Notes under the pieces: model-generated
The model's database searches: none
What the model saw: the letters and a program-made list of their open reading frames with translations, nothing else
Told to the model about the DNA's origin: nothing
Program-made: the position numbers and the translations under genes
Assembly (NCBI RefSeq): GCF_000691805.2
Contig: NZ_DF820485.1
Span: 1 to 64,000 of the forward strand
From: Weissella oryzae SG25
GTDB lineage: Bacteria > Bacillota > Bacilli > Lactobacillales > Lactobacillaceae
Direction: 5' to 3'
DNA: 64,000 bases
Part shown: positions 1 to 64,000 of the stretch, piece by piece
How the letters are laid out: every line of letters starts with the position of its first letter
Numbering within the stretch: the first letter of the stretch is position 1

Positions 1-54
1 ACTAGATTGTTGCCTTTTTATTTTGTGATGAAAGGTGGTGAGAGTGGTGTAGTT

Positions 55-177
55 ATGAGAAAAGATAAAGAGTATGGCTTAGTATCCGGTGATGAAGAGC
101 TGAGGATACTAAGACGATTAGATAAGGAGATTATTGATGAAGAAGAATCTATTAGAACGAATGCAATGGTCAAATGA
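55..177 (+). CDS. small phage protein of unknown function (40 aa)
   Basis: This is a short ATG-initiated reading frame of 40 codons with a purine-rich stretch (GGTGGTGAGAG) upstream. The product is highly charged, rich in Lys, Asp and Glu, with no membrane segment. It overlaps the next small gene by about 40 bases, as is common in the gene-dense stretch before phage packaging modules. A degraded version of the same upstream and start region appears near 28.07-28.17 kb, which suggests it is a real prophage element rather than a chance frame. No family was recognised. Confidence 0.35.
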   Translation: MRKDKEYGLVSGDEELRILRRLDKEIIDEEESIRTNAMVK

Positions 178-379
178 GTATAATCGACCTGAATATTTTC
201 CTCTTTACGCTAACAGTTCTATCGTAGGCTATATCAAGCAGGGCGGTAAGAAATATACGGGGAATACAAATGTTGTAAAAGATGAGCTGAATTATTCATC
301 TGTAGAACATCTAAATGAATTAGATGATAAGCGGAAAGTGAAAGGCCATAGTTTACTTGCCAAGGTATTCTGCCGATGA
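137..379 (+). CDS. hypothetical phage protein upstream of HNH nuclease
   Basis: This gene encodes an 80-residue basic soluble protein of no recognised family. A TTG lies three bases upstream, but the ATG at 137 was chosen because AAGGAG at 124-129 sits seven bases before it. Its stop overlaps the ATG of the HNH nuclease (ATGA), so the two genes are probably translationally coupled. The position just before the nuclease-terminase block suggests a late accessory or replication-end gene; function is unknown. Confidence 0.6.
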   Translation: MKKNLLERMQWSNEYNRPEYFPLYANSSIVGYIKQGGKKYTGNTNVVKDELNYSSVEHLNELDDKRKVKGHSLLAKVFCR

Positions 380-873
380 GGATGCACAGATGTGCTGAGG
401 TTAGATGTACTGAACTCATCCCTTTAAAGTATGACTACTGTCAGAAGCATTACGAGGCTCGTATGCAGCGTTTTAATAAGCAACGAGTAATTAGCCAAGA
501 ACTTAATGCAAAGACATTGAGAGGTCAGCAACAGCTTAGAGAAGCAACACATAGTTATGACAAGACCAAGCGCCAAGAATTACATGACGGTTTCTATCAG
601 AGCGTACAGTGGACTAAGATTGCTGAGTACGTAAAGCATAGGGACGGTTACTTAGATGGGGTAAACGGCAGAGTATGGGACAAAGGACAGCTCATAGTTG
701 ACCACTTGATACCCAGACGACTGTTAGAAGGACGAGAGCAGTATGATACGTCTAACCTATGGCTATTAACTAGGCCGCAACACAATCACAAGACGGCAGT
801 CGAAAAGAAATTGAATGACAATCAATTGAAAAAAGTTTCTAAAGATTGGTGGATAAAAGTTTTGAAAAAATAA
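376..873 (+). CDS. phage HNH endonuclease
   Basis: This is a 165-residue HNH-family nuclease. The catalytic region is visible around Asp109-His110 (VDHLIPRRLL) and continues through NLWLLTRPQHNHKT, which carries the Asn and the last His of the HNH fold. Several Cys residues near the N-terminus (CAEVRC, then YCQKHY) could bind zinc. In cos-type siphoviruses an HNH nuclease encoded next to the terminase is known to assist cleavage at cos and head morphogenesis. Its placement directly before the small terminase gene fits that role. It overlaps the previous gene by four bases. Confidence 0.85.
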   Translation: MRMHRCAEVRCTELIPLKYDYCQKHYEARMQRFNKQRVISQELNAKTLRGQQQLREATHSYDKTKRQELHDGFYQSVQWTKIAEYVKHRDGYLDGVNGRVWDKGQLIVDHLIPRRLLEGREQYDTSNLWLLTRPQHNHKTAVEKKLNDNQLKKVSKDWWIKVLKK

Positions 874-979
874 AAATACCCCCCGCTATTGGTTAGGAAA
901 AGAACCGAATAACAAATAGTGCCGTCTTGCTAATGCGTTGCAGTTATTTTTATTTTTTAAGTTGAAGGGAGGTGGTTAA
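874..979 (+). other. candidate cos region between HNH and small terminase genes
   Basis: This is about 105 non-coding bases in an otherwise gapless late operon. It opens with a C-rich run (TACCCCCCGC, 877-886) followed by an imperfect inverted repeat (GGTT near 890 with AACC near 905). HNH-associated cos phages of lactic acid bacteria usually carry cos at this spot. No cut site can be proved from sequence alone, and the stretch also contains the small-terminase ribosome-binding site GGGAGGTGG. Confidence 0.35.
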
Positions 980-1453
980 ATGCCACGAAAACGGAAAATT
1001 ACAACTGATGAAGGTGATAGAAAAGACCAACGAGATGCAACCGAAGCTCTAAAAGAGTCTCTTCAAGACGCTAATCAATTACCTGAAACTGCACCAAGAC
1101 ATTTAACTAGTGAAGCTAAGAAACTTTGGGAAAAGTTAGTGCCAGTTTTGAATGATACTGGGTACATAATTGATGTTGATAGTTCAACAGTTGAAACATT
1201 GGTTATCAATTACGCTATGCTCCGGGAAGCTTATGAATCAATTAAGAAGAACAAGGTTGTTTATGAAATTGACGGTAAAATTTATAAAAATCCTGCAGTC
1301 GCTATCGTTGATTCAACAACGAAAATTATTAAGTCAGTTGGTAGCGATTTAGGCCTTTCTCCACAAAGTCGGGCAACGCTAATAGATATGGCTAAGGTTG
1401 AAGAAGATGACGAAGGCCAAGACTATGCAGAAAGGTTTGGCGCTGACAGATGA
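980..1453 (+). CDS. terS: phage terminase small subunit (P27 family)
   Basis: This gene encodes a 157-residue small terminase subunit, which recognises packaging sites in phage DNA and hands them to the large subunit. The N-terminal 35 residues are charged. The core contains the P27-type pattern of a conserved Trp-Glu pair (LWEKLVPVL), a helical YAMLREAYESIKK segment, and a C-terminal GLSPQSRATL signature typical of this family. A strong Shine-Dalgarno sequence (GGGAGGTGG) precedes the ATG. The stop overlaps the ATG of the large subunit, so the two genes are coupled. Confidence 0.9.
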   Translation: MPRKRKITTDEGDRKDQRDATEALKESLQDANQLPETAPRHLTSEAKKLWEKLVPVLNDTGYIIDVDSSTVETLVINYAMLREAYESIKKNKVVYEIDGKIYKNPAVAIVDSTTKIIKSVGSDLGLSPQSRATLIDMAKVEEDDEGQDYAERFGADR

Positions 1454-3282
1454 TTAAATATAGAGATTTACTAGAACGGTATCCAGGTGACCCAGCTTTA
1501 ACTTATGCGGTTGATGTTTTGCGTGGCAGGGTAATTGCTGGTGAAAAGATTAAGCGTGCGGCTGAACGCCATATCAGCGATTTAAGACGTATTGATAGCG
1601 ATGAAGATTTTAAGTATTTATATGACGTTGACGAAGCGAAGAAAATAAATGAGTTTGCAGTGTTACTGAAAGATGTAACATCTGGTGAACCATTTAAACC
1701 TTCACCTTATCAGCGTTTTATTTTGGCAATGATTCAGGGATGGCGTAATCCAGAAACTAAGGGAATGCGTTTCAAGAATATCTTTATTTCAATGGCTCGA
1801 ACAAATGGAAAGACACAATTACTTTCAGCTTATACTTTGTATAATTTTTTGTTTGGCTATCCTAAGATTAATCGACAGCTTGCAGTAAGTTCTATTGATA
1901 TATCACACACGAAGCCATTATATAAATATATGACCTATAACTGGGACCAGTTAAAGAAAGGTGTATTCAAAAAGTTAGCCAACAGATGGGGTGTTGAATA
2001 TAACCAAAATGAGATGCGTATAGATTCACAGTCAACATCTATGAAACGTTTATCAGCACAAGCTAGTGCATCAGATGGTGACCATTACACGACGGGAATT
2101 GTTGATGAATATCATCTGTTTGGTCAGGGCCAACGTGAGTTTGTAAACTCAATGACTTCTGGTATGGTTAATAATCCATTGGCACAGATGTTTTATATTT
2201 CAACAGCTGGACTCGACCCAAATACGCCGATGTTTGAAGATTACCGAAGATATGGCAAGTATCTTGAAGACGGTAACTGGTCTAATATTGACAAAGATTT
2301 GGTGCTGATTTGGGAACAGGACGATGAAGACGAGGCATATTTGCCAAATACGTGGCCAAAAAGCAATCCATTAATGGAATTGCCAGCCATGAAGAAAAAT
2401 CTTGTTGAAGGTATCATCACAGAAAGAGATGCAAAGGCATCACAAGGTAAATTATCAGAGTTCATTGTAAAAAATATGAACATGTGGCAGAACGCCAAAG
2501 ATAATGCTTTCTTACCACTTGATTTAATTCAGAAGGCAATCATTGAGCAAGATGATTTCAAGATGTTTGGACGTGATGTATATATTGGCTTTGATTTCTC
2601 TCAGACTAATGATGACACGGCATTAGCTTTTGTATTTCCTTATGTAGATACTGACGGTTCACAGAAGTTCCATTTGTATCAACATTCATGGATTCCGATT
2701 GCTAAAGCTGGCTCTATTGAAGCAAAGGAACAGCGAGATAGTATCAATTATCGAGATGTTGAACAGAAAGGCTTTGCAACTGTTACTCGTGATCGTTTTG
2801 GCTTGATTGATGAAGATGAAGTATTCAACTGGATGCTTCAATTTATTGAAGAGAATGAGTTACACGTTAAGGGTATGCTTCATGATCAGTGGGGTACAGG
2901 TAATTTTATTCGCCGGCTAGATGAAATCAAAGAAGAGTATTTAATTATCCCAGTACGTCAAGGGATTAAGTCATTAAATGAGCCTACTAAGTTTTTACAG
3001 ACCTCATTCATTAAGCAGAATATAACAATGTTTGATGACCAAGCTATGCAACAAGCACTAGTTAATGCTGTGATTGTGTCAGATAACAACGGTATTAAAG
3101 TTGACAAAAATGTCAATTCACAAAAGATTGATATTGTTGATGCCATTGTTGACGCACTATTTGAAGGTCAATTCTACTTTACTGACTTTACTAACGTAGA
3201 AGAAAAGGCTACAAAATCGCCTTTTGGTAACATGTCAAATGATGAGATTAGCGATTACTTTGTAAATAACTTTACTTTTTAA
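1450..3282 (+). CDS. terL: phage terminase large subunit
   Basis: This is a 610-residue packaging motor with an N-terminal ATPase and a C-terminal nuclease. The Walker A-like motif is ARTNGKT at residues 116-122, and the Walker B motif is the acidic pair Asp219-Glu220 in IVDEYHLF. The RNase H-like nuclease is marked by Asp382 (FDFSQTNDD), Asp479 (LHDQWGTGN) and acidic residues near 561-568 (DIVDAIVDA). Length and motif order match the HK97/Terminase_1-type large subunits of Lactobacillales phages. The gene overlaps terS by four bases and leads the head operon. Confidence 0.95.
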   Translation: MIKYRDLLERYPGDPALTYAVDVLRGRVIAGEKIKRAAERHISDLRRIDSDEDFKYLYDVDEAKKINEFAVLLKDVTSGEPFKPSPYQRFILAMIQGWRNPETKGMRFKNIFISMARTNGKTQLLSAYTLYNFLFGYPKINRQLAVSSIDISHTKPLYKYMTYNWDQLKKGVFKKLANRWGVEYNQNEMRIDSQSTSMKRLSAQASASDGDHYTTGIVDEYHLFGQGQREFVNSMTSGMVNNPLAQMFYISTAGLDPNTPMFEDYRRYGKYLEDGNWSNIDKDLVLIWEQDDEDEAYLPNTWPKSNPLMELPAMKKNLVEGIITERDAKASQGKLSEFIVKNMNMWQNAKDNAFLPLDLIQKAIIEQDDFKMFGRDVYIGFDFSQTNDDTALAFVFPYVDTDGSQKFHLYQHSWIPIAKAGSIEAKEQRDSINYRDVEQKGFATVTRDRFGLIDEDEVFNWMLQFIEENELHVKGMLHDQWGTGNFIRRLDEIKEEYLIIPVRQGIKSLNEPTKFLQTSFIKQNITMFDDQAMQQALVNAVIVSDNNGIKVDKNVNSQKIDIVDAIVDALFEGQFYFTDFTNVEEKATKSPFGNMSNDEISDYFVNNFTF

Positions 3283-3298
3283 GAAAGGAGAATAGCGA

Positions 3299-3463
3299 AT
3301 GCAAAAATTATTTAATTACTTTCCGCTATTAATGTTAGTAGTTGGATTTATTTTAATTTCAATAGGAGCGTTTATTTGTTCGATTATGCTTGGCTTTGTT
3401 ATATCAGGCCTATTATTGATTGTGTTAGCTTACTTAGTTATTCCAAAAGGTGATAATCAATGA
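3299..3463 (+). CDS. small two-helix membrane protein between terminase and portal (DUF1056-like)
   Basis: This is a 54-residue protein made almost entirely of two hydrophobic helices (residues about 8-28 and 30-48) with a short polar tail. GAAAGGAG precedes the ATG and the stop overlaps the portal ATG. Size, topology and location between terL and portal match the DUF1056 family, annotated in lactic phages as a putative head-tail joining protein. Its real function is unknown. The family assignment rests on context and composition, not a visible catalytic motif. Confidence 0.7.
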   Translation: MQKLFNYFPLLMLVVGFILISIGAFICSIMLGFVISGLLLIVLAYLVIPKGDNQ

Positions 3464-4548
3464 GCTTTAGAAATCCATTTGAAAGGATAGAAACCCGTTC
3501 ACAGGCCGGTGTTATATCTATTAATCCGTCCTTTGTACAGAATGGAACATTAATTACACCGGATGGCTTGGTATCAGCAGATGAAGCCTTGAAAAATAGT
3601 GATTTATATACCGTCATTAGCCTAATAAGTTCTGATATTGCAGCTGCTGATTTTAAAGGTGATGGCAAAGGCTTTATTAATATGCTGAATAGTCCGTCAG
3701 AAATTTCTAATAGATATAATTTTTGGCAGACAGTAATAGTAAATGTGTTATTGAGTGGAAATTCATTTGTAAAAATTGACCGTGAAGGTCGAAAGCTGCG
3801 TTTAATACCCACAAGTGCAGTGATTATTGATTTATCTAATGATAAATTGACCTATGAAGTCAGGGGTTATGACGATTATTTGCCAGAGAAAGTCTCATAT
3901 GAAAATATGTTTCATTTTAAAATTATGGCTTATTCTGATGGTGAATATATTAGAAACTTAATCGGTCATTCGCCTTTGGAATCATTGACTAGTGAAATTG
4001 AATTGCAAAAGCAAGCCAATAGATTATCGTTATCAACGTTGATGAATGGTTTAAATCCAACAAGTAAAATTACTGTTCCAGAAGGTACACTGAGTCCAGA
4101 AGCAAAAGATACAATTCGCGATGAATTTCAAAAGGCTGTAGGTGGCAAAAATGCTGGTAAAGCATTAGTTTTAGACCAGTCAGCAAGCTTTGAAGTCGTT
4201 TCAATAAACGCTGACGTTGCGAAATATTTGGAAAATATGGATTGGAATAGGACACAGATAGCTAAAGCTTTTGGTGTTCCTGATTCATATTTGAACGGTG
4301 CTGGGGATGCACAATCCTCACTCGAAATGATTACACAAATGTATGTTAATGGCTTGAATCGATTTATTGAGCCAATTTTGTCAGAGATTAATCATAAGTT
4401 AGATAGCAACGATATTAGATTAGATATGTCGGACATTATGGATTATTCTGGGGCCATATTCAGGCAAGATATTAAAGATTACGTAGATAAAGGCATTCTC
4501 TCACCGGAGGATGCTTTTAATTTGCTCAAAGAAAGGAATATGTTGTGA
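3460..4548 (+). CDS. phage portal protein (HK97 family)
   Basis: This 362-residue protein forms the dodecameric channel at the capsid vertex through which DNA enters and leaves. HK97-type features are visible: an N-terminal segment ending in VSADEALKNSDLYTVISLISSDIA, the NFWQTVIVNVLLSGNSFVKI region, and the FGVPDSYLNG segment followed by the wing/stem helices. It is slightly shorter than typical HK97 portals of about 380-420 residues. It is coupled at both ends, overlapping the small membrane protein and the protease. Confidence 0.92.
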   Translation: MSFRNPFERIETRSQAGVISINPSFVQNGTLITPDGLVSADEALKNSDLYTVISLISSDIAAADFKGDGKGFINMLNSPSEISNRYNFWQTVIVNVLLSGNSFVKIDREGRKLRLIPTSAVIIDLSNDKLTYEVRGYDDYLPEKVSYENMFHFKIMAYSDGEYIRNLIGHSPLESLTSEIELQKQANRLSLSTLMNGLNPTSKITVPEGTLSPEAKDTIRDEFQKAVGGKNAGKALVLDQSASFEVVSINADVAKYLENMDWNRTQIAKAFGVPDSYLNGAGDAQSSLEMITQMYVNGLNRFIEPILSEINHKLDSNDIRLDMSDIMDYSGAIFRQDIKDYVDKGILSPEDAFNLLKERNML

Positions 4549-5135
4549 ACGAATTAGACGAGCGTGTTATCCATTTCAAAGATTTAGAGATTCGAGATGG
4601 AACTGAAACAAATGATTTTGTTGGTCAGATAGCTGGTTATGCTATTGCTTTTAATAGTCCTAGTGTTAGTGCTGGCCCGTTTATTGAATATATCGATAAG
4701 ACAGCATTGAACGGCGTTGATTTGAGTAATGTGTTGGCGCTGTATGATCATGACTATTCAAACGTTTTAGGTCGAGTGACAGCAGGGACATTGAAATTAA
4801 AGGTTGATGCTAAAGGACTGTATTTTGAGCTGGATGTACCGAACACAACCTTAGGCAATGACATTTATAAGCAGATTAAACTTGGTAACTTGCAAGGGGT
4901 AAGTTTTGGATTTTCTGTTGATGATGGTGGAGATAGTTGGTCTTATCAGGATGGCAAACCGGTAAGAGCAGTTGAACAAATTGCCTCTTTGAAAGAGATT
5001 TCTGTTGTATCTGTGCCAGCATATGAAGCAACCACGGTTCAAGCTACTCGTTCATTAAATGATTGGCAAAAAAACAATAATTACAAAGAAAAAGTTGCAG
5101 TGTATATGAAAGGATTTAACAATGACAATGATTGA
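4545..5135 (+). CDS. prohead protease (HK97 family, peptidase S78)
   Basis: This is a 196-residue serine protease that trims capsid protein and scaffold during prohead maturation. The start is a GTG overlapping the portal stop. The catalytic pair is visible as His69 in LYDHDYSNVLGR and Ser120 in GVSFGFSV, the classical spacing for this family. The C-terminal helical tail overlaps the capsid gene start by 14 bases. It acts on the following gene product, whose N-terminus has the expected scaffold-like coiled coil. Confidence 0.93.
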   Translation: MNELDERVIHFKDLEIRDGTETNDFVGQIAGYAIAFNSPSVSAGPFIEYIDKTALNGVDLSNVLALYDHDYSNVLGRVTAGTLKLKVDAKGLYFELDVPNTTLGNDIYKQIKLGNLQGVSFGFSVDDGGDSWSYQDGKPVRAVEQIASLKEISVVSVPAYEATTVQATRSLNDWQKNNNYKEKVAVYMKGFNNDND

Positions 5136-6399
5136 AAAACTCACAAAGAAAATCGCAGAGCAAGAAAAAAATCGAGAAGAGTTACGCTCTGAAATTCGTT
5201 CAGCTGTTGATGATGAAAAATCAAGCCCCGATGACGTTAAGGAAAAGATGGCTAAGCTTGATAAGGCAGATGAAGAATTAAACAAGAGTAAGAACGACTT
5301 AAATATTTTGAAAGCTGCTAAGGATAAAACAGAGTCAGATAAATCTAGTAATGAGAAAAATAACGATAAGCAAATCAAAGATGACTCAAAGAAGAACGAA
5401 AATTCAAATGAAGTAGAGAAGCGGGATGAAAATGATGATATTGAAACCCGAAGCAAGGAAGGGATGCAAATGAAAACTAAAGTAGCGCCAAACAAGAAGG
5501 ATGTAGCATTAGGGGCATTTGAAAAGTTTTTGCGAACTGGTGAAACTCGTGATGTAACAGGATTAGGGTTGTCGGATGGGGCGGTAATTATTCCCGAAGC
5601 AATTTTGCCAGTAGAACATGAAAATTATCAATTCCCACGTTTAGGCTCATTAGTGCGTACAGTTTCGGTTACCACAACTACTGGAAAGTTGCCTGTATTC
5701 ATGAATTCAACGGATTCATTGAGTGAACATACAGAGTACAAGCCAACTGGAAAGAATGCCAACCCAGAAATTAAGCCTATCCTTTGGGACTTGAAGACTT
5801 ACACCGGAGCTTACGTCTTTAGTCAAGAATTGATGTCAGATTCATCATTTAACTGGCAAGCAGAACTTCAAGGCCGTTTGTCTGAATTACGTGATAATAC
5901 TGATGATGGCTTGATTATTAATGCTCTTACATCTGGGATTACGGTAGAGCAATCAACAGATATTATTGCCTCCCTTAAGACTGCGTTAAATGTAACTTTG
6001 AAGCCAGCAGATTCTAATAGCGCTTCTATTGTGCTTTCTCAATCTGCATATAATGCTCTTGATCAATTGAAGGATGGAGAAGGGCGCCCAATGCTGCAAC
6101 CCTCTATCACCAATGCTTCAGGAGAGACTTTACTTGGTAAGCAAGTTACTATCGTCGAAGATACATTGTTCCCTAAGGCTAAGGCTGGAGATATTAACAT
6201 CGTCGTTGCACCTCTGAAAAAGGCTGTTATTAACTTCAAATTGACAGAAATTACAGGCCAATTCCAAGATACTTATGACATTTGGTACAAGCAACTTGGT
6301 ATTTTCTTACGCGAGAACGTTGTTCAAGCTCGTAAGGATTTGATTATTAATATTACTGGTAAGGTTGCGCCGGTAACTGAGCCAACTACTGATAAGTAA
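5122..6399 (+). CDS. major capsid protein (HK97 fold) with scaffolding N-terminus
   Basis: This is a 425-residue capsid subunit. Residues 1 to about 110 are a highly charged Lys/Glu/Asp coiled coil, corresponding to the delta/scaffold domain that the prohead protease removes. The HK97-like shell domain starts near residue 125 (LGAFEKFLRTGE) and includes the YQFPRLGSLVRTVSV arm region and typical P- and A-domain segments (ALTSGITVEQ, IVLSQSAYNALDQLKD). Protease and capsid frames overlap, as is normal. The cleavage point cannot be fixed by eye but is probably around residues 110-125. Confidence 0.93.
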   Translation: MTMIEKLTKKIAEQEKNREELRSEIRSAVDDEKSSPDDVKEKMAKLDKADEELNKSKNDLNILKAAKDKTESDKSSNEKNNDKQIKDDSKKNENSNEVEKRDENDDIETRSKEGMQMKTKVAPNKKDVALGAFEKFLRTGETRDVTGLGLSDGAVIIPEAILPVEHENYQFPRLGSLVRTVSVTTTTGKLPVFMNSTDSLSEHTEYKPTGKNANPEIKPILWDLKTYTGAYVFSQELMSDSSFNWQAELQGRLSELRDNTDDGLIINALTSGITVEQSTDIIASLKTALNVTLKPADSNSASIVLSQSAYNALDQLKDGEGRPMLQPSITNASGETLLGKQVTIVEDTLFPKAKAGDINIVVAPLKKAVINFKLTEITGQFQDTYDIWYKQLGIFLRENVVQARKDLIINITGKVAPVTEPTTDK

Positions 6400-6416
6400 G
6401 ATAGGAGAAGCAGGGC

Positions 6417-6737
6417 ATGGCAGAAGAGCAAGTAAATTTATTAAATGCTAAGATGCTGCTTGATGAACTTCACGTGGATGAGAGCCCAGAAGAATTGGCC
6501 ACAATTAAATCCTTAATTAATGATGCGAGCGTTATTATCCGGGGGTCAATCCGGGATAATTTAAGTGAAGAGGATGTCCTTAAAACAGCAGGTAATTTGT
6601 TTAATAGACTCATATCCGCACTGGCAACACAAATGTATTATGACAGGACGTTATCCACTGGTTACAGTGCTGGTGTTCAAATTATGCTTAATCAATTACG
6701 GGCCAAAGTGTTAGGAGGTCAAGATGAAACCATCTGA
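6417..6737 (+). CDS. head-tail connector protein (HK97 gp6-like)
   Basis: This is a 106-residue helical protein located directly after the capsid gene. The segments LLNAKMLLDELHVDE and LISALATQMYYDRTLSTGY match the gp6/YqbG-like adaptor family that docks on the portal. The final part (INQLRAKVL-like helix) resembles the QLRG tail of the family. AGGAG precedes the ATG, and the end overlaps the next connector gene by 14 bases. Confidence 0.82.
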   Translation: MAEEQVNLLNAKMLLDELHVDESPEELATIKSLINDASVIIRGSIRDNLSEEDVLKTAGNLFNRLISALATQMYYDRTLSTGYSAGVQIMLNQLRAKVLGGQDETI

Positions 6738-7053
6738 TTTTAATCACAAGGCAGATTTTGGAAAGATTGACACGGTTAAGAATAATAACACTGGGTCAAC
6801 ATCTAAGAAATTCGTTCCTGTATTCTCGTTATGGTTTGCACCTAAAACTCGCTCGATTGCTCTGCAATTACAGTTGCAAGGCACAGACCAATCAGATACT
6901 AGGGAAATAATCGTTAAGCATAATAAAGCGTTAAATGAGACTATGTTGGTAAAAATTGACGGAGAGCAATATAACATAGTTAATATTTCATCTGATGACA
7001 CAAATCAAATTATTAGTTATGACTATGTGACTATAAAGCGAGTTGGTGGCTGA
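6724..7053 (+). CDS. phage head closure protein (SPP1 gp16-like)
   Basis: This is a 109-residue beta-rich protein of the head-tail joining family. The family pattern is visible: an early DFNHKADFGKI beta strand, central FAPKTRSIALQLQLQGTDQSDT (the region before the conserved REIIVKHN strand), and a closing MLVKIDGEQYNIVNIS strand. It would close the connector after DNA filling. GGAGG lies eight bases upstream of the ATG inside the previous gene. Order and size match other Lactobacillales siphoviruses. Confidence 0.82.
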   Translation: MKPSDFNHKADFGKIDTVKNNNTGSTSKKFVPVFSLWFAPKTRSIALQLQLQGTDQSDTREIIVKHNKALNETMLVKIDGEQYNIVNISSDDTNQIISYDYVTIKRVGG

Positions 7054-7054
7054 T

Positions 7055-7537
7055 ATGCCAGAAGAGATGAACTTTGAAGATATCCTGAATGCTTTTGTAA
7101 AAGAAGCTGAGGATGTAACTGTAAATATGAGTGTTGAGGATAAAGCCAAGATTACTAAAGCCGGTGCCGAGGTGTTTAAGACGGAATTGGAAACAGTGAC
7201 CAAGGATAAGCACTATCGAGAAAGAAAAACGGGTAAAAATCCGCATCTGGCTGACAGTATAATAGTCCAAAATACTAATATTGATGGTATGAAAAACGGC
7301 TCGTCCGTTGTTGGATGGGATAAAAAGAAAGCCTATGTGGGGAACTTTATTGAGAATGGTACTAAGTTCCCTATGTACACTAAAAATGGCCGTAAATACA
7401 AACACGGCGGAGAAGTAAATGTTGTTGGTGATCATTTTGTCAGGGATGTTCGTGATTCTCCAGCCGTTCAGCAGAAGATGTTAGAGGCCGAAGCAAAGGC
7501 GTACGGGCAAATCATCAAGGATAGAGGAGGAAATTAA
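7055..7537 (+). CDS. head-tail joining protein (HK97 gp10-like)
   Basis: This gene encodes a 160-residue protein of the HK97 gp10 family, a tail-completion or joining component. Supporting segments are the HYRERKTGKNPHLADSI stretch and YVGNFIENGTKFPMY followed by the conserved HFVRDVRD. A TTG at 7043 would give a slightly longer product, but the ATG at 7055 has GGTGG at a better distance and keeps only a short gap after the previous stop. It is followed with one-base overlap by the DUF806 gene. Confidence 0.82.
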   Translation: MPEEMNFEDILNAFVKEAEDVTVNMSVEDKAKITKAGAEVFKTELETVTKDKHYRERKTGKNPHLADSIIVQNTNIDGMKNGSSVVGWDKKKAYVGNFIENGTKFPMYTKNGRKYKHGGEVNVVGDHFVRDVRDSPAVQQKMLEAEAKAYGQIIKDRGGN

Positions 7538-7926
7538 TGGATAGACCTGTAGTATTGGCACAGCAAACGATATTAAACGGTAAATTTCCGATTGATGATG
7601 TCTACCTAGATGAAATCCCGGCGGAAATATTGAAAAATGATGACCTTACCAAGACACAGGTATTGCTGAAAGAAGCAAGGAATGAGCCTAGTGGTTGGGG
7701 AAATGAAACATTTACAAGTTTAGACGTTGCTGTTGATATTCAAATTTTTTATAGTTTGGATTTTAACGAAAATATGACGATGTTTGAGGTTAACTTGATG
7801 AAGGCATTTGAAAAAGATGGTTGGCGTATAGCTAGTTCACAACCACATTATTTGGATATTAGCTCATCTAGTGATATGCATCAAACAATCAAAAACATCA
7901 CGGTATCAAAGAATATAACACTTTAA
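7537..7926 (+). CDS. DUF806 family phage tail protein (probable tail terminator)
   Basis: This is a 129-residue protein of the DUF806 family, found at this position in lactic phages between gp10-like and major tail proteins. The position is that of a tail terminator. Visible family features are the VDDVYLDEIPAEI-like N-terminal strand, the central WGNETF segment and a DVAVDIQIFYSL strand. The role as tail terminator is inference from gene order. An intrinsic terminator-like hairpin begins at its stop codon. Confidence 0.8.
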   Translation: MDRPVVLAQQTILNGKFPIDDVYLDEIPAEILKNDDLTKTQVLLKEARNEPSGWGNETFTSLDVAVDIQIFYSLDFNENMTMFEVNLMKAFEKDGWRIASSQPHYLDISSSSDMHQTIKNITVSKNITL

Positions 7927-7952
7927 GGATTGACAGTTAGTCAGTCCTTTTT
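7925..7952 (+). terminator. hairpin and T-run between DUF806 and major tail protein genes
   Basis: A ten-base-pair stem (AAGGATTGAC with GTCAGTCCTT, one G-T pair) with a five-base loop is followed by TTTATTTT. It looks like an intrinsic terminator inside the late operon and could lower read-through or serve as an RNA processing or stability element in front of the highly expressed major tail protein gene. Confidence 0.7.
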
Positions 7953-7973
7953 ATTTTGGAAAGGAATTAATTT

Positions 7974-8606
7974 ATGGCACAAGTAGGATTACATCGCACA
8001 TTTTTGGCTAATATCGATAAAGTATTGCAAACAATTTTGAAAGGCGAGGCTGGTTTATCCGAAGATGGTTTGTTCGAAGTAACCACGGCAATGCTTGGTA
8101 CTAAGACAGCCAATATTACTAATATCTCAACGAATGGTACGCCCATCTATGGAAACAATACCAAGGTAGACCAAACGCAAGCTAAGGGTGAACCATCAGT
8201 AGCTCTTGACTTTAATAATTTGCCCTTTGAGATTAAGCAAAAACTGTTGGGACGAATCAGTGATGGCAAGGGCGGCTATTTACAAGAGGAACGTCCACAA
8301 GTTGCCTTATTAATCGAGTCTCAAACTCTAGATCGTAAGAACTCAATTTATTACGGTTTAGCTAACGGAGAAATGCAAGAAAATGCTGTTAATGTACAAA
8401 CTGACACTAATAATGAAGTGCGGGCTGATGATGCACTAACGTTTACATCATTTGGCGTTGATAAGTGGAACGGTGAAGCTATGAAGGTTTACTTCTCTGG
8501 TGATGCAAAGTTTGATAAGGCAGCAATGCTTGCAGATGTATTCGGTGGTTATACTGATGGCACTAAACCAGACACATCAGGAGACAACAAGCAACCACAA
8601 GCTTAA
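7974..8606 (+). CDS. phage major tail (tube) protein
   Basis: This is a 210-residue tail tube subunit of the phi13-type major tail protein family. The GLHRTFLANIDK start, the DFNNLPFEIKQKLLGR segment and the VALLIESQTLDRKNSIYYGL segment with KGEMQ-like continuation are typical of the Lactobacillales proteins. The Gly/Asp-rich C-terminus (DGTKPDTSGDNK) is a flexible tail without an Ig-like domain. GGAAAGGAA precedes the ATG after the internal hairpin. Confidence 0.88.
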   Translation: MAQVGLHRTFLANIDKVLQTILKGEAGLSEDGLFEVTTAMLGTKTANITNISTNGTPIYGNNTKVDQTQAKGEPSVALDFNNLPFEIKQKLLGRISDGKGGYLQEERPQVALLIESQTLDRKNSIYYGLANGEMQENAVNVQTDTNNEVRADDALTFTSFGVDKWNGEAMKVYFSGDAKFDKAAMLADVFGGYTDGTKPDTSGDNKQPQA

Positions 8607-8692
8607 ATATAAGCCTTACAGCCAAGGAAAATGGCTCAAATGGGGTGGGAAGCCCTTTTTACATAACCTGTGAACCATGAAAGGAACTAACT

Positions 8693-9064
8693 ATGAATAT
8701 TGTTGTTAAGCAACTACGTACAAATCCATTTGAGATTAAGAAGAGCACAAAGAATTTGAAGAAAACTTATCGAATGCAATTAGCAATGGCAACTATTCAA
8801 GACGTTGCTGATGATGAATCACTAGACGGTGTATCAGTATTGAAACGGCAAATGGAGTTACAAGATACGATTGTCAATTATACGGTCGATATGTTGGGTT
8901 TGTCTGAAAAGGAGACAGACAAGTTAGAGGAGTTAGAGTTTGACGAAGTAGTCGATATTTCACTTTACATTTCTATGCGGGTAACTGGTATGAGCGATAA
9001 GGAAATCGAAGAATCACGAGCAGAAGAGGATAAGGGTTTAGACCAAGCCCAGCCGAGCAAGTAA
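8693..9064 (+). CDS. tail assembly chaperone gpG
   Basis: This is a 123-residue tail chaperone encoded directly before the tape measure gene, equivalent to lambda gpG. It has the typical charged helical make-up (LKRQMELQDTIVNYTVDMLGL) and an acidic C-terminus. Near its 3' end, GGGTTTA at 9034-9040 lies in the X-XXY-YYZ phase (G GGT TTA), so part of the ribosomes should shift -1 and continue into the following frame to make gpGT. It binds and keeps the tape measure protein soluble. Confidence 0.87.
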   Translation: MNIVVKQLRTNPFEIKKSTKNLKKTYRMQLAMATIQDVADDESLDGVSVLKRQMELQDTIVNYTVDMLGLSEKETDKLEELEFDEVVDISLYISMRVTGMSDKEIEESRAEEDKGLDQAQPSK

Positions 9065-9252
9065 TTAGATTTCATAATTTATTACTCGAAATCAAATTGT
9101 TTGAAAAAGATGCCATGCAAAATTTGCATTGGGATTTAAATACAGTTGATGAGCAAGATTATGCTGAATTAATTGAGGTCTTGTCAGCAAATAAGGACGA
9201 TCATATGGTCTCACCAGAAGAGATGGCTAAGCAATGGGCCTCATTAAATTAG
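9034..9252 (+). CDS. gpT extension, made by -1 frameshift as gpGT
   Basis: This frame has no start of its own. In the -1 phase it is open only from 9034 (a TAA at 9031-9033 blocks anything upstream) to TAG at 9250-9252. It therefore fuses to gpG by slippage on GGGTTTA at 9034-9040. The extension adds about 70 residues including LLLEIKLFEKDAM, HWDLNTVDEQDYAEL and VSPEEMAKQWASLN, a pattern typical of gpT domains. The conserved order gpG-gpT-tape measure supports the call. The fusion would run from 8693 to 9252. Confidence 0.85.
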   Translation, partial: GFRPSPAEQVIRFHNLLLEIKLFEKDAMQNLHWDLNTVDEQDYAELIEVLSANKDDHMVSPEEMAKQWASLN

Positions 9253-9268
9253 AGGAAAGGAGGAATAT

Positions 9269-12200
9269 ATGGCAGAGGAAAAAGTAGCCGGGTTAATGGC
9301 CACCGGTATTGGGCTGAATGTTAATAATGCTGTTGAACCACTTGGAAAGTTAAAATCTGCGGTTAAGGATGCAAATAATGAGTGGAAACAAATGGAATCG
9401 CAGGCGAAACAGTCAGGCGATACTGTTGGGGCAACAAAAGCTAGGTTTGAAGGCCTAACTGATACAGTTTCAAAGCAAGAGCAGGTATTAGCTAAGCTTA
9501 AGCAAGAGCAATCAGAAGTTAATCGAAGTACCGAGGCTGGAGAACAGACTTATCAAAAGTATGCTAATCAAATTACACAGGCTGAAAGTAAGCTCGCCTC
9601 TTTAAATACTCAAACCGAAAAAGCTCGAAAAGCTTATGAGTACCAGGAGAGCGGTTTAGCTAAGCTGAATGATGAGATTAAGCATTCGAATGATTTAACT
9701 GATGCTCGTGTTAAAAGATTAGAGGCCGAAGGCAAGACCGAGGAGGCTAATAAAACTAAAGTTGATGCACTTACTTCTGTTCAGGATAAGTACACTAAGA
9801 TTTTAGAAATTCAGAAAAACGAACTCGAAAAATTGGGTGACTCTGGGGACAAAAATTCTAAGGCCTACAAGCTACAAGAGTTACGTGTCGAACAGACCGG
9901 AGCAAAGATTGCTGAAACAACTAGCAAAATCAAAACGTTAAATAATACTGACGTAAAACCTAATGTTAGCGGAGTTGGAAAAGCAAAGTCGCAACTTGAA
10001 AACCTGAACGATGTACTTGCTAGTACTCACAGTCGATTTAAAGATGTTCTAATGGGGAACATTGTTGCTAATGGTATTACTAATACGTTGAGTGACATTA
10101 AAAGCAAATTTACTGGTGCATTGAAGGCTGGTGTTGAATACAACAAGGAGATGCAGTCACTTTCTGTATCAATGGACAATTTCACTAATGGTGATGACAA
10201 GCTAAGCAAGGCATTAATTGGCAATGTTAAATCATTGAAAGAGGAATCGGGCTATGCAACTGACACCGTTTCATTGCTGACAAAGAAAACTTATGGACTT
10301 ACTAAAAGCGTTGATGGTGCTAAACAACTATCTGATGCATTTGTTAATTTGGGACGAGCTACTGGACAATCTGATGAGTCTTTGCAAGGTATTATTAAAA
10401 AGTTCTCCCAAGTAAATGCTTCTGGTCAGATTACGACTGGTTCACTTACCAAAATGGAGAAGTCGTTGCCTGGATTTAATGCGGCATTAGCTACAAGCAT
10501 GGGCAAAAGTCGAGATGAGATTAGTAAGTTGGCTTCTGATGGAAAACTATCAATGGCTGACTTATCGAAGGCTATCGAAACAATGTCGGATGCCAAGCCA
10601 TATGCGTTAGATAACTATTACACTACGCTTGATGGATTTAGCAGTCATTTGGAAGAGAAGTATAAGAGCTTATCCGGTAAAATAACAAGCGGTTTCTTTC
10701 AGTCCAATAATGACTTTTTGAAGAACATGTCTAAGTCATTGGACGGTGAGGAAGTAGAAAATGCTTTTAATCACATTGGAGACTCAGCGAACAAGGCAGT
10801 AAATACTGTAGTTGATGCGTTTAGTAAGACTTTCAAAGGTACGAAGAATCCGATCGCAGATATAGCCAATAGTACAGCTGATCAGATTGAGAAACTTGGT
10901 AATTTTGTGGCCACGCATTCGAAGGATATCGAAAACTTTTTCAAAATGGTAAAGGATATTGGTGGAGCTGGATTTAAATTAATCGGTGATACGCTTAAAG
11001 TTACATTACCGATTCTTGAAAAGGTTGGAGATTTTGCATCTAAGCATCCGAAAGACGTTAAGTTGTTAGCGGAAACTTATCTAGGCCTTACTCTTGCATT
11101 AAAAGGCACACTTGGAACCTTAAAGGGTATTGAAAAAGCCAAAAGTTTTGGTGCATTTACTAAAGGGCTCTTTTTAAAGGTTGACACTGAAACAGGTGAG
11201 AAACAGCTAACAAAATTGGGCACTCTCGCTTCAAAAATCGGTGGGGGTATAAAAAATTCTTTGAAAGCAACTGCTAAAGTAATAACAACTGGGGCAACTA
11301 AAAGCTTTGGCTTGCTTAAAAAGGCAGGATTGGCAACTGGTAGAGGTTTGGGGAAGGCTCTAAGTGCTACGGCTAGAGTTGCAACAACCGGAGCAACTAA
11401 AAGTTTTGAATTGCTTAAAAAGGGAGCTAGTGCGACAGGTTCTTCAATAGCAAAAATGTTTAAATCATCCGAGACGGCTAAAATTGTAACCAAAGGTGCA
11501 ACTAAATCATTTGATGTATTGAAAAAGGGCGCTCAATCAACGGGAACTTTTGTAAAGAGCAAGTTAAGTGCAGTTGCTTCGGTTGCAACTAAAGGCGCAA
11601 CAAAGAGTTTAAACATATTTCAAAAGCTTGCATCAACAGCTAAAAACGGCATAACTAAAGCAGTTAGCTTCACGGCTAAGATTGCTACTAACGTCGCTTC
11701 AAAAACATATTCTGTTTTTAAAAAATCTTTACAAGCATCCGGAAAGGCGATTGTTAAAAGTTTAAAGTTTACTGCATCGATAGCAACTAAGGGTGCAACT
11801 AAGGCATTTTCTCTTCTAAAGAGTGGAGCGAAGTTGGCAGATAAAGCTGTTGCAAAGTCATTAAGTTTTACTGCTAAGGTTGCAACTAAAGCAGCCACTA
11901 AAAGTTTCGCATTGCTAAAAGCTGGTGCAAAAGGTGTTGCAAGTGGTTTTGTATCATTAACTGCCAAAATTAAAGCTTTTAGCTTAGCGCAGGCAGCGGC
12001 AACCGTTAAGACAAAGGCGTTGGCAGCAGCGACTAAGTTACAAGCAGCAGCCCAAAAGATTATGAACTTGTCAATGAAAGCTAACCCATTTGGCATAGCG
12101 GTAGTTGCTATAACTGCCCTAATTGCTGGATTTGTAGCGCTGTATAAGCATAGTAAAGCTTTCCGAGAGTTCGTTAATGGTTTAGCAAAAGCTGCAAGAG

Positions 12201-13798
12201 AATTTGCCAAGCAGATTATTAAAATATTTGCCAATATTTGGGACTCATTATCTGATTCATTTGGGAAATATGTTGATTACACCAAAAAGATTGTAAAGGC
12301 GTTTACTGATTTCTTCACTGGCAAATGGGGGAATCTAGGGAAAGATTTAAAAGACATCTGGAATTCACTCTGGAACTATTTAGAGTCGATTTTTGGTAAA
12401 AAAATTGATAGTTTACGAAAAGGAATTGAAGATTTTGCTGGTAAGATTGGCGATATTTTTAACGGCATTAAAAAGACGGTTTCGGATATTTGGAGCAGTC
12501 TTTGGGACGGCATGAAAAATATTGTTAAAGACGGTCTGAATGTAGTTATCAGTATTATCAATGCTGGAATAGGTGGCATTAACTCTGTAGTTCATACATT
12601 CGGTGGTAAAGAGAATGCAATCGGCAAGATTGATAAAATCAAGAAGTTTGCAAATGGAACTAAAGGAGCACCAAAAGGTCTAGCAGTAGTCAATGATGCC
12701 CCTGGTGTTGATTATCAAGAAGCCATTATTGATAACTCGGGAGAAGCTCATGTTTTAGAGGGTCGTAACCGATTAGTTAATTTTAGTGGTGGTGAAACAG
12801 TTATCCCGGCACATGCCATGCCTAAATTTGCTAAGGGAACTGATGATTGGTTGGGAGCAGTTGGTAATTGGTTTAAAGACAAGTGGGATGGCCTGGTTGA
12901 ATTTGTCAAACATCCATTAGATTCATTAAGTAAGGTTATGACCAAAGCAGTTACAGGGATGATTGGAGGTCAAACTGCATTAGTAACCCAACTTGCACCA
13001 GCTATGGGTAATGGTCTTGTGGGTGGAATTGTTGACCCAATTAAAAGGATGTTCGAAGCACTAAAGAAAAAGCATGACTCTGATGGTGGAGGCGGTAAAG
13101 GTGCACCAAGTGGTTCGGGTGTTAATCGTTGGCGTGATCAAGTTGTAGAAGCTTTGAAAGCTAATGGGTTAAGCACTAATGATGACATGGTTAATAAAGT
13201 GTTACGGCAAATTGCTACCGAGTCTGGTGGTAATGAGAAAGCGGTGCAAGGCGGCTACACTGACGTAAACACACTTAGCGGTGATTTAGCTAAGGGATTG
13301 ATGCAAACCATTTCTGCCACGTTTAATGCTTATAAATTCCCTGGTCATGGTGACATTTTTAACGGTTACGATAACTTGTTGGCAGCATTGAAATATGCTA
13401 AGAATCGATACGGAAATGATTTATCATTTCTTGGCCAAGGACATGGTTATGAATATGGTGGCATTGTGTCACAACATGGCCTATATGAAGTTGCTGAAAA
13501 GAACATGCCTGAAATGATTATCCCGTTGGCAGCTGATAAGCATAACCGTGCTAATCAATTGCTTTCAGAAGCAAATTATCGAGTAAATGGTACTACTAAT
13601 TCAGCTGATTCAACTAGTAATATAGATGTTTCAGAAATACAAGCCGGTGTTAATCAATTGGTCGGTCTTGTTGGGCTACTCTTGGGTGTTAATAAAGAGC
13701 AGCTCATGGCTTTATCAAAAAACAAAGGTATCACAATGCCTGATTTGTATAATCGCATGGCTAAAGATAGTTCAATGAATAATTTCCAGTCAATTTAA
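9269..13798 (+). CDS. tape measure protein with 33-residue repeats and C-terminal transglycosylase domain
   Basis: This 1509-residue protein sets tail length. Residues about 20-225 are coiled coil. Residues about 255-500 contain the typical tape-measure N-terminal domain (GATGQSDESLQGIIKKFSQ-like region). Residues 667-899 are seven tandem units of about 33 residues built on the theme ATKGATKSFxLLKKGA. Hydrophobic segments follow near 935-965. The C-terminal part (about 1295-1415) resembles a lytic transglycosylase, with Glu1318 in ATESGGN as likely catalytic residue and GLMQ at 1343-1346. That domain probably cuts peptidoglycan during DNA injection. Confidence 0.93.
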   Translation: MAEEKVAGLMATGIGLNVNNAVEPLGKLKSAVKDANNEWKQMESQAKQSGDTVGATKARFEGLTDTVSKQEQVLAKLKQEQSEVNRSTEAGEQTYQKYANQITQAESKLASLNTQTEKARKAYEYQESGLAKLNDEIKHSNDLTDARVKRLEAEGKTEEANKTKVDALTSVQDKYTKILEIQKNELEKLGDSGDKNSKAYKLQELRVEQTGAKIAETTSKIKTLNNTDVKPNVSGVGKAKSQLENLNDVLASTHSRFKDVLMGNIVANGITNTLSDIKSKFTGALKAGVEYNKEMQSLSVSMDNFTNGDDKLSKALIGNVKSLKEESGYATDTVSLLTKKTYGLTKSVDGAKQLSDAFVNLGRATGQSDESLQGIIKKFSQVNASGQITTGSLTKMEKSLPGFNAALATSMGKSRDEISKLASDGKLSMADLSKAIETMSDAKPYALDNYYTTLDGFSSHLEEKYKSLSGKITSGFFQSNNDFLKNMSKSLDGEEVENAFNHIGDSANKAVNTVVDAFSKTFKGTKNPIADIANSTADQIEKLGNFVATHSKDIENFFKMVKDIGGAGFKLIGDTLKVTLPILEKVGDFASKHPKDVKLLAETYLGLTLALKGTLGTLKGIEKAKSFGAFTKGLFLKVDTETGEKQLTKLGTLASKIGGGIKNSLKATAKVITTGATKSFGLLKKAGLATGRGLGKALSATARVATTGATKSFELLKKGASATGSSIAKMFKSSETAKIVTKGATKSFDVLKKGAQSTGTFVKSKLSAVASVATKGATKSLNIFQKLASTAKNGITKAVSFTAKIATNVASKTYSVFKKSLQASGKAIVKSLKFTASIATKGATKAFSLLKSGAKLADKAVAKSLSFTAKVATKAATKSFALLKAGAKGVASGFVSLTAKIKAFSLAQAAATVKTKALAAATKLQAAAQKIMNLSMKANPFGIAVVAITALIAGFVALYKHSKAFREFVNGLAKAAREFAKQIIKIFANIWDSLSDSFGKYVDYTKKIVKAFTDFFTGKWGNLGKDLKDIWNSLWNYLESIFGKKIDSLRKGIEDFAGKIGDIFNGIKKTVSDIWSSLWDGMKNIVKDGLNVVISIINAGIGGINSVVHTFGGKENAIGKIDKIKKFANGTKGAPKGLAVVNDAPGVDYQEAIIDNSGEAHVLEGRNRLVNFSGGETVIPAHAMPKFAKGTDDWLGAVGNWFKDKWDGLVEFVKHPLDSLSKVMTKAVTGMIGGQTALVTQLAPAMGNGLVGGIVDPIKRMFEALKKKHDSDGGGGKGAPSGSGVNRWRDQVVEALKANGLSTNDDMVNKVLRQIATESGGNEKAVQGGYTDVNTLSGDLAKGLMQTISATFNAYKFPGHGDIFNGYDNLLAALKYAKNRYGNDLSFLGQGHGYEYGGIVSQHGLYEVAEKNMPEMIIPLAADKHNRANQLLSEANYRVNGTTNSADSTSNIDVSEIQAGVNQLVGLVGLLLGVNKEQLMALSKNKGITMPDLYNRMAKDSSMNNFQSI
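11267..11965 (+). repeat. seven in-frame repeats of about 99 bases in the tape measure gene
   Basis: Each unit encodes about 33 residues (one has 35), recognisable by the core GATKSF or ATKSF followed by LLKKGA and then by a Ser/Thr/Lys-rich helix ending in KSLS or similar before FTAKVAT. Thirty-three residues equals three 11-residue helical periods, the known building step of tape measure proteins. Copy number would directly change tail length. Confidence 0.85.
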
Positions 13799-13812
13799 GA
13801 TAGGAGGAACAA

Positions 13813-14649
13813 ATGCCAGGTTTATATGGAAGTCTTTACATTAAGTTAGATGGTAGAGATGAATTTGACTTAACCGCCAGATTACCGAATGTACACTTTT
13901 TAAACTTACAGAGTACAGCCCCAGCCATTACTCCAGATTGGTTGACTATAGCGGGTAGTGACGGGCAAAGGTTAAAATCGGTTAGTTTTGGTGCAACCAC
14001 TATAACATTGAGCCTATTTATAAAAGCTACGAATATGGCTGAGTTCAGATTGATAAAAGCTGAATTACAGAGCATTTTTTATGGACGTACGCTTATAAGA
14101 CTTAGAAGTTCGTTTAGCCCCGGCAAAGTATATAATGTCTTAGCTAATCCGGTTGATATTGTACCAATTCAGAATAGTTCACAGAGTTTAGTGGATTTAA
14201 CCTTTACTAATCCAAGTGGCATGGCACAATCTTTAGTTCAGTCTGATAAACTGCCTGATTTAACAGATGATTTAGAGTACAGCATGAATATTCCGATTGA
14301 TAAGGAACTTAAATATCAGTACGAAGAGTCGTTGTTTGATGTTTATAACCCTAGTGATGTTGCGATTGATCCTTATAGACAACATCATGATTTAAAAATC
14401 ACGGTTAAGGGTGAGGGTAACAGTTTTAGTCTGGTGAATATGACCAATAACACAGCTATTACTGTGAATACTAGCATGAAGCAAGGGGACGTATTCATAT
14501 TGAATGGTGTCTTACCATACTTGAATAACAGTTCAGACGTCGATACAGACTTCGGCCACATTGAATTGGCTAAAGGCGAAAACAACATTAAGATTACTGG
14601 CCTAAATAATGTTGATGTAACCTTTAGTTTTCCATTTCTATACTTCTAA
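13813..14649 (+). CDS. distal tail protein (Dit)
   Basis: This is a 278-residue protein of the siphovirus tail component family. It forms the hexameric hub that joins the tail tube to the baseplate. The N-terminal belt domain shows the family pattern (LDGRDEFDLTARLPNVHFLNL and later ATTITLSLFIKATNMAEF), and the C-terminal galectin-like part contains the NPSDVAIDPYRQHHDLKI segment. It lies between tape measure and Tal genes, as expected. GGAGG precedes the ATG. Confidence 0.88.
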   Translation: MPGLYGSLYIKLDGRDEFDLTARLPNVHFLNLQSTAPAITPDWLTIAGSDGQRLKSVSFGATTITLSLFIKATNMAEFRLIKAELQSIFYGRTLIRLRSSFSPGKVYNVLANPVDIVPIQNSSQSLVDLTFTNPSGMAQSLVQSDKLPDLTDDLEYSMNIPIDKELKYQYEESLFDVYNPSDVAIDPYRQHHDLKITVKGEGNSFSLVNMTNNTAITVNTSMKQGDVFILNGVLPYLNNSSDVDTDFGHIELAKGENNIKITGLNNVDVTFSFPFLYF

Positions 14650-15726
14650 ATGTTTGCTGACAACACAGTTGTTATTCAATCGCATGACGGCCAGAATAAA
14701 CAGATTTTATCAGCGATTGAATGGGATACATTTCAAAGAGTATGGGCTAAAAATGAGCAATATCAACTACTATTTACCGCTTATGACGACCGATCACTAG
14801 CATTTAACCTATTAACATCCGAAAATAGTGTGTTCTATGATGGACAAGAATATATCATTAAACAAATTGTTGATGAATTTAACGGTGGGCAACACACCAT
14901 GCAAATTACAGCAACCCATGTATACTATCAGCTCTCTTCACGAGTTCAGTTCAATGTACGGGCAGGTGACAACTCATTTAGTTTGAGTGAAGCTTTAGGG
15001 TTCTTGTTTGACGGAGTTAGCGGCTTTAGTTATGAAATACATGGTGGTTTCAATAGCAGTAAAACATTGACTGATTTCGGTAATGTGCCGATTTCAGAAG
15101 GGATTTCAACAATAAAAGACACCTTTGGAGTTTATGCAGTTATCCCAGATAACCATGTGGTTAATATCTATGATGAATCTAGTTACGTTAAAGAAACTAG
15201 AAATGTCCTTAGGTATCGTAATGATACAAGCGATATTCAATTGCAGTATGACAGCCAAAGTATTGTAAATCGTGTGCAAGCAGTCTCAACAGCCGAAACG
15301 CCAGCCTTTGAGCCTTTTTTTGTAGAAAATCAGGAGTCTATTAACACTTGGGGCATAAGAGAAGGCGTCAGAGTGGAGAGCGACACGGTGACTGATGTAA
15401 ATCAGATGAGAACTTTGGCTGCACAGTCTTTTGTTTTGCAACCAACAATTGCATTCTCAATAACTACAGAGGAAAATCGAAAAGTTAAGCCTGGGGAACT
15501 TTGGAATGTTCAAATTTTGGAAACTAACTTTTTAACCAAAGTAGAAGTTGTGTCAATTACTGAAACACCATTTACTTCTGCAGCTGTGCAAATTGAGTTG
15601 AATAATAGTCGAGCAAATTATTTAGATGCTCAAAAAGCGCAAGCAAAAATCATTAAGAATATTCAAGATAAACAGTCCAATGTTGATACGATTAATACAT
15701 GGGTAATTGGATATGTGGAGGAATAA
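14650..15726 (+). CDS. tail-associated protein (Tal), prophage endopeptidase-tail family
   Basis: This 358-residue protein starts immediately after the Dit stop. It matches the N-terminal structural domain of Tal proteins (equivalent to T4 gp27), with VIQSHDGQNKQILSAIEWDTF, DRSLAFNL, YIIKQIVDEFNGGQHTMQITATHV and the later TVTDVNQMRTLAAQSFV. It ends after a short helical stretch with no catalytic domain. The lytic function at the tail tip is therefore presumably supplied by the tape measure transglycosylase domain instead. Confidence 0.85.
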   Translation: MFADNTVVIQSHDGQNKQILSAIEWDTFQRVWAKNEQYQLLFTAYDDRSLAFNLLTSENSVFYDGQEYIIKQIVDEFNGGQHTMQITATHVYYQLSSRVQFNVRAGDNSFSLSEALGFLFDGVSGFSYEIHGGFNSSKTLTDFGNVPISEGISTIKDTFGVYAVIPDNHVVNIYDESSYVKETRNVLRYRNDTSDIQLQYDSQSIVNRVQAVSTAETPAFEPFFVENQESINTWGIREGVRVESDTVTDVNQMRTLAAQSFVLQPTIAFSITTEENRKVKPGELWNVQILETNFLTKVEVVSITETPFTSAAVQIELNNSRANYLDAQKAQAKIIKNIQDKQSNVDTINTWVIGYVEE

Positions 15727-15730
15727 ATAG

Positions 15731-15988
15731 ATGGGCACAAGTAAACAAAATTCAGTCAAACCGGTAACTAAAACGCCAATTGTTCAAGTACCCGACCCTA
15801 GCGGCAATCCGTCTTTTGTGTTGACCCATTGGCAAGCAGTTAATGCTAAACCATTTGATGACGATAATAACCTTATTTTAGTTAGCCCTGATGGCGTGAA
15901 GTGGCGATTGATGATTGATAACAAAGGTACGTTAAAGGGGGAAAAGATAGTTGATGACAACGGCTCAAATGGTGAAAAAACTCAGTGA
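15731..15988 (+). CDS. hypothetical baseplate-region protein (85 aa)
   Basis: This is a small acidic protein between Tal and BppU genes with no recognised domain. It contains a WQAVNAKPFDDDNN segment and the SPDGVKWRLMIDNKGTL motif, which reads like a beta-hairpin found at the ends of structural tail proteins. It overlaps the next frame by 38 bases. It is probably a small baseplate component; that is inference from position only. Confidence 0.65.
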   Translation: MGTSKQNSVKPVTKTPIVQVPDPSGNPSFVLTHWQAVNAKPFDDDNNLILVSPDGVKWRLMIDNKGTLKGEKIVDDNGSNGEKTQ

Positions 15989-16349
15989 GTTAGATAGCCC
16001 AATATTAGATGTATATCAGGCTTTTTATGATGTAGCTATGATTGATACAATACCAGTTGAAATTAACGAAGTTACCATATCTAAATACGATGAGCAGGCG
16101 TTCCTAGATGTCGGGAACGCTATTTTATTGTTAAAAAATCGGGTGAACAAATTAGTTGAACTTCTCAACAAAAATAAATTAGTTGATATGAATGGCGATT
16201 CAGTTAGTGGCCTTGATTTCTGGCAACCTAATCGAACAGGAATTTATGAGCTAAAAGTAGAGTTTGAAAACCGGATAAATTCAATTGAGGCAACACTGGA
16301 GAAGATAAACGAAATTATGATTTTAAATGGACTAATGGAAAGGAAGTAA
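15951..16349 (+). CDS. hypothetical phage structural protein (132 aa)
   Basis: This is an acidic, largely helical protein (VGNAILLLKNRVNKLVELLNKNKLV and a C-terminal coiled-coil-like RINSIEATLEKINEIMI). Two ATGs open the frame (15951 and 15954) with another at 15969; the first lies 12 bases after an AGGGGG purine run. It overlaps the previous gene and is separated by one base from the BppU gene, so it is part of the baseplate operon. No family was recognised. Confidence 0.65.
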   Translation: MMTTAQMVKKLSELDSPILDVYQAFYDVAMIDTIPVEINEVTISKYDEQAFLDVGNAILLLKNRVNKLVELLNKNKLVDMNGDSVSGLDFWQPNRTGIYELKVEFENRINSIEATLEKINEIMILNGLMERK

Positions 16350-16350
16350 T

Positions 16351-17802
16351 ATGTTAATAGCAGATACAGTAGGTAAATTTGCCATTGTTAATACTCTGTT
16401 AAATACGACAGATGTAACCTTGATTGACCAACTAAATGGTCGTCAGGGTGACAATGGCCGAGAAGTATTCTTTTGGTTGAAGAAAGGCACACTACCTTTT
16501 GATATTTCGAACAAAGACATCAAGATTACCGTCAAAGATTCAGCAGGTAAGATTAAAGAGGTTTCAACGGTTAAAAATGTAATCAATACGCAAGCAGGCC
16601 AGTTCTCTATGATTATCCCAGCTGAGATGTATCAAGCATCAGGAGATATTCAAGAGGGTTATATTAGCGTTACTGATGAGACTGGAATGGTAGTTTCAAG
16701 TATTCCAATTATGTTTAACGTTTTATCGAATAACATCATTTTTACTGCAAACCCATCTAATGATTACATCGATACAATCGAGAAGGTAATTAGTGAAGCA
16801 AAGGCTAAATTAGCAAATATTAGTGACACTTTAGAGATGCAACAAGCTGCATATGATGCTCTAAAAGTTTCCTTAACGGCGATTATTCAGCAAATCAATG
16901 ATAAGCAAGTAGCTATTTTAAATGGTGACAATGATTTCAGTGGTGCTAATACGTTTGCTCAACCCATTGATGGTGGTTTGGCAACTCGTTTAGCAACCTT
17001 TACTGATTTAGCGGATGTGGCTAAAGATACGTTCAAGTATGCTGGTAATTGGTCAATTAGCAACGTAGTTATTGGAAATTCGCCAGTTAGCGGGCAATAT
17101 ACTTTAGATGTAGAACCCGGTTATGATAGTCAATCAGGCCACCTAACAATTCATGATTTAGGTTCTAATACTGAGCTTTATGCAAGTGTTGATAAGGGAA
17201 TAATCAAAGCCTGGAAACGAGTGTCGGGGGATTTAGTGGCAACACTTATTCCAGCTAAGGCAGACCTAAATGATTACACAGTACCTGGTATTTATGATAG
17301 TGGCGAAAATGCCGCAACAATTCTAAACGGGATTACTAACCCTAGTACCGAAATCGGTCATGATTTTATTTTGACTGTTACAGCTGATGCTAAAGGAACG
17401 ACGATTCAACAGGACTTAAAAACCTATACAGGTTGGGCATTCACTCGGACGATTTATCAAGGTCAAGCAACGGTTTGGACGGCGTATTCTGGAACAATGA
17501 ACACTACGATTGAAGGCCCATTTAAGAGTGCAATTAACTTATTGCGAACCGGTAATTATGTAATTGCTCGGATTGTCAATGTCACTCAGGGCTTGGCCGG
17601 CGGGCAACAGTCAGATGAGATTGTGCCAACTGATTATATTCCTGTTTACGTTATTAATAAGGTTCCGAATATGACAGAAGCAATTATCCGTTCATATTAT
17701 GAGGATCGAGTATTGACGGTACAAAGTAACGGAACAGTTAAGAATTGGGGTTCTGAGGAGTTTAAAGGGACGGGCTATGGAACGTGGCCAATAATTGGCT
17801 AG
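16351..17802 (+). CDS. BppU-family baseplate upper protein with receptor-binding C-terminus
   Basis: This is a 483-residue baseplate protein. The N-terminal 120 residues match the BppU (DUF2479) Ig-like domain: NGRQGDNGREVFFWLKKGTLPFDIS, then VKDSAGKIKEV and the TAGQFSMIIPAEMYQASGDI stretch. Residues 150-200 form a helical linker (LEMQQAAYDALKVSLTAIIQQI). The C-terminal region has the pattern LNDYTVPGIYDSGENAATILNG seen in knob-like receptor-binding domains. It probably binds host saccharides. In family terms it is fused head and fibre in a single chain. Confidence 0.85.
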   Translation: MLIADTVGKFAIVNTLLNTTDVTLIDQLNGRQGDNGREVFFWLKKGTLPFDISNKDIKITVKDSAGKIKEVSTVKNVINTQAGQFSMIIPAEMYQASGDIQEGYISVTDETGMVVSSIPIMFNVLSNNIIFTANPSNDYIDTIEKVISEAKAKLANISDTLEMQQAAYDALKVSLTAIIQQINDKQVAILNGDNDFSGANTFAQPIDGGLATRLATFTDLADVAKDTFKYAGNWSISNVVIGNSPVSGQYTLDVEPGYDSQSGHLTIHDLGSNTELYASVDKGIIKAWKRVSGDLVATLIPAKADLNDYTVPGIYDSGENAATILNGITNPSTEIGHDFILTVTADAKGTTIQQDLKTYTGWAFTRTIYQGQATVWTAYSGTMNTTIEGPFKSAINLLRTGNYVIARIVNVTQGLAGGQQSDEIVPTDYIPVYVINKVPNMTEAIIRSYYEDRVLTVQSNGTVKNWGSEEFKGTGYGTWPIIG

Positions 17803-17812
17803 GAGGTCAAAA

Positions 17813-18121
17813 ATGTTTTATTTATATGATAAAAGCACACGAAAATATACCGGCATGGCAGTTACTAAACCAGCTGATAATTGTTTTACAGAGGTTGAAC
17901 CTAGTGAAGCAAACATTCAAGATGTTTGGTATTTACGTATTTATCAACCTGAAACTAATACTTGGCGAGATTGGGACCCATTCGAGTATAAGAAGTGGTT
18001 AGAAAGTCAAAAGCCACAAGCGGATGACTTATTCAAAATGGATTTACTAGCTCAAATTGCGACCTTAACTGAAAAAGTGAATAAGCTAGTGGGAGGTACT
18101 CCAGATGTTTCAACAAATTAA
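17813..18121 (+). CDS. small phage baseplate/tail protein before XkdX
   Basis: This is a 102-residue protein starting MFYLYDKSTRKYTG. An upstream in-frame TTG exists at 17795, but AGGAGGT at 17801-17807 lies just before the ATG at 17813, so the shorter start is chosen. Tyr- and Trp-rich strands (WYLRIYQPETNTWRDWDP) followed by a C-terminal helix (LLAQIATLTEKVNKL) are typical of small proteins preceding XkdX. It overlaps the XkdX gene by 17 bases. Exact role is unknown. Confidence 0.75.
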   Translation: MFYLYDKSTRKYTGMAVTKPADNCFTEVEPSEANIQDVWYLRIYQPETNTWRDWDPFEYKKWLESQKPQADDLFKMDLLAQIATLTEKVNKLVGGTPDVSTN

Positions 18122-18227
18122 AGAATGGTATGAGAAGAGTTGGATTACTGCTGATAAAGTTACCTTTTATCATAAGGCGGGCTTATTGACAGATGAGCAA
18201 TATAAAGCAATCACCGGTATTGAATAG
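18105..18227 (+). CDS. XkdX family phage protein
   Basis: This is a 40-residue protein in the XkdX family, recognisable by the WYEKSWITADKV helix and the C-terminal LTDEQYKAITG motif. XkdX proteins occur near tail-fibre genes in Firmicutes phages; function is not established. GGGAGG occurs eight to thirteen bases before the ATG. The gene is too short for routine ORF calling but the motif is convincing. Confidence 0.85.
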   Translation: MFQQIKEWYEKSWITADKVTFYHKAGLLTDEQYKAITGIE

Positions 18228-18238
18228 GAGGCTGATAA

Positions 18239-19342
18239 TTGAGAAAAGTAGTGATGATGTCAGGCCATACTAACAAAGTAGCCGACACTGCTATGGCCTT
18301 TAGTTTCCGTTTAGTTTCCGACGGTGAAAACCAGAGTTTGACTGATAAAACAGTTACTGTGAATATCGCTAATTCAAGTGGCTACTTATTTACAATTACG
18401 CCTATGGTAAATGATGATGTTATCACCATGAAATTTACAGATAAGTTGCTGGAACAGTTGACCACGGATAACACTTATCAATTTGAAGTTTGCGTGACAG
18501 ATGTCAATAATCAAGTAGCAATTTATCCTTCTGAGGGAGCGATGGGTTTTCAAGTTGTTAAAAATCTTAAAGAGGTCAATGGAAATCTAGTCCCGCAAAT
18601 AACTATTGATTCGGTTATTGAACAGGTTACTAAGTACGTAGATACCAAAATGAATGAGATTGCCAAAGGAAAAGATGGTGATTCGGCATATCAGGTAGCT
18701 TTAAATGACGGTTTCACAGGTACCGAAGAAGAATGGCTTAAATCTTTGCAAGGTGAGCAAGGAGAACCTGGACCACCAGGAAAACAAGGCGATAAGGGAG
18801 ACCCAGGTGAACCAGGAAAGCAAGGTGACAAAGGCGACCCAGGAAAACCAGGGCTCACCGTGCCATTAAACGAGTACGGTATTATCATTCGAAAGGGTGC
18901 GCCAATGGCCTTCTTTTTTGACCGAGAAGCTGACCCATGGCGCATTGTATTTGATAACGGTTCTTATATGACACTAGATGAATACCCAGCTCATCCGGGC
19001 GATAATGTTAATACAATTTATGGTTGGAACTCACCAAATATTAATACTTGGAGTAATAAGATTGATGATTACCCACTCACTGGTAATCTTTTTAAGATGA
19101 TGAAGGGTATTATCACAATTGATACATGGAAGAAAGCAGACTCTGGTAAGTTATCATTTTGGGGGCGAACAACAATTACGAACCCAGTTAATAGTTTAGA
19201 TAACTATGATTGGAGCAAGACCACACTTGGCATATCAGGTGGTATCTATGATGCCAGACAAATCAATGTTATTAAGGTTGCTTACCAGCTTGGTATTTGG
19301 ACGGGTAAAGATGTAGAAGGTTTAGGAGCAATTAAAAAATAA
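18239..19342 (+). CDS. collagen-like baseplate/receptor-binding protein
   Basis: This is a 367-residue protein initiated by TTG after GGAGG. The first 120 residues resemble a second BppU-type Ig domain (DTAMAFSFRLVSDGENQSLTDKTVTVNI). A helical linker and the phage motif AYQVALNDGFTGTEEEWLKSL follow. Residues 172-205 are eleven Gly-X-Y triplets (GEPGPPGKQGDKG and similar) that should trimerise as a collagen helix. The C-terminal 160 residues form a beta-rich head with many aromatic residues, the probable receptor-binding tip. A degraded copy of its first 40-50 bases is seen near 28.17 kb. Confidence 0.82.
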   Translation: MRKVVMMSGHTNKVADTAMAFSFRLVSDGENQSLTDKTVTVNIANSSGYLFTITPMVNDDVITMKFTDKLLEQLTTDNTYQFEVCVTDVNNQVAIYPSEGAMGFQVVKNLKEVNGNLVPQITIDSVIEQVTKYVDTKMNEIAKGKDGDSAYQVALNDGFTGTEEEWLKSLQGEQGEPGPPGKQGDKGDPGEPGKQGDKGDPGKPGLTVPLNEYGIIIRKGAPMAFFFDREADPWRIVFDNGSYMTLDEYPAHPGDNVNTIYGWNSPNINTWSNKIDDYPLTGNLFKMMKGIITIDTWKKADSGKLSFWGRTTITNPVNSLDNYDWSKTTLGISGGIYDARQINVIKVAYQLGIWTGKDVEGLGAIKK

Positions 19343-19360
19343 GGAAGTAGGAATATAATT

Positions 19361-19642
19361 TTGTCAGATTTTATTAGTGGACTGTTTGGTGCGGTAGCGG
19401 GCTGGGTTGGAAGTATTGTTCTTGCAAAAATTAAGATTAAGCCTGAGATGGTGAATGTCACAACTGAAAGTTATCAAAAGGTAATGAATCGTTTATCTCA
19501 GGCGCTTGAAGAACAACAGGATTGGCTAGCAGAACGAGCAGAATTACGAGCGGAAATTAAACAACTCAATACAACAATCGAAGAATTAAAAGCACAGCTA
19601 GCAGGCTTTGAGTCTTTATTGATTAAAAAGGAAGGGAAGTAA
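19361..19642 (+). CDS. small membrane-anchored coiled-coil protein in lysis module
   Basis: This is a 93-residue protein with a TTG start preceded by AAGGAAGTAGGAA. An N-terminal hydrophobic helix (FISGLFGAVAGWVGSIVLA) is followed by a long charged coiled coil (ALEEQQDWLAERAELRAEIKQL). Its location between the fibre gene and the holin suggests a holin accessory, antiholin or superinfection-related protein, but no family was recognised. It is followed one base later by the holin gene. Confidence 0.7.
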   Translation: MSDFISGLFGAVAGWVGSIVLAKIKIKPEMVNVTTESYQKVMNRLSQALEEQQDWLAERAELRAEIKQLNTTIEELKAQLAGFESLLIKKEGK

Positions 19643-19643
19643 A

Positions 19644-19859
19644 TTGAATAAAATTGAATTTGCATCAGTCGCTACAACAGTTCTTACTGCATTAGCGACT
19701 TTTTATTTAGCCGTTGCTAAAATTTGGAATTTACCGTTTGGTGAAGAAGTGTCAAATACCATTTACGCAGTTGTAGCAATGATTGCATCTATTTTGGGTG
19801 GCTCAACCATTGGTAAAATTTCAAAGCGGAATCAAGATAAGGAGAAAGCAAGTGAATAA
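19644..19859 (+). CDS. phage holin
   Basis: This is a 71-residue protein with two hydrophobic helices (ASVATTVLTALATFYLAVAKI and IYAVVAMIASILGGSTIG) and a very charged C-terminal tail (KISKRNQDKEKASE), the classical form of a class II holin. The start is TTG with GGAAGG upstream. It overlaps the endolysin start. It should form membrane lesions that time lysis and depolarise the membrane; with a Sec-type endolysin next door it would mainly activate rather than export the enzyme. Confidence 0.82.
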   Translation: MNKIEFASVATTVLTALATFYLAVAKIWNLPFGEEVSNTIYAVVAMIASILGGSTIGKISKRNQDKEKASE

Positions 19860-20919
19860 ATTTAAAACTTTGGCTGTTGCGACTGCAACGGCCTTTTTGT
19901 TTGCAGGTGGAATGGCTGTTACTAATGATTCGGTTCATGCGGATAGTTACGGTACAGATGTAAGCAGCCACCAAGGTAATTATTTAGCTGATAACTGGGA
20001 CTTTGCTATTGTGAAGGCTACAGAAGGAACAAGTTACACAAATCCATATATGTATAGTCAATCTCTTGAAACTCAACAAAAAGGAAAGCATTTAGGATAT
20101 TATCATTACCTACGGTCTGATAGTGATGTAATTGCACAAGCGCATTACTTTGTTAATTCATTGAGTGCAGCGGACATTGCAAATCCTGATGTAACCTTGT
20201 GGTTAGATTTTGAAGAGGGAGCTGTTGATGGCAACCATTTTACGGGGAATGAGCCTAAGCAATTCATGGACGAGGTACAACGACTTACAGGCAAAAAGGT
20301 TGGTATCTATACTAGCTATTTCTTTGCCAAGGGAGCAAATGGCCGGTTTGACTGGTCAGATATTGCAGACCATCCACTTTGGGTGGCTTTTTATCCATAT
20401 ATGGGGAACACAACACTAACTGCTGAAATTAAGGAATGGGCTGAAAAGCAAATGTTAAGTATTCCTTGGTGGAGTAAGGTAACGTCTTACCAATATGGCG
20501 ATGGTGGTGGTTATGATTGGGATTACTTATACGGTAATTGGTCGGACTTAACGGGTTCAACTAGTGATAACGATGATAGTTCAGTTACTCCACCAGATAC
20601 AAGTAAGGCCGAAACCGCTTCATTAAATGATGTTTATGTAGTTGATTCATGGAAAACCTATAATGGTGATTGGTATGCTCGCAACAACGACATGAGTATC
20701 CCAGTAGCCGATTATAATAACGATATGCCAGTGCAAAGCCTAACTTTGACTGACCGTTATGGTAACGCTTTGAGCAATCAAGTAGCACAAGGTAATAACG
20801 GACGAATGGAGTACTTTACATTGAACGATAACTATAAAGTGCTTAGCCGTGCAGGCAATTCAATCGAGATTGAAATGAATGGCGAGCCAGTGTGGTTGAA
20901 GCTTGCGTATGTTAAGTAG
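19852..20919 (+). CDS. GH25 endolysin (lysozyme) with signal peptide
   Basis: This is a 355-residue muramidase. The GTG at 19852 is chosen: GGAG lies upstream and it yields a clean signal peptide (basic MNKFK, hydrophobic core to about residue 20, predicted cut after SVHA near residue 30). The GH25 catalytic domain follows (GTDVSSHQGN, WDFAIVKATEGTSYTNP, VTLWLDFEEGAVDGNHF with the DFE catalytic acids, KVGIYTSYFF). After a Ser/Asp-rich linker, the last 100 residues form a repeat-free beta-rich wall-binding domain. It acts on peptidoglycan glycan strands. Confidence 0.9.
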   Translation: MNKFKTLAVATATAFLFAGGMAVTNDSVHADSYGTDVSSHQGNYLADNWDFAIVKATEGTSYTNPYMYSQSLETQQKGKHLGYYHYLRSDSDVIAQAHYFVNSLSAADIANPDVTLWLDFEEGAVDGNHFTGNEPKQFMDEVQRLTGKKVGIYTSYFFAKGANGRFDWSDIADHPLWVAFYPYMGNTTLTAEIKEWAEKQMLSIPWWSKVTSYQYGDGGGYDWDYLYGNWSDLTGSTSDNDDSSVTPPDTSKAETASLNDVYVVDSWKTYNGDWYARNNDMSIPVADYNNDMPVQSLTLTDRYGNALSNQVAQGNNGRMEYFTLNDNYKVLSRAGNSIEIEMNGEPVWLKLAYVK

Positions 20920-20975
20920 TAGAATTTAATCGTAAAAAAAGAAAGGATAATCCTTCTCTCAATTTCATACTTAAA

Positions 20976-21016
20976 GCCGCATCAGGTAGATTAATTTCTA
21001 CTTGGTGCGGTTTTTT
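20976..21016 (+). terminator. terminator of the lysis operon (family member 1)
   Basis: The stem GCCGCATCAGGTAGA pairs with TCTACTTGGTGCGGT around the loop TTAATT, followed by six T. It ends the late prophage operon. Its stem and loop are related to two further terminators at 22123 and 29086. Confidence 0.88.
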
Positions 21017-21061
21017 ATTGATTAATAATATCAAATTAGTTGATATTTATTTGAGTTGTTT

Positions 21062-21090
21062 TTGAATTTTTTTAGAATATATAATAATAT
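21062..21090 (+). promoter_or_regulatory. promoter of the prophage amidase gene
   Basis: TTGAAT at 21062-21067 and TAATAT at 21085-21090 are separated by 17 bases in an AT-rich region, about 40 bases before the ATG. Together with the terminators on both sides it makes the amidase an independent transcription unit. Confidence 0.55.
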
Positions 21091-21131
21091 GTGTTGCTGA
21101 AACAACATAATAATTTTAAGGAGATTTTTTA

Positions 21132-22088
21132 ATGGTTGAAGTATTGGATAATATTGTAGTACCTGGACGTCCAGCACTTGATGCAGGATTGGCAAAACCA
21201 CCCTTTACTCAAGTACATTTGCATTCTACAGCAAACATTCTTGACTCATTGGAGAGTGAAAAGAACTATCTTTCAACAAGTTATGAATCTGCTAATTATA
21301 CGCATATTGTCGGTTGGAATCCAAAGACGAAGCAAGCTGAGGCTTGGCAAGTTATGGCTACCGATGGCGGCGCATATGATTTTGGCGGAGATTGGAACTG
21401 GGAAGCTTATGCTGCAATTGAATTTGCTGAGGGTTCAATTACAAATAAAGAGCAGTTCTTTGCGACTTATAAAATTTATATCGAGCTTGCGATTCAATTA
21501 GCTAAAGAAGCCGGAATTACTGACTTTACGCTAGATACTCCTGAAGTTCCAGGGGTTAAGACTCATAACTATGCGTCAGCAACTGGCCATGGATCTGATC
21601 ACGTTGATCCTCTACCATTCCTAGAACGGTGGGGTGTATCTTATGATCAATTGAAGAAAGACATCCTTAATGGTGTGGCTTCACAGCCAAAAGAACCTCA
21701 AGGTGTTGTTGTTGGTGCTGTAGTAGAGCCTTATCGTGCAGATGATAAAGACAAGGGAACCTTGTTTACAGCAGACGCTGTTACAACTAGTGCTGGAATT
21801 GCGCAATTAGCTAGTTATCTATTAGCTGGTGGAGCTGATCAATTTGCTTGGGCTGATAATGGTATTCCAACTGCCTTTGTAGATGAATATGATAGTACTG
21901 GTGAAAATAAGACTGAAGATCAAGTTATCGAAGTTGGTTCATATTTCCGATTTAATGTTAACTTTGTTATCACAAGTCAAGCGAATAATGCAACTAGTGG
22001 TAAGAACTATAGTTTCATTATTCCTGAAGGTTACACATCAGGATATGGTTTCTGGGTATTAACTGACTATCTGCGAGAAGTAAAGTAA
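21132..22088 (+). CDS. N-acetylmuramoyl-L-alanine amidase-like lysin (amidase_2), independently transcribed
   Basis: This is a 318-residue protein without signal peptide. The amidase_2 fold is marked by the zinc-ligand region VHLHST (His29/His31), NYTHIVGWN, and the later GHGSDHVDP with a His and an Asp at the third and fourth positions. About 135 C-terminal residues form a separate module (LASYLLAGGADQFAWADNGI and SYFRFNVNFVITSQA), probably wall-binding. It has its own promoter and terminator downstream of the lysis cassette, typical of prophage cargo genes. GGAG lies upstream of the ATG. Confidence 0.82.
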   Translation: MVEVLDNIVVPGRPALDAGLAKPPFTQVHLHSTANILDSLESEKNYLSTSYESANYTHIVGWNPKTKQAEAWQVMATDGGAYDFGGDWNWEAYAAIEFAEGSITNKEQFFATYKIYIELAIQLAKEAGITDFTLDTPEVPGVKTHNYASATGHGSDHVDPLPFLERWGVSYDQLKKDILNGVASQPKEPQGVVVGAVVEPYRADDKDKGTLFTADAVTTSAGIAQLASYLLAGGADQFAWADNGIPTAFVDEYDSTGENKTEDQVIEVGSYFRFNVNFVITSQANNATSGKNYSFIIPEGYTSGYGFWVLTDYLREVK

Positions 22089-22122
22089 TTTGGAATAAAA
22101 CTTGAATAACCACAAATACCTT

Positions 22123-22164
22123 GCCTCACTAAGTAGATTAATTTCTACTTAGTGAGGCTTTTTT
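22123..22164 (+). terminator. amidase gene terminator (family member 2)
   Basis: A perfect 15-base-pair stem (GCCTCACTAAGTAGA with TCTACTTAGTGAGGC) with the loop TTAATT is followed by six T. It is homologous to the terminators at 20976 and 29086. Confidence 0.92.
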
Positions 22165-22169
22165 GTTTA

Positions 22170-22267
22170 TTGACAGAGTCAACTTGTTAAGATAGAGTTT
22201 AGACATAGAAGACAACACCTTGGTACTCTCTTTTGAGGCAGACGCGTTCTGTAGACCAAGGTTTTTT
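22170..22267 (+). ncRNA. candidate prophage-end small RNA with promoter and terminator
   Basis: TTGACA (22170-22175), 17 bases, then TAGAGT (22193-22198) forms a promoter. The predicted transcript of about 64 nt starts near 22204. Its outer stem ACCTTGGT (22217-22224) pairs with ACCAAGGT (22255-22262) and encloses two small hairpins (CTC-TTTT-GAG and CAGA-CGCGT-TCTG), followed by six T. No reading frame fits between. A three-way-junction RNA with its own promoter is the simplest reading; function is unknown. Confidence 0.5.
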
Positions 22268-22339
22268 CGTTTGTATTCACTGGTCGTCAAAATGCCCTAA
22301 AATAGGTAAGACATTTACATTAAATAAAGTATAAAGAGC

Positions 22340-22432
22340 ATGGCACGCTCTTTTATTCGTAATTTAGCAACTAGTGATGACCTTGAAGAGTTAAAAGAAT
22401 TGATTGCTGAGCGTGAGCAAAGCATAGACTAA
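22340..22432 (+). CDS. very small ORF at the prophage right end (30 aa)
   Basis: The ATG-initiated frame gives MARSFIRNLATSDDLEELKE and ten more residues. A clearly related but stop-broken sequence occurs at about 28.26-28.34 kb, so this is a conserved piece of the prophage end rather than noise. There is only a weak purine-rich stretch before the ATG (AAAGAGC). It may be the tail of a larger, eroded gene. Confidence 0.35.
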   Translation: MARSFIRNLATSDDLEELKELIAEREQSID

Positions 22433-22461
22433 AAAAGCCACTCAACATAGAGTGACTGAAA

Positions 22462-22485
22462 AATTTACTACAAATTTACTACAAA
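22462..22485. repeat. direct repeats TTTACTAC, candidate integrase arm sites at the prophage right end
   Basis: Two copies of AAATTTACTACA lie head to tail just after the last prophage-like sequence and before the chromosomal DsrE gene. A GC-rich palindromic stretch (GCCTGTATATAGGC and CAGGCGAAAGCCTG) follows at 22.50-22.53 kb. Such short direct repeats are typical of arm-type sites flanking attR. The attachment core itself cannot be identified because the left end is outside the window. Confidence 0.35.
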
Positions 22486-22631
22486 AACCTTTCAAACCGC
22501 CTGTATATAGGCAGGCGAAAGCCTGTCGGCGGCTAATTACTGGTTTATTTACAATGGAAAAGTACAATTATACTTACTTGAGATAAGCATAATTAAGGGC
22601 TATATTAGTTGTTAAGACGAGGTAGAAAGCT

Positions 22632-22967
22632 ATGTTAAGTACAATTTTTCATATAGATGAAAGAGCGAAATGGTCTACAGTATTATCTAATCTACATCAT
22701 ATGGTTGAATGGATGGATAATAATAATAATGATGGGACAGTTGAGCTACTTGTAAATGGTGAAGCTGTTGTTGACTCGTTAAAGAATTCTAAACAGGACT
22801 TATCTGCATTAGTGGAGTTAGGCATTGATGTTAGAATTTGCAGGAATTCAATGAGTCAAAGGAATATTCTGGATGATGATTTACAGAATGATTTGAAAAT
22901 AGTACCTTCTGGAGTAGTGGAGCTGGCACTGAAACAACAAGAAGGCTTTAGTTACATCAAACCCTAA
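22632..22967 (+). CDS. DsrE/DsrF-like family protein
   Basis: This is a 111-residue protein of the DsrE-like fold. The pattern of an N-terminal strand (MLSTIFHID), central VELLVNGEAVVDSL, then GIDVRICRNSM with a conserved Cys, and the C-terminal PSGVVELALKQQEGFSYIKP is typical of stand-alone DsrE family proteins in lactic acid bacteria. Possible roles include sulfur transfer or redox sensing; no partner genes are nearby. It is probably the first chromosomal gene right of the prophage. Confidence 0.8.
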   Translation: MLSTIFHIDERAKWSTVLSNLHHMVEWMDNNNNDGTVELLVNGEAVVDSLKNSKQDLSALVELGIDVRICRNSMSQRNILDDDLQNDLKIVPSGVVELALKQQEGFSYIKP

Positions 22968-22975
22968 TTAATAAG

Positions 22976-23002
22976 GCATCTAATAATTATTAGGTGTTTT
23001 TT
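22976..23002 (+). terminator. terminator after DsrE-like gene
   Basis: The stem GCATCTAATA pairs with TATTAGGTGT (one G-T pair and one mismatch) and is followed by six T. Confidence 0.65.
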
Positions 23003-23528
23003 ATTTTGTAACGAAAGAGTGTAGTGAGCATGACCAATGAAAAAAAATCAAAATGTGCCTTGCTTTAATGACATATAAAAAACATCCTCTGTTCTAAAAC
23101 AATTAAAGCAGAATCTACACGCATGTAAAGATAAGGTCTGATTTAGTTCAAGCTTTTTGGTTTTGTAATGAACTAACTAATATAACTTATTAATTTAAAA
23201 AAGTGCATTGACCCTGTTTTTTCGCCATCCTTTAGAACAATAACATTACTAGTTAGAATTTCGCCTTGCTTATATGTCCTTGCTATAAGTTAAAACTAAC
23301 TTACCTATTATAAAATAGAGCAGTTTAAAGACATGCTCAAGTCTGATATTTGAATAGCAGCGTTAAGTAATACTCAAGTCTAGAATGTACGTCACTTTGT
23401 TTTTTAGTGGATTAATTGCCTATGGCGGCCGACCTAATCGAATTATATGATGCTTTTTACGTTAGACATTTTCAATAGCCACCATGTATGACTAATAGAT
23501 CTTTAAGAATATAAATAAGAATAAAAAG
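23003..23528. other. gene-free stretch right of the prophage
   Basis: No plausible gene, RNA or repeat is visible in about 525 AT-rich bases. Its beginning (TTTATTTTGTAACGAAAGAG) weakly resembles the sequence at the window start and at 28.06 kb, which may indicate one more eroded prophage-derived scrap. Confidence 0.4.
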
Positions 23529-23801
23529 TTAAATAATTGCAGTTAAAGCAGCCGTAAATCCAAAAATAATTCCCGGAACATTAGCGAAGATAATCGCACG
23601 GTCTCTTGTTTTACCATCTAATCCAAAGAAACCATGGATAGTCCAAAAAATACAGTTTACCATGGCCACTAGAGGCTGAATTGGATTGCTAGGTTCTCCA
23701 CTAAGGTTTGAAATAATTTGTGGAATATAAGAAACATACATAAGCACTGACATAATAGAAGCAACGCTCGCAATAATTTGTAATCCTTTTTTTGTAGCCA
23801 T
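23529..23801 (-). CDS. SemiSWEET-type sugar transporter (PQ-loop family)
   Basis: This is a 90-residue membrane protein with three helices, the size of bacterial SemiSWEETs, which work as dimers for sugar facilitation. The PQ-loop motif is visible in YVSYIPQIISNL in helix 1, and the helix 2 segment PIQPLVAMVNCIFWTIHGF carries the conserved Asn and Trp. The ATG at 23801 was chosen over an ATG 15 bases upstream because GAGGAG lies just before it (inside the longer frame). No operon partner is present. Confidence 0.85.
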   Translation of the reverse strand: MATKKGLQIIASVASIMSVLMYVSYIPQIISNLSGEPSNPIQPLVAMVNCIFWTIHGFFGLDGKTRDRAIIFANVPGIIFGFTAALTAII

Positions 23802-24146
23802 TTTTCTCCTCTTCATCTAAGCTTTTAACGTGAATCATGTTTGCACGTACTTGTGGATCCTACCTAAGATTAGATAGGCGATGTACTAGTTCAAACGACT
23901 CTGATGGTAGCCACACGAAAATGATGAGCTAGATAGTATCAATTGGTAGAATAAAGTTAATAAAAATCCCGAGGGTCATCTATTAGTATGGACATATATG
24001 TTATTTATCCAGTTGAAATATGTATCTTGGCATTGTACCTCAGCAGGATTAAGAAAGAACGTAATTGGAACCATGCCAATTGCGGTAATTAGCACGATTG
24101 AACAATCTGAGCACGCTACCAGTTAGTACATGATTTATAATTCAGT
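23802..24146. other. gene-free stretch
   Basis: No open frame with a credible start is seen. The stretch contains the SemiSWEET promoter region and otherwise degraded AT-rich sequence leading into the amidase relic. Confidence 0.4.
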
Positions 24147-24390
24147 CCACGTTAACGATGTTAAGCCAGTTAATGGAATTTGGCAATTAGCTAATTATAT
24201 CTTGTTGGATACTAAAGTATATAGCACGGCTTTTGGTTGGCTTTAAAACAGTAGTCTATTGGTAGTTATCAATTAAAATGATAACGCTAATAATAACAAT
24301 GTTGGTGTTGGTACACGATAGCCCTTTCAATCAAGTCAAGTCGGTAGCGATGATACAATCGATGAATATGATTAAGCGGATAATGTCAGC
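24147..24390 (+). pseudogene. decayed copy of the prophage amidase C-terminal module
   Basis: GGAATTTGGCAATTAGCTAA at 24174 closely follows the amidase gene sequence GGAATTGCGCAATTAGCTAG (21800 region), and the match continues through TTATxTxxTxGxTGG and a TTTTGGTTGGCTxxAAA segment. A later GATGAATATGATTA corresponds to the amidase GATGAATATGATAG. Stops interrupt every frame. This is a relic of a second amidase-bearing prophage, judged by eye alignment only. Confidence 0.5.
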
Positions 24391-24615
24391 ATTATCTTCA
24401 GCAATTAGGACATGATTTTATGTAATGGTACGACTGAATAAATGCTTTTGATTTATATATTCAGCACTATAGAATTAATGATTGAATTCTGTTTAGTATG
24501 CCAATTTCATTTATTAAGATTTTTAACTATGATGTTTTCAGTGTAGAATTTAACAAATTAAAATCTTGGTGCTACTATATAAGTGTAGTTAAAAGAAAAA
24601 ATATGGAGGCATTTA

Positions 24616-25029
24616 ATGATGGCTAATGAGTTACTTAAGAATTCTTGGAATCCATTTGATGCGTTTGACATGGATTTTTTTGGAAACACAAGGGTTCCTC
24701 GCAGATTTATGAATACTGATATTTCAGATGAGGGCAGCAAGTACCTAGTTAGCGTAGAGTTACCAGGCTTACAAAAGGAAAACGTAAATTTAAGCTTTGA
24801 TGATAATGTGCTAACAATCTCAACAGAGAAACACGAAATTGCAGATCATGGTCATGGCGACTTGATTCAAAGTGAACGGTCAAGTGAAGCAATGTCACGT
24901 TCGTTCCGCTTTTCAAACATTGATGAAGATAATATTTCTGCTGAGTATAAGAATGGTGTGTTGAAGGTTGAGCTACCAAAGCAAAATGAAGACGATGTTG
25001 AAGGTTATCATAAAATTGAAATTAATTAA
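24616..25029 (+). CDS. small heat shock protein Hsp20
   Basis: This is a 137-residue alpha-crystallin-type chaperone that holds unfolding proteins. The N-terminal arm (NPFDAFDMDFFGN) is short. The crystallin domain starts near residue 38 with SKYLVSVELPGLQKENVNL, contains FRFSNIDEDNISAEYKNGVLKVELPK (the GVL motif), and ends KIEIN. GGAGG precedes the ATG; a second ATG follows directly. No CIRCE element was found upstream, so control by CtsR or another factor remains open. Confidence 0.93.
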   Translation: MMANELLKNSWNPFDAFDMDFFGNTRVPRRFMNTDISDEGSKYLVSVELPGLQKENVNLSFDDNVLTISTEKHEIADHGHGDLIQSERSSEAMSRSFRFSNIDEDNISAEYKNGVLKVELPKQNEDDVEGYHKIEIN

Positions 25030-25116
25030 ATAATGTAAACTCGCTCGAAAGCTCTTAACTGATTACTTAGTTGAAATTGTTGAGTTCACTGAAGAGTGAT
25101 TAGATGGTTTAATGAA

Positions 25117-25166
25117 AAAAGCAGGTACACTAACTAGTATTTAAACTTGTTAGTGTACCTGCTTTT
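25117..25166 (+). terminator. Hsp20 gene terminator
   Basis: The stem GCAGGTACACTAAC pairs perfectly with GTTAGTGTACCTGC, flanked by A6 and T5, so it can also serve the opposite strand. Confidence 0.88.
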
Positions 25167-25322
25167 TAAAAATTCCGACTGCCTTTAAATCTTAAAATAT
25201 CATTTAATGAATTGATAAATACTTTAGTTTTTAATCAAACGCTTAGGTATTGTAATAAGTTGATATAATTATACTGAATTGCTTCCAATAAGCAATTGGT
25301 ATGATTTTAAAGAGGTAATACA

Positions 25323-25670
25323 ATGAGCTCAGATGAATTGATGATATTAGTTGAGGATACAATAAAAGCTAAGCTAGTTTATCCCTTTAATGCTGGTAAT
25401 ATGCACTCAAAGATTATTTATCATGTATATGAAAATGAAAGAAATGATAAGATGATTGCCATGGTTTATGAAGTTAAAAATAAGGTATATATCAATTTAA
25501 AATTGACACCCGAACATGTTGATCAAGTTGTTGAAATAGCTGGAGTTTCTCGGGGATTTCATATGAGTAAACGCCATTGGGTAACAATAGATATAAACAA
25601 TACTGATGTGTCTCAAGCGGAATTAGTGAAAATGTTGCATGAAAGTGAACGCTTAATTGCCAATTTTTAA
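25323..25670 (+). CDS. MmcQ/YjbR family protein
   Basis: This 115-residue protein is of the YjbR (CyaY-like fold) family. The diagnostic C-terminal half is visible: INLKLTPEHVDQVVEIAGVSRGFHMSKRHWVTIDI followed by a helix ending LVKMLHESERLI. The GFHMSKRHW stretch is the family signature. These proteins are annotated as DNA-binding or stress-related, but function is not settled. AAAGAGG precedes the ATG. It is monocistronic. Confidence 0.88.
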   Translation: MSSDELMILVEDTIKAKLVYPFNAGNMHSKIIYHVYENERNDKMIAMVYEVKNKVYINLKLTPEHVDQVVEIAGVSRGFHMSKRHWVTIDINNTDVSQAELVKMLHESERLIANF

Positions 25671-25677
25671 TGACCAT

Positions 25678-26606
25678 TTAGCTGGCTTGTCTATTTTAAA
25701 TGAGTTTTAATTGAAATCAACTTGCTGTTGATTAGGATAATTGGTACAACTATATCTGTTGATTTTTAGAAAGTATTAACAGGATTATTAATCAAAGAGT
25801 CGCTTAGTATATAAGTACAAAGTGGCCCGCTTGTTTATAGAACACAAGAATATTAATGAACACTTTATTGTACATAATAGGCGATGCAATTATTTGCTTC
25901 TTATCTCCACTCTGTGGGATGTAAGATTCTGCTTTAGTAAGATATGGATTAATATATTTGAAACTAACTAAACGATGATGGTGCTAAGCTGTCGTCATTT
26001 TATATTCATTTTTTAACCTTTCACTAAAAGATAGTTGACAGGCTGGTGGGGAAGACACAAAATTTTACGGACTGTTTGAGTAATTTGCAATAGAATTTGA
26101 TTTTTAAATCAATTTTAGTGGAAAAGATTTTATCTTTGTTGGTAGTAGGAAGCTAAGAATAAAGATAAATAGTAAGTACGCCTCGTATAATTAACAAAAA
26201 TGAATTTTATAAACTAAAGTTATTTAAAAGAGATAGAAGAGTTGACAAAGATAAATTTGAAGAAAAAAGAATTTCAATCGTCATATGAATCTGTCACGGA
26301 TTATGAAATAGACTATTAAATTAAAAAGGTAGCAACCTAAGTTACTAGCTTTTAATGATTAAAAATTATATATTTTGACCTAAAAAGATTAATTTATTTT
26401 GTAATAATAAAGTGCATTCCAAAAAATTAACATATAGTTATTAATTGTTGAATTATTATTGCTTTAGTTATGTGATACGATGAACGTGTTTGCTAATTCA
26501 TTATCAATCTCTTCAAAATAATATTTTAATTAACCAACTTAACGTATATATTTTGACTTAGCAAATATCTATATAATCTTGGATGATATTACCATCCAAA
26601 TTATAG
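25678..26606. other. long gene-free stretch
   Basis: About 930 AT-rich bases carry no credible reading frame on either strand. No family of repeats is obvious. It ends in a short unit with TATAAT (26572-26577), a hairpin TTGGATG-CATCCAA (26579-26599) and a terminator, which might be a residual transcription unit. Confidence 0.4.
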
Positions 26607-26640
26607 GAGTGTCTGATTTTATTAGATACTCTTTTATTTT
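26607..26640 (+). terminator. orphan terminator-like hairpin
   Basis: GAGTGTCT pairs with AGATACTC (one G-T pair) followed by TTTTATTTT. No gene precedes it. Confidence 0.55.
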
Positions 26641-26752
26641 ATGATATACTTAAATTGTTTACTAATTCACAATATTTATGATCTTCTACTCAACTTCAAA
26701 TAAGCAAAAACATAATTCTAGCTATATAAATATAGTGTTTTAGTAAAATTGT

Positions 26753-26822
26753 ATTCCTTTAGTTCAATGATTAAAGCAGATGGCTGTAACTTCCGGTTGT
26801 TTGATTCATTTTAGCAAGGAAT
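26753..26822 (+). pseudogene. degenerate tRNA-like sequence
   Basis: A 70-base segment has a perfect seven-base-pair acceptor stem (ATTCCTT with AAGGAAT), a D-arm-like GTTCAATGATTAAAGC, an anticodon-arm-like AGATGGCTGTAAC, and a T-arm remnant GGTTGTTTGATTC in the right order. The 3' halves of the anticodon and T stems no longer pair. A strong terminator follows six bases later, as after real tRNA genes. It is most likely a tRNA gene that has decayed while keeping its acceptor stem. Confidence 0.4.
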
Positions 26823-26827
26823 ATATC

Positions 26828-26858
26828 AAGACGGCTAATTTTTGTTAGCCGTCTTTTT
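26828..26858 (+). terminator. terminator after tRNA-like relic
   Basis: The eleven-base-pair perfect stem AAGACGGCTAA with TTAGCCGTCTT is followed by a T-run. Confidence 0.82.
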
Positions 26859-27022
26859 GTGTACTTTATAAATTAAAATATTAGCTAATTAACTAACTTT
26901 GATTGGGATAATTATATTTATTTCTATTTTAAAAAAAAATAAAAATTCAAAAAAATAAATAAGATGCTAGACTATGAATGTAAAGCCTTACAAAAAAGAG
27001 ATTAAAGAAAGAAGTTTTTAAT

Positions 27023-28021
27023 ATGGTTAAGAAGATTGCATTAGAAGAACATTATTCATCACCAATGAACGATGCATATTGGGATAAAGCAGCTGAAGCA
27101 AATCGTGATGGAAAACCTTATTTTGATTTCGTTGAAAAGCGCCTTTGGAATACAGATGACTATATTCCAGAACTACAAGCTATGGATATTTCTAAAGCAG
27201 TTATGTCTTTGACTTCTCCAGGTGTACAAGGAATTGCCGATACTAAAAAAGCAATTGAATTGGCTCAAAGTTCAAACGATGCGGTTTATGAAAAGTATGT
27301 TGCACAAAACCCCGAACAATTTACAGCTTTTGCAGCGGTTGCTTTACAAGATCCTGCTGCTGCCGCTTCCGAACTTGAGCGGGCAGTAAACGACTTGGGT
27401 ATGAAAGGTGCACTAATTAATGGGTATTCGAATATTGGTAGTGAGGGGGAGACCGTTTATCTTGATGACCCATCTATGGATGTATTTTGGAAGAAGGTTA
27501 ATGAGTTGGATGTACCAGTTTACCTTCATCCTCGTGATCCGCAACCTAATCAACAACGTATTTATCAGGATTTACCTGGCCTTATAGGTTCCGTTTGGGG
27601 ATTTACCCAAGAAACTGCAGTGCATGTAATTCGTATCATGATGAGTGGACTATTTGACCGCTACCCTAATATCAAGTTGATTATTGGTCATCTTGGTGAA
27701 GGATTATCACAGACCTTGCCTCGTACCCAACATCGGTTATATAAGCAAATTAACGGAGAAAACGGTGGAGATTATAAGCGACCATTGACTGATTATTTAC
27801 GAACAAATGTTTATGCCACGACAAGTGGTCACTTTACGACGACAGCCTTTAACAATGCCCTTTCTGTATTTGGCCCAGATCATATTCTATTTTCAGTTGA
27901 TTATCCATATGAAGATAATGCTGATGCAGCTGTTTGGTTTGATCAATTACCAATTACGGATGAATTAAAGCAAAAAATTGGATATGATAATGCTGCCAAG
28001 ATTTTAAGAATTGACGATTAA
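27023..28021 (+). CDS. amidohydrolase of the ACMSD / aromatic-acid decarboxylase type
   Basis: This is a 332-residue metal-dependent TIM-barrel enzyme. The N-terminal metal motif is EEH in IALEEHYSSP; further active-site segments are VYLHPRDP (His), LIIGHLGEGL (His) and ILFSVDYPYED (Asp). The GFTQETAVHVIRIMMSGLFDRYPNIKL segment is typical of 2,3-dihydroxybenzoate and gamma-resorcylate decarboxylase relatives. It probably acts on hydroxybenzoate-like acids; the exact substrate cannot be read. AAAGAAAG precedes the ATG. It is a single-gene unit with its own terminator. Confidence 0.85.
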   Translation: MVKKIALEEHYSSPMNDAYWDKAAEANRDGKPYFDFVEKRLWNTDDYIPELQAMDISKAVMSLTSPGVQGIADTKKAIELAQSSNDAVYEKYVAQNPEQFTAFAAVALQDPAAAASELERAVNDLGMKGALINGYSNIGSEGETVYLDDPSMDVFWKKVNELDVPVYLHPRDPQPNQQRIYQDLPGLIGSVWGFTQETAVHVIRIMMSGLFDRYPNIKLIIGHLGEGLSQTLPRTQHRLYKQINGENGGDYKRPLTDYLRTNVYATTSGHFTTTAFNNALSVFGPDHILFSVDYPYEDNADAAVWFDQLPITDELKQKIGYDNAAKILRIDD

Positions 28022-28045
28022 TAATAATAGTCTCGTCTTTGAGAG

Positions 28046-28069
28046 CGCCTGATAAGTTCAGGCGTTTTT
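28046..28069 (+). terminator. amidohydrolase gene terminator
   Basis: CGCCTGA pairs with TCAGGCG and is followed by five T. Confidence 0.85.
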
Positions 28070-28340
28070 ATTTTGCAATCAACGGTAGTGGGCGGTGTAA
28101 TTATGGAGAAACAAGTATGGTTTAATTATCTGGTTATGCGAAGTTGAGGATGTTAAAACAATTAGAGTTAAGATGTTATCCGGACATAATGACAAGGCAT
28201 TAAACAATGTCAATAGGTAGGGCGAGTTTGTTAAGAATAGCAAGGTACATTAACCACTAAACTGGGTAACTTCTACTCGCAATTTAGTAACTGGTGTCGA
28301 ACTTGAAGAATTGAAAAAATTAGTTGATTGCTGAAACTAA
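28070..28340 (+). pseudogene. decayed prophage scraps
   Basis: Three pieces resemble intact prophage sequences. The segment 28.07-28.17 kb (GTGGGCGGTGTAATTATGGAG and GAAGTTGAGGATGTTAAAAC) resembles the start region of the 55-177 gene. ATGTTATCCGGACATAATGA at 28171 resembles the start of the collagen-like protein gene (ATGATGTCAGGCCATACTAA). CGCAATTTAGTAACTGGTGT and its continuation at 28.27-28.34 kb resembles the 22.34-22.43 kb ORF. Stops break all frames. Alignment is by eye. Confidence 0.5.
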
Positions 28341-28535
28341 CATTTAGTTATGTAAAAGTATGTTTAATATGCTATGTGCACTTTTAATTATAAACAAAAG
28401 GACTTTAAATCAAATTTAATATGGCTATAAACGTTGTTTTTGACACATCAGAATAAAATGTACAACATGTTTATGAACAATTGACTCTTTACAGTAGTAG
28501 GTATAAAGTAGTTAAGTCGTATTAAAGGGGATATA

Positions 28536-29078
28536 ATGAATTACAAGAAATTAATGTATACGTTATTAGCTACAACGGGGGTTGTAGGAGCTTTTGTCGG
28601 TGGTAGCACTATGGCCGATAATAATTGGATTGGTTCTGAGGCACTTTCACAAGTACGTGCCTCAGTGGATACTTTAAGTGGAAAAAACAAGAGCCTTTCA
28701 GATAAGTATCAGAATGTATCACAAAATCTTTTAGATAGTAAATCTGAAGTTACTAATTTAAATTCACAAATTAGTGCTTTGAACAAGCAGCTTGTATCTA
28801 AACAAAATGAGATGGATAATGCACTAAACCAATTGGATATTCAAAAAGAAGCTGAAATTCAGCAGAAGATCAATGAGATTCAACAAAAGATCGATGAAGG
28901 CAATCAAAAGGTTGCTGCTAAGCAAGCTGAAGTTGATGCAAAACAAAAAGAAATTGACACTTTGACAGAGCAGTTATCAAAGGCAAATGCCAATAATAAT
29001 GAATTGCAAAAGGCTTTGGCAGATGCGCAAGCTACTGCGAAGTATGCTAGCGACTCAGCTAATGCTGCAAAAGATTAA
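28536..29078 (+). CDS. secreted or membrane-anchored coiled-coil protein
   Basis: This is a 180-residue protein with an N-terminal export signal (MNYKKLMYTLLATTGVVGAF) followed by an almost uninterrupted coiled coil (residues about 45-165) rich in Gln, Lys, Glu and Asn, ending in an Ala-rich tail. The hydrophobic segment could be cleaved near GGSTMAD or remain as anchor. AAAGGGG precedes the ATG. It is followed by a terminator of the prophage type, suggesting it is a cargo gene of a vanished prophage. No family recognised. Confidence 0.75.
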   Translation: MNYKKLMYTLLATTGVVGAFVGGSTMADNNWIGSEALSQVRASVDTLSGKNKSLSDKYQNVSQNLLDSKSEVTNLNSQISALNKQLVSKQNEMDNALNQLDIQKEAEIQQKINEIQQKIDEGNQKVAAKQAEVDAKQKEIDTLTEQLSKANANNNELQKALADAQATAKYASDSANAAKD

Positions 29079-29085
29079 TTTTTAA

Positions 29086-29126
29086 AACCTCACTAGGTAG
29101 TTAGTTTCTACTTGGTGAGGTTTTTT
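29086..29126 (+). terminator. terminator (family member 3)
   Basis: AACCTCACTAGGTAG pairs with CTACTTGGTGAGGTT around a short loop (TTAGTTT), followed by six T. It is clearly related to the prophage terminators at 20976 and 22123. Confidence 0.88.
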
Positions 29127-29178
29127 AATAGTGTAATTTTAAACTTTAATAATTAGGTGATGAAAAGCGCCTAGAAAC

Positions 29179-29316
29179 ATGGTCGAAAAATTAACTACAT
29201 GTTTTTTAGAGGTAGGTGTATTTCTTTTTGTTGGGGGCGTAGGTGTAGTGACAAATTTTGTTTACTTTAATGGACATGCGGATATTAATAACACGGTTAA
29301 ACATAAGTTGTATTGA
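29179..29316 (+). pseudogene. decayed endolysin signal-peptide region
   Basis: A 45-codon frame contains FLFVGGVGVVTN and then GHAD, matching the intact endolysin segments FLFAGGMAVTN and VHAD in the same order. The underlying DNA is similar too (GGACATGCGGAT versus GTTCATGCGGAT). The frame stops shortly after the would-be signal peptide and no GH25 domain follows. It is best read as the remaining 5' end of an endolysin gene. Confidence 0.45.
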
Positions 29317-29511
29317 AATAAGTAAGAAGGATTAAGACCTAATTAACAGGGCTGACATAATAATTATTTAAATATATAAAGCTAATGGTACACATTGTTA
29401 AGAATATCTCAATTTAACTGAAACAAGATAGTTCAGCCTATTGGTATAGGTGATTAATAAAATAAAAAATTCACAATCTATTTTTTTGTACTATACTTAA
29501 CTTATGGACAG

Positions 29512-29525
29512 AGAAAGCGGTTACT
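29512..29525. promoter_or_regulatory. possible cre-like site
   Basis: AGAAAGCGGTTACT resembles the CcpA operator consensus TGNAANCGNNNNCA with deviations at both ends. It lies just downstream of a TATACT -10 box (29492-29497), a position suited to repression of the secreted protein gene. Confidence 0.35.
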
Positions 29526-29558
29526 TTGGCTGAATAAATATTTTTTTGGAGGCTTTAT

Positions 29559-30038
29559 ATGAGTTTTGTATCTAAATTGTTGGTTTCTTCTAGTGTAATT
29601 GCTTGTACTATGGGGGCGTTTGGTGTAGTCGCGGATGCATCGAATGTCATGCAAACGCCAGACACAATGGTTTATACGAAAGCTAATGCAACAAACTTAG
29701 AGGCGATTGGTAACTATACTGCAATCTTCCCAGACTTTCAATATTACGGTATTGATGGTATTTCAGCTAATAATACGTATGGCCAGAAGTATACCGATAA
29801 ATCTACAGTACTCTCTCTAAGAGCCGATTCACGAGTATTAGAAGATGCAAACGCAACAGGTGCTGTATTTCAAGCAGCTAATGGACAAGAATATGGTACA
29901 ACTACATTTGTAAATGGAAAGATTGAGTTTAGCAATATTCCAGCCGGACAAATGAATGGCGGAGTTGTATATATTATTACTACTACTGATAACAATACGT
30001 TTGAGACACCAGTACTTGCTTTGAATCCATTGGTTTAG
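29559..30038 (+). CDS. secreted protein of unknown function (159 aa)
   Basis: This protein has a signal peptide (MSFVSKLLVSSSVIACTMGA, probable cut after VVADA near residue 27). The mature 130 residues are acidic to neutral and beta-rich, with AIFPDFQYYGIDGISANNTYG and a C-terminal GGVVYIITTTDNNTFETPVL strand pair. There is no wall anchor, so it is probably released. GGAGG precedes the ATG. No domain family was recognised; the promoter region carries a cre-like sequence. Confidence 0.75.
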   Translation: MSFVSKLLVSSSVIACTMGAFGVVADASNVMQTPDTMVYTKANATNLEAIGNYTAIFPDFQYYGIDGISANNTYGQKYTDKSTVLSLRADSRVLEDANATGAVFQAANGQEYGTTTFVNGKIEFSNIPAGQMNGGVVYIITTTDNNTFETPVLALNPLV

Positions 30039-30127
30039 ATAAGAGTATATGTTTGGATAATTCCTTGCAGTTTTGATAGCTACTTAGGCAGTAACAGTTA
30101 AATTTTGCATAAGGGTAAGTGGATAAG

Positions 30128-30157
30128 AGACAGTGGTCAAACGATTACTGTCTTTTA
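30128..30157 (+). terminator. terminator after secreted protein gene
   Basis: AGACAGT pairs with ACTGTCT around a 12-base loop and is followed by TTTTATT. Confidence 0.6.
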
Positions 30158-30292
30158 TTATTGCGCATATCGACTGCTAGAATTATGAGTTACTTAAAAT
30201 TATTTCCCCTATTCCTTTAGACTAACTAATATTTACTAGCTATGTTTTGTTTTGTACTATAAACTTAGAGTCTATCTAGGGGGAGTGCAGTT

Positions 30293-30748
30293 ATGTCAAA
30301 GAAAAAATATTTAAATTTGTTTTTAGCTTTGTTAATTGGTTTAATTTTTTTGTTTTTAGCGGCCTTTTTCATCCTTTTCTTTATCTTTCGAGGAATTATT
30401 TTAGCTGGTCATGATAGCTTATTTCGTTTATTAGCAAGGGTTAATTATTCCGATCTGTATGATACTTTTGAATTTGTATTTATTTCGATGGTAGTGTTCG
30501 ATTTATTGACGGTTGTTTTAAAAAGGTTAATTCAGATTAAAAAAAATCAGGTAGCAGATTTGTCAAAAAATTTTTTAAACCGGTTTTGGAGAAATAACTT
30601 CAGGATACATCTAACCTTCATATTGCTGACAATTTTTTTAACTATTTCAATCGGGCTGCCTGCTACAATAATGGATTCCTTTACGGCAATTGTGTCAATT
30701 TCGGTTCTAATAAGTAATTTAACTAAAACTAAAGATAAAAAAGATTGA
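30293..30748 (+). CDS. multi-pass membrane protein of unknown function (151 aa)
   Basis: This is a very hydrophobic protein with four predicted membrane helices (residues about 8-34, 57-76, 102-122, 126-142) and basic loops (KRLIQIKKNQ, KTKDKKD). GGGGGAGTG precedes the ATG. Topology recalls small PsiE-like or phage-immunity membrane proteins, but no motif is decisive. It is monocistronic, with no clear terminator. Confidence 0.7.
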   Translation: MSKKKYLNLFLALLIGLIFLFLAAFFILFFIFRGIILAGHDSLFRLLARVNYSDLYDTFEFVFISMVVFDLLTVVLKRLIQIKKNQVADLSKNFLNRFWRNNFRIHLTFILLTIFLTISIGLPATIMDSFTAIVSISVLISNLTKTKDKKD

Positions 30749-31061
30749 AAATAATTATTATTATTTCTAATCGCCTTAGTGTTGTAGATGCCTAAATGAA
30801 TAAGTATAACGAAGATATGTAAAAATTTAAGTTATGGGATTATGGTAGTGAACGGCTAGCTAGTAGGCAGTGTAAATTACGAGTTAGCTTGTTAATTATT
30901 TAGATGGTGAAGATAAAATTGAATATGATTAACTTCATACTTTTGATAGAAAATATTCTAACTTTAGTCTGTGAAAAATAGCAGAATAAAAATTAGATAT
31001 ATGTATGCTTTGAACTGAGCGGGAGTATTTGTTACTAACAGAAAGTTTCTAAGGGGGGCAT
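30749..31061. other. gene-free stretch
   Basis: About 310 AT-rich bases without a credible gene. The part at 30.84-30.93 kb (GGTAGTGAACGG, GGCAGTGTAAATTACGAG, GATGGTGAAGATAAAATTGA) weakly echoes the 55-177 gene region and its relic at 28.1 kb; this could be a third, further decayed copy. Confidence 0.35.
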
Positions 31062-31535
31062 ATGAAGAATTTATCAATACCGTTAAGAGCGGTTATCTTT
31101 TCAATAATAATTATTATACTAGGTTCAGTTTCGGCTTTTAGTGTCGAATGGGTCCGTGGTGTCTCAATTGGAGTGATTTATGCTAGCTTTCGACTACCTA
31201 CATTAGCACCACCACAATGGTTATTTGGTCCGACTTGGATTTTACTCTATATTATGTTGGGAATATATTGCGCCAGCTTGAGCAGATTGGATAGTAACAG
31301 GAAAAGTATATATTTTTTGATGTATGTCCAATTAGGATTGAATATTTTGTGGACGGTCGCATTCTTTACATTAGGTAATTTCTTACTTGCTAGTATCATG
31401 ATTATTATCATGGATGGATTAGTGATAGCTTTATTACGGTTTGATCAACGAAAAATCAAGTATATCTTAATACCATATTTAATATGGCTACTATTTGCTA
31501 GCTATCTATCCCTAGCAGTAACGATTTTAAATTAA
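31062..31535 (+). CDS. TspO/MBR family protein
   Basis: This is a 157-residue protein with five membrane helices, the TspO fold that binds porphyrins and related ligands. Family signatures are FRLPTLAPPQWLFGPTWILLYIMLG at the end of helix 1 to helix 2, and QLGLNILWTVAFF in helix 3. The terminal helix has the YLIWLLFASYLSLAV pattern. AAGGGGGG precedes the ATG. In bacteria it modulates tetrapyrrole or stress metabolism; substrate here is unknown. Confidence 0.9.
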   Translation: MKNLSIPLRAVIFSIIIIILGSVSAFSVEWVRGVSIGVIYASFRLPTLAPPQWLFGPTWILLYIMLGIYCASLSRLDSNRKSIYFLMYVQLGLNILWTVAFFTLGNFLLASIMIIIMDGLVIALLRFDQRKIKYILIPYLIWLLFASYLSLAVTILN

Positions 31536-31623
31536 AACTAAACATATTTCGCATTCTTGATGTTCACCATAATGAATTGCCTTGGCTATTGAGAGTATAT
31601 TAGGCAATTATTATTACGATTAA

Positions 31624-31650
31624 AAAAGCACCCGGAAGGGTGCTTTTCTC
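31624..31650. terminator. bidirectional terminator between TspO and DUF1361 genes
   Basis: AAAAGCACCC pairs perfectly with GGGTGCTTTT, flanked by A and T runs, serving convergent genes. Confidence 0.88.
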
Positions 31651-32282
31651 TATATATACTCCCTTTTGCAATAGATTAATGCAAATTGATAGATAAAGAT
31701 TAAGAATAGCTGCATTAAGGAAAAGTAACTGACAAAATTCAATAATTCATTTGAGTTAGCAGCTAAAATTGTATTAATTGTCTCAGTTGGTTTAAAGAAG
31801 AGATCGCTTGAATTTAGACGAAGGAAACGGCCAAAATAGATTGCAAAGGCGGCCAAAATACTTAATATAATATATCCTAAAATCTTTAGACCAGCAGACC
31901 TTGTTAGCATGTTTAAGATGCTTTCCATACTTAGGAGTCCAAGAAGTAAGGCTAAGATGATGCTAACAGTAAGAATTGAGTAGTTAAAATACTGAAATGA
32001 GTTAGCTAGGCCTGTACCGATAGATGAAAGATGACTAAAGTCAGTTAGCATATAGATTGTATTTGGATAAAAAACTAGCCAAATCAAAAATAGTGGAATA
32101 TGCAAATATGGTTTACTTGGTATGTTCTTGGTTAGCAGACTGAGATTAAATGGAATTAAGGCTAGGGCTAGGTTAACGATCAGAAATTGAAAGTGTGCCT
32201 TTGTAAGGTAAATATAGGCGATTAAAAGGAGGGTTGTTATATTAAGCACCATTGCTGGATGTTTTATCAAAAAATTTTTCAT
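31650..32282 (-). CDS. DUF1361 membrane protein
   Basis: This is a 210-residue protein with about six membrane helices. The DUF1361 signature is IWLVFYPNTIYMLTDFSHL, with the invariant FxPNxxYxxTD core. The ATG at 32282 is chosen because GGAGGTG lies nine bases before it; a longer frame would start upstream but would contain that ribosome-binding site. Function of the family is unknown. It converges with the TspO gene. Confidence 0.88.
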   Translation of the reverse strand: MKNFLIKHPAMVLNITTLLLIAYIYLTKAHFQFLIVNLALALIPFNLSLLTKNIPSKPYLHIPLFLIWLVFYPNTIYMLTDFSHLSSIGTGLANSFQYFNYSILTVSIILALLLGLLSMESILNMLTRSAGLKILGYIILSILAAFAIYFGRFLRLNSSDLFFKPTETINTILAANSNELLNFVSYFSLMQLFLIFIYQFALIYCKREYI

Positions 32283-32540
32283 GATATGCGACACCTCCAT
32301 TTTGAATTAGTTTAACTAAAATATCAGTATAGCGAATTATTTAGATTAACGAAAGTATCGAAGGGTTTAAGTTGATAGATTGATAAAAACTTTATAGAAA
32401 TATAATGTTACTATATTGTTGCCTATTGTTCATTAGCTTGTTTTTATTTAGTATGCTGTGACATTATTAATTGTGTAGCTAACTTATTTAGTAGAAAATT
32501 GACTACTATAATTTTGTGATTTAATCGTTGAAACTGACAT

Positions 32541-32581
32541 AAAAAAACTATTGTTAATTTCCAGCCAATTAACAATAGTTT
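32541..32581 (-). terminator. terminator for the small minus-strand membrane protein
   Basis: AAACTATTGTTAATT pairs perfectly with AATTAACAATAGTTT. The A-run on the plus strand side gives a seven-T run on the minus-strand transcript. Confidence 0.85.
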
Positions 32582-32587
32582 CTATAT

Positions 32588-32746
32588 TTATAATAGGATT
32601 GTTATACCGCCAAGGATTAAGAAACCAAGACCACAGATGAAAGTAGGGCTTATCCGCCAAGCGCCATGGGTAATTTTATAGGTAACCTGTGACTTGATGG
32701 CTAAAGAAATTAGTGTTATTCCGATGAATAGAATAAAGAAACTCAT
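32588..32746 (-). CDS. small two-helix membrane protein (52 aa)
   Basis: The frame starts MSFFILFIGITLISLAIKSQ and ends in a second hydrophobic helix (FICGLGFLILGGITILL) with a basic loop in between. GGAGGTGATT precedes the ATG at the ideal distance and a perfect terminator follows, so it is very probably expressed. It is too short for routine gene calling. No family recognised. Confidence 0.7.
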   Translation of the reverse strand: MSFFILFIGITLISLAIKSQVTYKITHGAWRISPTFICGLGFLILGGITILL

Positions 32747-32969
32747 AAGTAATCACCTCCATTTGTTTTATTAATTAATTTTAATTGGTAAATCGGAAGA
32801 ATTTACAGCTAATGTTTGTTTAAATTATGGTGCATAGATGGCATATAACCAAATTTAATATTAGCTTCTTCCAAAGATAATGCTAAAAATGGCAAAAGTT
32901 CTTCATAACTTACGCAAATAATATAAGTATTATAAGTACCAGGTAAAACAACTGAAGGGAGTATTTAAA

Positions 32970-33374
32970 ATGGTAGTAATATTTACGTCACCTAGTTGCA
33001 CATCATGTAGAAAGGCTTTAGCTTGGCTGAAAGCCCATAAAATTTCTTTTATTGAACGGAATATCTTTAAGGAGCCTCTAACTCGCGATGAGTTAAAAAC
33101 GATTTTGCGATTAACTGAGAACGGTACGGAGGAAATTATTTCAACTCGTTCAAGTCAATTTCAAAAATTGGCAATCAATTTGGATGAACTTAAGCTAAGT
33201 GAATTAATTGACTTGTTGGTTAAGGAACCGACGTTATTAAAGCGTCCGCTGATGGTTGATGATCGTCGCCTACAAGTGGGTTATAACGAAGATGAAATTC
33301 GTTGCTTCTTACCACGGGCTGTTCGCCAGTCAGCATTAAACGATGTAATTAATTTTGCAGATATGCAGGCTTAA
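32970..33374 (+). CDS. spx: Spx-family transcriptional regulator
   Basis: This is a 134-residue regulator of the ArsC/Spx fold that binds RNA polymerase alpha subunit in response to thiol and other stress. The redox switch Cys10-x-x-Cys13 (SPSCTSCRKA) is intact, as are the RPLMVDDRRLQVGYNEDEIRCFLPR region and the acidic C-terminus. GAAGGGAG precedes the ATG. It lies directly upstream of mecA; MecA-type adaptors are linked with Clp proteolysis of regulators, so the neighbourhood is functionally sensible. Confidence 0.93.
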   Translation: MVVIFTSPSCTSCRKALAWLKAHKISFIERNIFKEPLTRDELKTILRLTENGTEEIISTRSSQFQKLAINLDELKLSELIDLLVKEPTLLKRPLMVDDRRLQVGYNEDEIRCFLPRAVRQSALNDVINFADMQA

Positions 33375-33460
33375 GTTGGAGATAAGCACGCCAGATTGCT
33401 AAATATTTGTTATACTTATGTAAGTATTTACGGAATTATGCTGAAAGGGGTGTGCCCATA

Positions 33461-34204
33461 ATGGAAATGGAACGGATTAACGAGGATACAATTCGGGTAG
33501 TTGTTACAAATGAAGATCTAGCCGAGCGTAGTATGTCAGTGATCGACCTTCTGGGCAACCAAGAGGAGATTGAACATTTCTTCTATTCTATTTTAGAAGA
33601 AGTTGATATTGATCACGACTTTGAAAATAATGAAGCGGTAACTTTTCAGGTCTTGCCGAATCGGAATGGCTTGGAAGTATTTATATCAAAAAGTTTAAAT
33701 GATAAAGATATGGTTAACGGCGTTATGAAATCAATGCTTGGTGACCGCGATATGTCTGAGAGTAATGATGAGGTTTCAGATGAGATTTTAGAACAACTCT
33801 TAGATCGTGATGATGACTCAAAAGTTGAACAGGCTAGCAAACAAGCTGTACCAGCAGAAGCTGATGAAACAGTTGATCGATTGTTGGACGGTGGTCAAAA
33901 TACTAAAACCAGTCAAACAACTGCACATATAATGATGAAGTTTAACGACTTTGAAAATGTAATTAGTTTTGCTAAGATGATGGCAACTATTCCAGCACAA
34001 ACGACTTTATATGAGTTAAAAGGGATGTACTACATGGAATTTCTCTTTAGTAGCACAACACGTCAAAGTGATATTCAAGATATTATGGCGGTTGCTAGGG
34101 AATATGGAGAAGTTACGCCGTTGTCCCCAGATGTTTTGACTGAACATGGTAAAGTTATTTTTACCATTCGGGCTTTGGCTCTGATTAATCAATACTTCAA
34201 GTAA
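33461..34204 (+). CDS. mecA: adaptor protein MecA
   Basis: This is a 247-residue adaptor that delivers substrates such as ComK/ComX to ClpCP. The ATG at 33461 gives the canonical MEMERINEDTIRVVVTNEDL start with AAAGGGGTG upstream; a longer frame upstream is rejected. The N-terminal substrate-binding domain (IDLLGNQEEIEHFFYSILEEVD) and the C-terminal ClpC-binding domain (residues about 165-247, MMKFNDFENVISFAKMM and EYGEVTPLS) flank an acidic linker. It is followed by a terminator. Confidence 0.94.
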   Translation: MEMERINEDTIRVVVTNEDLAERSMSVIDLLGNQEEIEHFFYSILEEVDIDHDFENNEAVTFQVLPNRNGLEVFISKSLNDKDMVNGVMKSMLGDRDMSESNDEVSDEILEQLLDRDDDSKVEQASKQAVPAEADETVDRLLDGGQNTKTSQTTAHIMMKFNDFENVISFAKMMATIPAQTTLYELKGMYYMEFLFSSTTRQSDIQDIMAVAREYGEVTPLSPDVLTEHGKVIFTIRALALINQYFK

Positions 34205-34207
34205 GAT

Positions 34208-34239
34208 AAAAGAGGTTGCAATACGCAGCCTCTTTTTTT
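34208..34239 (+). terminator. mecA terminator
   Basis: AAAGAGGTTGC pairs with GCAGCCTCTTT (one mismatch or G-T pair), followed by a T-run. Confidence 0.82.
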
Positions 34240-34380
34240 GACTTTTAAAAACGTTTCGTATTCTATTTTATTGTAGAGGTTGCAGTTAGAATAATTTGAA
34301 GAAATAGCTTTAAGTAAAGACGCTTCGAGCAGAAACTTTTTAATTACAAACTATATTTTAACCAAGGAGCGAATTACGCA

Positions 34381-35169
34381 TTGTTTCAGCAAGGTGAAAG
34401 TCAACTACATGAATGGCATAAGCATCAATTAGCAAATTATTTTGAAAATATTGGATATCATGTAGAAATTGAAGCTTGGATAGAGATGATTAAGCAGCGA
34501 CCAGATTTATTAATTAGCAATGCAAAGCAAGCATTTGCAATTGAATTTCAACATTCAAAGATTAGTACAGCTTTAATTAAAAAGCGAACAGTAGGATATC
34601 AGAAAATTGGTTTAACGGTGATTTGGATAGCCAGCGAACAATTGCTTGCTAAGCAGACAGTAGCTGTAAATTGGGCTAAGTTTGGACAATGCTGGGGTGA
34701 TGACTTAGTTTTATTTAATTGGCAACAAGGGAAAATATGGTTGAAAAAGTGGGTATGGGTTAATCAGTTATCACAGGATAAGTATCTTAGAAATTTTCAA
34801 GCTATTTGTAAGCAAAGCTTTTATGCAGATGAGCGACTACAGTCAATCGTTAATCGTCTTTACTATCAAGGTCGGATTATTAAAAATTTGCCTAAAGAAT
34901 ATCATAGCCCTTACTTGGCCACTAAATATTTAAAGATGCCATCATGGTTATTAAATTTAGATATATTATTGCTACTAGAAAGGAAGCAGTCAACGATTGT
35001 AGAGTTACTTAATCAGTTAATGCCACAATATTGGCTAAAAACCGGCGCAGCTGAGTTAGAATTCGTACAATATGTTTATCTTAGGCATGTTTTAAAAGTT
35101 TGGTTAAAACGTAAGATAGTTAGAGATCAAAATGGTAAGTTTTACCTAGCAAGGCCTTTAGTCTGGTAA
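34381..35169 (+). CDS. coiA: competence protein CoiA, N-terminally short
   Basis: This 262-residue protein matches the nuclease-like core and C-terminus of CoiA: QGESQLHEWHKHQLANYF, IEAWIEMIKQRPDLLIS, FAIEFQHSKIS, KKRTVGYQKIGLTVIWI (the QRPD...EFQ motif is the PD-D/ExK-like active site). The N-terminal Cys-rich zinc domain present in full-length CoiA (about 50-60 residues) is missing and no frameshifted remnant is apparent upstream. The TTG start has AAGGAG at a good distance. It is followed by pepF, the usual neighbour. Confidence 0.82.
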   Translation: MFQQGESQLHEWHKHQLANYFENIGYHVEIEAWIEMIKQRPDLLISNAKQAFAIEFQHSKISTALIKKRTVGYQKIGLTVIWIASEQLLAKQTVAVNWAKFGQCWGDDLVLFNWQQGKIWLKKWVWVNQLSQDKYLRNFQAICKQSFYADERLQSIVNRLYYQGRIIKNLPKEYHSPYLATKYLKMPSWLLNLDILLLLERKQSTIVELLNQLMPQYWLKTGAAELEFVQYVYLRHVLKVWLKRKIVRDQNGKFYLARPLVW

Positions 35170-35243
35170 GTGGTAAATCGCAATCATTATGAAAGTAGCT
35201 TATAATACAATATAAGTTATTGAAAAAAAGGATGGCGATAAGG

Positions 35244-37067
35244 ATGGCTAAAAAATTACCAATACGGACAGAAGTTCCACTAGCGATGACTTGGGATTTG
35301 ACCACAATTTTTAAAGATGATGATGCATGGCAAGCAGCCTATGATGATTTGGAAGACCGACTAGCCGGTGCAAATGTCTTGGCTGAAAATGCTGATGCTT
35401 CAGCAGCTAATTTATTAGTAGCTTTAAAATATGGCTTAGGTCTTATGCGCGATTTAGAGCGAATCTATGTATATGCTTCGATGAAAAGCGATCAAGATAC
35501 AAATAATAATTTTTATCAAGGGTTAGCAGCTAAAGCGGGAGCACTAGCTGCTAAAGTATCAGCAGCGATTGCCTTCTTTGACCCATTAGTTCTATCATTA
35601 CCAGCTGAGAAATTGACGGCATACTTTGCAGAGGAACCTGAATTACAATCTTATCAACATTATTTTGACTCGATTTTGACGCAGCGTGGGCACTTATTAT
35701 CCTCTGATGAGGAACGCCTGTTAGCTGCCGCAAGTGATGTCTTTGGGGCTTCTGAACGTACATTTGGTATTTTGGATAATGCAGATCTTAAATTTGGGAC
35801 TGTTATTGATGACGCTGGGGATGAAGTTCAATTATCCAATGGGGTATATAGTCAATTACTTGAGTCACCAATACGTAAGGTACGTGAGGAAACTTTTAAA
35901 ACTTTCTATCAGTCATACATTGATTTGGAAAATACTTTCGCGTCACTTTTGGCGGGAAACGTTAAGAGCCAAAATTTTAATGCCCAAGTGCATAATTATG
36001 GATCAGCACGTGAAGCAGCTTTGGCTCGTAACCATGTTCCCGAACAAGTTTATGATAATCTCGTTACTGAGGTTAATAAGGCACTGCCATTATTGCATCG
36101 TTATGTTGCATTACGTAAGAAACTCCTTAATTTAAAGGAGTTACATTCTTATGATTTGTATACACCAATCTTAGGAACTCCGGATTATGAGATTGATTTT
36201 GAAGGGGCAAAGGCTGAAGCACTACAAGCATTAGCTCCTTTGGGTGATGATTATTTAGCGGTTGTAAACACTGCATTTGACAATCGTTGGATTGATGTGG
36301 TTGAGAATCAAGGTAAGCGATCAGGGGCCTATTCAGGTGGCTCTTATGATACGAATCCATTTATTTTGTTGAATTGGCAAGATAACCTTAATAATTTAGA
36401 TACATTAGTCCACGAAATGGGTCACTCCGTACACTCATACTTTACGCGTCAAAACCAGCCTTATCACTATGGTGATTATCCAATCTTTTTGGCAGAAATT
36501 GCTTCAACTACGAATGAAAATTTGCTGACAGATTATTTGCTGAATAGCTTGGATGACAAGAAATTAAAAGCTTATATTTTAAATCAATTCTTAGATGGGG
36601 TGAAGGGTACAGTCTTTAGGCAGACGCAGTTTGCTGAGTTTGAACAGTGGATGCATGTGCAAGACGCAGCTGGTGTGCCGTTGACTGCGGAGGTCTTAGA
36701 TGATGCTTATGCAGAATTAAATCAACGCTATTATGGCCCTGAATTGATGATTGATGAAGAAATTGCGCATGAATGGGAGCGCATTCCACACTTCTATTAT
36801 AATTTCTATGTATATCAATATAGTACTGGATTTGCAGCAGCAGTCGCTATGAGTGATAAAATTTTGCATGGCGGTGAAAAAGCAGTTATTGAATACAAAA
36901 ATTATTTGAAGGCTGGTTCATCAGCTGATCCAATTGATGTGATGAAGGCTGCTGGGTTAGATATGACAAAGCCGGACTATTTGCAGGACACATTTAGACT
37001 CTTTGAAGAAAGACTAACTGAATTTGAAAGCGTCGTTGCAGAACTCGAAGCAACTGATCAATTATAA
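35244..37067 (+). CDS. pepF: oligoendopeptidase F
   Basis: This is a 607-residue zinc metallopeptidase of family M3 that degrades cytosolic oligopeptides. The HExxH motif is His390-Glu-Met-Gly-His394 (VHEMGHSVHSY), with Glu418 in FLAEIASTTNE as third ligand. Upstream in-frame starts at 35220 (TTG) and 35232 (ATG) exist; ATG 35244 was chosen because MAKKLPIRTEVP is the usual N-terminus. It follows coiA, the common arrangement in lactic acid bacteria. Confidence 0.93.
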   Translation: MAKKLPIRTEVPLAMTWDLTTIFKDDDAWQAAYDDLEDRLAGANVLAENADASAANLLVALKYGLGLMRDLERIYVYASMKSDQDTNNNFYQGLAAKAGALAAKVSAAIAFFDPLVLSLPAEKLTAYFAEEPELQSYQHYFDSILTQRGHLLSSDEERLLAAASDVFGASERTFGILDNADLKFGTVIDDAGDEVQLSNGVYSQLLESPIRKVREETFKTFYQSYIDLENTFASLLAGNVKSQNFNAQVHNYGSAREAALARNHVPEQVYDNLVTEVNKALPLLHRYVALRKKLLNLKELHSYDLYTPILGTPDYEIDFEGAKAEALQALAPLGDDYLAVVNTAFDNRWIDVVENQGKRSGAYSGGSYDTNPFILLNWQDNLNNLDTLVHEMGHSVHSYFTRQNQPYHYGDYPIFLAEIASTTNENLLTDYLLNSLDDKKLKAYILNQFLDGVKGTVFRQTQFAEFEQWMHVQDAAGVPLTAEVLDDAYAELNQRYYGPELMIDEEIAHEWERIPHFYYNFYVYQYSTGFAAAVAMSDKILHGGEKAVIEYKNYLKAGSSADPIDVMKAAGLDMTKPDYLQDTFRLFEERLTEFESVVAELEATDQL

Positions 37068-37090
37068 TTGCTTTTGATTGAAACAATTTG

Positions 37091-37104
37091 TGAAAGCGGT
37101 TAGA
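37091..37104. promoter_or_regulatory. possible cre-like site upstream of DUF948 gene
   Basis: TGAAAGCGGTTAGA differs from the CcpA operator consensus TGNAANCGNNNNCA only at the second-to-last base. It lies 33 bases before the start codon. Confidence 0.4.
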
Positions 37105-37136
37105 ATTAGTTTAATGTAGATAACATGGAGGGTGAT

Positions 37137-37523
37137 ATGACGGCTGGCGGAATTGCATTAATTATTCTTGCAAGTGCTGTAATGTTGTTTGTGATATTCT
37201 TAGGAATTTTCCTTATGCGCTTGACCCGTAGTTTAGGCGTTATTACGCGGGATGTTGACATTATTGCGCGAGAAACAAATGATATTATGGCAAACGCAAA
37301 TACTTTGTTAGATGATGTAAACGGTAAAGTTGCAACGATTGACCCAGCATTTCAAGCGATTGCGGATGTTGGAACCTCGGTTTCAGATTTAAATGAAGCG
37401 GTACAAAATGTAACTTCTAAGTTGCGAAGCAAGAACACCAATCGAGGAACTGCTGGTGCAGCCTCAGTTTTTGCGGCGGTTAATAACTTGCGTAAATCAA
37501 AAAAGAACGCGAAAAAAGATTAA
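37137..37523 (+). CDS. DUF948 domain membrane protein
   Basis: This is a 128-residue protein with one N-terminal membrane helix (GIALIILASAVMLFVIFLGIFLM), followed by a DUF948-type helical region with TRDVDIIARETNDIMANANTLLDDVNGKV and a basic tail. The ATG at 37137 follows GGAGGGTG, which lies inside a longer in-frame ORF. It is paired with the next YtxH gene; such pairs are commonly in envelope-stress operons. Function is unknown. Confidence 0.85.
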   Translation: MTAGGIALIILASAVMLFVIFLGIFLMRLTRSLGVITRDVDIIARETNDIMANANTLLDDVNGKVATIDPAFQAIADVGTSVSDLNEAVQNVTSKLRSKNTNRGTAGAASVFAAVNNLRKSKKNAKKD

Positions 37524-37538
37524 GAAAGTAGGTAAAGT

Positions 37539-38039
37539 ATGGCTAAGGGATTGTTTACAGGTTTAGTACTTGGTGCAACAGCTGCAACGGCTGGCTATCT
37601 TGCTTATAAAGCTTTGACGCCGGAACAGCAAGCTAATTTGCGAGATAAGGTTGATGGAGTGGTTAGCGAGGCTCAAGATTGGGTTGAGCCTCACGTTCAA
37701 ACTGCATCAGAGAAGATAACGGATTTTATTGAAAAGGCTGATGATTTTATCGAAGAGCAGGGTTACGGTGATACTCGTGATCAAGCTTTGGAGAAGCTTG
37801 ATCTGATGATGGAAACCTTGCAAGCTAAGAAGGATGAATTACGACAAGGTTATGATGACCTTAAAGAGCAAGCACGTGAAAAAATGGCTCCAGATTTAGC
37901 TGAGGCTGATATTAATATTGTATTAGACGATACTAATGAGCAATCTTTGTCAGATGCACTTGATGAGATTTATGGCGCTGATGACAAATCTGCAACTTCA
38001 GTTGAACCAATTGAACTGGCGCCTAAGGCTGAATCATAA
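37539..38039 (+). CDS. YtxH domain protein
   Basis: This is a 166-residue protein beginning with the YtxH motif: a short hydrophobic Gly/Ala-rich helix (GLFTGLVLGATAATAGYLAYKALTP) followed by a long helical, highly charged stretch rich in Glu, Lys and Gln. It is separated by 15 bases from the DUF948 gene. YtxH proteins are general-stress-associated membrane proteins without known activity. Confidence 0.85.
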   Translation: MAKGLFTGLVLGATAATAGYLAYKALTPEQQANLRDKVDGVVSEAQDWVEPHVQTASEKITDFIEKADDFIEEQGYGDTRDQALEKLDLMMETLQAKKDELRQGYDDLKEQAREKMAPDLAEADINIVLDDTNEQSLSDALDEIYGADDKSATSVEPIELAPKAES

Positions 38040-38055
38040 GTCATTTGAAGATAAA

Positions 38056-38104
38056 CTAAAATACCGGTCAATCATCTATTAGATGATTGACCGGTATTTT
38101 AGTT
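38056..38104. terminator. bidirectional terminator between YtxH and pepQ
   Basis: A near-perfect palindrome of more than 20 base pairs (CTAAAATACCGGTCAATCAT on the left arm and its complement on the right) separates two convergent genes. Confidence 0.92.
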
Positions 38105-38117
38105 TATTGAAGGTTAA

Positions 38118-39218
38118 TTAATCGATGATACGTAGTTCTTTAGATAGATGAGTAAATGAATCTGCACCATCTTCAGTTAGAACAACAGAATCTTCAATTC
38201 GGATTCCTAAATCACCAGGTATATAAATACCAGGTTCAATTGAGAAAGCCATGCCAGCCTTTAAAATAAGTTCATTTCCACTGGCAATTTGGATGCTCTC
38301 ATGTACAGATGAGCCAATTCCATGGCCAAGGCGATGGACGAAATATTCACCATAACCAGCCTTAGTGATAACATCTCGGGCAACGGCATCTAATTCACCG
38401 GCTGTCATACCAGGCTTAGCAGCTGCTTGAGCGGTTAATTGAGCTTCCAGTACGATATTATAGATATCTCGTTGGTGATTGGATACTTGCTTAAAGGCAA
38501 CAGTTCGTGTTGCATCGGAAACATATCCTTCATAGAGAGTCCCTAAATCAAATAGGGCTAAGTCACCATTTTTAAGTGTGTTTAAACCAGTTGCACCATG
38601 TGGCTCAGCAGCGTGTTTTCCAAATTGAACAAGCGAGTCAAAGCTCATACCAACAACGCCACGTTGTTTTAATTCATATTCAAGTTTTGCAGCAACGGCA
38701 AGCTCAGTTTTTCCTTCAGCTAGTGCAGCAAAACCATATTCGAAAGCAGTATCAACGTCTCGACCGGCTTGGTGCATCTTGGCAATTTCATCTGGTGTCT
38801 TAATTAAACGCATTTCAGTCATGACTGGGGTTAAATCAGCTGCAAAGTCGGCTTCTGATATGACGCGTTTAACTTCATTTGCTCGCAAGAGAGTTAATTG
38901 GCCAGCTTCAACTGCCCAACGGTTTAATGCTTGCTTGCTGTCACGAAGATGCTTAGCAATCAATTGATAAGCATCCTCGCTATCTTGATAACCGTAAACT
39001 GGAAAAGCCCATCCGGTTTGCTTAACGGCTTCAACTTCTAAGGCTGGAGCAAAGATAAATGGCTCGGCGTTGGGAAAAACAAATAAAGCTAATGTGCGCT
39101 CAATTGGATCTGATTCAAAACCTGTAAGATAGGCAATCGAATGAAAATCTGAGAAATAAGCAACATCTAACTGTTTTTCATTTAGCCATTTAGCAATTTG
39201 ATTAATTTGTGTCGTCAT
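38118..39218 (-). CDS. pepQ: Xaa-Pro dipeptidase (M24 family)
   Basis: This is a 366-residue proline peptidase. Metal ligands are visible in order: two Asp in LFDLGTLYEGYVSDATRTV, His in VHRLGHGIGSSVHES, Glu in FSIEPGIYI, and Glu in GIRIEDSVVLT. The creatinase-like N-terminal domain occupies the first 130 residues. GGAGGATG precedes the ATG. It is divergent from ccpA, the classical pepQ-ccpA arrangement of lactic acid bacteria, and the shared region holds the ccpA cre site. Confidence 0.93.
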   Translation of the reverse strand: MTTQINQIAKWLNEKQLDVAYFSDFHSIAYLTGFESDPIERTLALFVFPNAEPFIFAPALEVEAVKQTGWAFPVYGYQDSEDAYQLIAKHLRDSKQALNRWAVEAGQLTLLRANEVKRVISEADFAADLTPVMTEMRLIKTPDEIAKMHQAGRDVDTAFEYGFAALAEGKTELAVAAKLEYELKQRGVVGMSFDSLVQFGKHAAEPHGATGLNTLKNGDLALFDLGTLYEGYVSDATRTVAFKQVSNHQRDIYNIVLEAQLTAQAAAKPGMTAGELDAVARDVITKAGYGEYFVHRLGHGIGSSVHESIQIASGNELILKAGMAFSIEPGIYIPGDLGIRIEDSVVLTEDGADSFTHLSKELRIID

Positions 39219-39366
39219 AGCTTACATCCTCCAAATAATTGGTATTAGTCAATTAACACTGTATTAATAGTCATTATAGGCTATTTAAAAAAAAACGCAC
39301 ACTTAGTTTTTTTATGATATGATAGTCTAGTTTCTGAAAACTTATGAAAACATGATTGTATTCAGG

Positions 39367-39404
39367 TGTAAGCGGTTGCAGGGGAACAAAAAAACGCCTA
39401 TAAT
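39367..39404 (+). promoter_or_regulatory. ccpA promoter with overlapping cre site
   Basis: TGTAAGCGGTTGCA (39367-39380) fits the cre consensus TGNAANCGNNNNCA. It overlaps the -35 box TTGCAG (39376-39381), which lies 17 bases before the -10 box TATAAT (39399-39404). This predicts autoregulation of ccpA. Confidence 0.75.
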
Positions 39405-39463
39405 ACGAATAAGACTTAGGTTTTTTAACTAAGGAAGACTGTCAAAAAGGGGATTAATAACTA

Positions 39464-40471
39464 ATGGATAAACAAACGGTTACGATTTATGATGTTGCGC
39501 GTGAAGCAAGTGTATCAATGGCAACTGTTTCACGAGTAGTGAATGGTAATGCAAATGTAAAGCAAGAAACTAAAGAAAAAGTTGAAGCTGTGATTAAGCG
39601 ATTGGGCTATCGGCCGAATGCAGTTGCTCGAGGTTTGGCTTCGCGTAAGACAACCACAATCGGAGTTGTTATTCCTGATGTAACGGATAATTACTTTGCA
39701 GAGTTAGCTCGAGGAATTAACGACGTTGCTCAGATGTATCATTATCATATTATCTTGGCAAATGCTGATGAGGCAGGTACTAAGGAAGCTCAAGTTATTG
39801 ATAATTTATTGAGTAAACAAGTTGATGGAGTTATCTTTATGGGTAATTCAATTGGCACTGCAGTACGTGAGGAAATGGTACGTGCAGATGTACCATTTGT
39901 TTTAGCTGGAACAGTTGATAAAACTGGTGAGCAACCCTCAGTTAATATTGATTACATTTCAGCTGTTGATGAAGCTACAGCTAGCCTTATTAAGGCTGGA
40001 CATAAACAGATTGCCTTTATCTCAGGTCCTCTAGAAGATGAAATTAATCGTGACTATAAGTTAATGGGTTATAAAAATGCAATCACGGTTGCTGGTTATG
40101 ACTATGATCCTGCTTTGGTCTTGTCAACAAATTATGATTATCAAAGTGGCTATGCATTGGCGGATCAAGTACGCAATACAGCTGCAACTGCAGCAATTAT
40201 TGTCAGTGATGAGATGGCAGCCGGTGTATTAAATGGTTTGACTGATGCTGGCTTACGAGTACCAGAAGACTTTGAAATTATTACAAATAATAATTCAAAG
40301 CTAGCAATGATTACTCGTCCACAACTTTCATCAATTACCCAGCCAATGTACGATTTGGGGGCGGTTGCCATGCGGATGTTAACCAAGATGATGGAACGCG
40401 AAGAATTAGCAGTTAAAAATGTGATTTTGCCACACGGTTATATTGCACGTGAGTCAACCAAAAACAAGTGA
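39464..40471 (+). CDS. ccpA: catabolite control protein A
   Basis: This is a 335-residue LacI-family regulator. The helix-turn-helix is TIYDVAREASVSMATVSRVVNG, followed by the hinge helix RPNAVARGLASRKTTTIGVV. The core shows the CcpA pattern for HPr-Ser-P binding. AAAGGGG lies upstream of the ATG. It binds cre sites with phosphorylated HPr to control carbon metabolism; target sites are visible before ccpA itself and before pox in this window. Confidence 0.95.
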   Translation: MDKQTVTIYDVAREASVSMATVSRVVNGNANVKQETKEKVEAVIKRLGYRPNAVARGLASRKTTTIGVVIPDVTDNYFAELARGINDVAQMYHYHIILANADEAGTKEAQVIDNLLSKQVDGVIFMGNSIGTAVREEMVRADVPFVLAGTVDKTGEQPSVNIDYISAVDEATASLIKAGHKQIAFISGPLEDEINRDYKLMGYKNAITVAGYDYDPALVLSTNYDYQSGYALADQVRNTAATAAIIVSDEMAAGVLNGLTDAGLRVPEDFEIITNNNSKLAMITRPQLSSITQPMYDLGAVAMRMLTKMMEREELAVKNVILPHGYIARESTKNK

Positions 40472-40526
40472 AATTACTGTGGTAAAAATTGATAAATATA
40501 TATTCAAAGAATTTTTATAAAAAAGC

Positions 40527-40555
40527 TTGCACAAAGTGAAAATAGCTGGTATATT
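40527..40555 (+). promoter_or_regulatory. tRNA-Glu promoter
   Basis: TTGCAC and TATATT are separated by 17 bases, about 45 bases before the tRNA. Confidence 0.7.
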
Positions 40556-40597
40556 AATATCTGTTGTTAAGAGCGACAACCTAGAAGTTAAGCTCTT

Positions 40598-40669
40598 GGC
40601 CCTTTCGTCTAGTGGTTAGGACACAGGATTTTCATTCCTGCAACAAGAGTTCGATTCTCTTAAGGGCTA
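40598..40669 (+). tRNA. tRNA-Glu (TTC)
   Basis: A complete 72-base cloverleaf: acceptor GGCCCTT with AAGGGCT, D-arm CGTCTAGTGGTTAGGACA, anticodon arm CAGGA-TTTTCAT-TCCTG with anticodon TTC, T-arm GAGTTCGATTCTC. CCA is not encoded. Confidence 0.95.
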
Positions 40670-40683
40670 TACTTTTTATATAT

Positions 40684-40716
40684 AAACTCTCAGGTTTAAT
40701 GCTTGAGAGTTTTTTT
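40684..40716 (+). terminator. tRNA-Glu terminator
   Basis: AAACTCTCA pairs with TGAGAGTTT, followed by a seven-T run. Confidence 0.88.
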
Positions 40717-40792
40717 GTGCAAATCTAAGTTAGTATTTTAACAGGGCTATTGAATCGGAATTGAATTTTCGCTATACTTATCTAGAACTGTT

Positions 40793-40881
40793 GGAGACAT
40801 GGCAGAGTGGTAATGCAGCGGACTCGAAATCCGCCGAGCCGATGTTGAGTCGGTGCACGGGTTCAAATCCCGTTGTCTCCT
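40793..40881 (+). tRNA. tRNA-Ser (CGA)
   Basis: This is a class II tRNA with a long variable arm: acceptor GGAGACA with TGTCTCC, anticodon arm GCGGA-CTCGAAA-TCCGC (anticodon CGA), variable arm CGAGCCGATGTTGAGTCGGTG, T-arm CGGGTTCAAATCCCG. The 3' end is the likely attachment site of the neighbouring integrase-bearing element. Confidence 0.95.
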
Positions 40882-40907
40882 TACAAAAGGTAAGTTGGTT
40901 GAATATG

Positions 40908-40940
40908 AAAGCCCCTAAACGTTGATTTAGAGGCTTTTTA
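40908..40940 (+). terminator. terminator after tRNA-Ser
   Basis: AAAGCCCCTAAA pairs with TTTAGAGGCTTT (one mismatch), followed by a T-run. Confidence 0.8.
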
Positions 40941-40947
40941 TTTTTTC

Positions 40948-41076
40948 TGAAACATCCTGAAACATTCTAATACAACACAGCTGAAACCACAGTGAAACCA
41001 CGAAACTAATAAAATTTTGCTGATTTATAGCCATTCTTACAATGTGTAAATAGCGATTACAACCATTTTGAAACCA
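40948..41076. repeat. five TGAAAC-type repeats, candidate integrase arm sites
   Basis: TGAAACAT occurs at 40948 and 40958, and TGAAACCA at 40982, 40993 and 41069. Spacings of 10 and 11 bases within pairs match one helical turn. They lie between tRNA-Ser and the integrase stop, where attL arm-type sites are expected. Confidence 0.6.
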
Positions 41077-41079
41077 AAT

Positions 41080-42258
41080 TTACCATAGATTGCGAACCAT
41101 CTCTTGTCCTTTTTGAGCTTGTTCATCTAATAGGGCGCGATAATATTTGTTAATAATCTCAATAGTGTGTCCAGAAATTTGAGCAATGTACTCAATAGGC
41201 ACGCCAGCCGCTATCAATATTGTATCGTGTGTGGCTCTCAGAGCCTTAGGGGTAATCTTTTGACCATCTCTAGTAGTCCAGTTACACTCTGGCACACCGG
41301 ACTTCTTTAAAGCTAAAAATAGAGCTTTCTGCGTCATCTGTGGCGTAGATAGAATACGAGATGATTGTTTGTCACCCAGTTTCCTAAAAATCAAATTAGT
41401 AGCTCTTGAAATATGGCTATTATTTATATCCATTTTCTTGATTCGCATAAACACGGTTAATCGCTCAGCAAGCTCAGTTGAGATTGGAACATAACGATCC
41501 ATACCGTTTTTAGGATAACGTTTAAGCTCATCCGTTTTATTAACGTAGTTATTTTGAATATGAATTTGCTTTCTTTCAACATCAATATATCGGAACTCTA
41601 AAGACTTTGCTTCATTAACACGAGCACCAGTTTCAAGCATTATCAATAACGCTAAATATTCCTGGTATTTAGGCTCATTTGGGACACTGTATAAGTAATT
41701 ACGTAGAAGATTAGCATCATTGCGAGAGAGGGCAGGGACGGCCTTTTTAAGACGGCTATCAGTGCCAGTAATTTTAATGCGGTTTTCATAGGGGAATGGT
41801 GTTTTACGAATAACACCGTTATATTCTGCGTCTGAAAACATTCGCTGCAACATTGAACGATACTTGCTGTTTGTGCCGGTAGTGTAGATTTTACCTAAGA
41901 TATTGAAAAATCTTTGAGCGAGCTGTTTTTGACCGTCCCAATCAATCATCTTAGTCTCAGGTAATTCTTTTTCTAAACGGCGCCGCAAGTTAAAATAATC
42001 TTGTTTTGAATTGACCTCTAGTGTTGGTTCAATCATATCCTGAAACCATTTCCAGAAATACTCTGAAATCAAACTAGAGGCATCAAATTTTGTGTACCCC
42101 CTATCAAAATCATGGTTAAGGTCATCTTCAACTTTTCTTGCCTCTGCTAAAGTATTAGCATATATACGAGCAGAGGCAGTTAGAGTACCGTTAATTCGGC
42201 GATGAACACGAACCATGTACTTACCAGCAAATTTACCGGTTGCGACTTTTTTAATCAT
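41080..42258 (-). CDS. int: phage-type tyrosine integrase
   Basis: This is a 392-residue site-specific recombinase. N-terminal arm-binding domain (YMVRVHRRINGTLTASARIYANT), SAM-like core-binding domain, and catalytic domain with Arg in MLETGARVNEA, the box II segment LRATHDTILIAAG, the SGHT His, and Tyr in NKYYRALL. The ATG at 42258 was chosen: GGAGAAGAAAG precedes it, and the longer frame adds an unlikely N-terminus. Its 3' end faces tRNA-Ser. It belongs to a different element from the prophage at 1-22 kb. Confidence 0.92.
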   Translation of the reverse strand: MIKKVATGKFAGKYMVRVHRRINGTLTASARIYANTLAEARKVEDDLNHDFDRGYTKFDASSLISEYFWKWFQDMIEPTLEVNSKQDYFNLRRRLEKELPETKMIDWDGQKQLAQRFFNILGKIYTTGTNSKYRSMLQRMFSDAEYNGVIRKTPFPYENRIKITGTDSRLKKAVPALSRNDANLLRNYLYSVPNEPKYQEYLALLIMLETGARVNEAKSLEFRYIDVERKQIHIQNNYVNKTDELKRYPKNGMDRYVPISTELAERLTVFMRIKKMDINNSHISRATNLIFRKLGDKQSSRILSTPQMTQKALFLALKKSGVPECNWTTRDGQKITPKALRATHDTILIAAGVPIEYIAQISGHTIEIINKYYRALLDEQAQKGQEMVRNLW

Positions 42259-42354
42259 CTTTCTTCTCCAATTAGATCCCCGGCAGGAGTACATATATTG
42301 GAAAGTAGTTTATAGACTTGCTAAGGTCTAAGTTAGACTATCACTAAAGCGTGT

Positions 42355-42434
42355 TATAATTTAGATACGAGTTGAGATAACATATACTGTTACCTTCAAG
42401 CTATTCTTGGTTTCGCGGCTAGGAATAGCTTTTT
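42355..42434 (+). ncRNA. tandem small RNA gene, copy 1
   Basis: TGT-TATAAT (extended -10 box, TATAAT at 42355-42360) is followed by a predicted start near 42366. The 5' hairpin is GATAACA-TATAC-TGTTACC with one mismatch. The terminator hairpin AAGCTATTC with GGAATAGCTT (42398-42431) carries the loop sequence TTTCGCGG (42411-42418) and is followed by TTTTTATTT. The same layout is repeated twice more downstream. No reading frame fits. Confidence 0.65.
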
Positions 42435-42453
42435 ATTTACGCTGAACACATGT

Positions 42454-42536
42454 TATACTCTAGGTACAAGTTGAACCAAAGCTGATTGTCTTTGGTCTAA
42501 GCTACTTTCTGATTTTGCGGTCGGGAGTAGCTTTTT
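42454..42536 (+). ncRNA. tandem small RNA gene, copy 2
   Basis: TGT-TATACT (-10 at 42454-42459), predicted start near 42466. The 5' hairpin ACCAAAG (42475-42481) with CTTTGGT (42490-42496) is perfect but differs in sequence from copies 1 and 3. The terminator stem AAGCTACT with AGTAGCTT (42499-42533) carries the loop TTTTGCGG at 42513-42520 and a T-run. The loop is perfectly complementary to the 5' hairpin loop of the small peptide mRNA at 42683-42690. Confidence 0.7.
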
Positions 42537-42560
42537 ATTTACGCTAAATGTAAAGCGTGT

Positions 42561-42648
42561 TATACTTTAAGTACGAATTGAGTCATGTATGGCTATGCCT
42601 ACATGTCTAAGCTACTTTCTGGTTTTGCGGCTGGGAGTAGCTTTTTTT
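42561..42648 (+). ncRNA. tandem small RNA gene, copy 3
   Basis: TGT-TATACT (-10 at 42561-42566), predicted start near 42573. The 5' hairpin CATGTA (42584-42589) with TACATG (42600-42605) and inner GGC-TAT-GCC is perfect. The terminator stem AAGCTACT with AGTAGCTT (42609-42643) carries the loop TTTTGCGG at 42623-42630, followed by seven T. Copies 2 and 3 share the terminator almost base for base while the 5' hairpins differ. Confidence 0.7.
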
Positions 42649-42663
42649 GTGTCCTTGATGTGG

Positions 42664-42719
42664 TATTATTTAATCTGTGCTACCGCAAAAATAGGCACAG
42701 ACTGGAGGCATATAGATAT
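42664..42719 (+). promoter_or_regulatory. promoter and 5' hairpin of the small toxin-like mRNA
   Basis: TGG-TATTAT (extended -10, TATTAT at 42664-42669) predicts a start near 42674. The transcript begins with a hairpin: TCTGTGCTA (42674-42682) with TAGGCACAGA (42692-42701), one bulged G, and loop CCGCAAAAA. The ribosome-binding site GGAGG (42704-42708) touches its 3' side. The loop bases CCGCAAAA (42683-42690) complement the terminator loops of small RNA copies 2 and 3. Confidence 0.6.
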
Positions 42720-42806
42720 ATGGCTCAATTCGTAATCGCAGTGTTAGCTGGTTTAGCAGTAAACCTAATAAGCTACATTGCTAAGTGTTGGATAGATAAG
42801 GACTAG
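42720..42806 (+). CDS. Fst-like hydrophobic toxin peptide (28 aa)
   Basis: This is a 28-residue peptide starting MAQFVIAVLAGLAVNLISYI and ending AKCWIDKD: one membrane helix and a charged tail with a Trp, the layout of Fst/Ldr-type I toxins. GGAGG lies 11 bases upstream. A longer in-frame ORF from 42585 would run through the third small RNA and is rejected. Sequence similarity to known Fst is only general, so the call rests on size, topology and the adjacent complementary RNAs. It probably acts at the membrane. Confidence 0.6.
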   Translation: MAQFVIAVLAGLAVNLISYIAKCWIDKD

Positions 42807-42822
42807 TCCTAATTTATTGAAC

Positions 42823-42854
42823 AGGCCCTATTGTTATTGCAGTAGGGCTTTTTT
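42823..42854 (+). terminator. terminator of the toxin-like gene
   Basis: GCCCTA pairs with TAGGGC within a longer imperfect stem (AGGCCCTATT with AGTAGGGCTT), followed by six T. Confidence 0.82.
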
Positions 42855-42864
42855 GTTGTGTTTT

Positions 42865-42888
42865 AAACTGGTCGAAATCGACCAGTTT
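42865..42888. promoter_or_regulatory. perfect palindrome, possible operator
   Basis: AAACTGGTCG-AAAT-CGACCAGTTT is a ten-base-pair perfect inverted repeat with no T-run on the plus strand. It could be a regulator binding site or a weak terminator. The rest of the 42.89-43.12 kb gap holds one more short hairpin (CCTGTC-GATT-GACAGG at about 43032-43047) and no gene. Confidence 0.4.
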
Positions 42889-43120
42889 AGAGAGACTTTT
42901 AACGTAGTCGTATAGTATAGATAAGTTTCAAATTACACATTGGATATTTTAAGATGTCACGATAGAACTTATTATTCTTGAGAGTTATCGGTAAGTAGTT
43001 TTTAAATAAAAAATGTCTGACTTTTTGGTTAGTGATTATGTATCCTGTCGATTGACAGGAATGAATTTATTGCGCTAGCTGGTCTATTTTATCCATGACA
43101 CAAGTATGTAGATTGAGATT

Positions 43121-43873
43121 TTAAGATTTTTGTAATGACACAGTTTGAATATTAAGGATTAACAGTTGTCCTTTTTCTAGTGTGATTTTCATAGATTTAT
43201 TGGTATCAGGCGATAAATCAGCATTAACTTGATTATCCGCGGTTCTTAGAGTGCCACCACCTGCAACTAGAGTTACGGTATACGTACCCGGTAAAACATC
43301 TTTACCAACTCTGTATTCTCCGGCAGTTAAATTACCATTTGAAATTGCAGGGCTAGCCTTAAGTGCTTCCAAATGGGCACTTGGAAAGCCCATGATTTTA
43401 ATTGAACTTCCTTTTGGTAAAATTGCCCGATATGATGTTACATTTGAGTCTACAGCACTGTTGTCCAGCTGTGGCGAAGTTAAAATAATGTCTATTAAGC
43501 CGTCACTAGAGATGATGTTTCCAGAGCCCGATGGACTTGATAATTCATAGATACCAGCCGCAATATTGCTACCGACATGGTAAGATTTATCATTTTTAAT
43601 ATCAGTAGTCATTGCCGAATTTGTATGTTTTAAAAGATTATTACCCACAACAGTTGATTTACGCTTAGTAAATTGGTCTGTATGATTCGATGAAATTGGC
43701 TGGTTAGGTGAAAGTGTTGCAATTAATAGTCCTAACATAATAAAGGTAAGGCCACCCCAGCCAAAATACCGATAAATACGTTTCATTGGTTGCTTGTTAT
43801 GTAGCTTTTGATAAAAGTGGGTCGTTAACATAATTAAACCAATTAGTACGCTGAAAATAAAAAAACTCCCCAT
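43121..43873 (-). CDS. membrane-anchored protein with duplicated beta domain
   Basis: This is a 250-residue protein with two N-terminal membrane helices (about 3-20 and 36-53), then a Ser/Asn/Lys-rich linker and two related beta modules: YHVGSNIAAGIYELSSPSGSGN and YRVGKDVLPGTYTVTLVAGGGT. Each module is followed by a stretch ending in IKIMGF or LLILNI. The C-terminal part should be outside the cell. It may be cargo of the integrase-bearing element. No function can be assigned. Confidence 0.72.
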   Translation of the reverse strand: MGSFFIFSVLIGLIMLTTHFYQKLHNKQPMKRIYRYFGWGGLTFIMLGLLIATLSPNQPISSNHTDQFTKRKSTVVGNNLLKHTNSAMTTDIKNDKSYHVGSNIAAGIYELSSPSGSGNIISSDGLIDIILTSPQLDNSAVDSNVTSYRAILPKGSSIKIMGFPSAHLEALKASPAISNGNLTAGEYRVGKDVLPGTYTVTLVAGGGTLRTADNQVNADLSPDTNKSMKITLEKGQLLILNIQTVSLQKS

Positions 43874-44331
43874 AGTAAAAAACTCCTAAGCTTTTAACGT
43901 CATTCCTTGCTGGACGTATTATCAATTTGATAATGATGTAATGAAATAAATAAATGGCTAGCTGTACGGTTGGTTGATGTAGTTATAAAAAAATTAAATC
44001 TTTTTTAGTACGAATTTTGTATTATTCAATGTTAATTGAACTACTATTGAATATCATTAAATATAATTTTACAATTAACAAAATGATAGTACAAGTCAAT
44101 AATGGCAAATAACCTTGAAATAGGATTCTGTAGTTAATCGTTTTAGCGGTTAAAAATAGATAGTAGATATTATTTAGTTGATGAAGCGAGTAAAACTAAA
44201 CAGCTAAGTAACGTTATAGAATTAATTAATGGTATTATATTTCATGTGCCGAATTACTGGCATACTTTAATGCGAAAACTACATTGTTAAAATATAATGA
44301 GAAGCAATACTGGTTTGAGGGGAGTCGGATA
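43874..44331. other. gene-free stretch
   Basis: About 460 AT-rich bases between divergent genes, holding the promoters of both and no credible small gene or repeat. No copy of the tRNA-Ser 3' end (attR) was found here by eye. Confidence 0.4.
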
Positions 44332-45804
44332 ATGGAAAAAATCTTTGCATGGGTTTTAGAACGAAAAGATTATGAAAAATTACAGTTAAACGACTACTTC
44401 TATAGTCGGCCTGAGATAATTGTGCCAATTAAGACGATTATGCGTGATTTAGCTTGGTCGCGATATCGAGTGCTAACAACCTATGAATTACTAGTTGCTG
44501 ATTTAGCTAAGTTACAATCTAAGCAGCAAAGGCCTTTTTATTATGATGATGAATTAAAAGCAATTATTGTAAATCACAATGTAATTTTAGAACGTTATAT
44601 TTTACAAAAAAAATATTTGGATAAGTCAATTGTTTGGCAGTATTTAGGTGAGCTATTAGCTGAACAGATAGTTTCTTTAGAAGATTTTGCGAAACGTTAT
44701 CTAACCTCAGTTCCCGTTGTACGAGCAGCAAAACAACTCGTTGACCAACATTTAGCAGATTTAGATTTGCATATTTCAAAAGATAATCGCTTAATTGGTT
44801 CAGAAAATACAATTCGTTCTTTTTATTTTGGGATTGTACGAATCATTAAAGGACCACTAATGTTAGCTACACCTGGACAGCAATTTGATAGTATTGTGGA
44901 CGAATTATTTGCGCGCCTTGAAAAGCGAATAAATAATCCATTGCGGCAAACCAATATTTTGAAGTTAAAATTAATTATTTCAATTTGGTTTCTCAGAATT
45001 CAAAAGGGAAATTTCTTACAAGACCGCGATGTGGATTATACATTTGCATCAGGCGTTGATAGTTTATATCAGACGGTTGCTGAGATAACTGGTGAATTGA
45101 TTGCCAATCAACATATACAACTACTTGAAGCTCGTTATTTAACGGCGGCACTTTACGCAAGTGGAGTAGTGAGTGATGGGAAAATTGATATATTTGATTC
45201 AGCAGCACAGAGTAAACTATTAGCCTTACGGTCGATACTACAAGAAAGTTATCATGATTTTTTTAAAGCAGATTTTACCTTAAAGCAATTGATGACGCTT
45301 GATGAAATGATTTTTGCAGCGCACCTTCGTTTTCTCTTCTTTCCTTATGCGCGGCTTATATCAGACAATGAGGAGGGCTCGATTATCAAAGCACTACCGA
45401 TTCAATCTGCCTTTGCTAGGTATGCGATAAATCAAATTACAGTTTTAAGTGAAGATAAGGCGGTTTCAAGTTATTTACCTTTATTGTTTAATGATTATTT
45501 AGTTACTTTTACTTATATCATTGATGAAAAGGTTCTCCCTGTCGTCAAAATTGTTTTAGATTTTACTGATAACCAAGCAATGGCTCGGCTACTACGCAAG
45601 CAAATTTTAAATATACAAGGGCTTAACATTGAGATTGAAGAATTCTTGAATGAGACAACTGATATTTATGTGTCAGATCAGATGTTGACTTGGGATAAAG
45701 CAATCCCTGCTTTTTTATGGGCATCCTTGCCGAGCGATTATGCTTTTTCAAGATTTTTAAACCAAGTAGTTACGATAACGAAAGACAAGTTTATCGCGGA
45801 ATAA
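44332..45804 (+). CDS. Mga-like transcriptional regulator
   Basis: This is a 490-residue protein. It shows a helix-turn-helix domain early (LNDYFYSRPEIIVPIKTIMRDL) and the Mga-type second helical domain LDKSIVWQYLGELLAEQIVSLEDFAKRYLTSVPVVRAAKQL, followed by DLHISKDNRLIGSENTIRSFYFGIVRII, which resembles PRD-containing virulence regulators. The ATG at 44332 is preceded by GAGGGGAG; an upstream frame extension is rejected. Targets are unknown. It is monocistronic. Confidence 0.8.
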   Translation: MEKIFAWVLERKDYEKLQLNDYFYSRPEIIVPIKTIMRDLAWSRYRVLTTYELLVADLAKLQSKQQRPFYYDDELKAIIVNHNVILERYILQKKYLDKSIVWQYLGELLAEQIVSLEDFAKRYLTSVPVVRAAKQLVDQHLADLDLHISKDNRLIGSENTIRSFYFGIVRIIKGPLMLATPGQQFDSIVDELFARLEKRINNPLRQTNILKLKLIISIWFLRIQKGNFLQDRDVDYTFASGVDSLYQTVAEITGELIANQHIQLLEARYLTAALYASGVVSDGKIDIFDSAAQSKLLALRSILQESYHDFFKADFTLKQLMTLDEMIFAAHLRFLFFPYARLISDNEEGSIIKALPIQSAFARYAINQITVLSEDKAVSSYLPLLFNDYLVTFTYIIDEKVLPVVKIVLDFTDNQAMARLLRKQILNIQGLNIEIEEFLNETTDIYVSDQMLTWDKAIPAFLWASLPSDYAFSRFLNQVVTITKDKFIAE

Positions 45805-45869
45805 AGCAATAAATTTGATTTTTTTTGAAAATAATAAAAAAAAACTCATGGACGACTTTTTATGAATTT

Positions 45870-46112
45870 AGTACATTTATAAGTGTAGATGATTAACATT
45901 TCAATCCGGATATGTAAATGTTATTAAGAAATAACTTTGTTGATAGGATTAACGAGTTTTGGGGAAATTTGTAATGAAATCTGTGAGTTGTGTTTTCACA
46001 ACTCAATTATGTGAACAAAGTTAGTGTTAGTTAAGTAAAGCCGTGGGGGCTTTGCTAAATTATTTACGTAGAAAGAGCCTATAGACGTGCAAATGTCTAT
46101 AGGCTCTTTCCT
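45870..46112 (+). ncRNA. candidate structured RNA with four hairpins
   Basis: This is a gene-free region with a TTATAA-type -10 box near 45876-45881 and four clean hairpins: TAACATTT-AAATGTTA (45894-45923), GAGTTGTG-TTTT-CACAACTC (45985-46004), AGTAAAGCC-GTGGG-GGCTTTGCT (46034-46056, one G-T pair) and a final 15-base-pair stem AAAGAGCCTATAGAC with its complement (46072-46109) followed by TTCCTT. The final stem may be a terminator with a weak T-run. Density of stems is far above the surroundings. It could be a 6S-like or leader RNA, but no match was recognised. Confidence 0.45.
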
Positions 46113-46212
46113 TATGTCTAAAAATAACGGACCTGGGTTATAATGATATACATAACATTTTAATGAGGTGGCTTACTTTTAAGAGGCGCTGATAGTGTGG
46201 GGGAATTCAAGT

Positions 46213-47409
46213 ATGTTTAATAACAAAAACATCGTTTTAATTGTAACGGGTGGGGTTGCAGCTTATAAGGCCGCTACATTTGCCCGCCTTTTAATTAAAG
46301 AAAAGGCAACTGTGCGGGTGGTCTTGACCAATGCAGCAAGTGAATTTATTACTGATAAAACATTTGCCGCTTTAACACAACAGCCAGTGCTAATGGATTT
46401 ATTTGATAACAACGTAGATTATATCGCTCATATCAGCTTGGCTGACTGGGCTGATTATATTTTTGTGGTGCCAATCACTGCAAATATGCTTGCTAAAATT
46501 GCACACGGAATTGCTGACGATGCGGCTTCAACAGTTATTCTTGCTCGTCATACCCCCTTGATAGTGGTGCCAGCGATGAATGTAAATATGTATGAGAATC
46601 CAGCGGTTCAAAGGAATTTGGCCCAATTGAAAGCGGACGGTGTTTTTATAATTGAGCCGGTCACTGGGCTATTAGCTGAGGGCTATGTTGGTAAAGGCCG
46701 GATGCCTGAGCCACTTGAGATATTAAAGCAAAGTGAATTGAAGTTACGGCAAAAAGATGGTCAATTAAAAGGCCGTAAGGTGATAGTTACGGCTGGCGGG
46801 ACGCTTGAGCCGATTGATCCAGTGCGTTATATTTCAAATCGCTCATCAGGGAAAATGGGCTTAGCATTTGCACAGGCTGCTAGTGAAGCTGGAGCTGAGG
46901 TGCTTTTAATTACAACTAGTGATTTACCAGTGCCCTTTGGTGTTGAGGTCAAACGAGTTGAGACCGCACAACAAATGCTGGACGCTATCTTGGCAAGGTA
47001 TGACTGGGCCGATTTAGTGGTTATGGCTGCGGCAGTGGCAGATTACCGGTTTTCACAACCGGCAGAACAAAAGATTAAAAAGCAAGCTGAGCACCAAGCA
47101 TTACATCTAGATTTGGTTGAAAATCCAGATATCTTAGCTCAGCTAGGTGCGGCTAAAACACATCAATATTTAATCGGCTTTGCAGCTGAAACTAACGATT
47201 TATTAGCACATGCCAGTGAAAAATTAAAAAAGAAGCACGTGGATATGCTATTGGCTAATGATGTTTCTAAAGAGAACATTGGATTTGGTTATGATACAAA
47301 TGAATTATTAATTTTAGAACCAGATAAAAGTCCAATTACCTTACCTTTAGCTTCTAAGCTTGAATTAGCACGCAAAATTTTGCTAGACGTTGCGAAAAAA
47401 ATAAAATAA
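46213..47409 (+). CDS. coaBC: CoaBC: phosphopantothenoylcysteine synthetase/decarboxylase
   Basis: This is a 398-residue bifunctional enzyme for steps two and three of coenzyme A synthesis from pantothenate. The N-terminal flavin-dependent decarboxylase domain has GGVAAYKAA, the HISLADWAD His and the PAMNVNMY motif. The synthetase domain begins GRKVIVTAGGTLEPIDPVRYISNRSSGKMG and carries KxKKKHVDMLLAND. The ATG at 46213 is preferred to an upstream GTG because GGGGGAA lies at the right distance. Confidence 0.93.
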   Translation: MFNNKNIVLIVTGGVAAYKAATFARLLIKEKATVRVVLTNAASEFITDKTFAALTQQPVLMDLFDNNVDYIAHISLADWADYIFVVPITANMLAKIAHGIADDAASTVILARHTPLIVVPAMNVNMYENPAVQRNLAQLKADGVFIIEPVTGLLAEGYVGKGRMPEPLEILKQSELKLRQKDGQLKGRKVIVTAGGTLEPIDPVRYISNRSSGKMGLAFAQAASEAGAEVLLITTSDLPVPFGVEVKRVETAQQMLDAILARYDWADLVVMAAAVADYRFSQPAEQKIKKQAEHQALHLDLVENPDILAQLGAAKTHQYLIGFAAETNDLLAHASEKLKKKHVDMLLANDVSKENIGFGYDTNELLILEPDKSPITLPLASKLELARKILLDVAKKIK

Positions 47410-47425
47410 TGAAGGAGTAAAGATA

Positions 47426-48595
47426 ATGACAGTTGGTATCGATAAAATTAGTTTTTTTTCACCAGACGAATATATTGATTTAGCGGAATTAGCGCAAAAA
47501 AGAGCCGTTGATCCAAATAAATTTATCATCGGCATTGGTCAGACGCAACAAGCTGTAATTCCGCCCACCCAGGATGCGGTGACCATGGCTGCTAATGCGG
47601 CGGATCAAATGCTAACAGCTCAGGACCGAGCTGAACTCAGTATGATTATTTTTGCAACGGAATCAGGCATTGATAATTCAAAGTCTGGAGCGATTTACTT
47701 ACAAAATTTATTAGGGGTTAATAAATATATCCGCACAATTGAAGTGAAACAAGCATGTTATGGCGGCACTTATGGCTTAATGCAGGCGCGTGATTATGTA
47801 AGCCTAAATCCTGGTGCAAAAGTCTTAGTTGTTGCTAGTGATATTGCCCGTTACGGCTTAGCAACGCCAGGGGAAGTAACCCAAGGCGGTGGTGCAGTAG
47901 CGATGTTGGTTACGGAACAACCTAGTATTTTAAGTTTAGAGCGTGACAGTCAATTTATGAGTCAAGATATGATGGACTTTTGGCGGCCTATTTATGCCAG
48001 TGAAGCGCGGGTTGATGGTCATTTTTCACAAGATTTGTATCGTGACTTCTTTAAGGAACTTTGGCAACGTTATAAAGAGGCAAGTGGGCTTAAGGTTAAT
48101 GATTTCAAGGCCTTTGTCTTCCACCTGCCCTATACTAAACAAGGGTTGAAAGCGTTACGAGATATTCTACCGGAGGCCAGTGAAGAACAAGCAGCTGTTC
48201 TCTTAGATGAATTTGAGGCCTCACGGGTCTTCAACAAACGGATTGGTAACTTATATACAGGTTCTTTATATTTAAGCTTGCTGTCATTACTTAAAAATAG
48301 TGATGATTTAGTGGCTGGTGACCGCCTTGGCCTATTTTCATATGGTTCAGGTGCTGAAGGTGAATTTTTCTCTGGAATTTTACAACCAAATTTCAAAGCT
48401 GGGTTAGTAAGCGACCAGGTTGAAACACTATTAGCAAAGCGACGGAAATTAACGATTGAGGCTTATGAGCAAAATTTCAAGACTGCCTTGGCAGGTTCAA
48501 CAGATCGTTATCTTGACCCTAGTCAAGACTCAGCAAAGTTTGTTTTGACTGGTTTAAAAAACGAGCAACGCCAGTATATAAAACAAGTTAATTAA
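47426..48595 (+). CDS. mvaS: hydroxymethylglutaryl-CoA synthase
   Basis: This 389-residue enzyme condenses acetyl-CoA with acetoacetyl-CoA in the mevalonate route to isoprenoids, the route used by lactic acid bacteria. The catalytic Cys is in EVKQACYGGTYGL, and the conserved GGGAVAMLV, His in FVFHLPYTKQG and SYGSGAEGEFF segments are present. GGAG precedes the ATG. It follows coaBC by 16 bases, so the two may be co-transcribed. Confidence 0.94.
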   Translation: MTVGIDKISFFSPDEYIDLAELAQKRAVDPNKFIIGIGQTQQAVIPPTQDAVTMAANAADQMLTAQDRAELSMIIFATESGIDNSKSGAIYLQNLLGVNKYIRTIEVKQACYGGTYGLMQARDYVSLNPGAKVLVVASDIARYGLATPGEVTQGGGAVAMLVTEQPSILSLERDSQFMSQDMMDFWRPIYASEARVDGHFSQDLYRDFFKELWQRYKEASGLKVNDFKAFVFHLPYTKQGLKALRDILPEASEEQAAVLLDEFEASRVFNKRIGNLYTGSLYLSLLSLLKNSDDLVAGDRLGLFSYGSGAEGEFFSGILQPNFKAGLVSDQVETLLAKRRKLTIEAYEQNFKTALAGSTDRYLDPSQDSAKFVLTGLKNEQRQYIKQVN

Positions 48596-48649
48596 CTATT
48601 ATGAGTTGGGATATGCTATTATTAGTACTGATTTTCTAAGGAGGAGCCT

Positions 48650-49537
48650 ATGCGAAAGATCGGTACAATTATTATTAGGTGGATCCAGCATTTCTGGCTC
48701 CCTTTATCGCTCACAGTTGCAATGCTTAGCGTTGCCTTGACTTTGATTTTAGTATTGCTAAATCGAGACCAAGTTACTGTGGCAATTCCTAATATTCCAA
48801 TTCATAAAACGGCAGGAGTTACTGGTATTTCAGAAGGAGTCTTGAATCAAGGTGAACATTTAACGATTCTTGATCGGCGCGATGGCTGGTATGAAGTTAG
48901 ACGTGATGATGAATCAAAGGGATGGGTGGCAAGCTGGCTGGTAAATCGTACAAAGCCACTGAATATAACACCGTTGTCAGAAACGACGATTGTGCTTGAC
49001 CCTGGCCATGGTGGGTCTGATTCAGGTGCTTTGTCGACTGGAGGCAAGGAAGAAAAAACTTACACCTTGCAGCTTGCTAAGCGGGTACAGAGTGCCTTAC
49101 TTGCAACGGGAGCTCGTGTCTTGATGACACGCTCAACAGATAAGACTGTATATTTAGACAATATTCCACTCGTTGGTGAACAAGCAAATGCTAATGCGGA
49201 AATTTCTTTCCATTTTGACTCTTCACCCGAAGAAAATACGGCATCTGGTTTTACTGCCTATTATTATCATAAAAATAATGGGTCAAACATATTAGCTAAA
49301 TACATCAATGATGCGATGGCGCCTAAGATGCCATTGGAGAATCGTGGTGTTGAATTTGCAAATTACTTGGTGTTGCGTGAAAACAAGATTCCGGCAATCT
49401 TATTGGAGAATGGCTACATTAATAGTGATCATGATTTTAGTTACATTGAAAAGCCTAGTTATCAAACAACAATTGCTAAACAGATAACGGTTGGTCTGAA
49501 TAATTATTTCTCAGATTTACAAAAAAATGCAAAGTAG
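48650..49537 (+). CDS. N-acetylmuramoyl-L-alanine amidase (amidase_3) with SH3 domain
   Basis: This is a 295-residue cell-wall hydrolase. An N-terminal membrane helix (FWLPLSLTVAMLSVALTLILVLL) acts as signal anchor. A bacterial SH3-like domain spans about 45-100 (GVLNQGEHLTILDRRDGWYEV). The amidase_3 domain follows: VLDPGHGGSDSGA, then the Glu in KEEKTY, ISFHFDSS and the catalytic-site ILLENGYINS. It probably acts in wall turnover or cell separation. GGAGG precedes the ATG. It lies upstream of hisS, a common order. Confidence 0.92.
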   Translation: MRKIGTIIIRWIQHFWLPLSLTVAMLSVALTLILVLLNRDQVTVAIPNIPIHKTAGVTGISEGVLNQGEHLTILDRRDGWYEVRRDDESKGWVASWLVNRTKPLNITPLSETTIVLDPGHGGSDSGALSTGGKEEKTYTLQLAKRVQSALLATGARVLMTRSTDKTVYLDNIPLVGEQANANAEISFHFDSSPEENTASGFTAYYYHKNNGSNILAKYINDAMAPKMPLENRGVEFANYLVLRENKIPAILLENGYINSDHDFSYIEKPSYQTTIAKQITVGLNNYFSDLQKNAK

Positions 49538-49538
49538 C

Positions 49539-49567
49539 TTGACCACCTAGAGATTGTAGACGATAAT
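49539..49567 (+). promoter_or_regulatory. promoter of the hisS-aspS operon
   Basis: TTGACC (49539-49544) and GATAAT (49562-49567) are separated by exactly 17 bases. Confidence 0.7.
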
Positions 49568-49572
49568 GAACA

Positions 49573-49783
49573 AAGATAATTGAACCGATGAGGGAGCTAA
49601 CTTGCGGCAATCTAGACAGCGAATGGGGATTGGTGGAAGCCCAGTAAGATTTTAAGCAAGGTGACACTCCTCAGGTCGCTTTAAAGCGCGTTTGCCTCGT
49701 TACGGCTCAAAGAACAAAAACAAGGTGGTACCGCGCAAAAGCGCCCTTGATGACTAAGGGGTCATTAGGGCGCTTTTTTTGCG
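49573..49783 (+). promoter_or_regulatory. T-box riboswitch of the hisS-aspS operon
   Basis: This leader contains the hallmark T-box sequence AAGGTGGTACCGCG at 49722-49735, and after it a terminator (AAAAGCGCCCTTGATGAC with a complement, 49737-49780) ending in seven T. Stem I is 49.6-49.69 kb. The candidate specifier region GTGACACTCC (49661-49670) contains both GAC (Asp) and CAC (His) codons in overlapping phases. Uncharged cognate tRNA should stabilise the antiterminator and switch on hisS and aspS. Confidence 0.92.
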
Positions 49784-49809
49784 GAAAAACCTTTTGAAAG
49801 GGAAAAATT

Positions 49810-51120
49810 ATGGCTAAACAAACATTTCAAAAGCCAAAGGGCACAGCAGATTTACTTCCAGGAGAATCAGCTAAATGGCATTTTGTTGAAGAAACTGCCC
49901 GTTTACTTTTTTCAGATTATCAATATGCAGAAGTTCGAACACCATTGTTCGAAAATTTTGAGGTTTTTTCACGCTCGGCTGGTGATACATCTGACGTTGT
50001 TACTAAGGAAATGTACGACTTTCATGACAAGGGAGATCGGCATGTGGCATTACGTCCAGAAGGGACTGCTGGAGTTGTCCGTTCCTTTGTTGAAAATAAA
50101 CTTTTTGGACCGGAGCATCAAAAGCCATATAAAGTCTTTTACATCGGCCCAATGTTTCGTTATGAGCGGCCACAAGCTGGTCGGATGCGTCAATTTCATC
50201 AAATTGGTGTAGAGGCCTTTGGCTCAGAGTCACCAGCCTTGGATGCAGAAGTAATTGCGATGGTTGTAGATTTCTTCCAAACTTTGGGCTTGACTAGCCT
50301 TAAGGTAACAGTAAATTCATTAGGAGATCAGACGTCACGTGATAATTATCGGATGGCTTTGATTGACTATTTGAAGCCACACTTTGCAGAGTTGTCAGCA
50401 GATTCACAAAAACGTTTAGAAAATAATCCACTGCGAGTATTAGATTCAAAGGATCCTCGTGACCAACAATTTGTGGCAGATGCTCCATCAATTTTGGATT
50501 ATTTGACACCAGACGCAAACAACCGTTGGCAAAAATTGCAAACATATTTGGATGCCTTGGGCGTTGAATATGAAGTCGATGCGAATGTTGTTCGTGGCCT
50601 TGATTATTACAATCACACAATTTTTGAGGTTATGACGCAAAATGAGGCACTTGGTCAAGGTTGGACAACGATTGCCGGTGGCGGACGTTATTCAGGTTTA
50701 GTTGAAGAATTTGGCGGCCCTGAAATGTCAGGTGTTGGCTTTGGTATTGGTTTAGAACGGTTAATGCTATTACTTGAAAATAGTAGCGTAACTCTACCTA
50801 ATCCAGTTGGATTAGATGTTTACGTCGCTAATCAAGGCGAGGGGACTGATGTAGCCGCTTTACAAATGGTACAAGCAGTGCGTAGTTTTGGTTATTCTGC
50901 TGAGCGCGATTATCAGGAGCGTAAGCTAAAAGGACAGTTTAAAGCAGCTGATCGTTTGAATGCAAAATATATCATCACAATTGGTGAGCGTGAATTAGCA
51001 GAGCAAAGTGCTAATTTAAAAAATATGGTGACTGGGCAAGAAATTACAGTTAAATTAGCAGAGCTATACACTAATTTACCTAATCTGCTTGAGACAGAAG
51101 ATAGTGGGGAAGAAGCATGA
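49810..51120 (+). CDS. hisS: histidyl-tRNA synthetase
   Basis: This is a 436-residue class II synthetase. Motif 1 is near residues 10-60 ([21 protein letters not shown] and [14 protein letters not shown]), motif 2 is [18 protein letters not shown], the His-specific segment is [14 protein letters not shown], and motif 3 is [15 protein letters not shown]. The C-terminal anticodon-binding domain begins near residue 330. It overlaps aspS by four bases and is controlled by the T-box. Confidence 0.96.
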
Positions 51121-52922
51121 AACGAACAAACTATGCAGGATTAATTGACGAGAGTTATTTAGAACAGACTGTAACCTTGCAAGGTTGGGTACAAAAGCGA
51201 CGTGATTTTGGTGGCTTGATTTTCGTTGATTTACGTGACCGAGAAGGGTTAGTGCAATTAGCCTTTTCAGAGGAAAGCTCAGCTGATGCTTTGCATTTGG
51301 CAGAAAAAATACGAGCTGAATATGTGATTGAGGTAACTGGAGTCGTTACAGCGCGAGTTGCTGGCCAAGAAAACCCAAGGTTGAAGTCAGGTAAGATTGA
51401 AATTAAGGTCACTTCAGCTAGCATTTTAGCCGAAGCTCAGACACCACCATTTGAAATTGGTAATGCTGAGAATGTATCTGATGAAATGCGGTTAAAATAT
51501 CGCTATCTTGATTTGCGTCGACCAGAAATGCAGCAAAACTTGTTGGTTCGGTCAAAGATAACAGCAGCCACGCATGCCTTCTTAGATGCAAATGGCTTTA
51601 TTGACATTGAAACCCCAATTTTGGCCAAATCAACACCAGAAGGTGCCCGTGATTACTTAGTGCCATCAAGAATTTATCCAGGTTCTTTTTATGCCCTACC
51701 ACAATCACCCCAACTCTTTAAGCAGTTATTAATGGGAGCTGGTTTTGATCGCTACTATCAAGTGGCACGTGCCTTTCGTGATGAAGATTTACGGGGCGAT
51801 CGCCAACCTGAGTTTACACAACTCGATGTTGAGATGTCCTTTATGACACAGACTGAAATTATGGCGTTAGTTAATCAATGGGTACAAGCAATCATGGCTA
51901 AAACAGTTAATTATGACTTGGCCATTGATGAAATTCCAACACTTGATTATGCTGATTCGATGCGACGCTTCGGAACTGATAAGCCAGATATGCGTTTTGA
52001 TATGGAGTTGCAAGATCTCTCAACCTTGATGGCAGATGCTGAATTTGGTGTTTTTGCCAATGCAATCAAAAATGGTGGACAAGTTAAAGCCATCGTTGTG
52101 CCAGGAGCGGCAGACAAATACTCACGTAAAGACATTGATAAACTAGGACAATACGTTGAGCGTTTTGGTGCTAAGGGTCTAGCTTGGCTTAAAGTAACTG
52201 ATGATGGTATTACTGGACCAATTGCTAAGTTCTTGACTGCCAAGGAAGCTGAGCTCTTAGCAGCTACAGATGCTAAAGCAGGTGATTTGATCTTGTTTGC
52301 TGCTGATAAGGCTGAAACTGTAGCGGCAACTTTGGATGCCTTACGTCGGATGACGGCCAAAGAAATGGGGTTAATTGATGAAAGTAAGTGGGCGTTTGCT
52401 TGGATTGTAAACTGGCCATTGTTTGACTATCAAGCTGAGGAAGACCGTTGGATTTCAGCACACCACCCATTTACTATGCCTAATGAAGAAGATCTTGATT
52501 TACTAAACAGTGTCGAAAGTGCGCATAAAGCACATGCACAATCATACGACTTAGTCTTAAATGGCTATGAATTAGGATCTGGTTCAATTCGTATTCATCG
52601 GATGGATATTCAAGAAAAGATGTTGGCGGCCCTAGGATTTACCAAAGAGGCTGCTCATAAGGCATTTGGCTTCCTTTTGGAAGGCATGACTTATGGGTTC
52701 CCACCAATGGGCGGAATTGCTCTAGGCTTAGATCGATTGGCTATGTTATTGGCTGGACAGGATAATATTCGTGAAGTGATTGCCTTCCCGAAGAACTCTA
52801 AGGCAACTGAACCAATGACTGAAGCTCCGCTACCAGTTGCAAAAGTTCAAGTTGAAGATGAACTTGGCTTGAAAGCACCTGTTTATGCGGAAAATATTGC
52901 GCCAAATATGGCAGAGGCATAA
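51117..52922 (+). CDS. aspS: aspartyl-tRNA synthetase
   Basis: This is a 601-residue bacterial-type AspRS. The N-terminal OB-fold ([22 protein letters not shown]) binds the anticodon. The catalytic core has the flipping loop ([14 protein letters not shown]), motif 2 ([20 protein letters not shown]), the GAD insertion domain and motif 3 ([16 protein letters not shown]). Translationally coupled to hisS (ATGA overlap). Confidence 0.96.
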
Positions 52923-52924
52923 CG

Positions 52925-53806
52925 ATGGAACAATTTGATCGATTTTCTGGCGAACACGAGTATTCTGCTCGTGTTGGTGCAGCAATGGTATATGCGGTTG
53001 CTGCTTCAATTGCATTGAATTATTTTTGGACGCCCGGTCATATTTACTCATCAGGATTTACTGGGTTGGCTCAATTATTAAATACTGTAGCAGATCGGCT
53101 GTTTGGTATTCCAGCACCGGTTTACATCCTTTATTTGATTTTGAATATTCCCTTGTTAGTCTTTTCTTGGATTAAGATTGGTCATCGTTTTACATTTTTC
53201 TCCGGCTTGGCGATTGCCTTAGCCGCCCTTGCAATGCGCGTTTTGCATGGCCCAGACATTCCTTGGGTTAAAGACCCATTGGTTGATGCTATTTTTGGTG
53301 GTGCCTTGAATGGTTTTGGAACTGGGTTGGCCTTGAGAAATGGGTTATCAACAGGTGGTTTAGATATCATTGGTATCTTAGTTCGTCGTTGGACTGGTAT
53401 GAAAATGGGGGCGGCCAACTTAACGTTTAACTTTTTCATTCTTTTAGGTTCAGGAATCTTATTTGGCCCAGAATTTGCGCTATACACGGGAATTGGCTTA
53501 GTTGTAAATGCGCGGGTAATTGATTTAGTGTATACACGTCAGCAAAAACTGCAAGTAATGATTGTTACGGAAAATGAATGTGCCGTGGTGGATGCACTAC
53601 AAAATAAAATGCGCCGTGGAATCACCATTATTCATGGTGCTGAAGGTGGATTTAACCATCACAATAAGGATGTCTTGTTCACAGTGATTTCGCAACATGA
53701 ACAGTATGATTTGCAAGATGCCATTCATGAAGCTGATCCAGTTGCATGGGCTTCTGCTTGGCGAATTGACCGAACATTTGGTCGTTTCTTTGAACCACGT
53801 TTGTAA
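52925..53806 (+). CDS. YitT family membrane protein
   Basis: This is a 293-residue protein with about five to six membrane helices of the YitT (DUF161) type, showing FWTPGHIYSSGFTGLAQLL, FGGALNGFGTGLALRNGLSTGGLDIIGIL and the C-terminal DUF2179 domain (VMIVTENECAVVDALQNKMRRGITIIHGAEGGF). Function of the family is unresolved. It begins two bases after aspS, likely co-transcribed. Confidence 0.9.
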   Translation: MEQFDRFSGEHEYSARVGAAMVYAVAASIALNYFWTPGHIYSSGFTGLAQLLNTVADRLFGIPAPVYILYLILNIPLLVFSWIKIGHRFTFFSGLAIALAALAMRVLHGPDIPWVKDPLVDAIFGGALNGFGTGLALRNGLSTGGLDIIGILVRRWTGMKMGAANLTFNFFILLGSGILFGPEFALYTGIGLVVNARVIDLVYTRQQKLQVMIVTENECAVVDALQNKMRRGITIIHGAEGGFNHHNKDVLFTVISQHEQYDLQDAIHEADPVAWASAWRIDRTFGRFFEPRL

Positions 53807-53861
53807 AAATTGCCGGGATTTTTTAAATTCAGCCAATTACCAATAGGTTTCATAGAAAACG

Positions 53862-53889
53862 TTGACATAGGCTAACATTCTGGTAACAT
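53862..53889 (+). promoter_or_regulatory. rpsU promoter
   Basis: TTGACA and TAACAT are separated by 16 bases, about 65 bases before the rpsU start. Confidence 0.6.
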
Positions 53890-53954
53890 AGTTAGAGGAT
53901 AAAGTGTGCGACGAATATAGTTGAAAACTAACACGGGAAGGGAGGGTAAACATT

Positions 53955-54140
53955 ATGGCAAAGACAGTTGTTCGTAAGAATGAGTCTCTTGATGATGCTC
54001 TCCGTCGTTTCAAGCGCGGTGTATCAAAGGATGGTACTTTACAAGAGTACCGTAAGCGCGAGTACTACATTAAGCCATCAGTTCAACGTAAGTTGAAGGC
54101 TGAAGCAGCACGTAAGCGTAAAAACAAGAAGAGCCGCTAA
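53955..54140 (+). CDS. rpsU: ribosomal protein S21
   Basis: This is a 61-residue, extremely basic protein ([20 protein letters not shown], then [26 protein letters not shown]), an unmistakable S21 of the small ribosomal subunit. GGGAGG precedes the ATG. It is followed by a terminator, then yqeY, the typical rpsU-yqeY-phoH neighbourhood. Confidence 0.96.
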
Positions 54141-54151
54141 GCGCGTGTTCT

Positions 54152-54186
54152 AGCCGGGTTATCGTTTAGACGATGATCCGGTTTTG
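54152..54186 (+). terminator. rpsU terminator
   Basis: CCGGGTTATCGT pairs with ACGATGATCCGG (one mismatch) with loop TTAG, followed by TTTTGTTTT. Confidence 0.82.
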
Positions 54187-54215
54187 TTTTATAATGAGTA
54201 AAAAGGAGAAAAAAG

Positions 54216-54659
54216 ATGAGTTTATTAGAACAATTAACAGCTGATATGAAAACAGCGATGAAAGCTAAGGATAAAGAGACTTTGTCTGTTGTACGAATGG
54301 TAAAGGCTTCTCTATCAAATGAAGAAATCAAATTGGGACATCCATTGAGTGCAGATGATGAATTAGCAGTATTGTCACGAGAGATGAAGCAAAGGGTTGA
54401 GGAACAAGCTGCCTATGCTGATGCCGATCGTACTGATTTAGCTGATGGCATTCAAGTGCAAATGGATGTCTTAAAGCGCTATTTGCCAGAACAATTATCT
54501 GCCGATGAAGTAGCAGAAATTGTTAAGGCGACAATTGCAGAAGTTGGTGCAAGTTCAAAGGCCGATTTGGGTAAAGTGATGGGTGCTTTGATGCCTAAGG
54601 TTAAAGGTAAAGCTGATGGAAAGTTAGTAAGCCAGACCGTACAAAGTTTGCTAGCCTAA
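54216..54659 (+). CDS. yqeY: GatB/YqeY domain protein
   Basis: This 147-residue helical protein is of the YqeY family, related to the tail domain of the tRNA amidotransferase GatB. Typical segments are [29 protein letters not shown] and the C-terminal [34 protein letters not shown] precedes the ATG. Role is probably in tRNA or translation quality, but unproved. Confidence 0.93.
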
Positions 54660-54758
54660 TTAGAGTATATTACATAGCTTTTTTAGCTATGATACATAGT
54701 ACAGATTATTTAACGGTGCGGTATAATAGAAGCACTATGAGATGTAAGGGGAAGGAAT

Positions 54759-55742
54759 TTGACAAAACCATTCGAAAAGCAATATACGTTTGAAAATGCG
54801 GAGCAAGAGATTGGCTTAGTTGGCCCTCAAGATGCTAATCTTCATTTATTAGAAGAAGGGATGCAAGTTGTAATTGTTGTGTTTGGTGACAAATTGACGA
54901 TTAAGGGTGAGCAAACCGCGGTCGAGGGAACCTTTGCGGTTATAGAGGCTCTAACAGCTTTGATTAAAAAAGGAATTAAACTAAATGCGACTGACCTGGT
55001 TTCTGCCATGAAGATGTATGAGCGGGGAACCTTGGAATACTTTGCAGATTTGTATACAGAAACGCTGCTCCATGACAGTAAAGGGCGAGCCGTTCGGGTT
55101 AAAAATTATGGTCAAAGGCGCTATGTGCAAGCAATTCAACATAACGATATAACTTTTGGCATTGGACCAGCCGGTACAGGTAAGACCTATTTGGCAGTTG
55201 TTATGGCAATTGCAGCGCTAAAGCGTGGTGATGTTGAACGAATTATTATTACACGACCAGCAGTTGAAGCTGGCGAAAGTTTGGGCTTTCTGCCTGGTGA
55301 TTTGAAGGAAAAAGTTGACCCTTATTTACGGCCAATTTATGATGCTTTAAATATGCTAATAGGAGCCGAACGGACTGAACGGTTTATGGAGCGGGGAACG
55401 ATTGAAATCGCACCTTTAGCTTATATGCGTGGTCGAACCTTAGATAATGCTTTTATCATTTTGGATGAAGCACAAAATACGACAACGCAACAAATGAAAA
55501 TGTTTTTGACACGATTAGGTTTTGGTTCGCAAATGATTGTGAATGGTGATATTTCACAAATTGATTTGCCTAGTCGGGTACGGTCTGGTCTAATCCAAGC
55601 CGAAACGATTTTACAAAATGTAGACCACATTGAATTTATTAATTTTGCTGCTGACGACGTGGTTAGACACCCGGTAGTCGGGGCAATTATTAATGCCTAT
55701 GATTTTTATGATGCAAAAGAAGCCGAAAAGAAAGAAGCGTAA
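54759..55742 (+). CDS. phoH: PhoH-like ATPase
   Basis: This is a 327-residue NTPase. The N-terminal KH-like domain (about 1-110) is followed by the P-loop IGPAGTGKTYLAVVMA, PAVEAGESLGFLPGDLKEKVDPYLRPIYDAL, and Walker B FIILDEAQNTTTQQMKMFLTR. TTG start with AAGGGGAAGG upstream. It is linked to ybeY, dgkA and era in the conserved Firmicutes rRNA-maturation/membrane cluster. Confidence 0.94.
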   Translation: MTKPFEKQYTFENAEQEIGLVGPQDANLHLLEEGMQVVIVVFGDKLTIKGEQTAVEGTFAVIEALTALIKKGIKLNATDLVSAMKMYERGTLEYFADLYTETLLHDSKGRAVRVKNYGQRRYVQAIQHNDITFGIGPAGTGKTYLAVVMAIAALKRGDVERIIITRPAVEAGESLGFLPGDLKEKVDPYLRPIYDALNMLIGAERTERFMERGTIEIAPLAYMRGRTLDNAFIILDEAQNTTTQQMKMFLTRLGFGSQMIVNGDISQIDLPSRVRSGLIQAETILQNVDHIEFINFAADDVVRHPVVGAIINAYDFYDAKEAEKKEA

Positions 55743-55746
55743 GATT

Positions 55747-56229
55747 ATGGATTTGGCAGTTTTTGACCAAACAAAGGAAGGCGTGTCAGCCGAACATATT
55801 GAATTGACTAAAAAAGTTTTAGACTATGCCGGAAAATACATTGATTTACCAGACAATACTGAGATGTCAGTAACCTTTGTAAATAATGATGAAATTCAGC
55901 GGTATAATCGTGAATATCGTGGCTTAGATAAGCCAACGGATGTAATTTCTTTTGCGATTGAAGAAGATGGTGATGATACTCCGCTAATTATGGATGATGA
56001 AATGGCGGCGGACTTAGCTAAAAATATTGGTGATATTATTGTGTCAGTAGATAAAATTGCCGAACAAGCAGTTTATCTTGAGCATTCCTATGAACGCGAG
56101 CTGGGATTCTTAATTGTGCATGGCTTTTTACATCTAAATGGCTATGACCACATGCGTAGTGAAGAAGACGAGCGAATTCATTTTGCGCTACAAGCAAAAA
56201 TATTAGATGACTATGGCCTTACACGATAA
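55747..56229 (+). CDS. ybeY: endoribonuclease YbeY
   Basis: This is a 160-residue rRNA maturation RNase. The zinc-binding signature HGFLHLNGYDH (three His, H-x3-H-x5-H) is clear, as is the RxLDKPTDVISF motif (RGLDKPTDVISF). The ATG at 55747 gives the normal N-terminus; an upstream frame extension overlapping phoH is rejected. It overlaps dgkA. Confidence 0.94.
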   Translation: MDLAVFDQTKEGVSAEHIELTKKVLDYAGKYIDLPDNTEMSVTFVNNDEIQRYNREYRGLDKPTDVISFAIEEDGDDTPLIMDDEMAADLAKNIGDIIVSVDKIAEQAVYLEHSYERELGFLIVHGFLHLNGYDHMRSEEDERIHFALQAKILDDYGLTR

Positions 56230-56629
56230 AGGAAATAAAAAGCAACCACAAATCGAAAAGAATAGTAATTTTTTGCAAGCTTTGGGTCATGCTTTAGAAG
56301 GAATTGGTCAGCTCTTAGTTCGCGAAAGAAATATGCGGATTCATTTTGCAGCAGCACTAATCGTTTTGATTGTTGGTTTAAAAGTTGGATTGGGGCGTTC
56401 TGATTGGCTATGGGTGACTGTGGCGGTATTTACAGTGATTATGGCGGAATTTGTCAACACGATTGTTGAGGCGATTGTTGACTTAATTGTAGGAGATCAT
56501 TATTTCTTTTTAGCAAAGGTAGCAAAAGATGTGGCTTCTGGTGCAGTTTTGGCTGCTGTGGGTTTTGCAATCATCATTGGAATTTTAATTTTCCAGCCAT
56601 ATATTTTCGCTTATTTAAGAACATTTTAA
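56207..56629 (+). CDS. dgkA: diacylglycerol/undecaprenol kinase
   Basis: This is a 140-residue membrane kinase with three helices and an amphipathic start ([29 protein letters not shown]). The catalytic signature [14 protein letters not shown] is present (the E-F-x-N-T-x-x-E pattern). In Gram-positives it phosphorylates mostly undecaprenol. ATG codons at 56207 and 56213 are both possible; it overlaps the end of ybeY by about 20 bases. Confidence 0.92.
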
Positions 56630-56666
56630 AGGCTCCATAGTGCGAGCCAGATTGGATAATATAGAT

Positions 56667-57575
56667 ATGAGTACAGAATTTAAGTCAGGCTTTATTGCCT
56701 TAGTTGGCCGGCCAAACGTTGGTAAGTCAACGCTCTTAAATAAAATGATTGGCGAAAAAATTGCCATTATGTCACCAAAAGCACAGACAACCCGAAATAA
56801 AATTCAAGGTATCTACACAACGGATGAAGGGCAGATTGTTTTCTTGGATACACCAGGGATTCATAAACCACAAAATTCATTGGGTGATTACATGGTTAAG
56901 ACAGCGATGTCGGCCTTGCACGAAGCAGATGTAATTTGGTTTATTGTCAATGCAGATCAAAAGCGAGGCGCAGGTGATGACTTTATTATCAACCGCTTGC
57001 GGGAGACTGAAACGCCAGTTAATTTGATTATCAATAAAATTGATTTAATTCATCCAGAGGAACTTTTGGCAATTATTGCTGATTATTCACAGCAAATGGA
57101 ATTTAATGATATCTATCCAATTTCAGCCTTAAAGGGTGATGGTGTTGATGAATTACTCAATAATGCCATGGCTAATTTGGCCGAAGGACCACAATATTAT
57201 CCTGCTGATCAAATTACTGATCATCCAGAACGCTTTATTATGGCTGAGTTGATTCGTGAAAAGGTCTTGCAACTAACCCGGCAGGAAGTCCCACATTCAG
57301 TAGCTGTAGTGATTGATAAGATTGAACGGCAAGATGATAAACATTTACATGTCCAAGCAACGATTATTGTTGAGCGACCAACACAAAAAAATATTGTGAT
57401 TGGTAAGCAAGGTGCAATGATTAAAGAAATCGGTATCCGTGCCCGACGTGATATTGAGCGTTTGCTTGGTGACAAAATTTTCCTTGAGACTTGGGTTAAG
57501 GTTGAAGAACGATGGCGTGATAAGCCACAAGCACTACAAACCTATGGTTATAAGGAAGACTCAGATTTTATTTAA
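56667..57575 (+). CDS. era: GTPase Era
   Basis: This is a 302-residue ribosome assembly GTPase. G1 is [10 protein letters not shown]3 is DTPG, G4 is NKID, G5 is SALKG, and the C-terminal KH domain contains [29 protein letters not shown] at 56640 could give a nine-residue extension; the ATG at 56667 matches the usual length. It binds 16S rRNA and joins phoH, ybeY and dgkA in one operon. Confidence 0.95.
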
Positions 57576-57582
57576 ATTAATT

Positions 57583-57612
57583 AAGCCCAAGCATAACTTT
57601 GCTTGGGCTTTT
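57583..57612 (+). terminator. era operon terminator
   Basis: AAGCCCAAGC pairs perfectly with GCTTGGGCTT, followed by TTTA. Confidence 0.9.
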
Positions 57613-57668
57613 ATATTAATTACTAGTTGTTTATAGGTTGATTGCATGTAGAAATCTATAATGAGCGA

Positions 57669-57710
57669 TTGAACTTACAAAAATCAAGTAGTATACTGAA
57701 AGCGTAAACA
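57669..57710 (+). promoter_or_regulatory. pox promoter and cre site
   Basis: TTGAAC (57669-57674), 17 bases, TATACT (57692-57697). TGAAAGCGTAAACA at 57697-57710 perfectly fits the CcpA operator consensus and lies exactly across the transcription start, so CcpA should repress this gene in the presence of preferred sugars. Confidence 0.85.
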
Positions 57711-57743
57711 AATTAGAGTTGTGACTTATGGGGGGATGAGAGT

Positions 57744-59543
57744 ATGGCAAATGATCAAAAGATGATTAAAGCCGGTGATGCGATGGTTAAGGTTCTAGAA
57801 GCTTGGGACGTCGATCATTTATACGGAATTCCAGGGGGTTCAATCAATTCAACAATGGACGCACTCCTGGATGAAAAGAGCAGTATCAAATACATTCAGG
57901 TTCGTCATGAAGAAGTTGGGGCTATGGCCGCAGCTGCGGATGCAAAGCTAACTGGTAAGATTGGGGTTGCCTTTGGCTCAGCTGGCCCTGGTGGTACTCA
58001 TTTATTAAATGGGCTTTACGATGCACGTGAAGATCACGTTCCTGTTTTGGCCTTGGTTGGTCAGTTTGGAACTTCTGGTATGAATATGGACACTTTCCAG
58101 GAGATGAACGAAAATCCAATTTATGCGGATGTAGCAGTATATAATGTAACGGTGGTGACAGCTGAGTCATTACCACATATCATTGATGAGGCAATTCGTC
58201 GGGCTTATGCACAACATGGCGTAGCTGTGGTGCAAATCCCAGTTGATTTACCATGGCAAGAAATTCCAGCTGAAAGTTGGTATGCCTCTGCTAACAGTTT
58301 CCAAAAGCCAGTTTATGAACATGTTGATATTGAGCAAGCACAAGAAATTACTGATATTTTGACAGCTGCAAAACGGCCGCTGATTTATTTTGGAATTGGT
58401 GCAAAGCAGGCAGGTGCAGAATTAGCTGCTTTGGCTGAAAAGTTGAAGATACCACTTATGAGTACTTATCCAGCTAAGGCCATTTTACCTGATCGCCAGC
58501 CATACTATCTTGGCTCAGCTAATCGAGTAGCACACAAGCCAGCCAATGAGGCCTTAGCTCAAGCAGACGTCGTATTATTTGTCGGCAGCAATTATCCTTT
58601 TGCGGAAGTTTCAAAAGCCTTTAAGCACGTTGAAAAGTTTTTGCAAATCGATATTGACCCAGCTAAGCTTGGTAAGCGCCACTATGCAGATGTCGCAATG
58701 TTGGCTGACGCAAAGCGGGCTTTGGCAAAGATAAATGAACTAGCTAGTGAAAAAGCTGCGACCCCTTGGTGGCAGGCTAATTTGGCTAATGTAGCGAATT
58801 GGAATGAATATCTAGTTAAGCTAGAGAGCAAGAAGGATGGCCCATTGCAGGCCTATCAAGCTTATGCGGCAATCAATAAGATTACAAACGCAGATACGAT
58901 TTTCTCTTTGGATGTTGGTGATGTGAATCAGCTAGCAAACCGTCACTTAATTCTCCAGCCAAGTAACCGCCACTTCACTTCAAATCTATTTGCAACCATG
59001 GGAGTTGGGATTCCAGGTGCCATTGCTGCAAAATTAAACTATCCTGAGCGACAAGTTTTGTCACTTTCTGGTGATGGTGGTGCTGCAATGGTAATGCAAG
59101 ATTTGGTTACTGAAGTACAGTACCATTTGCCAATTATTAATGTAGTCTTCTCAAATCATCAGTTTGGTTTCATTAAAGATGAGCAAGAGGATACTAATAA
59201 AGGTTATCTAGGGGTTACTTTCAATGATATTAACTTTGCCAAGGTAGCAGAGGCAGTTGGCATGAAGGGCTTCCGAGTAACGGAAATTAATCAATTAGCC
59301 GATGTTTTTGCTAAAGCAAAGGAAATTGGTCAGACTGAGCCAGTCTTAGTGGATGTAGTCATTACCAATGAACGGCCAATTCCGGTTGAGGCCATGGTTT
59401 TGGACCCACGACGTTATGATGCAGAAGCAATCGAAGCATTTAAGAAGCGTTATGAAGCCGAGGACCTACAACCATTTGCTAAGTACCTAGCAGATTATGG
59501 TGTGGTAATTGATAATGCAGAAATTGAACAGGGTGGCTTCTAA
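57744..59543 (+). CDS. pox: pyruvate oxidase
   Basis: This is a 599-residue thiamine diphosphate flavoenzyme converting pyruvate, phosphate and oxygen to acetyl phosphate, CO2 and hydrogen peroxide. N-terminal VDHLYGIPGGSINSTMDAL and the catalytic Glu in QVRHEEVGAMAAAADAK are present; the ThDP site is LSGDGGAAMVMQDLVTEVQYHLPIINVVFSNHQFG. It resembles Lactobacillus POX rather than acetolactate synthase. GGGGGGATG precedes the ATG. It carries a perfect cre at its promoter. Confidence 0.93.
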   Translation: MANDQKMIKAGDAMVKVLEAWDVDHLYGIPGGSINSTMDALLDEKSSIKYIQVRHEEVGAMAAAADAKLTGKIGVAFGSAGPGGTHLLNGLYDAREDHVPVLALVGQFGTSGMNMDTFQEMNENPIYADVAVYNVTVVTAESLPHIIDEAIRRAYAQHGVAVVQIPVDLPWQEIPAESWYASANSFQKPVYEHVDIEQAQEITDILTAAKRPLIYFGIGAKQAGAELAALAEKLKIPLMSTYPAKAILPDRQPYYLGSANRVAHKPANEALAQADVVLFVGSNYPFAEVSKAFKHVEKFLQIDIDPAKLGKRHYADVAMLADAKRALAKINELASEKAATPWWQANLANVANWNEYLVKLESKKDGPLQAYQAYAAINKITNADTIFSLDVGDVNQLANRHLILQPSNRHFTSNLFATMGVGIPGAIAAKLNYPERQVLSLSGDGGAAMVMQDLVTEVQYHLPIINVVFSNHQFGFIKDEQEDTNKGYLGVTFNDINFAKVAEAVGMKGFRVTEINQLADVFAKAKEIGQTEPVLVDVVITNERPIPVEAMVLDPRRYDAEAIEAFKKRYEAEDLQPFAKYLADYGVVIDNAEIEQGGF

Positions 59544-59590
59544 TTAATTTCTAGCCAACATGATTTTGATATAGTTAACCTAATTAATTG

Positions 59591-59626
59591 AAAATAGCTT
59601 TGCTAATCATAAGCAAAGCTATTTTT
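59591..59626 (+). terminator. pox terminator
   Basis: AAAATAGCTTTGCT pairs perfectly with AGCAAAGCTATTTT. Confidence 0.9.
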
Positions 59627-59694
59627 GTACTGTCGATAATTTGGTAGAATTAGGGGTTAAGAATAAAATAATCTTTATAAATTAGGAGGTAGCT

Positions 59695-60333
59695 ATGCAA
59701 AATCAATGGTGGCAAAGAAAGTGGGCTTTAGGATTAGGCGGCATTGGTGGTTTATTAATCATTCTTTTACCACTGTTAGGTACAATTATTTGGCCCATTT
59801 ATCGACCAGCTAGCTATCCAATTGCAATTCTATTGGCACAAGATGCTGATTTTGGATTAGCCTTTCGTAATATGTATCTAGTTGGCTTTGCCTTAATTCT
59901 ATTAATGTTAGTGGCTTTACAATTGTTGTATCGTTACGAAGCTAGCTTAAAACTACAGCACAGCGTTGCCTGGCTTTTTGGTGGTTTGGCAATTTTGACC
60001 CTATTTGGCTACTTGATGCCCCTACAAAATATGGCTGACTTAGCTGTATCTAAAGTAACCTGGTCACTTCGAGATGTTTTAGCGTTAATTGTGAATCTAT
60101 TATTAGCTTGGACCCTTTGGCGTTTTAGTAAAGCTTTGGCAAATCATAAGTTATTTTCACCAGCTAATGTGTTAAGACTTATGACAATTTTGTTTTTACT
60201 GTTCAATGCACTTGAATATGGTATGGCTCTGCTAGGCTGGCCTTTGAGTGGCTTAATGGATCTATTGAGCTATGATAGTTTGGCTTTGGCCTTTATCTAT
60301 CTGTCTTGGTATTATATGCGACAAGCGGAGTGA
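59695..60333 (+). CDS. six-helix membrane protein of unknown function
   Basis: This is a 212-residue protein with about six membrane helices and few charges. The YRPASYPIAILLAQDADFGLAFRNMYLVGFAL region recalls DUF998-type proteins, but this is uncertain. GGAGG precedes the ATG. Seven bases separate it from topB, so it may be co-transcribed. Confidence 0.75.
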   Translation: MQNQWWQRKWALGLGGIGGLLIILLPLLGTIIWPIYRPASYPIAILLAQDADFGLAFRNMYLVGFALILLMLVALQLLYRYEASLKLQHSVAWLFGGLAILTLFGYLMPLQNMADLAVSKVTWSLRDVLALIVNLLLAWTLWRFSKALANHKLFSPANVLRLMTILFLLFNALEYGMALLGWPLSGLMDLLSYDSLALAFIYLSWYYMRQAE

Positions 60334-60339
60334 TTTTTA

Positions 60340-62418
60340 ATGAAAAAGTATCTAATTTTAACGGAAAAACCTTCAGCTGCCCAAAATTTTAGTAAAGCAT
60401 TGGGGGGCTTGACGGGTGATTTTGCCGATTTCACCTATCAAATTACAAATTTGCGTGGGCATGTAATGACCCTAGTTGATCCGGAAGTAATGGTGGAAGA
60501 GTCACTTAAGAAACAATATAGATCATGGCAAATTAAATACTTACCTTGGCAATTATCAGATTTTTCTTGGCAGCGGGACTATATTAAAACCCGCAATTTA
60601 CGGACTGGCCGGCTTGAATCAACTAAAAAGTTAGTTGATGAATTAAAAAAGGAGAGTCGGCGTGGTTATGATGCGATTGTGATTGCAACTGATACGGACC
60701 CATCAGGTGAAGGCGAATTATTAGCTTGGGAAGCGCTCGAGGCGATTGGTTGGTCCGGGCAAGTATTGCGAGCAAACTTTATTGACGAATCAATAAAAGA
60801 ACTGCAAAAAGCCTTGCGAAACCTACGGGATGTTTCAGTGATGGCTGAAGATGGTGAGTATTTAAAAGGTGAAGGAAGGAATCGCTGGGATTTTGCTTCA
60901 ATGCAGTTAACTCGAATTGCAACAACGGCTGCTAAACGAGCTGGTTTTAAAGTAGTTGCCCGTGAGGGACGTCTTAAATCAGTGATTGCTTGGAAGATCT
61001 ACGAACAATTAATGGCAATTAAAAATTATGTGGCGAAACCTTTTTTTGAAGTTAAGTTTATTGATCCGGCAGGCCATATCTTTACCAGATCAAGTAAAAG
61101 TGATGATTTGGCAAGTTGGCGTTTTATGGATAAGCAAGCCGCTATAAATGATTTAGCTAATTACCATTCAAGTGCAGTTACAAATGAGCAACATAAAAAA
61201 AAGCGACAGCAACCAGGACGATTGCTTGATTTAGCGGGCCTAGCTGCTAGTTTAGCGACACGCGGGTTTAATGCTAAAGAGATTTTAGCAACTTACCAAA
61301 AAATGTATGAAGCTCAATTAGTGTCTTATCCACGAACTGAGGACAAAACAATTACCCCAGAGCAATTCAATGAGTTAGCACCACTAGCAGACAAAATTGC
61401 CGCTTTAGTGGGGGTTGATCAGACCTTATTGACTCATCGACAGGCACGAAGTACACATGTTAAACCACAAGGTTCGCATGGTGCTAACCGCCCTGGTTTG
61501 ACCTTACCAGGTAATTTAGCAAGTTTGAGTAAGTATGGGCCAAGTGGGCCGGCAATTTATGAATTATTAGCAAAAAACTACTTAGCAATGTTAGCAGAAG
61601 ACTACATTTATGACCATGTAACAGCAGAATTGCTGGATTACCCCAAATTTAAAACGGCTTTCAATATTCCAATTGCTCTAAACTTTAAAAAGATTTTTGA
61701 TAGCCAACAGGAAGTCGCACTCGATGACCATAAAACAACCTATAAAAGTAATCAAGTGGGGCCAATGGCTGACCCTATGGTGGCTGAAGGGGTTAATCCT
61801 AAACCACAACAGCCAAGTACAAAATGGATAATGGCTTTTTTGGAAAAGAACCAAGTGGGTACTGGTGCGACAAGAGTTTCAACCTTAGCTGAAATGGGTC
61901 GGGGGAGTCAAGCGATGTTAAAGGAAAATCGAGGCAAGCTAACCTTAACGCAAACTGGGGATGTATCAGCAATCCTGGTTAAGGATACTTGGATTGCTTC
62001 ACCCAAAATTACTAAGCGTTTGTTTGAAATGATGGAACAAGTCGGGCGTTTTGAGATAAAACAAGCTAAACTCTCAGAATCAGTTACGATGCTAGTTGAA
62101 CATGATTTGCCAATCATGGTTGCAAATGCTGAACAATTGATTCCTTTACTAGGCCAACCAAAAGCAAGTAAACCTCGGCGAACGCCAAGTGAGAAGATTA
62201 CAGCTGAATGGCAGGGGCAGACGATTTCTTTTGCTAAAGAGTGGAGCGGACATACATTTACAACCGCCGAAATTGAGCAACTAATAGCGGGACAAGAGAT
62301 TACATTTCCAGCTAAAACTAAACGCGGTAAAGATTATATGGCACGCGGACAGTTGGCTAAGCAAACATATAAGGGTAGTACCTTTTATGGATTTAAATTA
62401 AAGCCAAAAGATAAATAG
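60340..62418 (+). CDS. topB: DNA topoisomerase III
   Basis: This is a 692-residue type IA topoisomerase. Toprim motifs are visible: LTEKPSAAQNFSKAL at the N-terminus and ATDTDPSGEGE near residue 125. The catalytic Tyr330 is in SYPRTEDKTITPEQF. The C-terminal region repeats zinc-free domains (ITFPAKTKRGKDYMARGQL). It resolves DNA entanglements. It follows the membrane protein gene closely. Confidence 0.93.
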   Translation: MKKYLILTEKPSAAQNFSKALGGLTGDFADFTYQITNLRGHVMTLVDPEVMVEESLKKQYRSWQIKYLPWQLSDFSWQRDYIKTRNLRTGRLESTKKLVDELKKESRRGYDAIVIATDTDPSGEGELLAWEALEAIGWSGQVLRANFIDESIKELQKALRNLRDVSVMAEDGEYLKGEGRNRWDFASMQLTRIATTAAKRAGFKVVAREGRLKSVIAWKIYEQLMAIKNYVAKPFFEVKFIDPAGHIFTRSSKSDDLASWRFMDKQAAINDLANYHSSAVTNEQHKKKRQQPGRLLDLAGLAASLATRGFNAKEILATYQKMYEAQLVSYPRTEDKTITPEQFNELAPLADKIAALVGVDQTLLTHRQARSTHVKPQGSHGANRPGLTLPGNLASLSKYGPSGPAIYELLAKNYLAMLAEDYIYDHVTAELLDYPKFKTAFNIPIALNFKKIFDSQQEVALDDHKTTYKSNQVGPMADPMVAEGVNPKPQQPSTKWIMAFLEKNQVGTGATRVSTLAEMGRGSQAMLKENRGKLTLTQTGDVSAILVKDTWIASPKITKRLFEMMEQVGRFEIKQAKLSESVTMLVEHDLPIMVANAEQLIPLLGQPKASKPRRTPSEKITAEWQGQTISFAKEWSGHTFTTAEIEQLIAGQEITFPAKTKRGKDYMARGQLAKQTYKGSTFYGFKLKPKDK

Positions 62419-62593
62419 TTCGATATAGTACGTGCGCTATAAAAAGCTTGCAATATGTTTATAGCTCCTGTAATATAAATATTTGTAATTTACTAGCTAT
62501 TAAAACGATATTAAGGAATTAGTTATCAATAGCTGGTTCTGTCGTCAATAATAGTTGTGGATCAACCACAAATACATTTAAGGAGTTATGTTA

Positions 62594-62743
62594 ATGCGCA
62601 TTAACATTATATTGGAAGCCGCCGAAACTGGTGAGCGTATCTACCTTACTTCGAAGAATCGTCGTAACACACCAGACCGCTTGGAGTTGAAGAAGTATTC
62701 ACCAAAGCTACGTCGCGTTACTACATTCAAGGAGGTAAAGTAA
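62594..62743 (+). CDS. rpmG: ribosomal protein L33, zinc-free paralogue
   Basis: This is a 49-residue L33 ([20 protein letters not shown], then [20 protein letters not shown]). All four zinc-binding Cys of the usual form are absent: the CxxC site reads AAETG and the second reads YSPKL. AAGGAG lies upstream of the ATG. Two bases after it begins a zinc-free S14, so the pair is probably the zinc-starvation alternative set. Confidence 0.92.
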
Positions 62744-62745
62744 TC

Positions 62746-63015
62746 ATGGCTAAAAAGTCAAAGATCGCTAAGGCAAAGAAGATTGAAGCTACAGTTGAGA
62801 AGTATGCTGCTAAGCGTGCTGCTTTAAAGGCAGCTGGTGATTATGTTGGACTATCAAAGTTGCCACGTAATGCATCACCTGTACGTATGCACAATCGTGA
62901 TTTGATTGATGGACGTCCTCATGCTTACATGCGTGAGTTCGGAATGTCACGTTTGAACTTCCGTCAATTAGCACACAAGGGTCTTATCCCTGGTGTTAAG
63001 AAAGCTTCTTGGTAA
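62746..63015 (+). CDS. rpsN: ribosomal protein S14, zinc-free paralogue
   Basis: This is an 89-residue S14 of the long, cysteine-free type: [44 protein letters not shown] carries no Cys in the region that normally holds the zinc knuckle. AAGGAGG lies before the ATG. Together with L33 it may replace the zinc forms, usually under Zur control, although no Zur box was found by eye upstream. Confidence 0.93.
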
Positions 63016-63022
63016 GAAGCTC

Positions 63023-63051
63023 AAAGGCCACTTTCTAGTGGCCTTTTTTTT
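63023..63051 (+). terminator. rpmG-rpsN terminator
   Basis: AAAGGCCACT pairs perfectly with AGTGGCCTTT, followed by T8. Confidence 0.92.
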
Positions 63052-63118
63052 AGCAGTCACTAAGTTAGGTTTAGTATTATAATTTAAAAAGGTGTTGGGG
63101 ATAAGGGAGATTATTTAA

Positions 63119-63601
63119 ATGGCAGAAAAAGATAATAATCGATTAGATCAATTAGAAAAGGGGATGCAAAGTCTCCAATCAGCAACAGATATGTTAATGC
63201 GACATTCGCTACTGGTTGATTTTCGTAAGTTTCTTACTAACGATAAGGTAATGGGCTTTGCAATTGGTGTAATTGTCGGAAATACTTTTACTGATGTCGT
63301 AAAGTCCTTTGTAGCATTATTAACGGGAATTATTAATTTTTTTGTAGTGCTAATCTTATCGCCAGAGCATATTTTGAAGTGGCAAGTAATTCCTTTGGAT
63401 AATTTTATCCAGTCATTGTTGTCGATGCTTTTAATTGCTGGTTCGGTCTTCTTCTTTGTTAAATTATTGAATAATGTGTGGGCACGTAATCCTGAGGAAC
63501 AATTTGGTTATAATGCAACCTTTGTTGAGACGCAAAAATTGCGTAAGGCTCAGGAAGAGACAAATGATTTATTGCGTGAATTGATCGAAAAGTCAAAATA
63601 A
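63119..63601 (+). CDS. mscL: large-conductance mechanosensitive channel with N-terminal extension
   Basis: This is a 160-residue channel. The MscL first helix is DFRKFLTNDKVMGFAIGVIVGNTFTDVVKSFVALL, then a periplasmic loop and second helix (LLSMLLIAGSVFFFVKLLNNV) with a charged helical C-terminus. About 30 extra residues, coiled-coil-like (LDQLEKGMQSLQSATDMLM), precede the first helix. It protects against hypo-osmotic shock. Loosely spaced from the preceding operon. Confidence 0.85.
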   Translation: MAEKDNNRLDQLEKGMQSLQSATDMLMRHSLLVDFRKFLTNDKVMGFAIGVIVGNTFTDVVKSFVALLTGIINFFVVLILSPEHILKWQVIPLDNFIQSLLSMLLIAGSVFFFVKLLNNVWARNPEEQFGYNATFVETQKLRKAQEETNDLLRELIEKSK

Positions 63602-63617
63602 TGGTGAGGCCAAAGAA

Positions 63618-64000
63618 ATGCGAATCCAAGATCAAGAAAAACGGTTAGCTTTAAAAAAAGCAGCATTAACCCTTGTCGCTAATGATGGAATAACTCAATT
63701 GAGCATGGCAAAACTAGCAAAAGCAACTAACCTTTCAGTTGCAACGGCGTACATTTACTTTGAAAATAAGACGGACTTATTGGGACATCTTTATACAGAA
63801 GCACTAGAACAAATTTTGCTTGCGACGGATGGCATTGAATTAAGCGGCTTACCCTTAAAGGAACAATTTACACAGGTATTAAATCATTATGCAAAAGCGT
63901 TGTTGCATAATCCTCTTTATGCAAACTTTATTCGAATAATGAATACAAACCAAGAAGCCTTGCCGATTGATTTACAAGGGCAAGGGGCACTTGTAAGTGC
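63618..64000 (+). CDS. TetR family regulator (partial)
   Basis: The frame begins MRIQDQEKRLALKKAALTLV and runs off the window. It has the TetR helix-turn-helix (GITQLSMAKLAKATNLSVATAYIYFENKTDLLGHLY). The ligand-binding part is incomplete. It begins 17 bases after mscL. Ligand and targets unknown. Confidence 0.88.
   Translation, partial: MRIQDQEKRLALKKAALTLVANDGITQLSMAKLAKATNLSVATAYIYFENKTDLLGHLYTEALEQILLATDGIELSGLPLKEQFTQVLNHYAKALLHNPLYANFIRIMNTNQEALPIDLQGQGALVS

Follow-up and report, generated by a model that had tools for sequence, protein, structure and literature searches.

What is being conserved when three tandem hairpins change their sequence from one copy to the next? The question is raised by an array of three hairpin-bearing units within the window (the whole stretch of 64,000 nucleotides of Weissella oryzae SG25 DNA that was analysed). 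The preliminary description of this array took the changes to be compensatory and the folded RNA, as opposed to a peptide or a DNA site, to be the object of selection. The stretch that it covered ends before a peptide gene at 42720-42806 which gives the array its meaning. With that gene in view, the array very probably belongs to a type I toxin-antitoxin locus adjoining a phage-type integrase gene; the antitoxin RNAs of this locus would be encoded upstream of the toxin and on the same strand.

Three putative small RNA genes lie upstream of a hydrophobic peptide gene

The array comprises three putative small RNA genes of 70-80 nt each, arranged in tandem on the plus strand; sequence and folds give every unit its own -10-like motif, followed by a 5' hairpin and then an intrinsic terminator. 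Directly 3' of unit 3 and on the same strand is the peptide gene, with a -10, 5' hairpin, Shine-Dalgarno (SD) sequence and terminator of its own. The ORF list gives this frame as the last part of a longer, mechanically called ORF. The features are as follows.

40793-40881: tRNA-Ser, beside the integrase gene
41080-42294, minus strand: tyrosine integrase (PF00589), divergent from the array
42355-42360, plus strand: extended -10 of unit 1 (TGT-TATAAT), from sequence and pattern search, absent from the generic promoter scan
42361-42435, plus strand: unit 1 RNA gene, start approximate, 5' hairpin at 42374-42396
42398-42431, plus strand: unit 1 terminator, from fold and terminator scan, loop TTTCGCGG at 42411-42418
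42454-42459, plus strand: extended -10 of unit 2 (TGT-TATACT), from sequence and pattern search, absent from the generic promoter scan
42460-42537, plus strand: unit 2 RNA gene, start approximate, 5' hairpin at 42475-42496
From 42499, plus strand: unit 2 terminator, from the fold and not the terminator scan, loop TTTTGCGG at 42513-42520
42561-42566, plus strand: extended -10 of unit 3 (TGT-TATACT), from sequence, pattern search and promoter scan
42567-42647, plus strand: unit 3 RNA gene, presumed cognate antitoxin, start approximate, 5' hairpin at 42581-42608
42572-42590, plus strand: part of unit 3 antisense to the toxin start region
From 42609, plus strand: unit 3 terminator, from the fold and not the terminator scan, loop TTTTGCGG at 42623-42630
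42664-42669, plus strand: extended -10 of the peptide gene (TGG-TATTAT), from sequence, absent from the generic promoter scan
42675-42700, plus strand: 5' hairpin of the putative toxin mRNA (CTGTGC...GCACAG), loop CCGCAAAA at 42683-42690
42704-42708, plus strand: Shine-Dalgarno sequence GGAGG of the peptide gene, from sequence
42720-42806, plus strand: hydrophobic peptide of 28 residues, MAQFVIAVLAGLAVNLISYIAKCWIDKD, the presumed type I toxin
42823-42856, plus strand: terminator of the putative toxin mRNA, from the terminator scan

Among the units, the generic scans reported a promoter for unit 3 only and a terminator for unit 1 only. Promoter-like sites were in no excess over shuffled sequence (2 versus 1.7), and on the minus strand between 42280 and 42880 the scans found no promoter-like or terminator-like site. 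An Rfam search of the window returned only two tRNAs at gathering score, leaving the array units unmatched.

All three 5' hairpins were recovered, in sequence and in folds, where they had been placed and with the stems claimed for them. The stem pairs GAGATAACA with TGTTACCTT in unit 1 (8 pairs, one mismatch), ACCAAAGC with GTCTTTGGT in unit 2 (8 pairs, one bulge) and AGTCATGTATGGC with GCCTACATGTCT in unit 3 (11 pairs), and the hairpins end 0-2 nt ahead of the terminator stem. The units do look like small RNA genes and not peptide genes, as had been proposed, each with its own -10 and terminator. To call the terminators nearly constant was generous, since over a 57-nt block units 1 and 3 are only 63% and 82% identical to unit 2.

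Three further observations concern the flank of the array. An imperfect palindrome at 42786-42823 covers the stop codon of the peptide, its overlapping 22-nt arms being 82% complementary, and a perfect 12-nt inverted repeat (TAAACTGGTCGA/TCGACCAGTTTA) stands at 42864-42889, past the toxin terminator. A 250-residue frame adjoining the array (43121-43873, minus strand) has an N-terminal membrane segment by eye and no Pfam match at E 0.001.

The locus is one of a family in Weissella

The search for loci combined R1 and R2, models of the unit, with a DNA pattern, with A3, a profile of the peptide, and with R3, a model built on the leader only. Fifteen loci with an adjacent unit were found in 9 of 28 Weissella genomes: four in the genome of the window (G000; the window locus, C2, and three more, C9, C6 and C4), three in G025, two in G002 and one each in G005, G009, G016, G021, G026 and G027. 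Units and peptide gene share a strand at all 15. More than one unit is present at four of them (three units at C2, two each at C9, C4 and G025a), and the tandem form is therefore the minority.

Within the genus R3 gave 18 matches of at least 25 bits, 15 of them with a neighbouring unit of matching loop (partly so at G002b). Five of the 18 fell outside the training set, two with a matching unit and three without. The matches that lack a matching unit loop stand outside the 15 loci: beside G025 C6:78943 there is, by eye, a unit-like stretch whose 5' part fits but whose loop does not, next to a broken peptide frame, and no unit was seen by eye beside the leader matches at G022 C54:83304 and C28:7021. 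The other 12 of the 30 genus matches of R3 scored below 25 bits, and such sub-threshold matches were not all taken as loci. Among the 46 genus matches of R2 listed, 12 weaker places were inspected, which comprised toxin loci (L105, L107, L108 and L113), an orphan unit (L106), a possible unit (L109) and stretches that look like ordinary terminators (L110-L112 and L114-L116). Two-mismatch pattern matches in G010, G013, G018 and G023 showed no such locus, and the five records with the unit pattern in a contig collection, one from Weissella confusa and four from other phyla, were taken as chance.

Broken frames occur beside a unit or unit-like stretch at two places. The frame at C9 (L006 1700-1850) has no start codon, and pairing at the start site is weaker there; at G025 C6:78943 (L146 1401-1640) the frame contains an in-frame stop and the loop pairing is missing. 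The two R3-scoring leaders in G022 that lack a matching unit upstream (L125 1501-1650 and L143 1101-1850, both reverse complement) have short frames and nearby hairpins, and one of them looks tandemly repeated; they perhaps represent a related system with another antitoxin layout.

Outside the genus, A3 and R3 were run over 397 genomes of the family in 40 genera. A3 matched 77 of the 397 at E up to 0.1, with a best score outside Weissella of 20.7 bits; this profile is insensitive, giving the real G025b locus 19 bits and leaving the G025c, G002b and G021 peptides unlisted. R3, under stricter filters, scored best at 26.5 bits in G079 and 25.0 bits in G117, where the longest upstream matches were 5 and 7 nt and the leader-peptide layout was not seen in the lines examined. 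Because A3 is insensitive and the R3 filters were stricter, these searches do not prove absence outside Weissella. In viral contigs, further leader patterns gave either nothing or 39 places, the best at 24.8 bits and none scoring like a true leader.

The peptides are candidate toxins and their leaders share a predicted hairpin

Peptide frames of 27-34 residues, hydrophobic by eye, stand behind an SD at 14 of the 15 loci. None of the 11 peptides searched against Pfam (of 15) reached a cut-off, the best match being DUF1056 for G025b (16.5 bits, cut-off 22.2); the G025c peptide gave 13.4 bits with Fst_toxin (cut-off 36) and 11 bits with Ldr_toxin (cut-off 27). Five peptides searched against NCBIfam likewise gave nothing at cut-off, the window peptide scoring 15.6 bits with a type I toxin model (cut-off 60). 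Matches in PHROGs were weak only, the best (E 0.006) being of unknown function, and a holin family was weakly matched by three of seven peptides (best E 0.053). A PDB search with the peptides returned nothing useful. Values of pN/pS ranged from 0.22 to 0.97 over 10 pairs among 5 of the 14 unbroken peptides, with pN near pS in two of these pairs (0.90 and 0.97).

The leader hairpin was examined in an alignment (A5) of 13 of the 15 leaders, G025b and G025c being omitted as MAFFT misplaced their stems. All 65 cells of the stem are paired, 14 of them with both sides changed, and the covariation score is 0.631, compared with 0.345 in shuffled alignments and at most 0.162 in slid versions. Two of five covariation measures were not above shuffles; pairs with both sides changed numbered three, a value reached in 165 of 500 shuffles, and further pair types numbered four, as against 6.5 in shuffles. 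The alignment as a whole indicates that the leader hairpin is under pairing selection.

The 5' hairpin of the units is maintained across the family

Compared with 1000 dinucleotide shuffles each, the 5' parts of window units 1, 2 and 3 gave p values of 0.35, 0.24 and 0.03 (Fisher 0.06), so that the three hairpins alone do not prove a conserved structure. In a set of 21 units drawn from the genome of the window and from other Weissella genomes, with L109 left out, the 5' hairpin gave a mean z of -1.29 (Fisher 3e-6), with p<0.05 in 9 of 21. The hairpin has 7-11 pairs and ends 0-5 nt before the terminator in 20 of these units, and all of the 5' arms differ. The odd one out is the G022 unit, whose 5' part was folded past the start of the terminator; it was kept in the shuffle counts and trimmed for the half-swaps.

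Given a MAFFT alignment of all 21 units made from sequence only, RNAalifold predicted zero pairs, and the 5' stem was for that reason tested by shuffles and by half-swaps. In the latter, own halves folded at a mean of -8.06 kcal/mol, versus -3.86 to -4.06 kcal/mol for swapped halves over five split points; none of 20,000 permutations was as low at any split point, uncorrected for relatedness, and the unit's own 3' half was the best partner in 11 to 13 of the 21. A subset of 16 divergent units behaved similarly (-8.10 versus -3.61; own half best in 10 of 16; 0 of 20,000 permutations). Window unit 1 taken singly shows nothing in this test, with -2.9 for its own half and -3.2 and -1.2 with units 2 and 3.

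The earlier claim that pairing is kept as the sequence changes is therefore borne out by the family of 21 and not by the three window units alone. Selection on the folded RNA, which that description went on to propose, is supported family-wide as regards the 5' hairpin, though more mildly than for the leader hairpin, and the arms of the hairpin are also antisense to the toxin start and change with their target. The observation is partly confirmed, and the interpretation stands in part. The SD/start region of the toxin itself folds somewhat better than its shuffles (mean z -0.93, Fisher 0.002), and the unit hairpin may thus partly mirror a hairpin in the target. As the 5' arms and loop of a unit are antisense to the toxin SD and start, they change with it, and we read the sequence change in the 5' hairpin as largely retargeting, and not only as compensatory drift within the fold.

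Each adjacent unit is complementary to the neighbouring message at two sites

Duplex prediction places two antisense sites between unit and toxin message. At the first, the 5' part of the unit covers the SD to about codon 5; at the second, the loop of the unit terminator faces the loop of the message 5' hairpin. In the window, units 2 and 3 have the loop TTTTGCGG, whose reverse complement is the leader loop CCGCAAAA. The tests on 15 pairs used only the toxin-adjacent unit of each locus; separate tests covered C2u1, C2u2, C9u1, C4u1, G025a1 and the G022 orphan unit.

A match of at least 7 nt between leader loop and terminator apex was present in 14 of 15 own pairs versus 3 of 210 non-own pairs, two of the three being G005 and G021, which have a common loop. 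The summed loop match of 109 was reached in none of 100,000 permutations (maximum 90; kinship of loci uncorrected). With the register fixed over seven positions, Watson-Crick pairs fill 103 of the 105 cells, where shuffles average 56.6 and never exceed 84; a single position shows as many as four pair types. The 7-nt match is perfect at 14 loci, where it occurs as 13 different sequences (14 different over all 15); the weak pair, G002b, has 5 consecutive nucleotides and a G-U. The permutations leave relatedness uncorrected, but inheritance by itself does not produce an inverted match. The strongest covariation in the system is intermolecular, between the unit terminator loop and the loop of the toxin 5' hairpin, and not within the 5' stem.

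The first site behaves in the same way. The SD/start duplex averages -34.5 kcal/mol in own pairs as against -16.9 kcal/mol in the others; for 14 of the 15 messages the best partner is the own unit, and none of 100,000 permutations was as low (kinship uncorrected). The exception is C9, the locus whose frame lacks a start codon, where the own unit gives -21.7 and the C6 unit -25.9. In the genome of the window, the leader loops at C9, C6 and C4 differ and the terminator loop of each adjacent unit matches over 8 nt; each of the four leaders forms its most stable predicted duplex with the unit next to it (-59.0, -43.0 at C9, -59.7 and -64.6), with the C6 unit a close runner-up at C9 (-42.1).

These pairings bear on two other accounts of the units. 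The first is that they function by their own fold, through type III-like protein binding or as decoys, the antisense being incidental. Retention of the hairpin across sequence change would suit such a role, and tandem RNA repeats before a toxin gene are superficially type III-like (PMC4147584, in excerpt), but a two-site complementarity that follows the loci one by one far beyond permutation, a peptide of 27-34 residues that is too small for type III RNases, and units that each have a -10-like motif and terminator and number more than one at only 4 of 15 loci make this very unlikely. The second is that three hairpins fell before terminators by chance and have no function; the three 5' stems on their own reach only p 0.06, but the family-level results for leader hairpin, loops, start duplex, unit shuffles and half-swaps reduce this to a negligible probability.

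In the favoured toxin-antitoxin reading, the peptide gene would produce a small membrane-active toxin from a message that starts with a hairpin presenting an 8-nt loop just ahead of the SD. Unit 3 would be transcribed as an antitoxin RNA of 70-80 nt, as probably would units 2 and 1, in weaker or older copies. The terminator loop of the antitoxin, complementary to the toxin 5' loop, would kiss it, after which the 5' tail and 5' hairpin would pair across the SD and the start codon into the first codons; this pairing may block translation, expose the message to double-strand cleavage, or both. Until the target is met, the 5' hairpin of the unit would probably hold the antisense region in a compact form and stabilise the RNA. 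The loop of 7-8 nt would then serve as a specificity code that separates co-resident loci.

Upstream and orphan units fit less well

At the start site, the 5' match to the C2 leader is strong for unit 3 (-37.5), fair for unit 1 (-25.2) and weak for unit 2 (-17.1), and the 5' part of unit 2 fits the C4 leader better (-21.9) than the resident one. The unit 1 loop has one mismatch to the toxin loop; that of unit 2 is fully complementary, its 5' part being only weakly antisense. As full duplexes, both units have the C2 leader as the best of 15, narrowly over C4 (-42.5 versus -39.6 and -41.6 versus -41.4). When the RNAs are allowed their own folds, the pairing gain is -17.9 kcal/mol for unit 3, -16.0 for unit 1 and -4.5 for unit 2, from which it follows that unit 1 may still act on the toxin message. 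Units 1 and 2 may be copies of an earlier date, may serve as weak back-ups, or may be antitoxins directed at related toxins.

The upstream units at two other loci of the same genome, C9u1 (L006 1516-1594) and C4u1 (L008 1362-1441), have a common loop, TTTCGTCG, and different 5' parts. No leader was found that matches this loop perfectly, the nearest being C6 with one mismatch, and a single exact pattern for the leader loop that they call for, CGACGAAA, found no such toxin in viral contigs. Both units could be weak antitoxins for C6. Two further places carry a candidate unit: L106 560-652 (minus strand, G022), a unit-like RNA gene with no toxin seen in 300 bases downstream, and L109 436-515 (G027), a possible unit left uncounted, with no toxin seen in the 258 bases to the contig end.

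A bolder interpretation is that the arrays form a small immunity register against the toxins of competing mobile elements. Each unit would be an antitoxin RNA with its own loop address of 7-8 nt, the last guarding against the resident toxin and the upstream orphans holding the addresses of toxins met earlier; if true, a prophage or its host could lose, replace or resist the toxins of other elements. We regard this as distinctly unlikely, the fit of C9u1 and C4u1 to C6 with one mismatch having lowered its probability.

The loci are associated with integrases and viral contigs

A divergent tyrosine integrase is directly adjacent at 7 of the 15 loci (the window, C4, G025a, G005, G027, G016 and G021); at the other eight, none of the longest frames, two of which were scanned, looked like an integrase. 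Over the 200-300 bases compared, the G025a, G027 and G016 loci recur unchanged in viral contigs from IMG/VR that are 39 to 45 kb long. The window and G027 loci had no DNA similarity match in plasmids or phages. As to attachment sites, no exact repeat of at least 14 nt from 40781-41085 was found elsewhere in the window.

Between integrase and array there is another conserved stretch, GTTTAAAGAC.TACTC.GGTCTG.TA.AAT, followed by a hairpin with a T run. It was seen at L034 (reverse complement, about 1370-1480), L035 (1390-1480) and L028 (reverse complement, about 1370-1490), and a similar start, TTAAAGACATACTCAGGTCT, lies near L008 1300. It is perhaps a further small RNA or a control region of the integrase.

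With an integrase beside the units at 7 of 15 loci, they might instead be independent phage small RNAs, with the integrase or host genes as conceivable targets, the likeness of unit 3 to the leader going back to an old inverted duplication, and the antisense is indeed collinear with the toxin leader as in an inverted copy. An unselected duplication would decay, yet 13 different 7-nt loops are matched perfectly, and the two loci with broken frames pair more weakly, C9 at its start site and G025 C6:78943 in its loop, which renders this highly improbable. The family is best read as an integrase- or prophage-associated, type I-like system, sometimes tandem and with a highly variable loop address, and its role may be to help keep a prophage.

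Comparison with known systems

The type I-like reading has its nearest published logic in par pAD1 and its nearest published layout in DinQ with AgrA/AgrB, an analogy that rests on excerpts of the papers cited in this section. The par pAD1/Fst locus of Enterococcus faecalis similarly has a small toxin peptide and a short antitoxin RNA, a loop-loop first contact with a second contact at the SD/start, and an SD-sequestering stem in the message, and its homologues are often on mobile elements (PMC7472228). Its two RNAs run towards each other and overlap where they share direct repeats and a terminator. The Weissella antitoxin, by contrast, lies upstream on the same strand without overlap, and the proposed contact of its terminator loop is with the 5' hairpin of the toxin message.

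This resemblance could mean that the loci are ordinary Fst/Ldr loci of the par pAD1 kind, merely rearranged, which would be a sub-case of the toxin-antitoxin explanation. The common logic of loop-loop contact, SD/start site and SD sequestration (PMC7472228) argues for it, antisense to the SD/start and complementary loops being found here in sequence, as does the weak match of 1 of 11 peptides to Fst_toxin and Ldr_toxin. Against this, none of the 11 of 15 peptides searched attained a Pfam cut-off, and the convergent promoters, overlap, direct repeats and shared bidirectional terminator give way to an upstream same-strand antitoxin with separate terminators, which makes contact at the 5' hairpin of the toxin and not at its terminator. 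On balance we consider it unlikely, if still a possibility of some weight.

In the DinQ-AgrB system of E. coli (with AgrA), two antitoxin RNAs, a presumed tandem duplication, also lie beside one toxin; AgrA and AgrB each have their own promoter and terminator, one copy is degenerate and 31 nt at the 5' end are antisense (PMC3567139). They are encoded opposite to dinQ with complementarity in its long 5' UTR (PMC4147584), whereas the Weissella units are on the same strand and complementary at the translation start; the divergent antitoxin that binds in a long 5' UTR, at a distance from the start, the pattern of DinQ, ZorO and TisB, is not found here. The ZorO-OrzO/ZorP-OrzP loci of E. coli O157:H7 share a non-overlapping antitoxin RNA, OrzO and OrzP having 18 nt of complementarity at the 5' end of which a few nucleotides discriminate paralogues, but are divergent, have apparently one recognition region and give each toxin its own antitoxin gene (PMC3919570). 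In type III (ToxIN) loci, too, the toxin gene is preceded by RNA repeats in tandem and by a terminator (PMC4147584), but their toxin is a predicted RNase and their antitoxin an RNA of short repeats; here there is a tiny peptide and the units are separate genes, with neither an RNase toxin nor repeats within one RNA.

Type I antitoxins are stated to be encoded on the strand opposite the toxin (excerpt of PMC12390103). The Weissella loci have a small, mostly hydrophobic peptide with SD and start codon (the start being absent at C9) and, judged from complementarity, a non-coding RNA directed at the toxin mRNA at 15 loci, with both on one strand at each; under that definition the family is a variant, type I-like with the strand feature lacking. 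This all-on-one-strand arrangement differs from the type I systems that we found described, and in the open-access literature (Weissella type I toxins; tandem, same-strand, multiple or orphan antitoxins) the titles and opening abstract lines of the matches listed contained nothing with it.

The 15 natural pairs of toxin and antitoxin RNA, with a 7-nt address that is nearly always different, form a resource for the study of specificity, cross-talk and co-evolution. If the pairs work as read here, an antitoxin RNA gene does not require an opposite or divergent position relative to its toxin, and loci of this kind would escape any search limited to the opposite strand.
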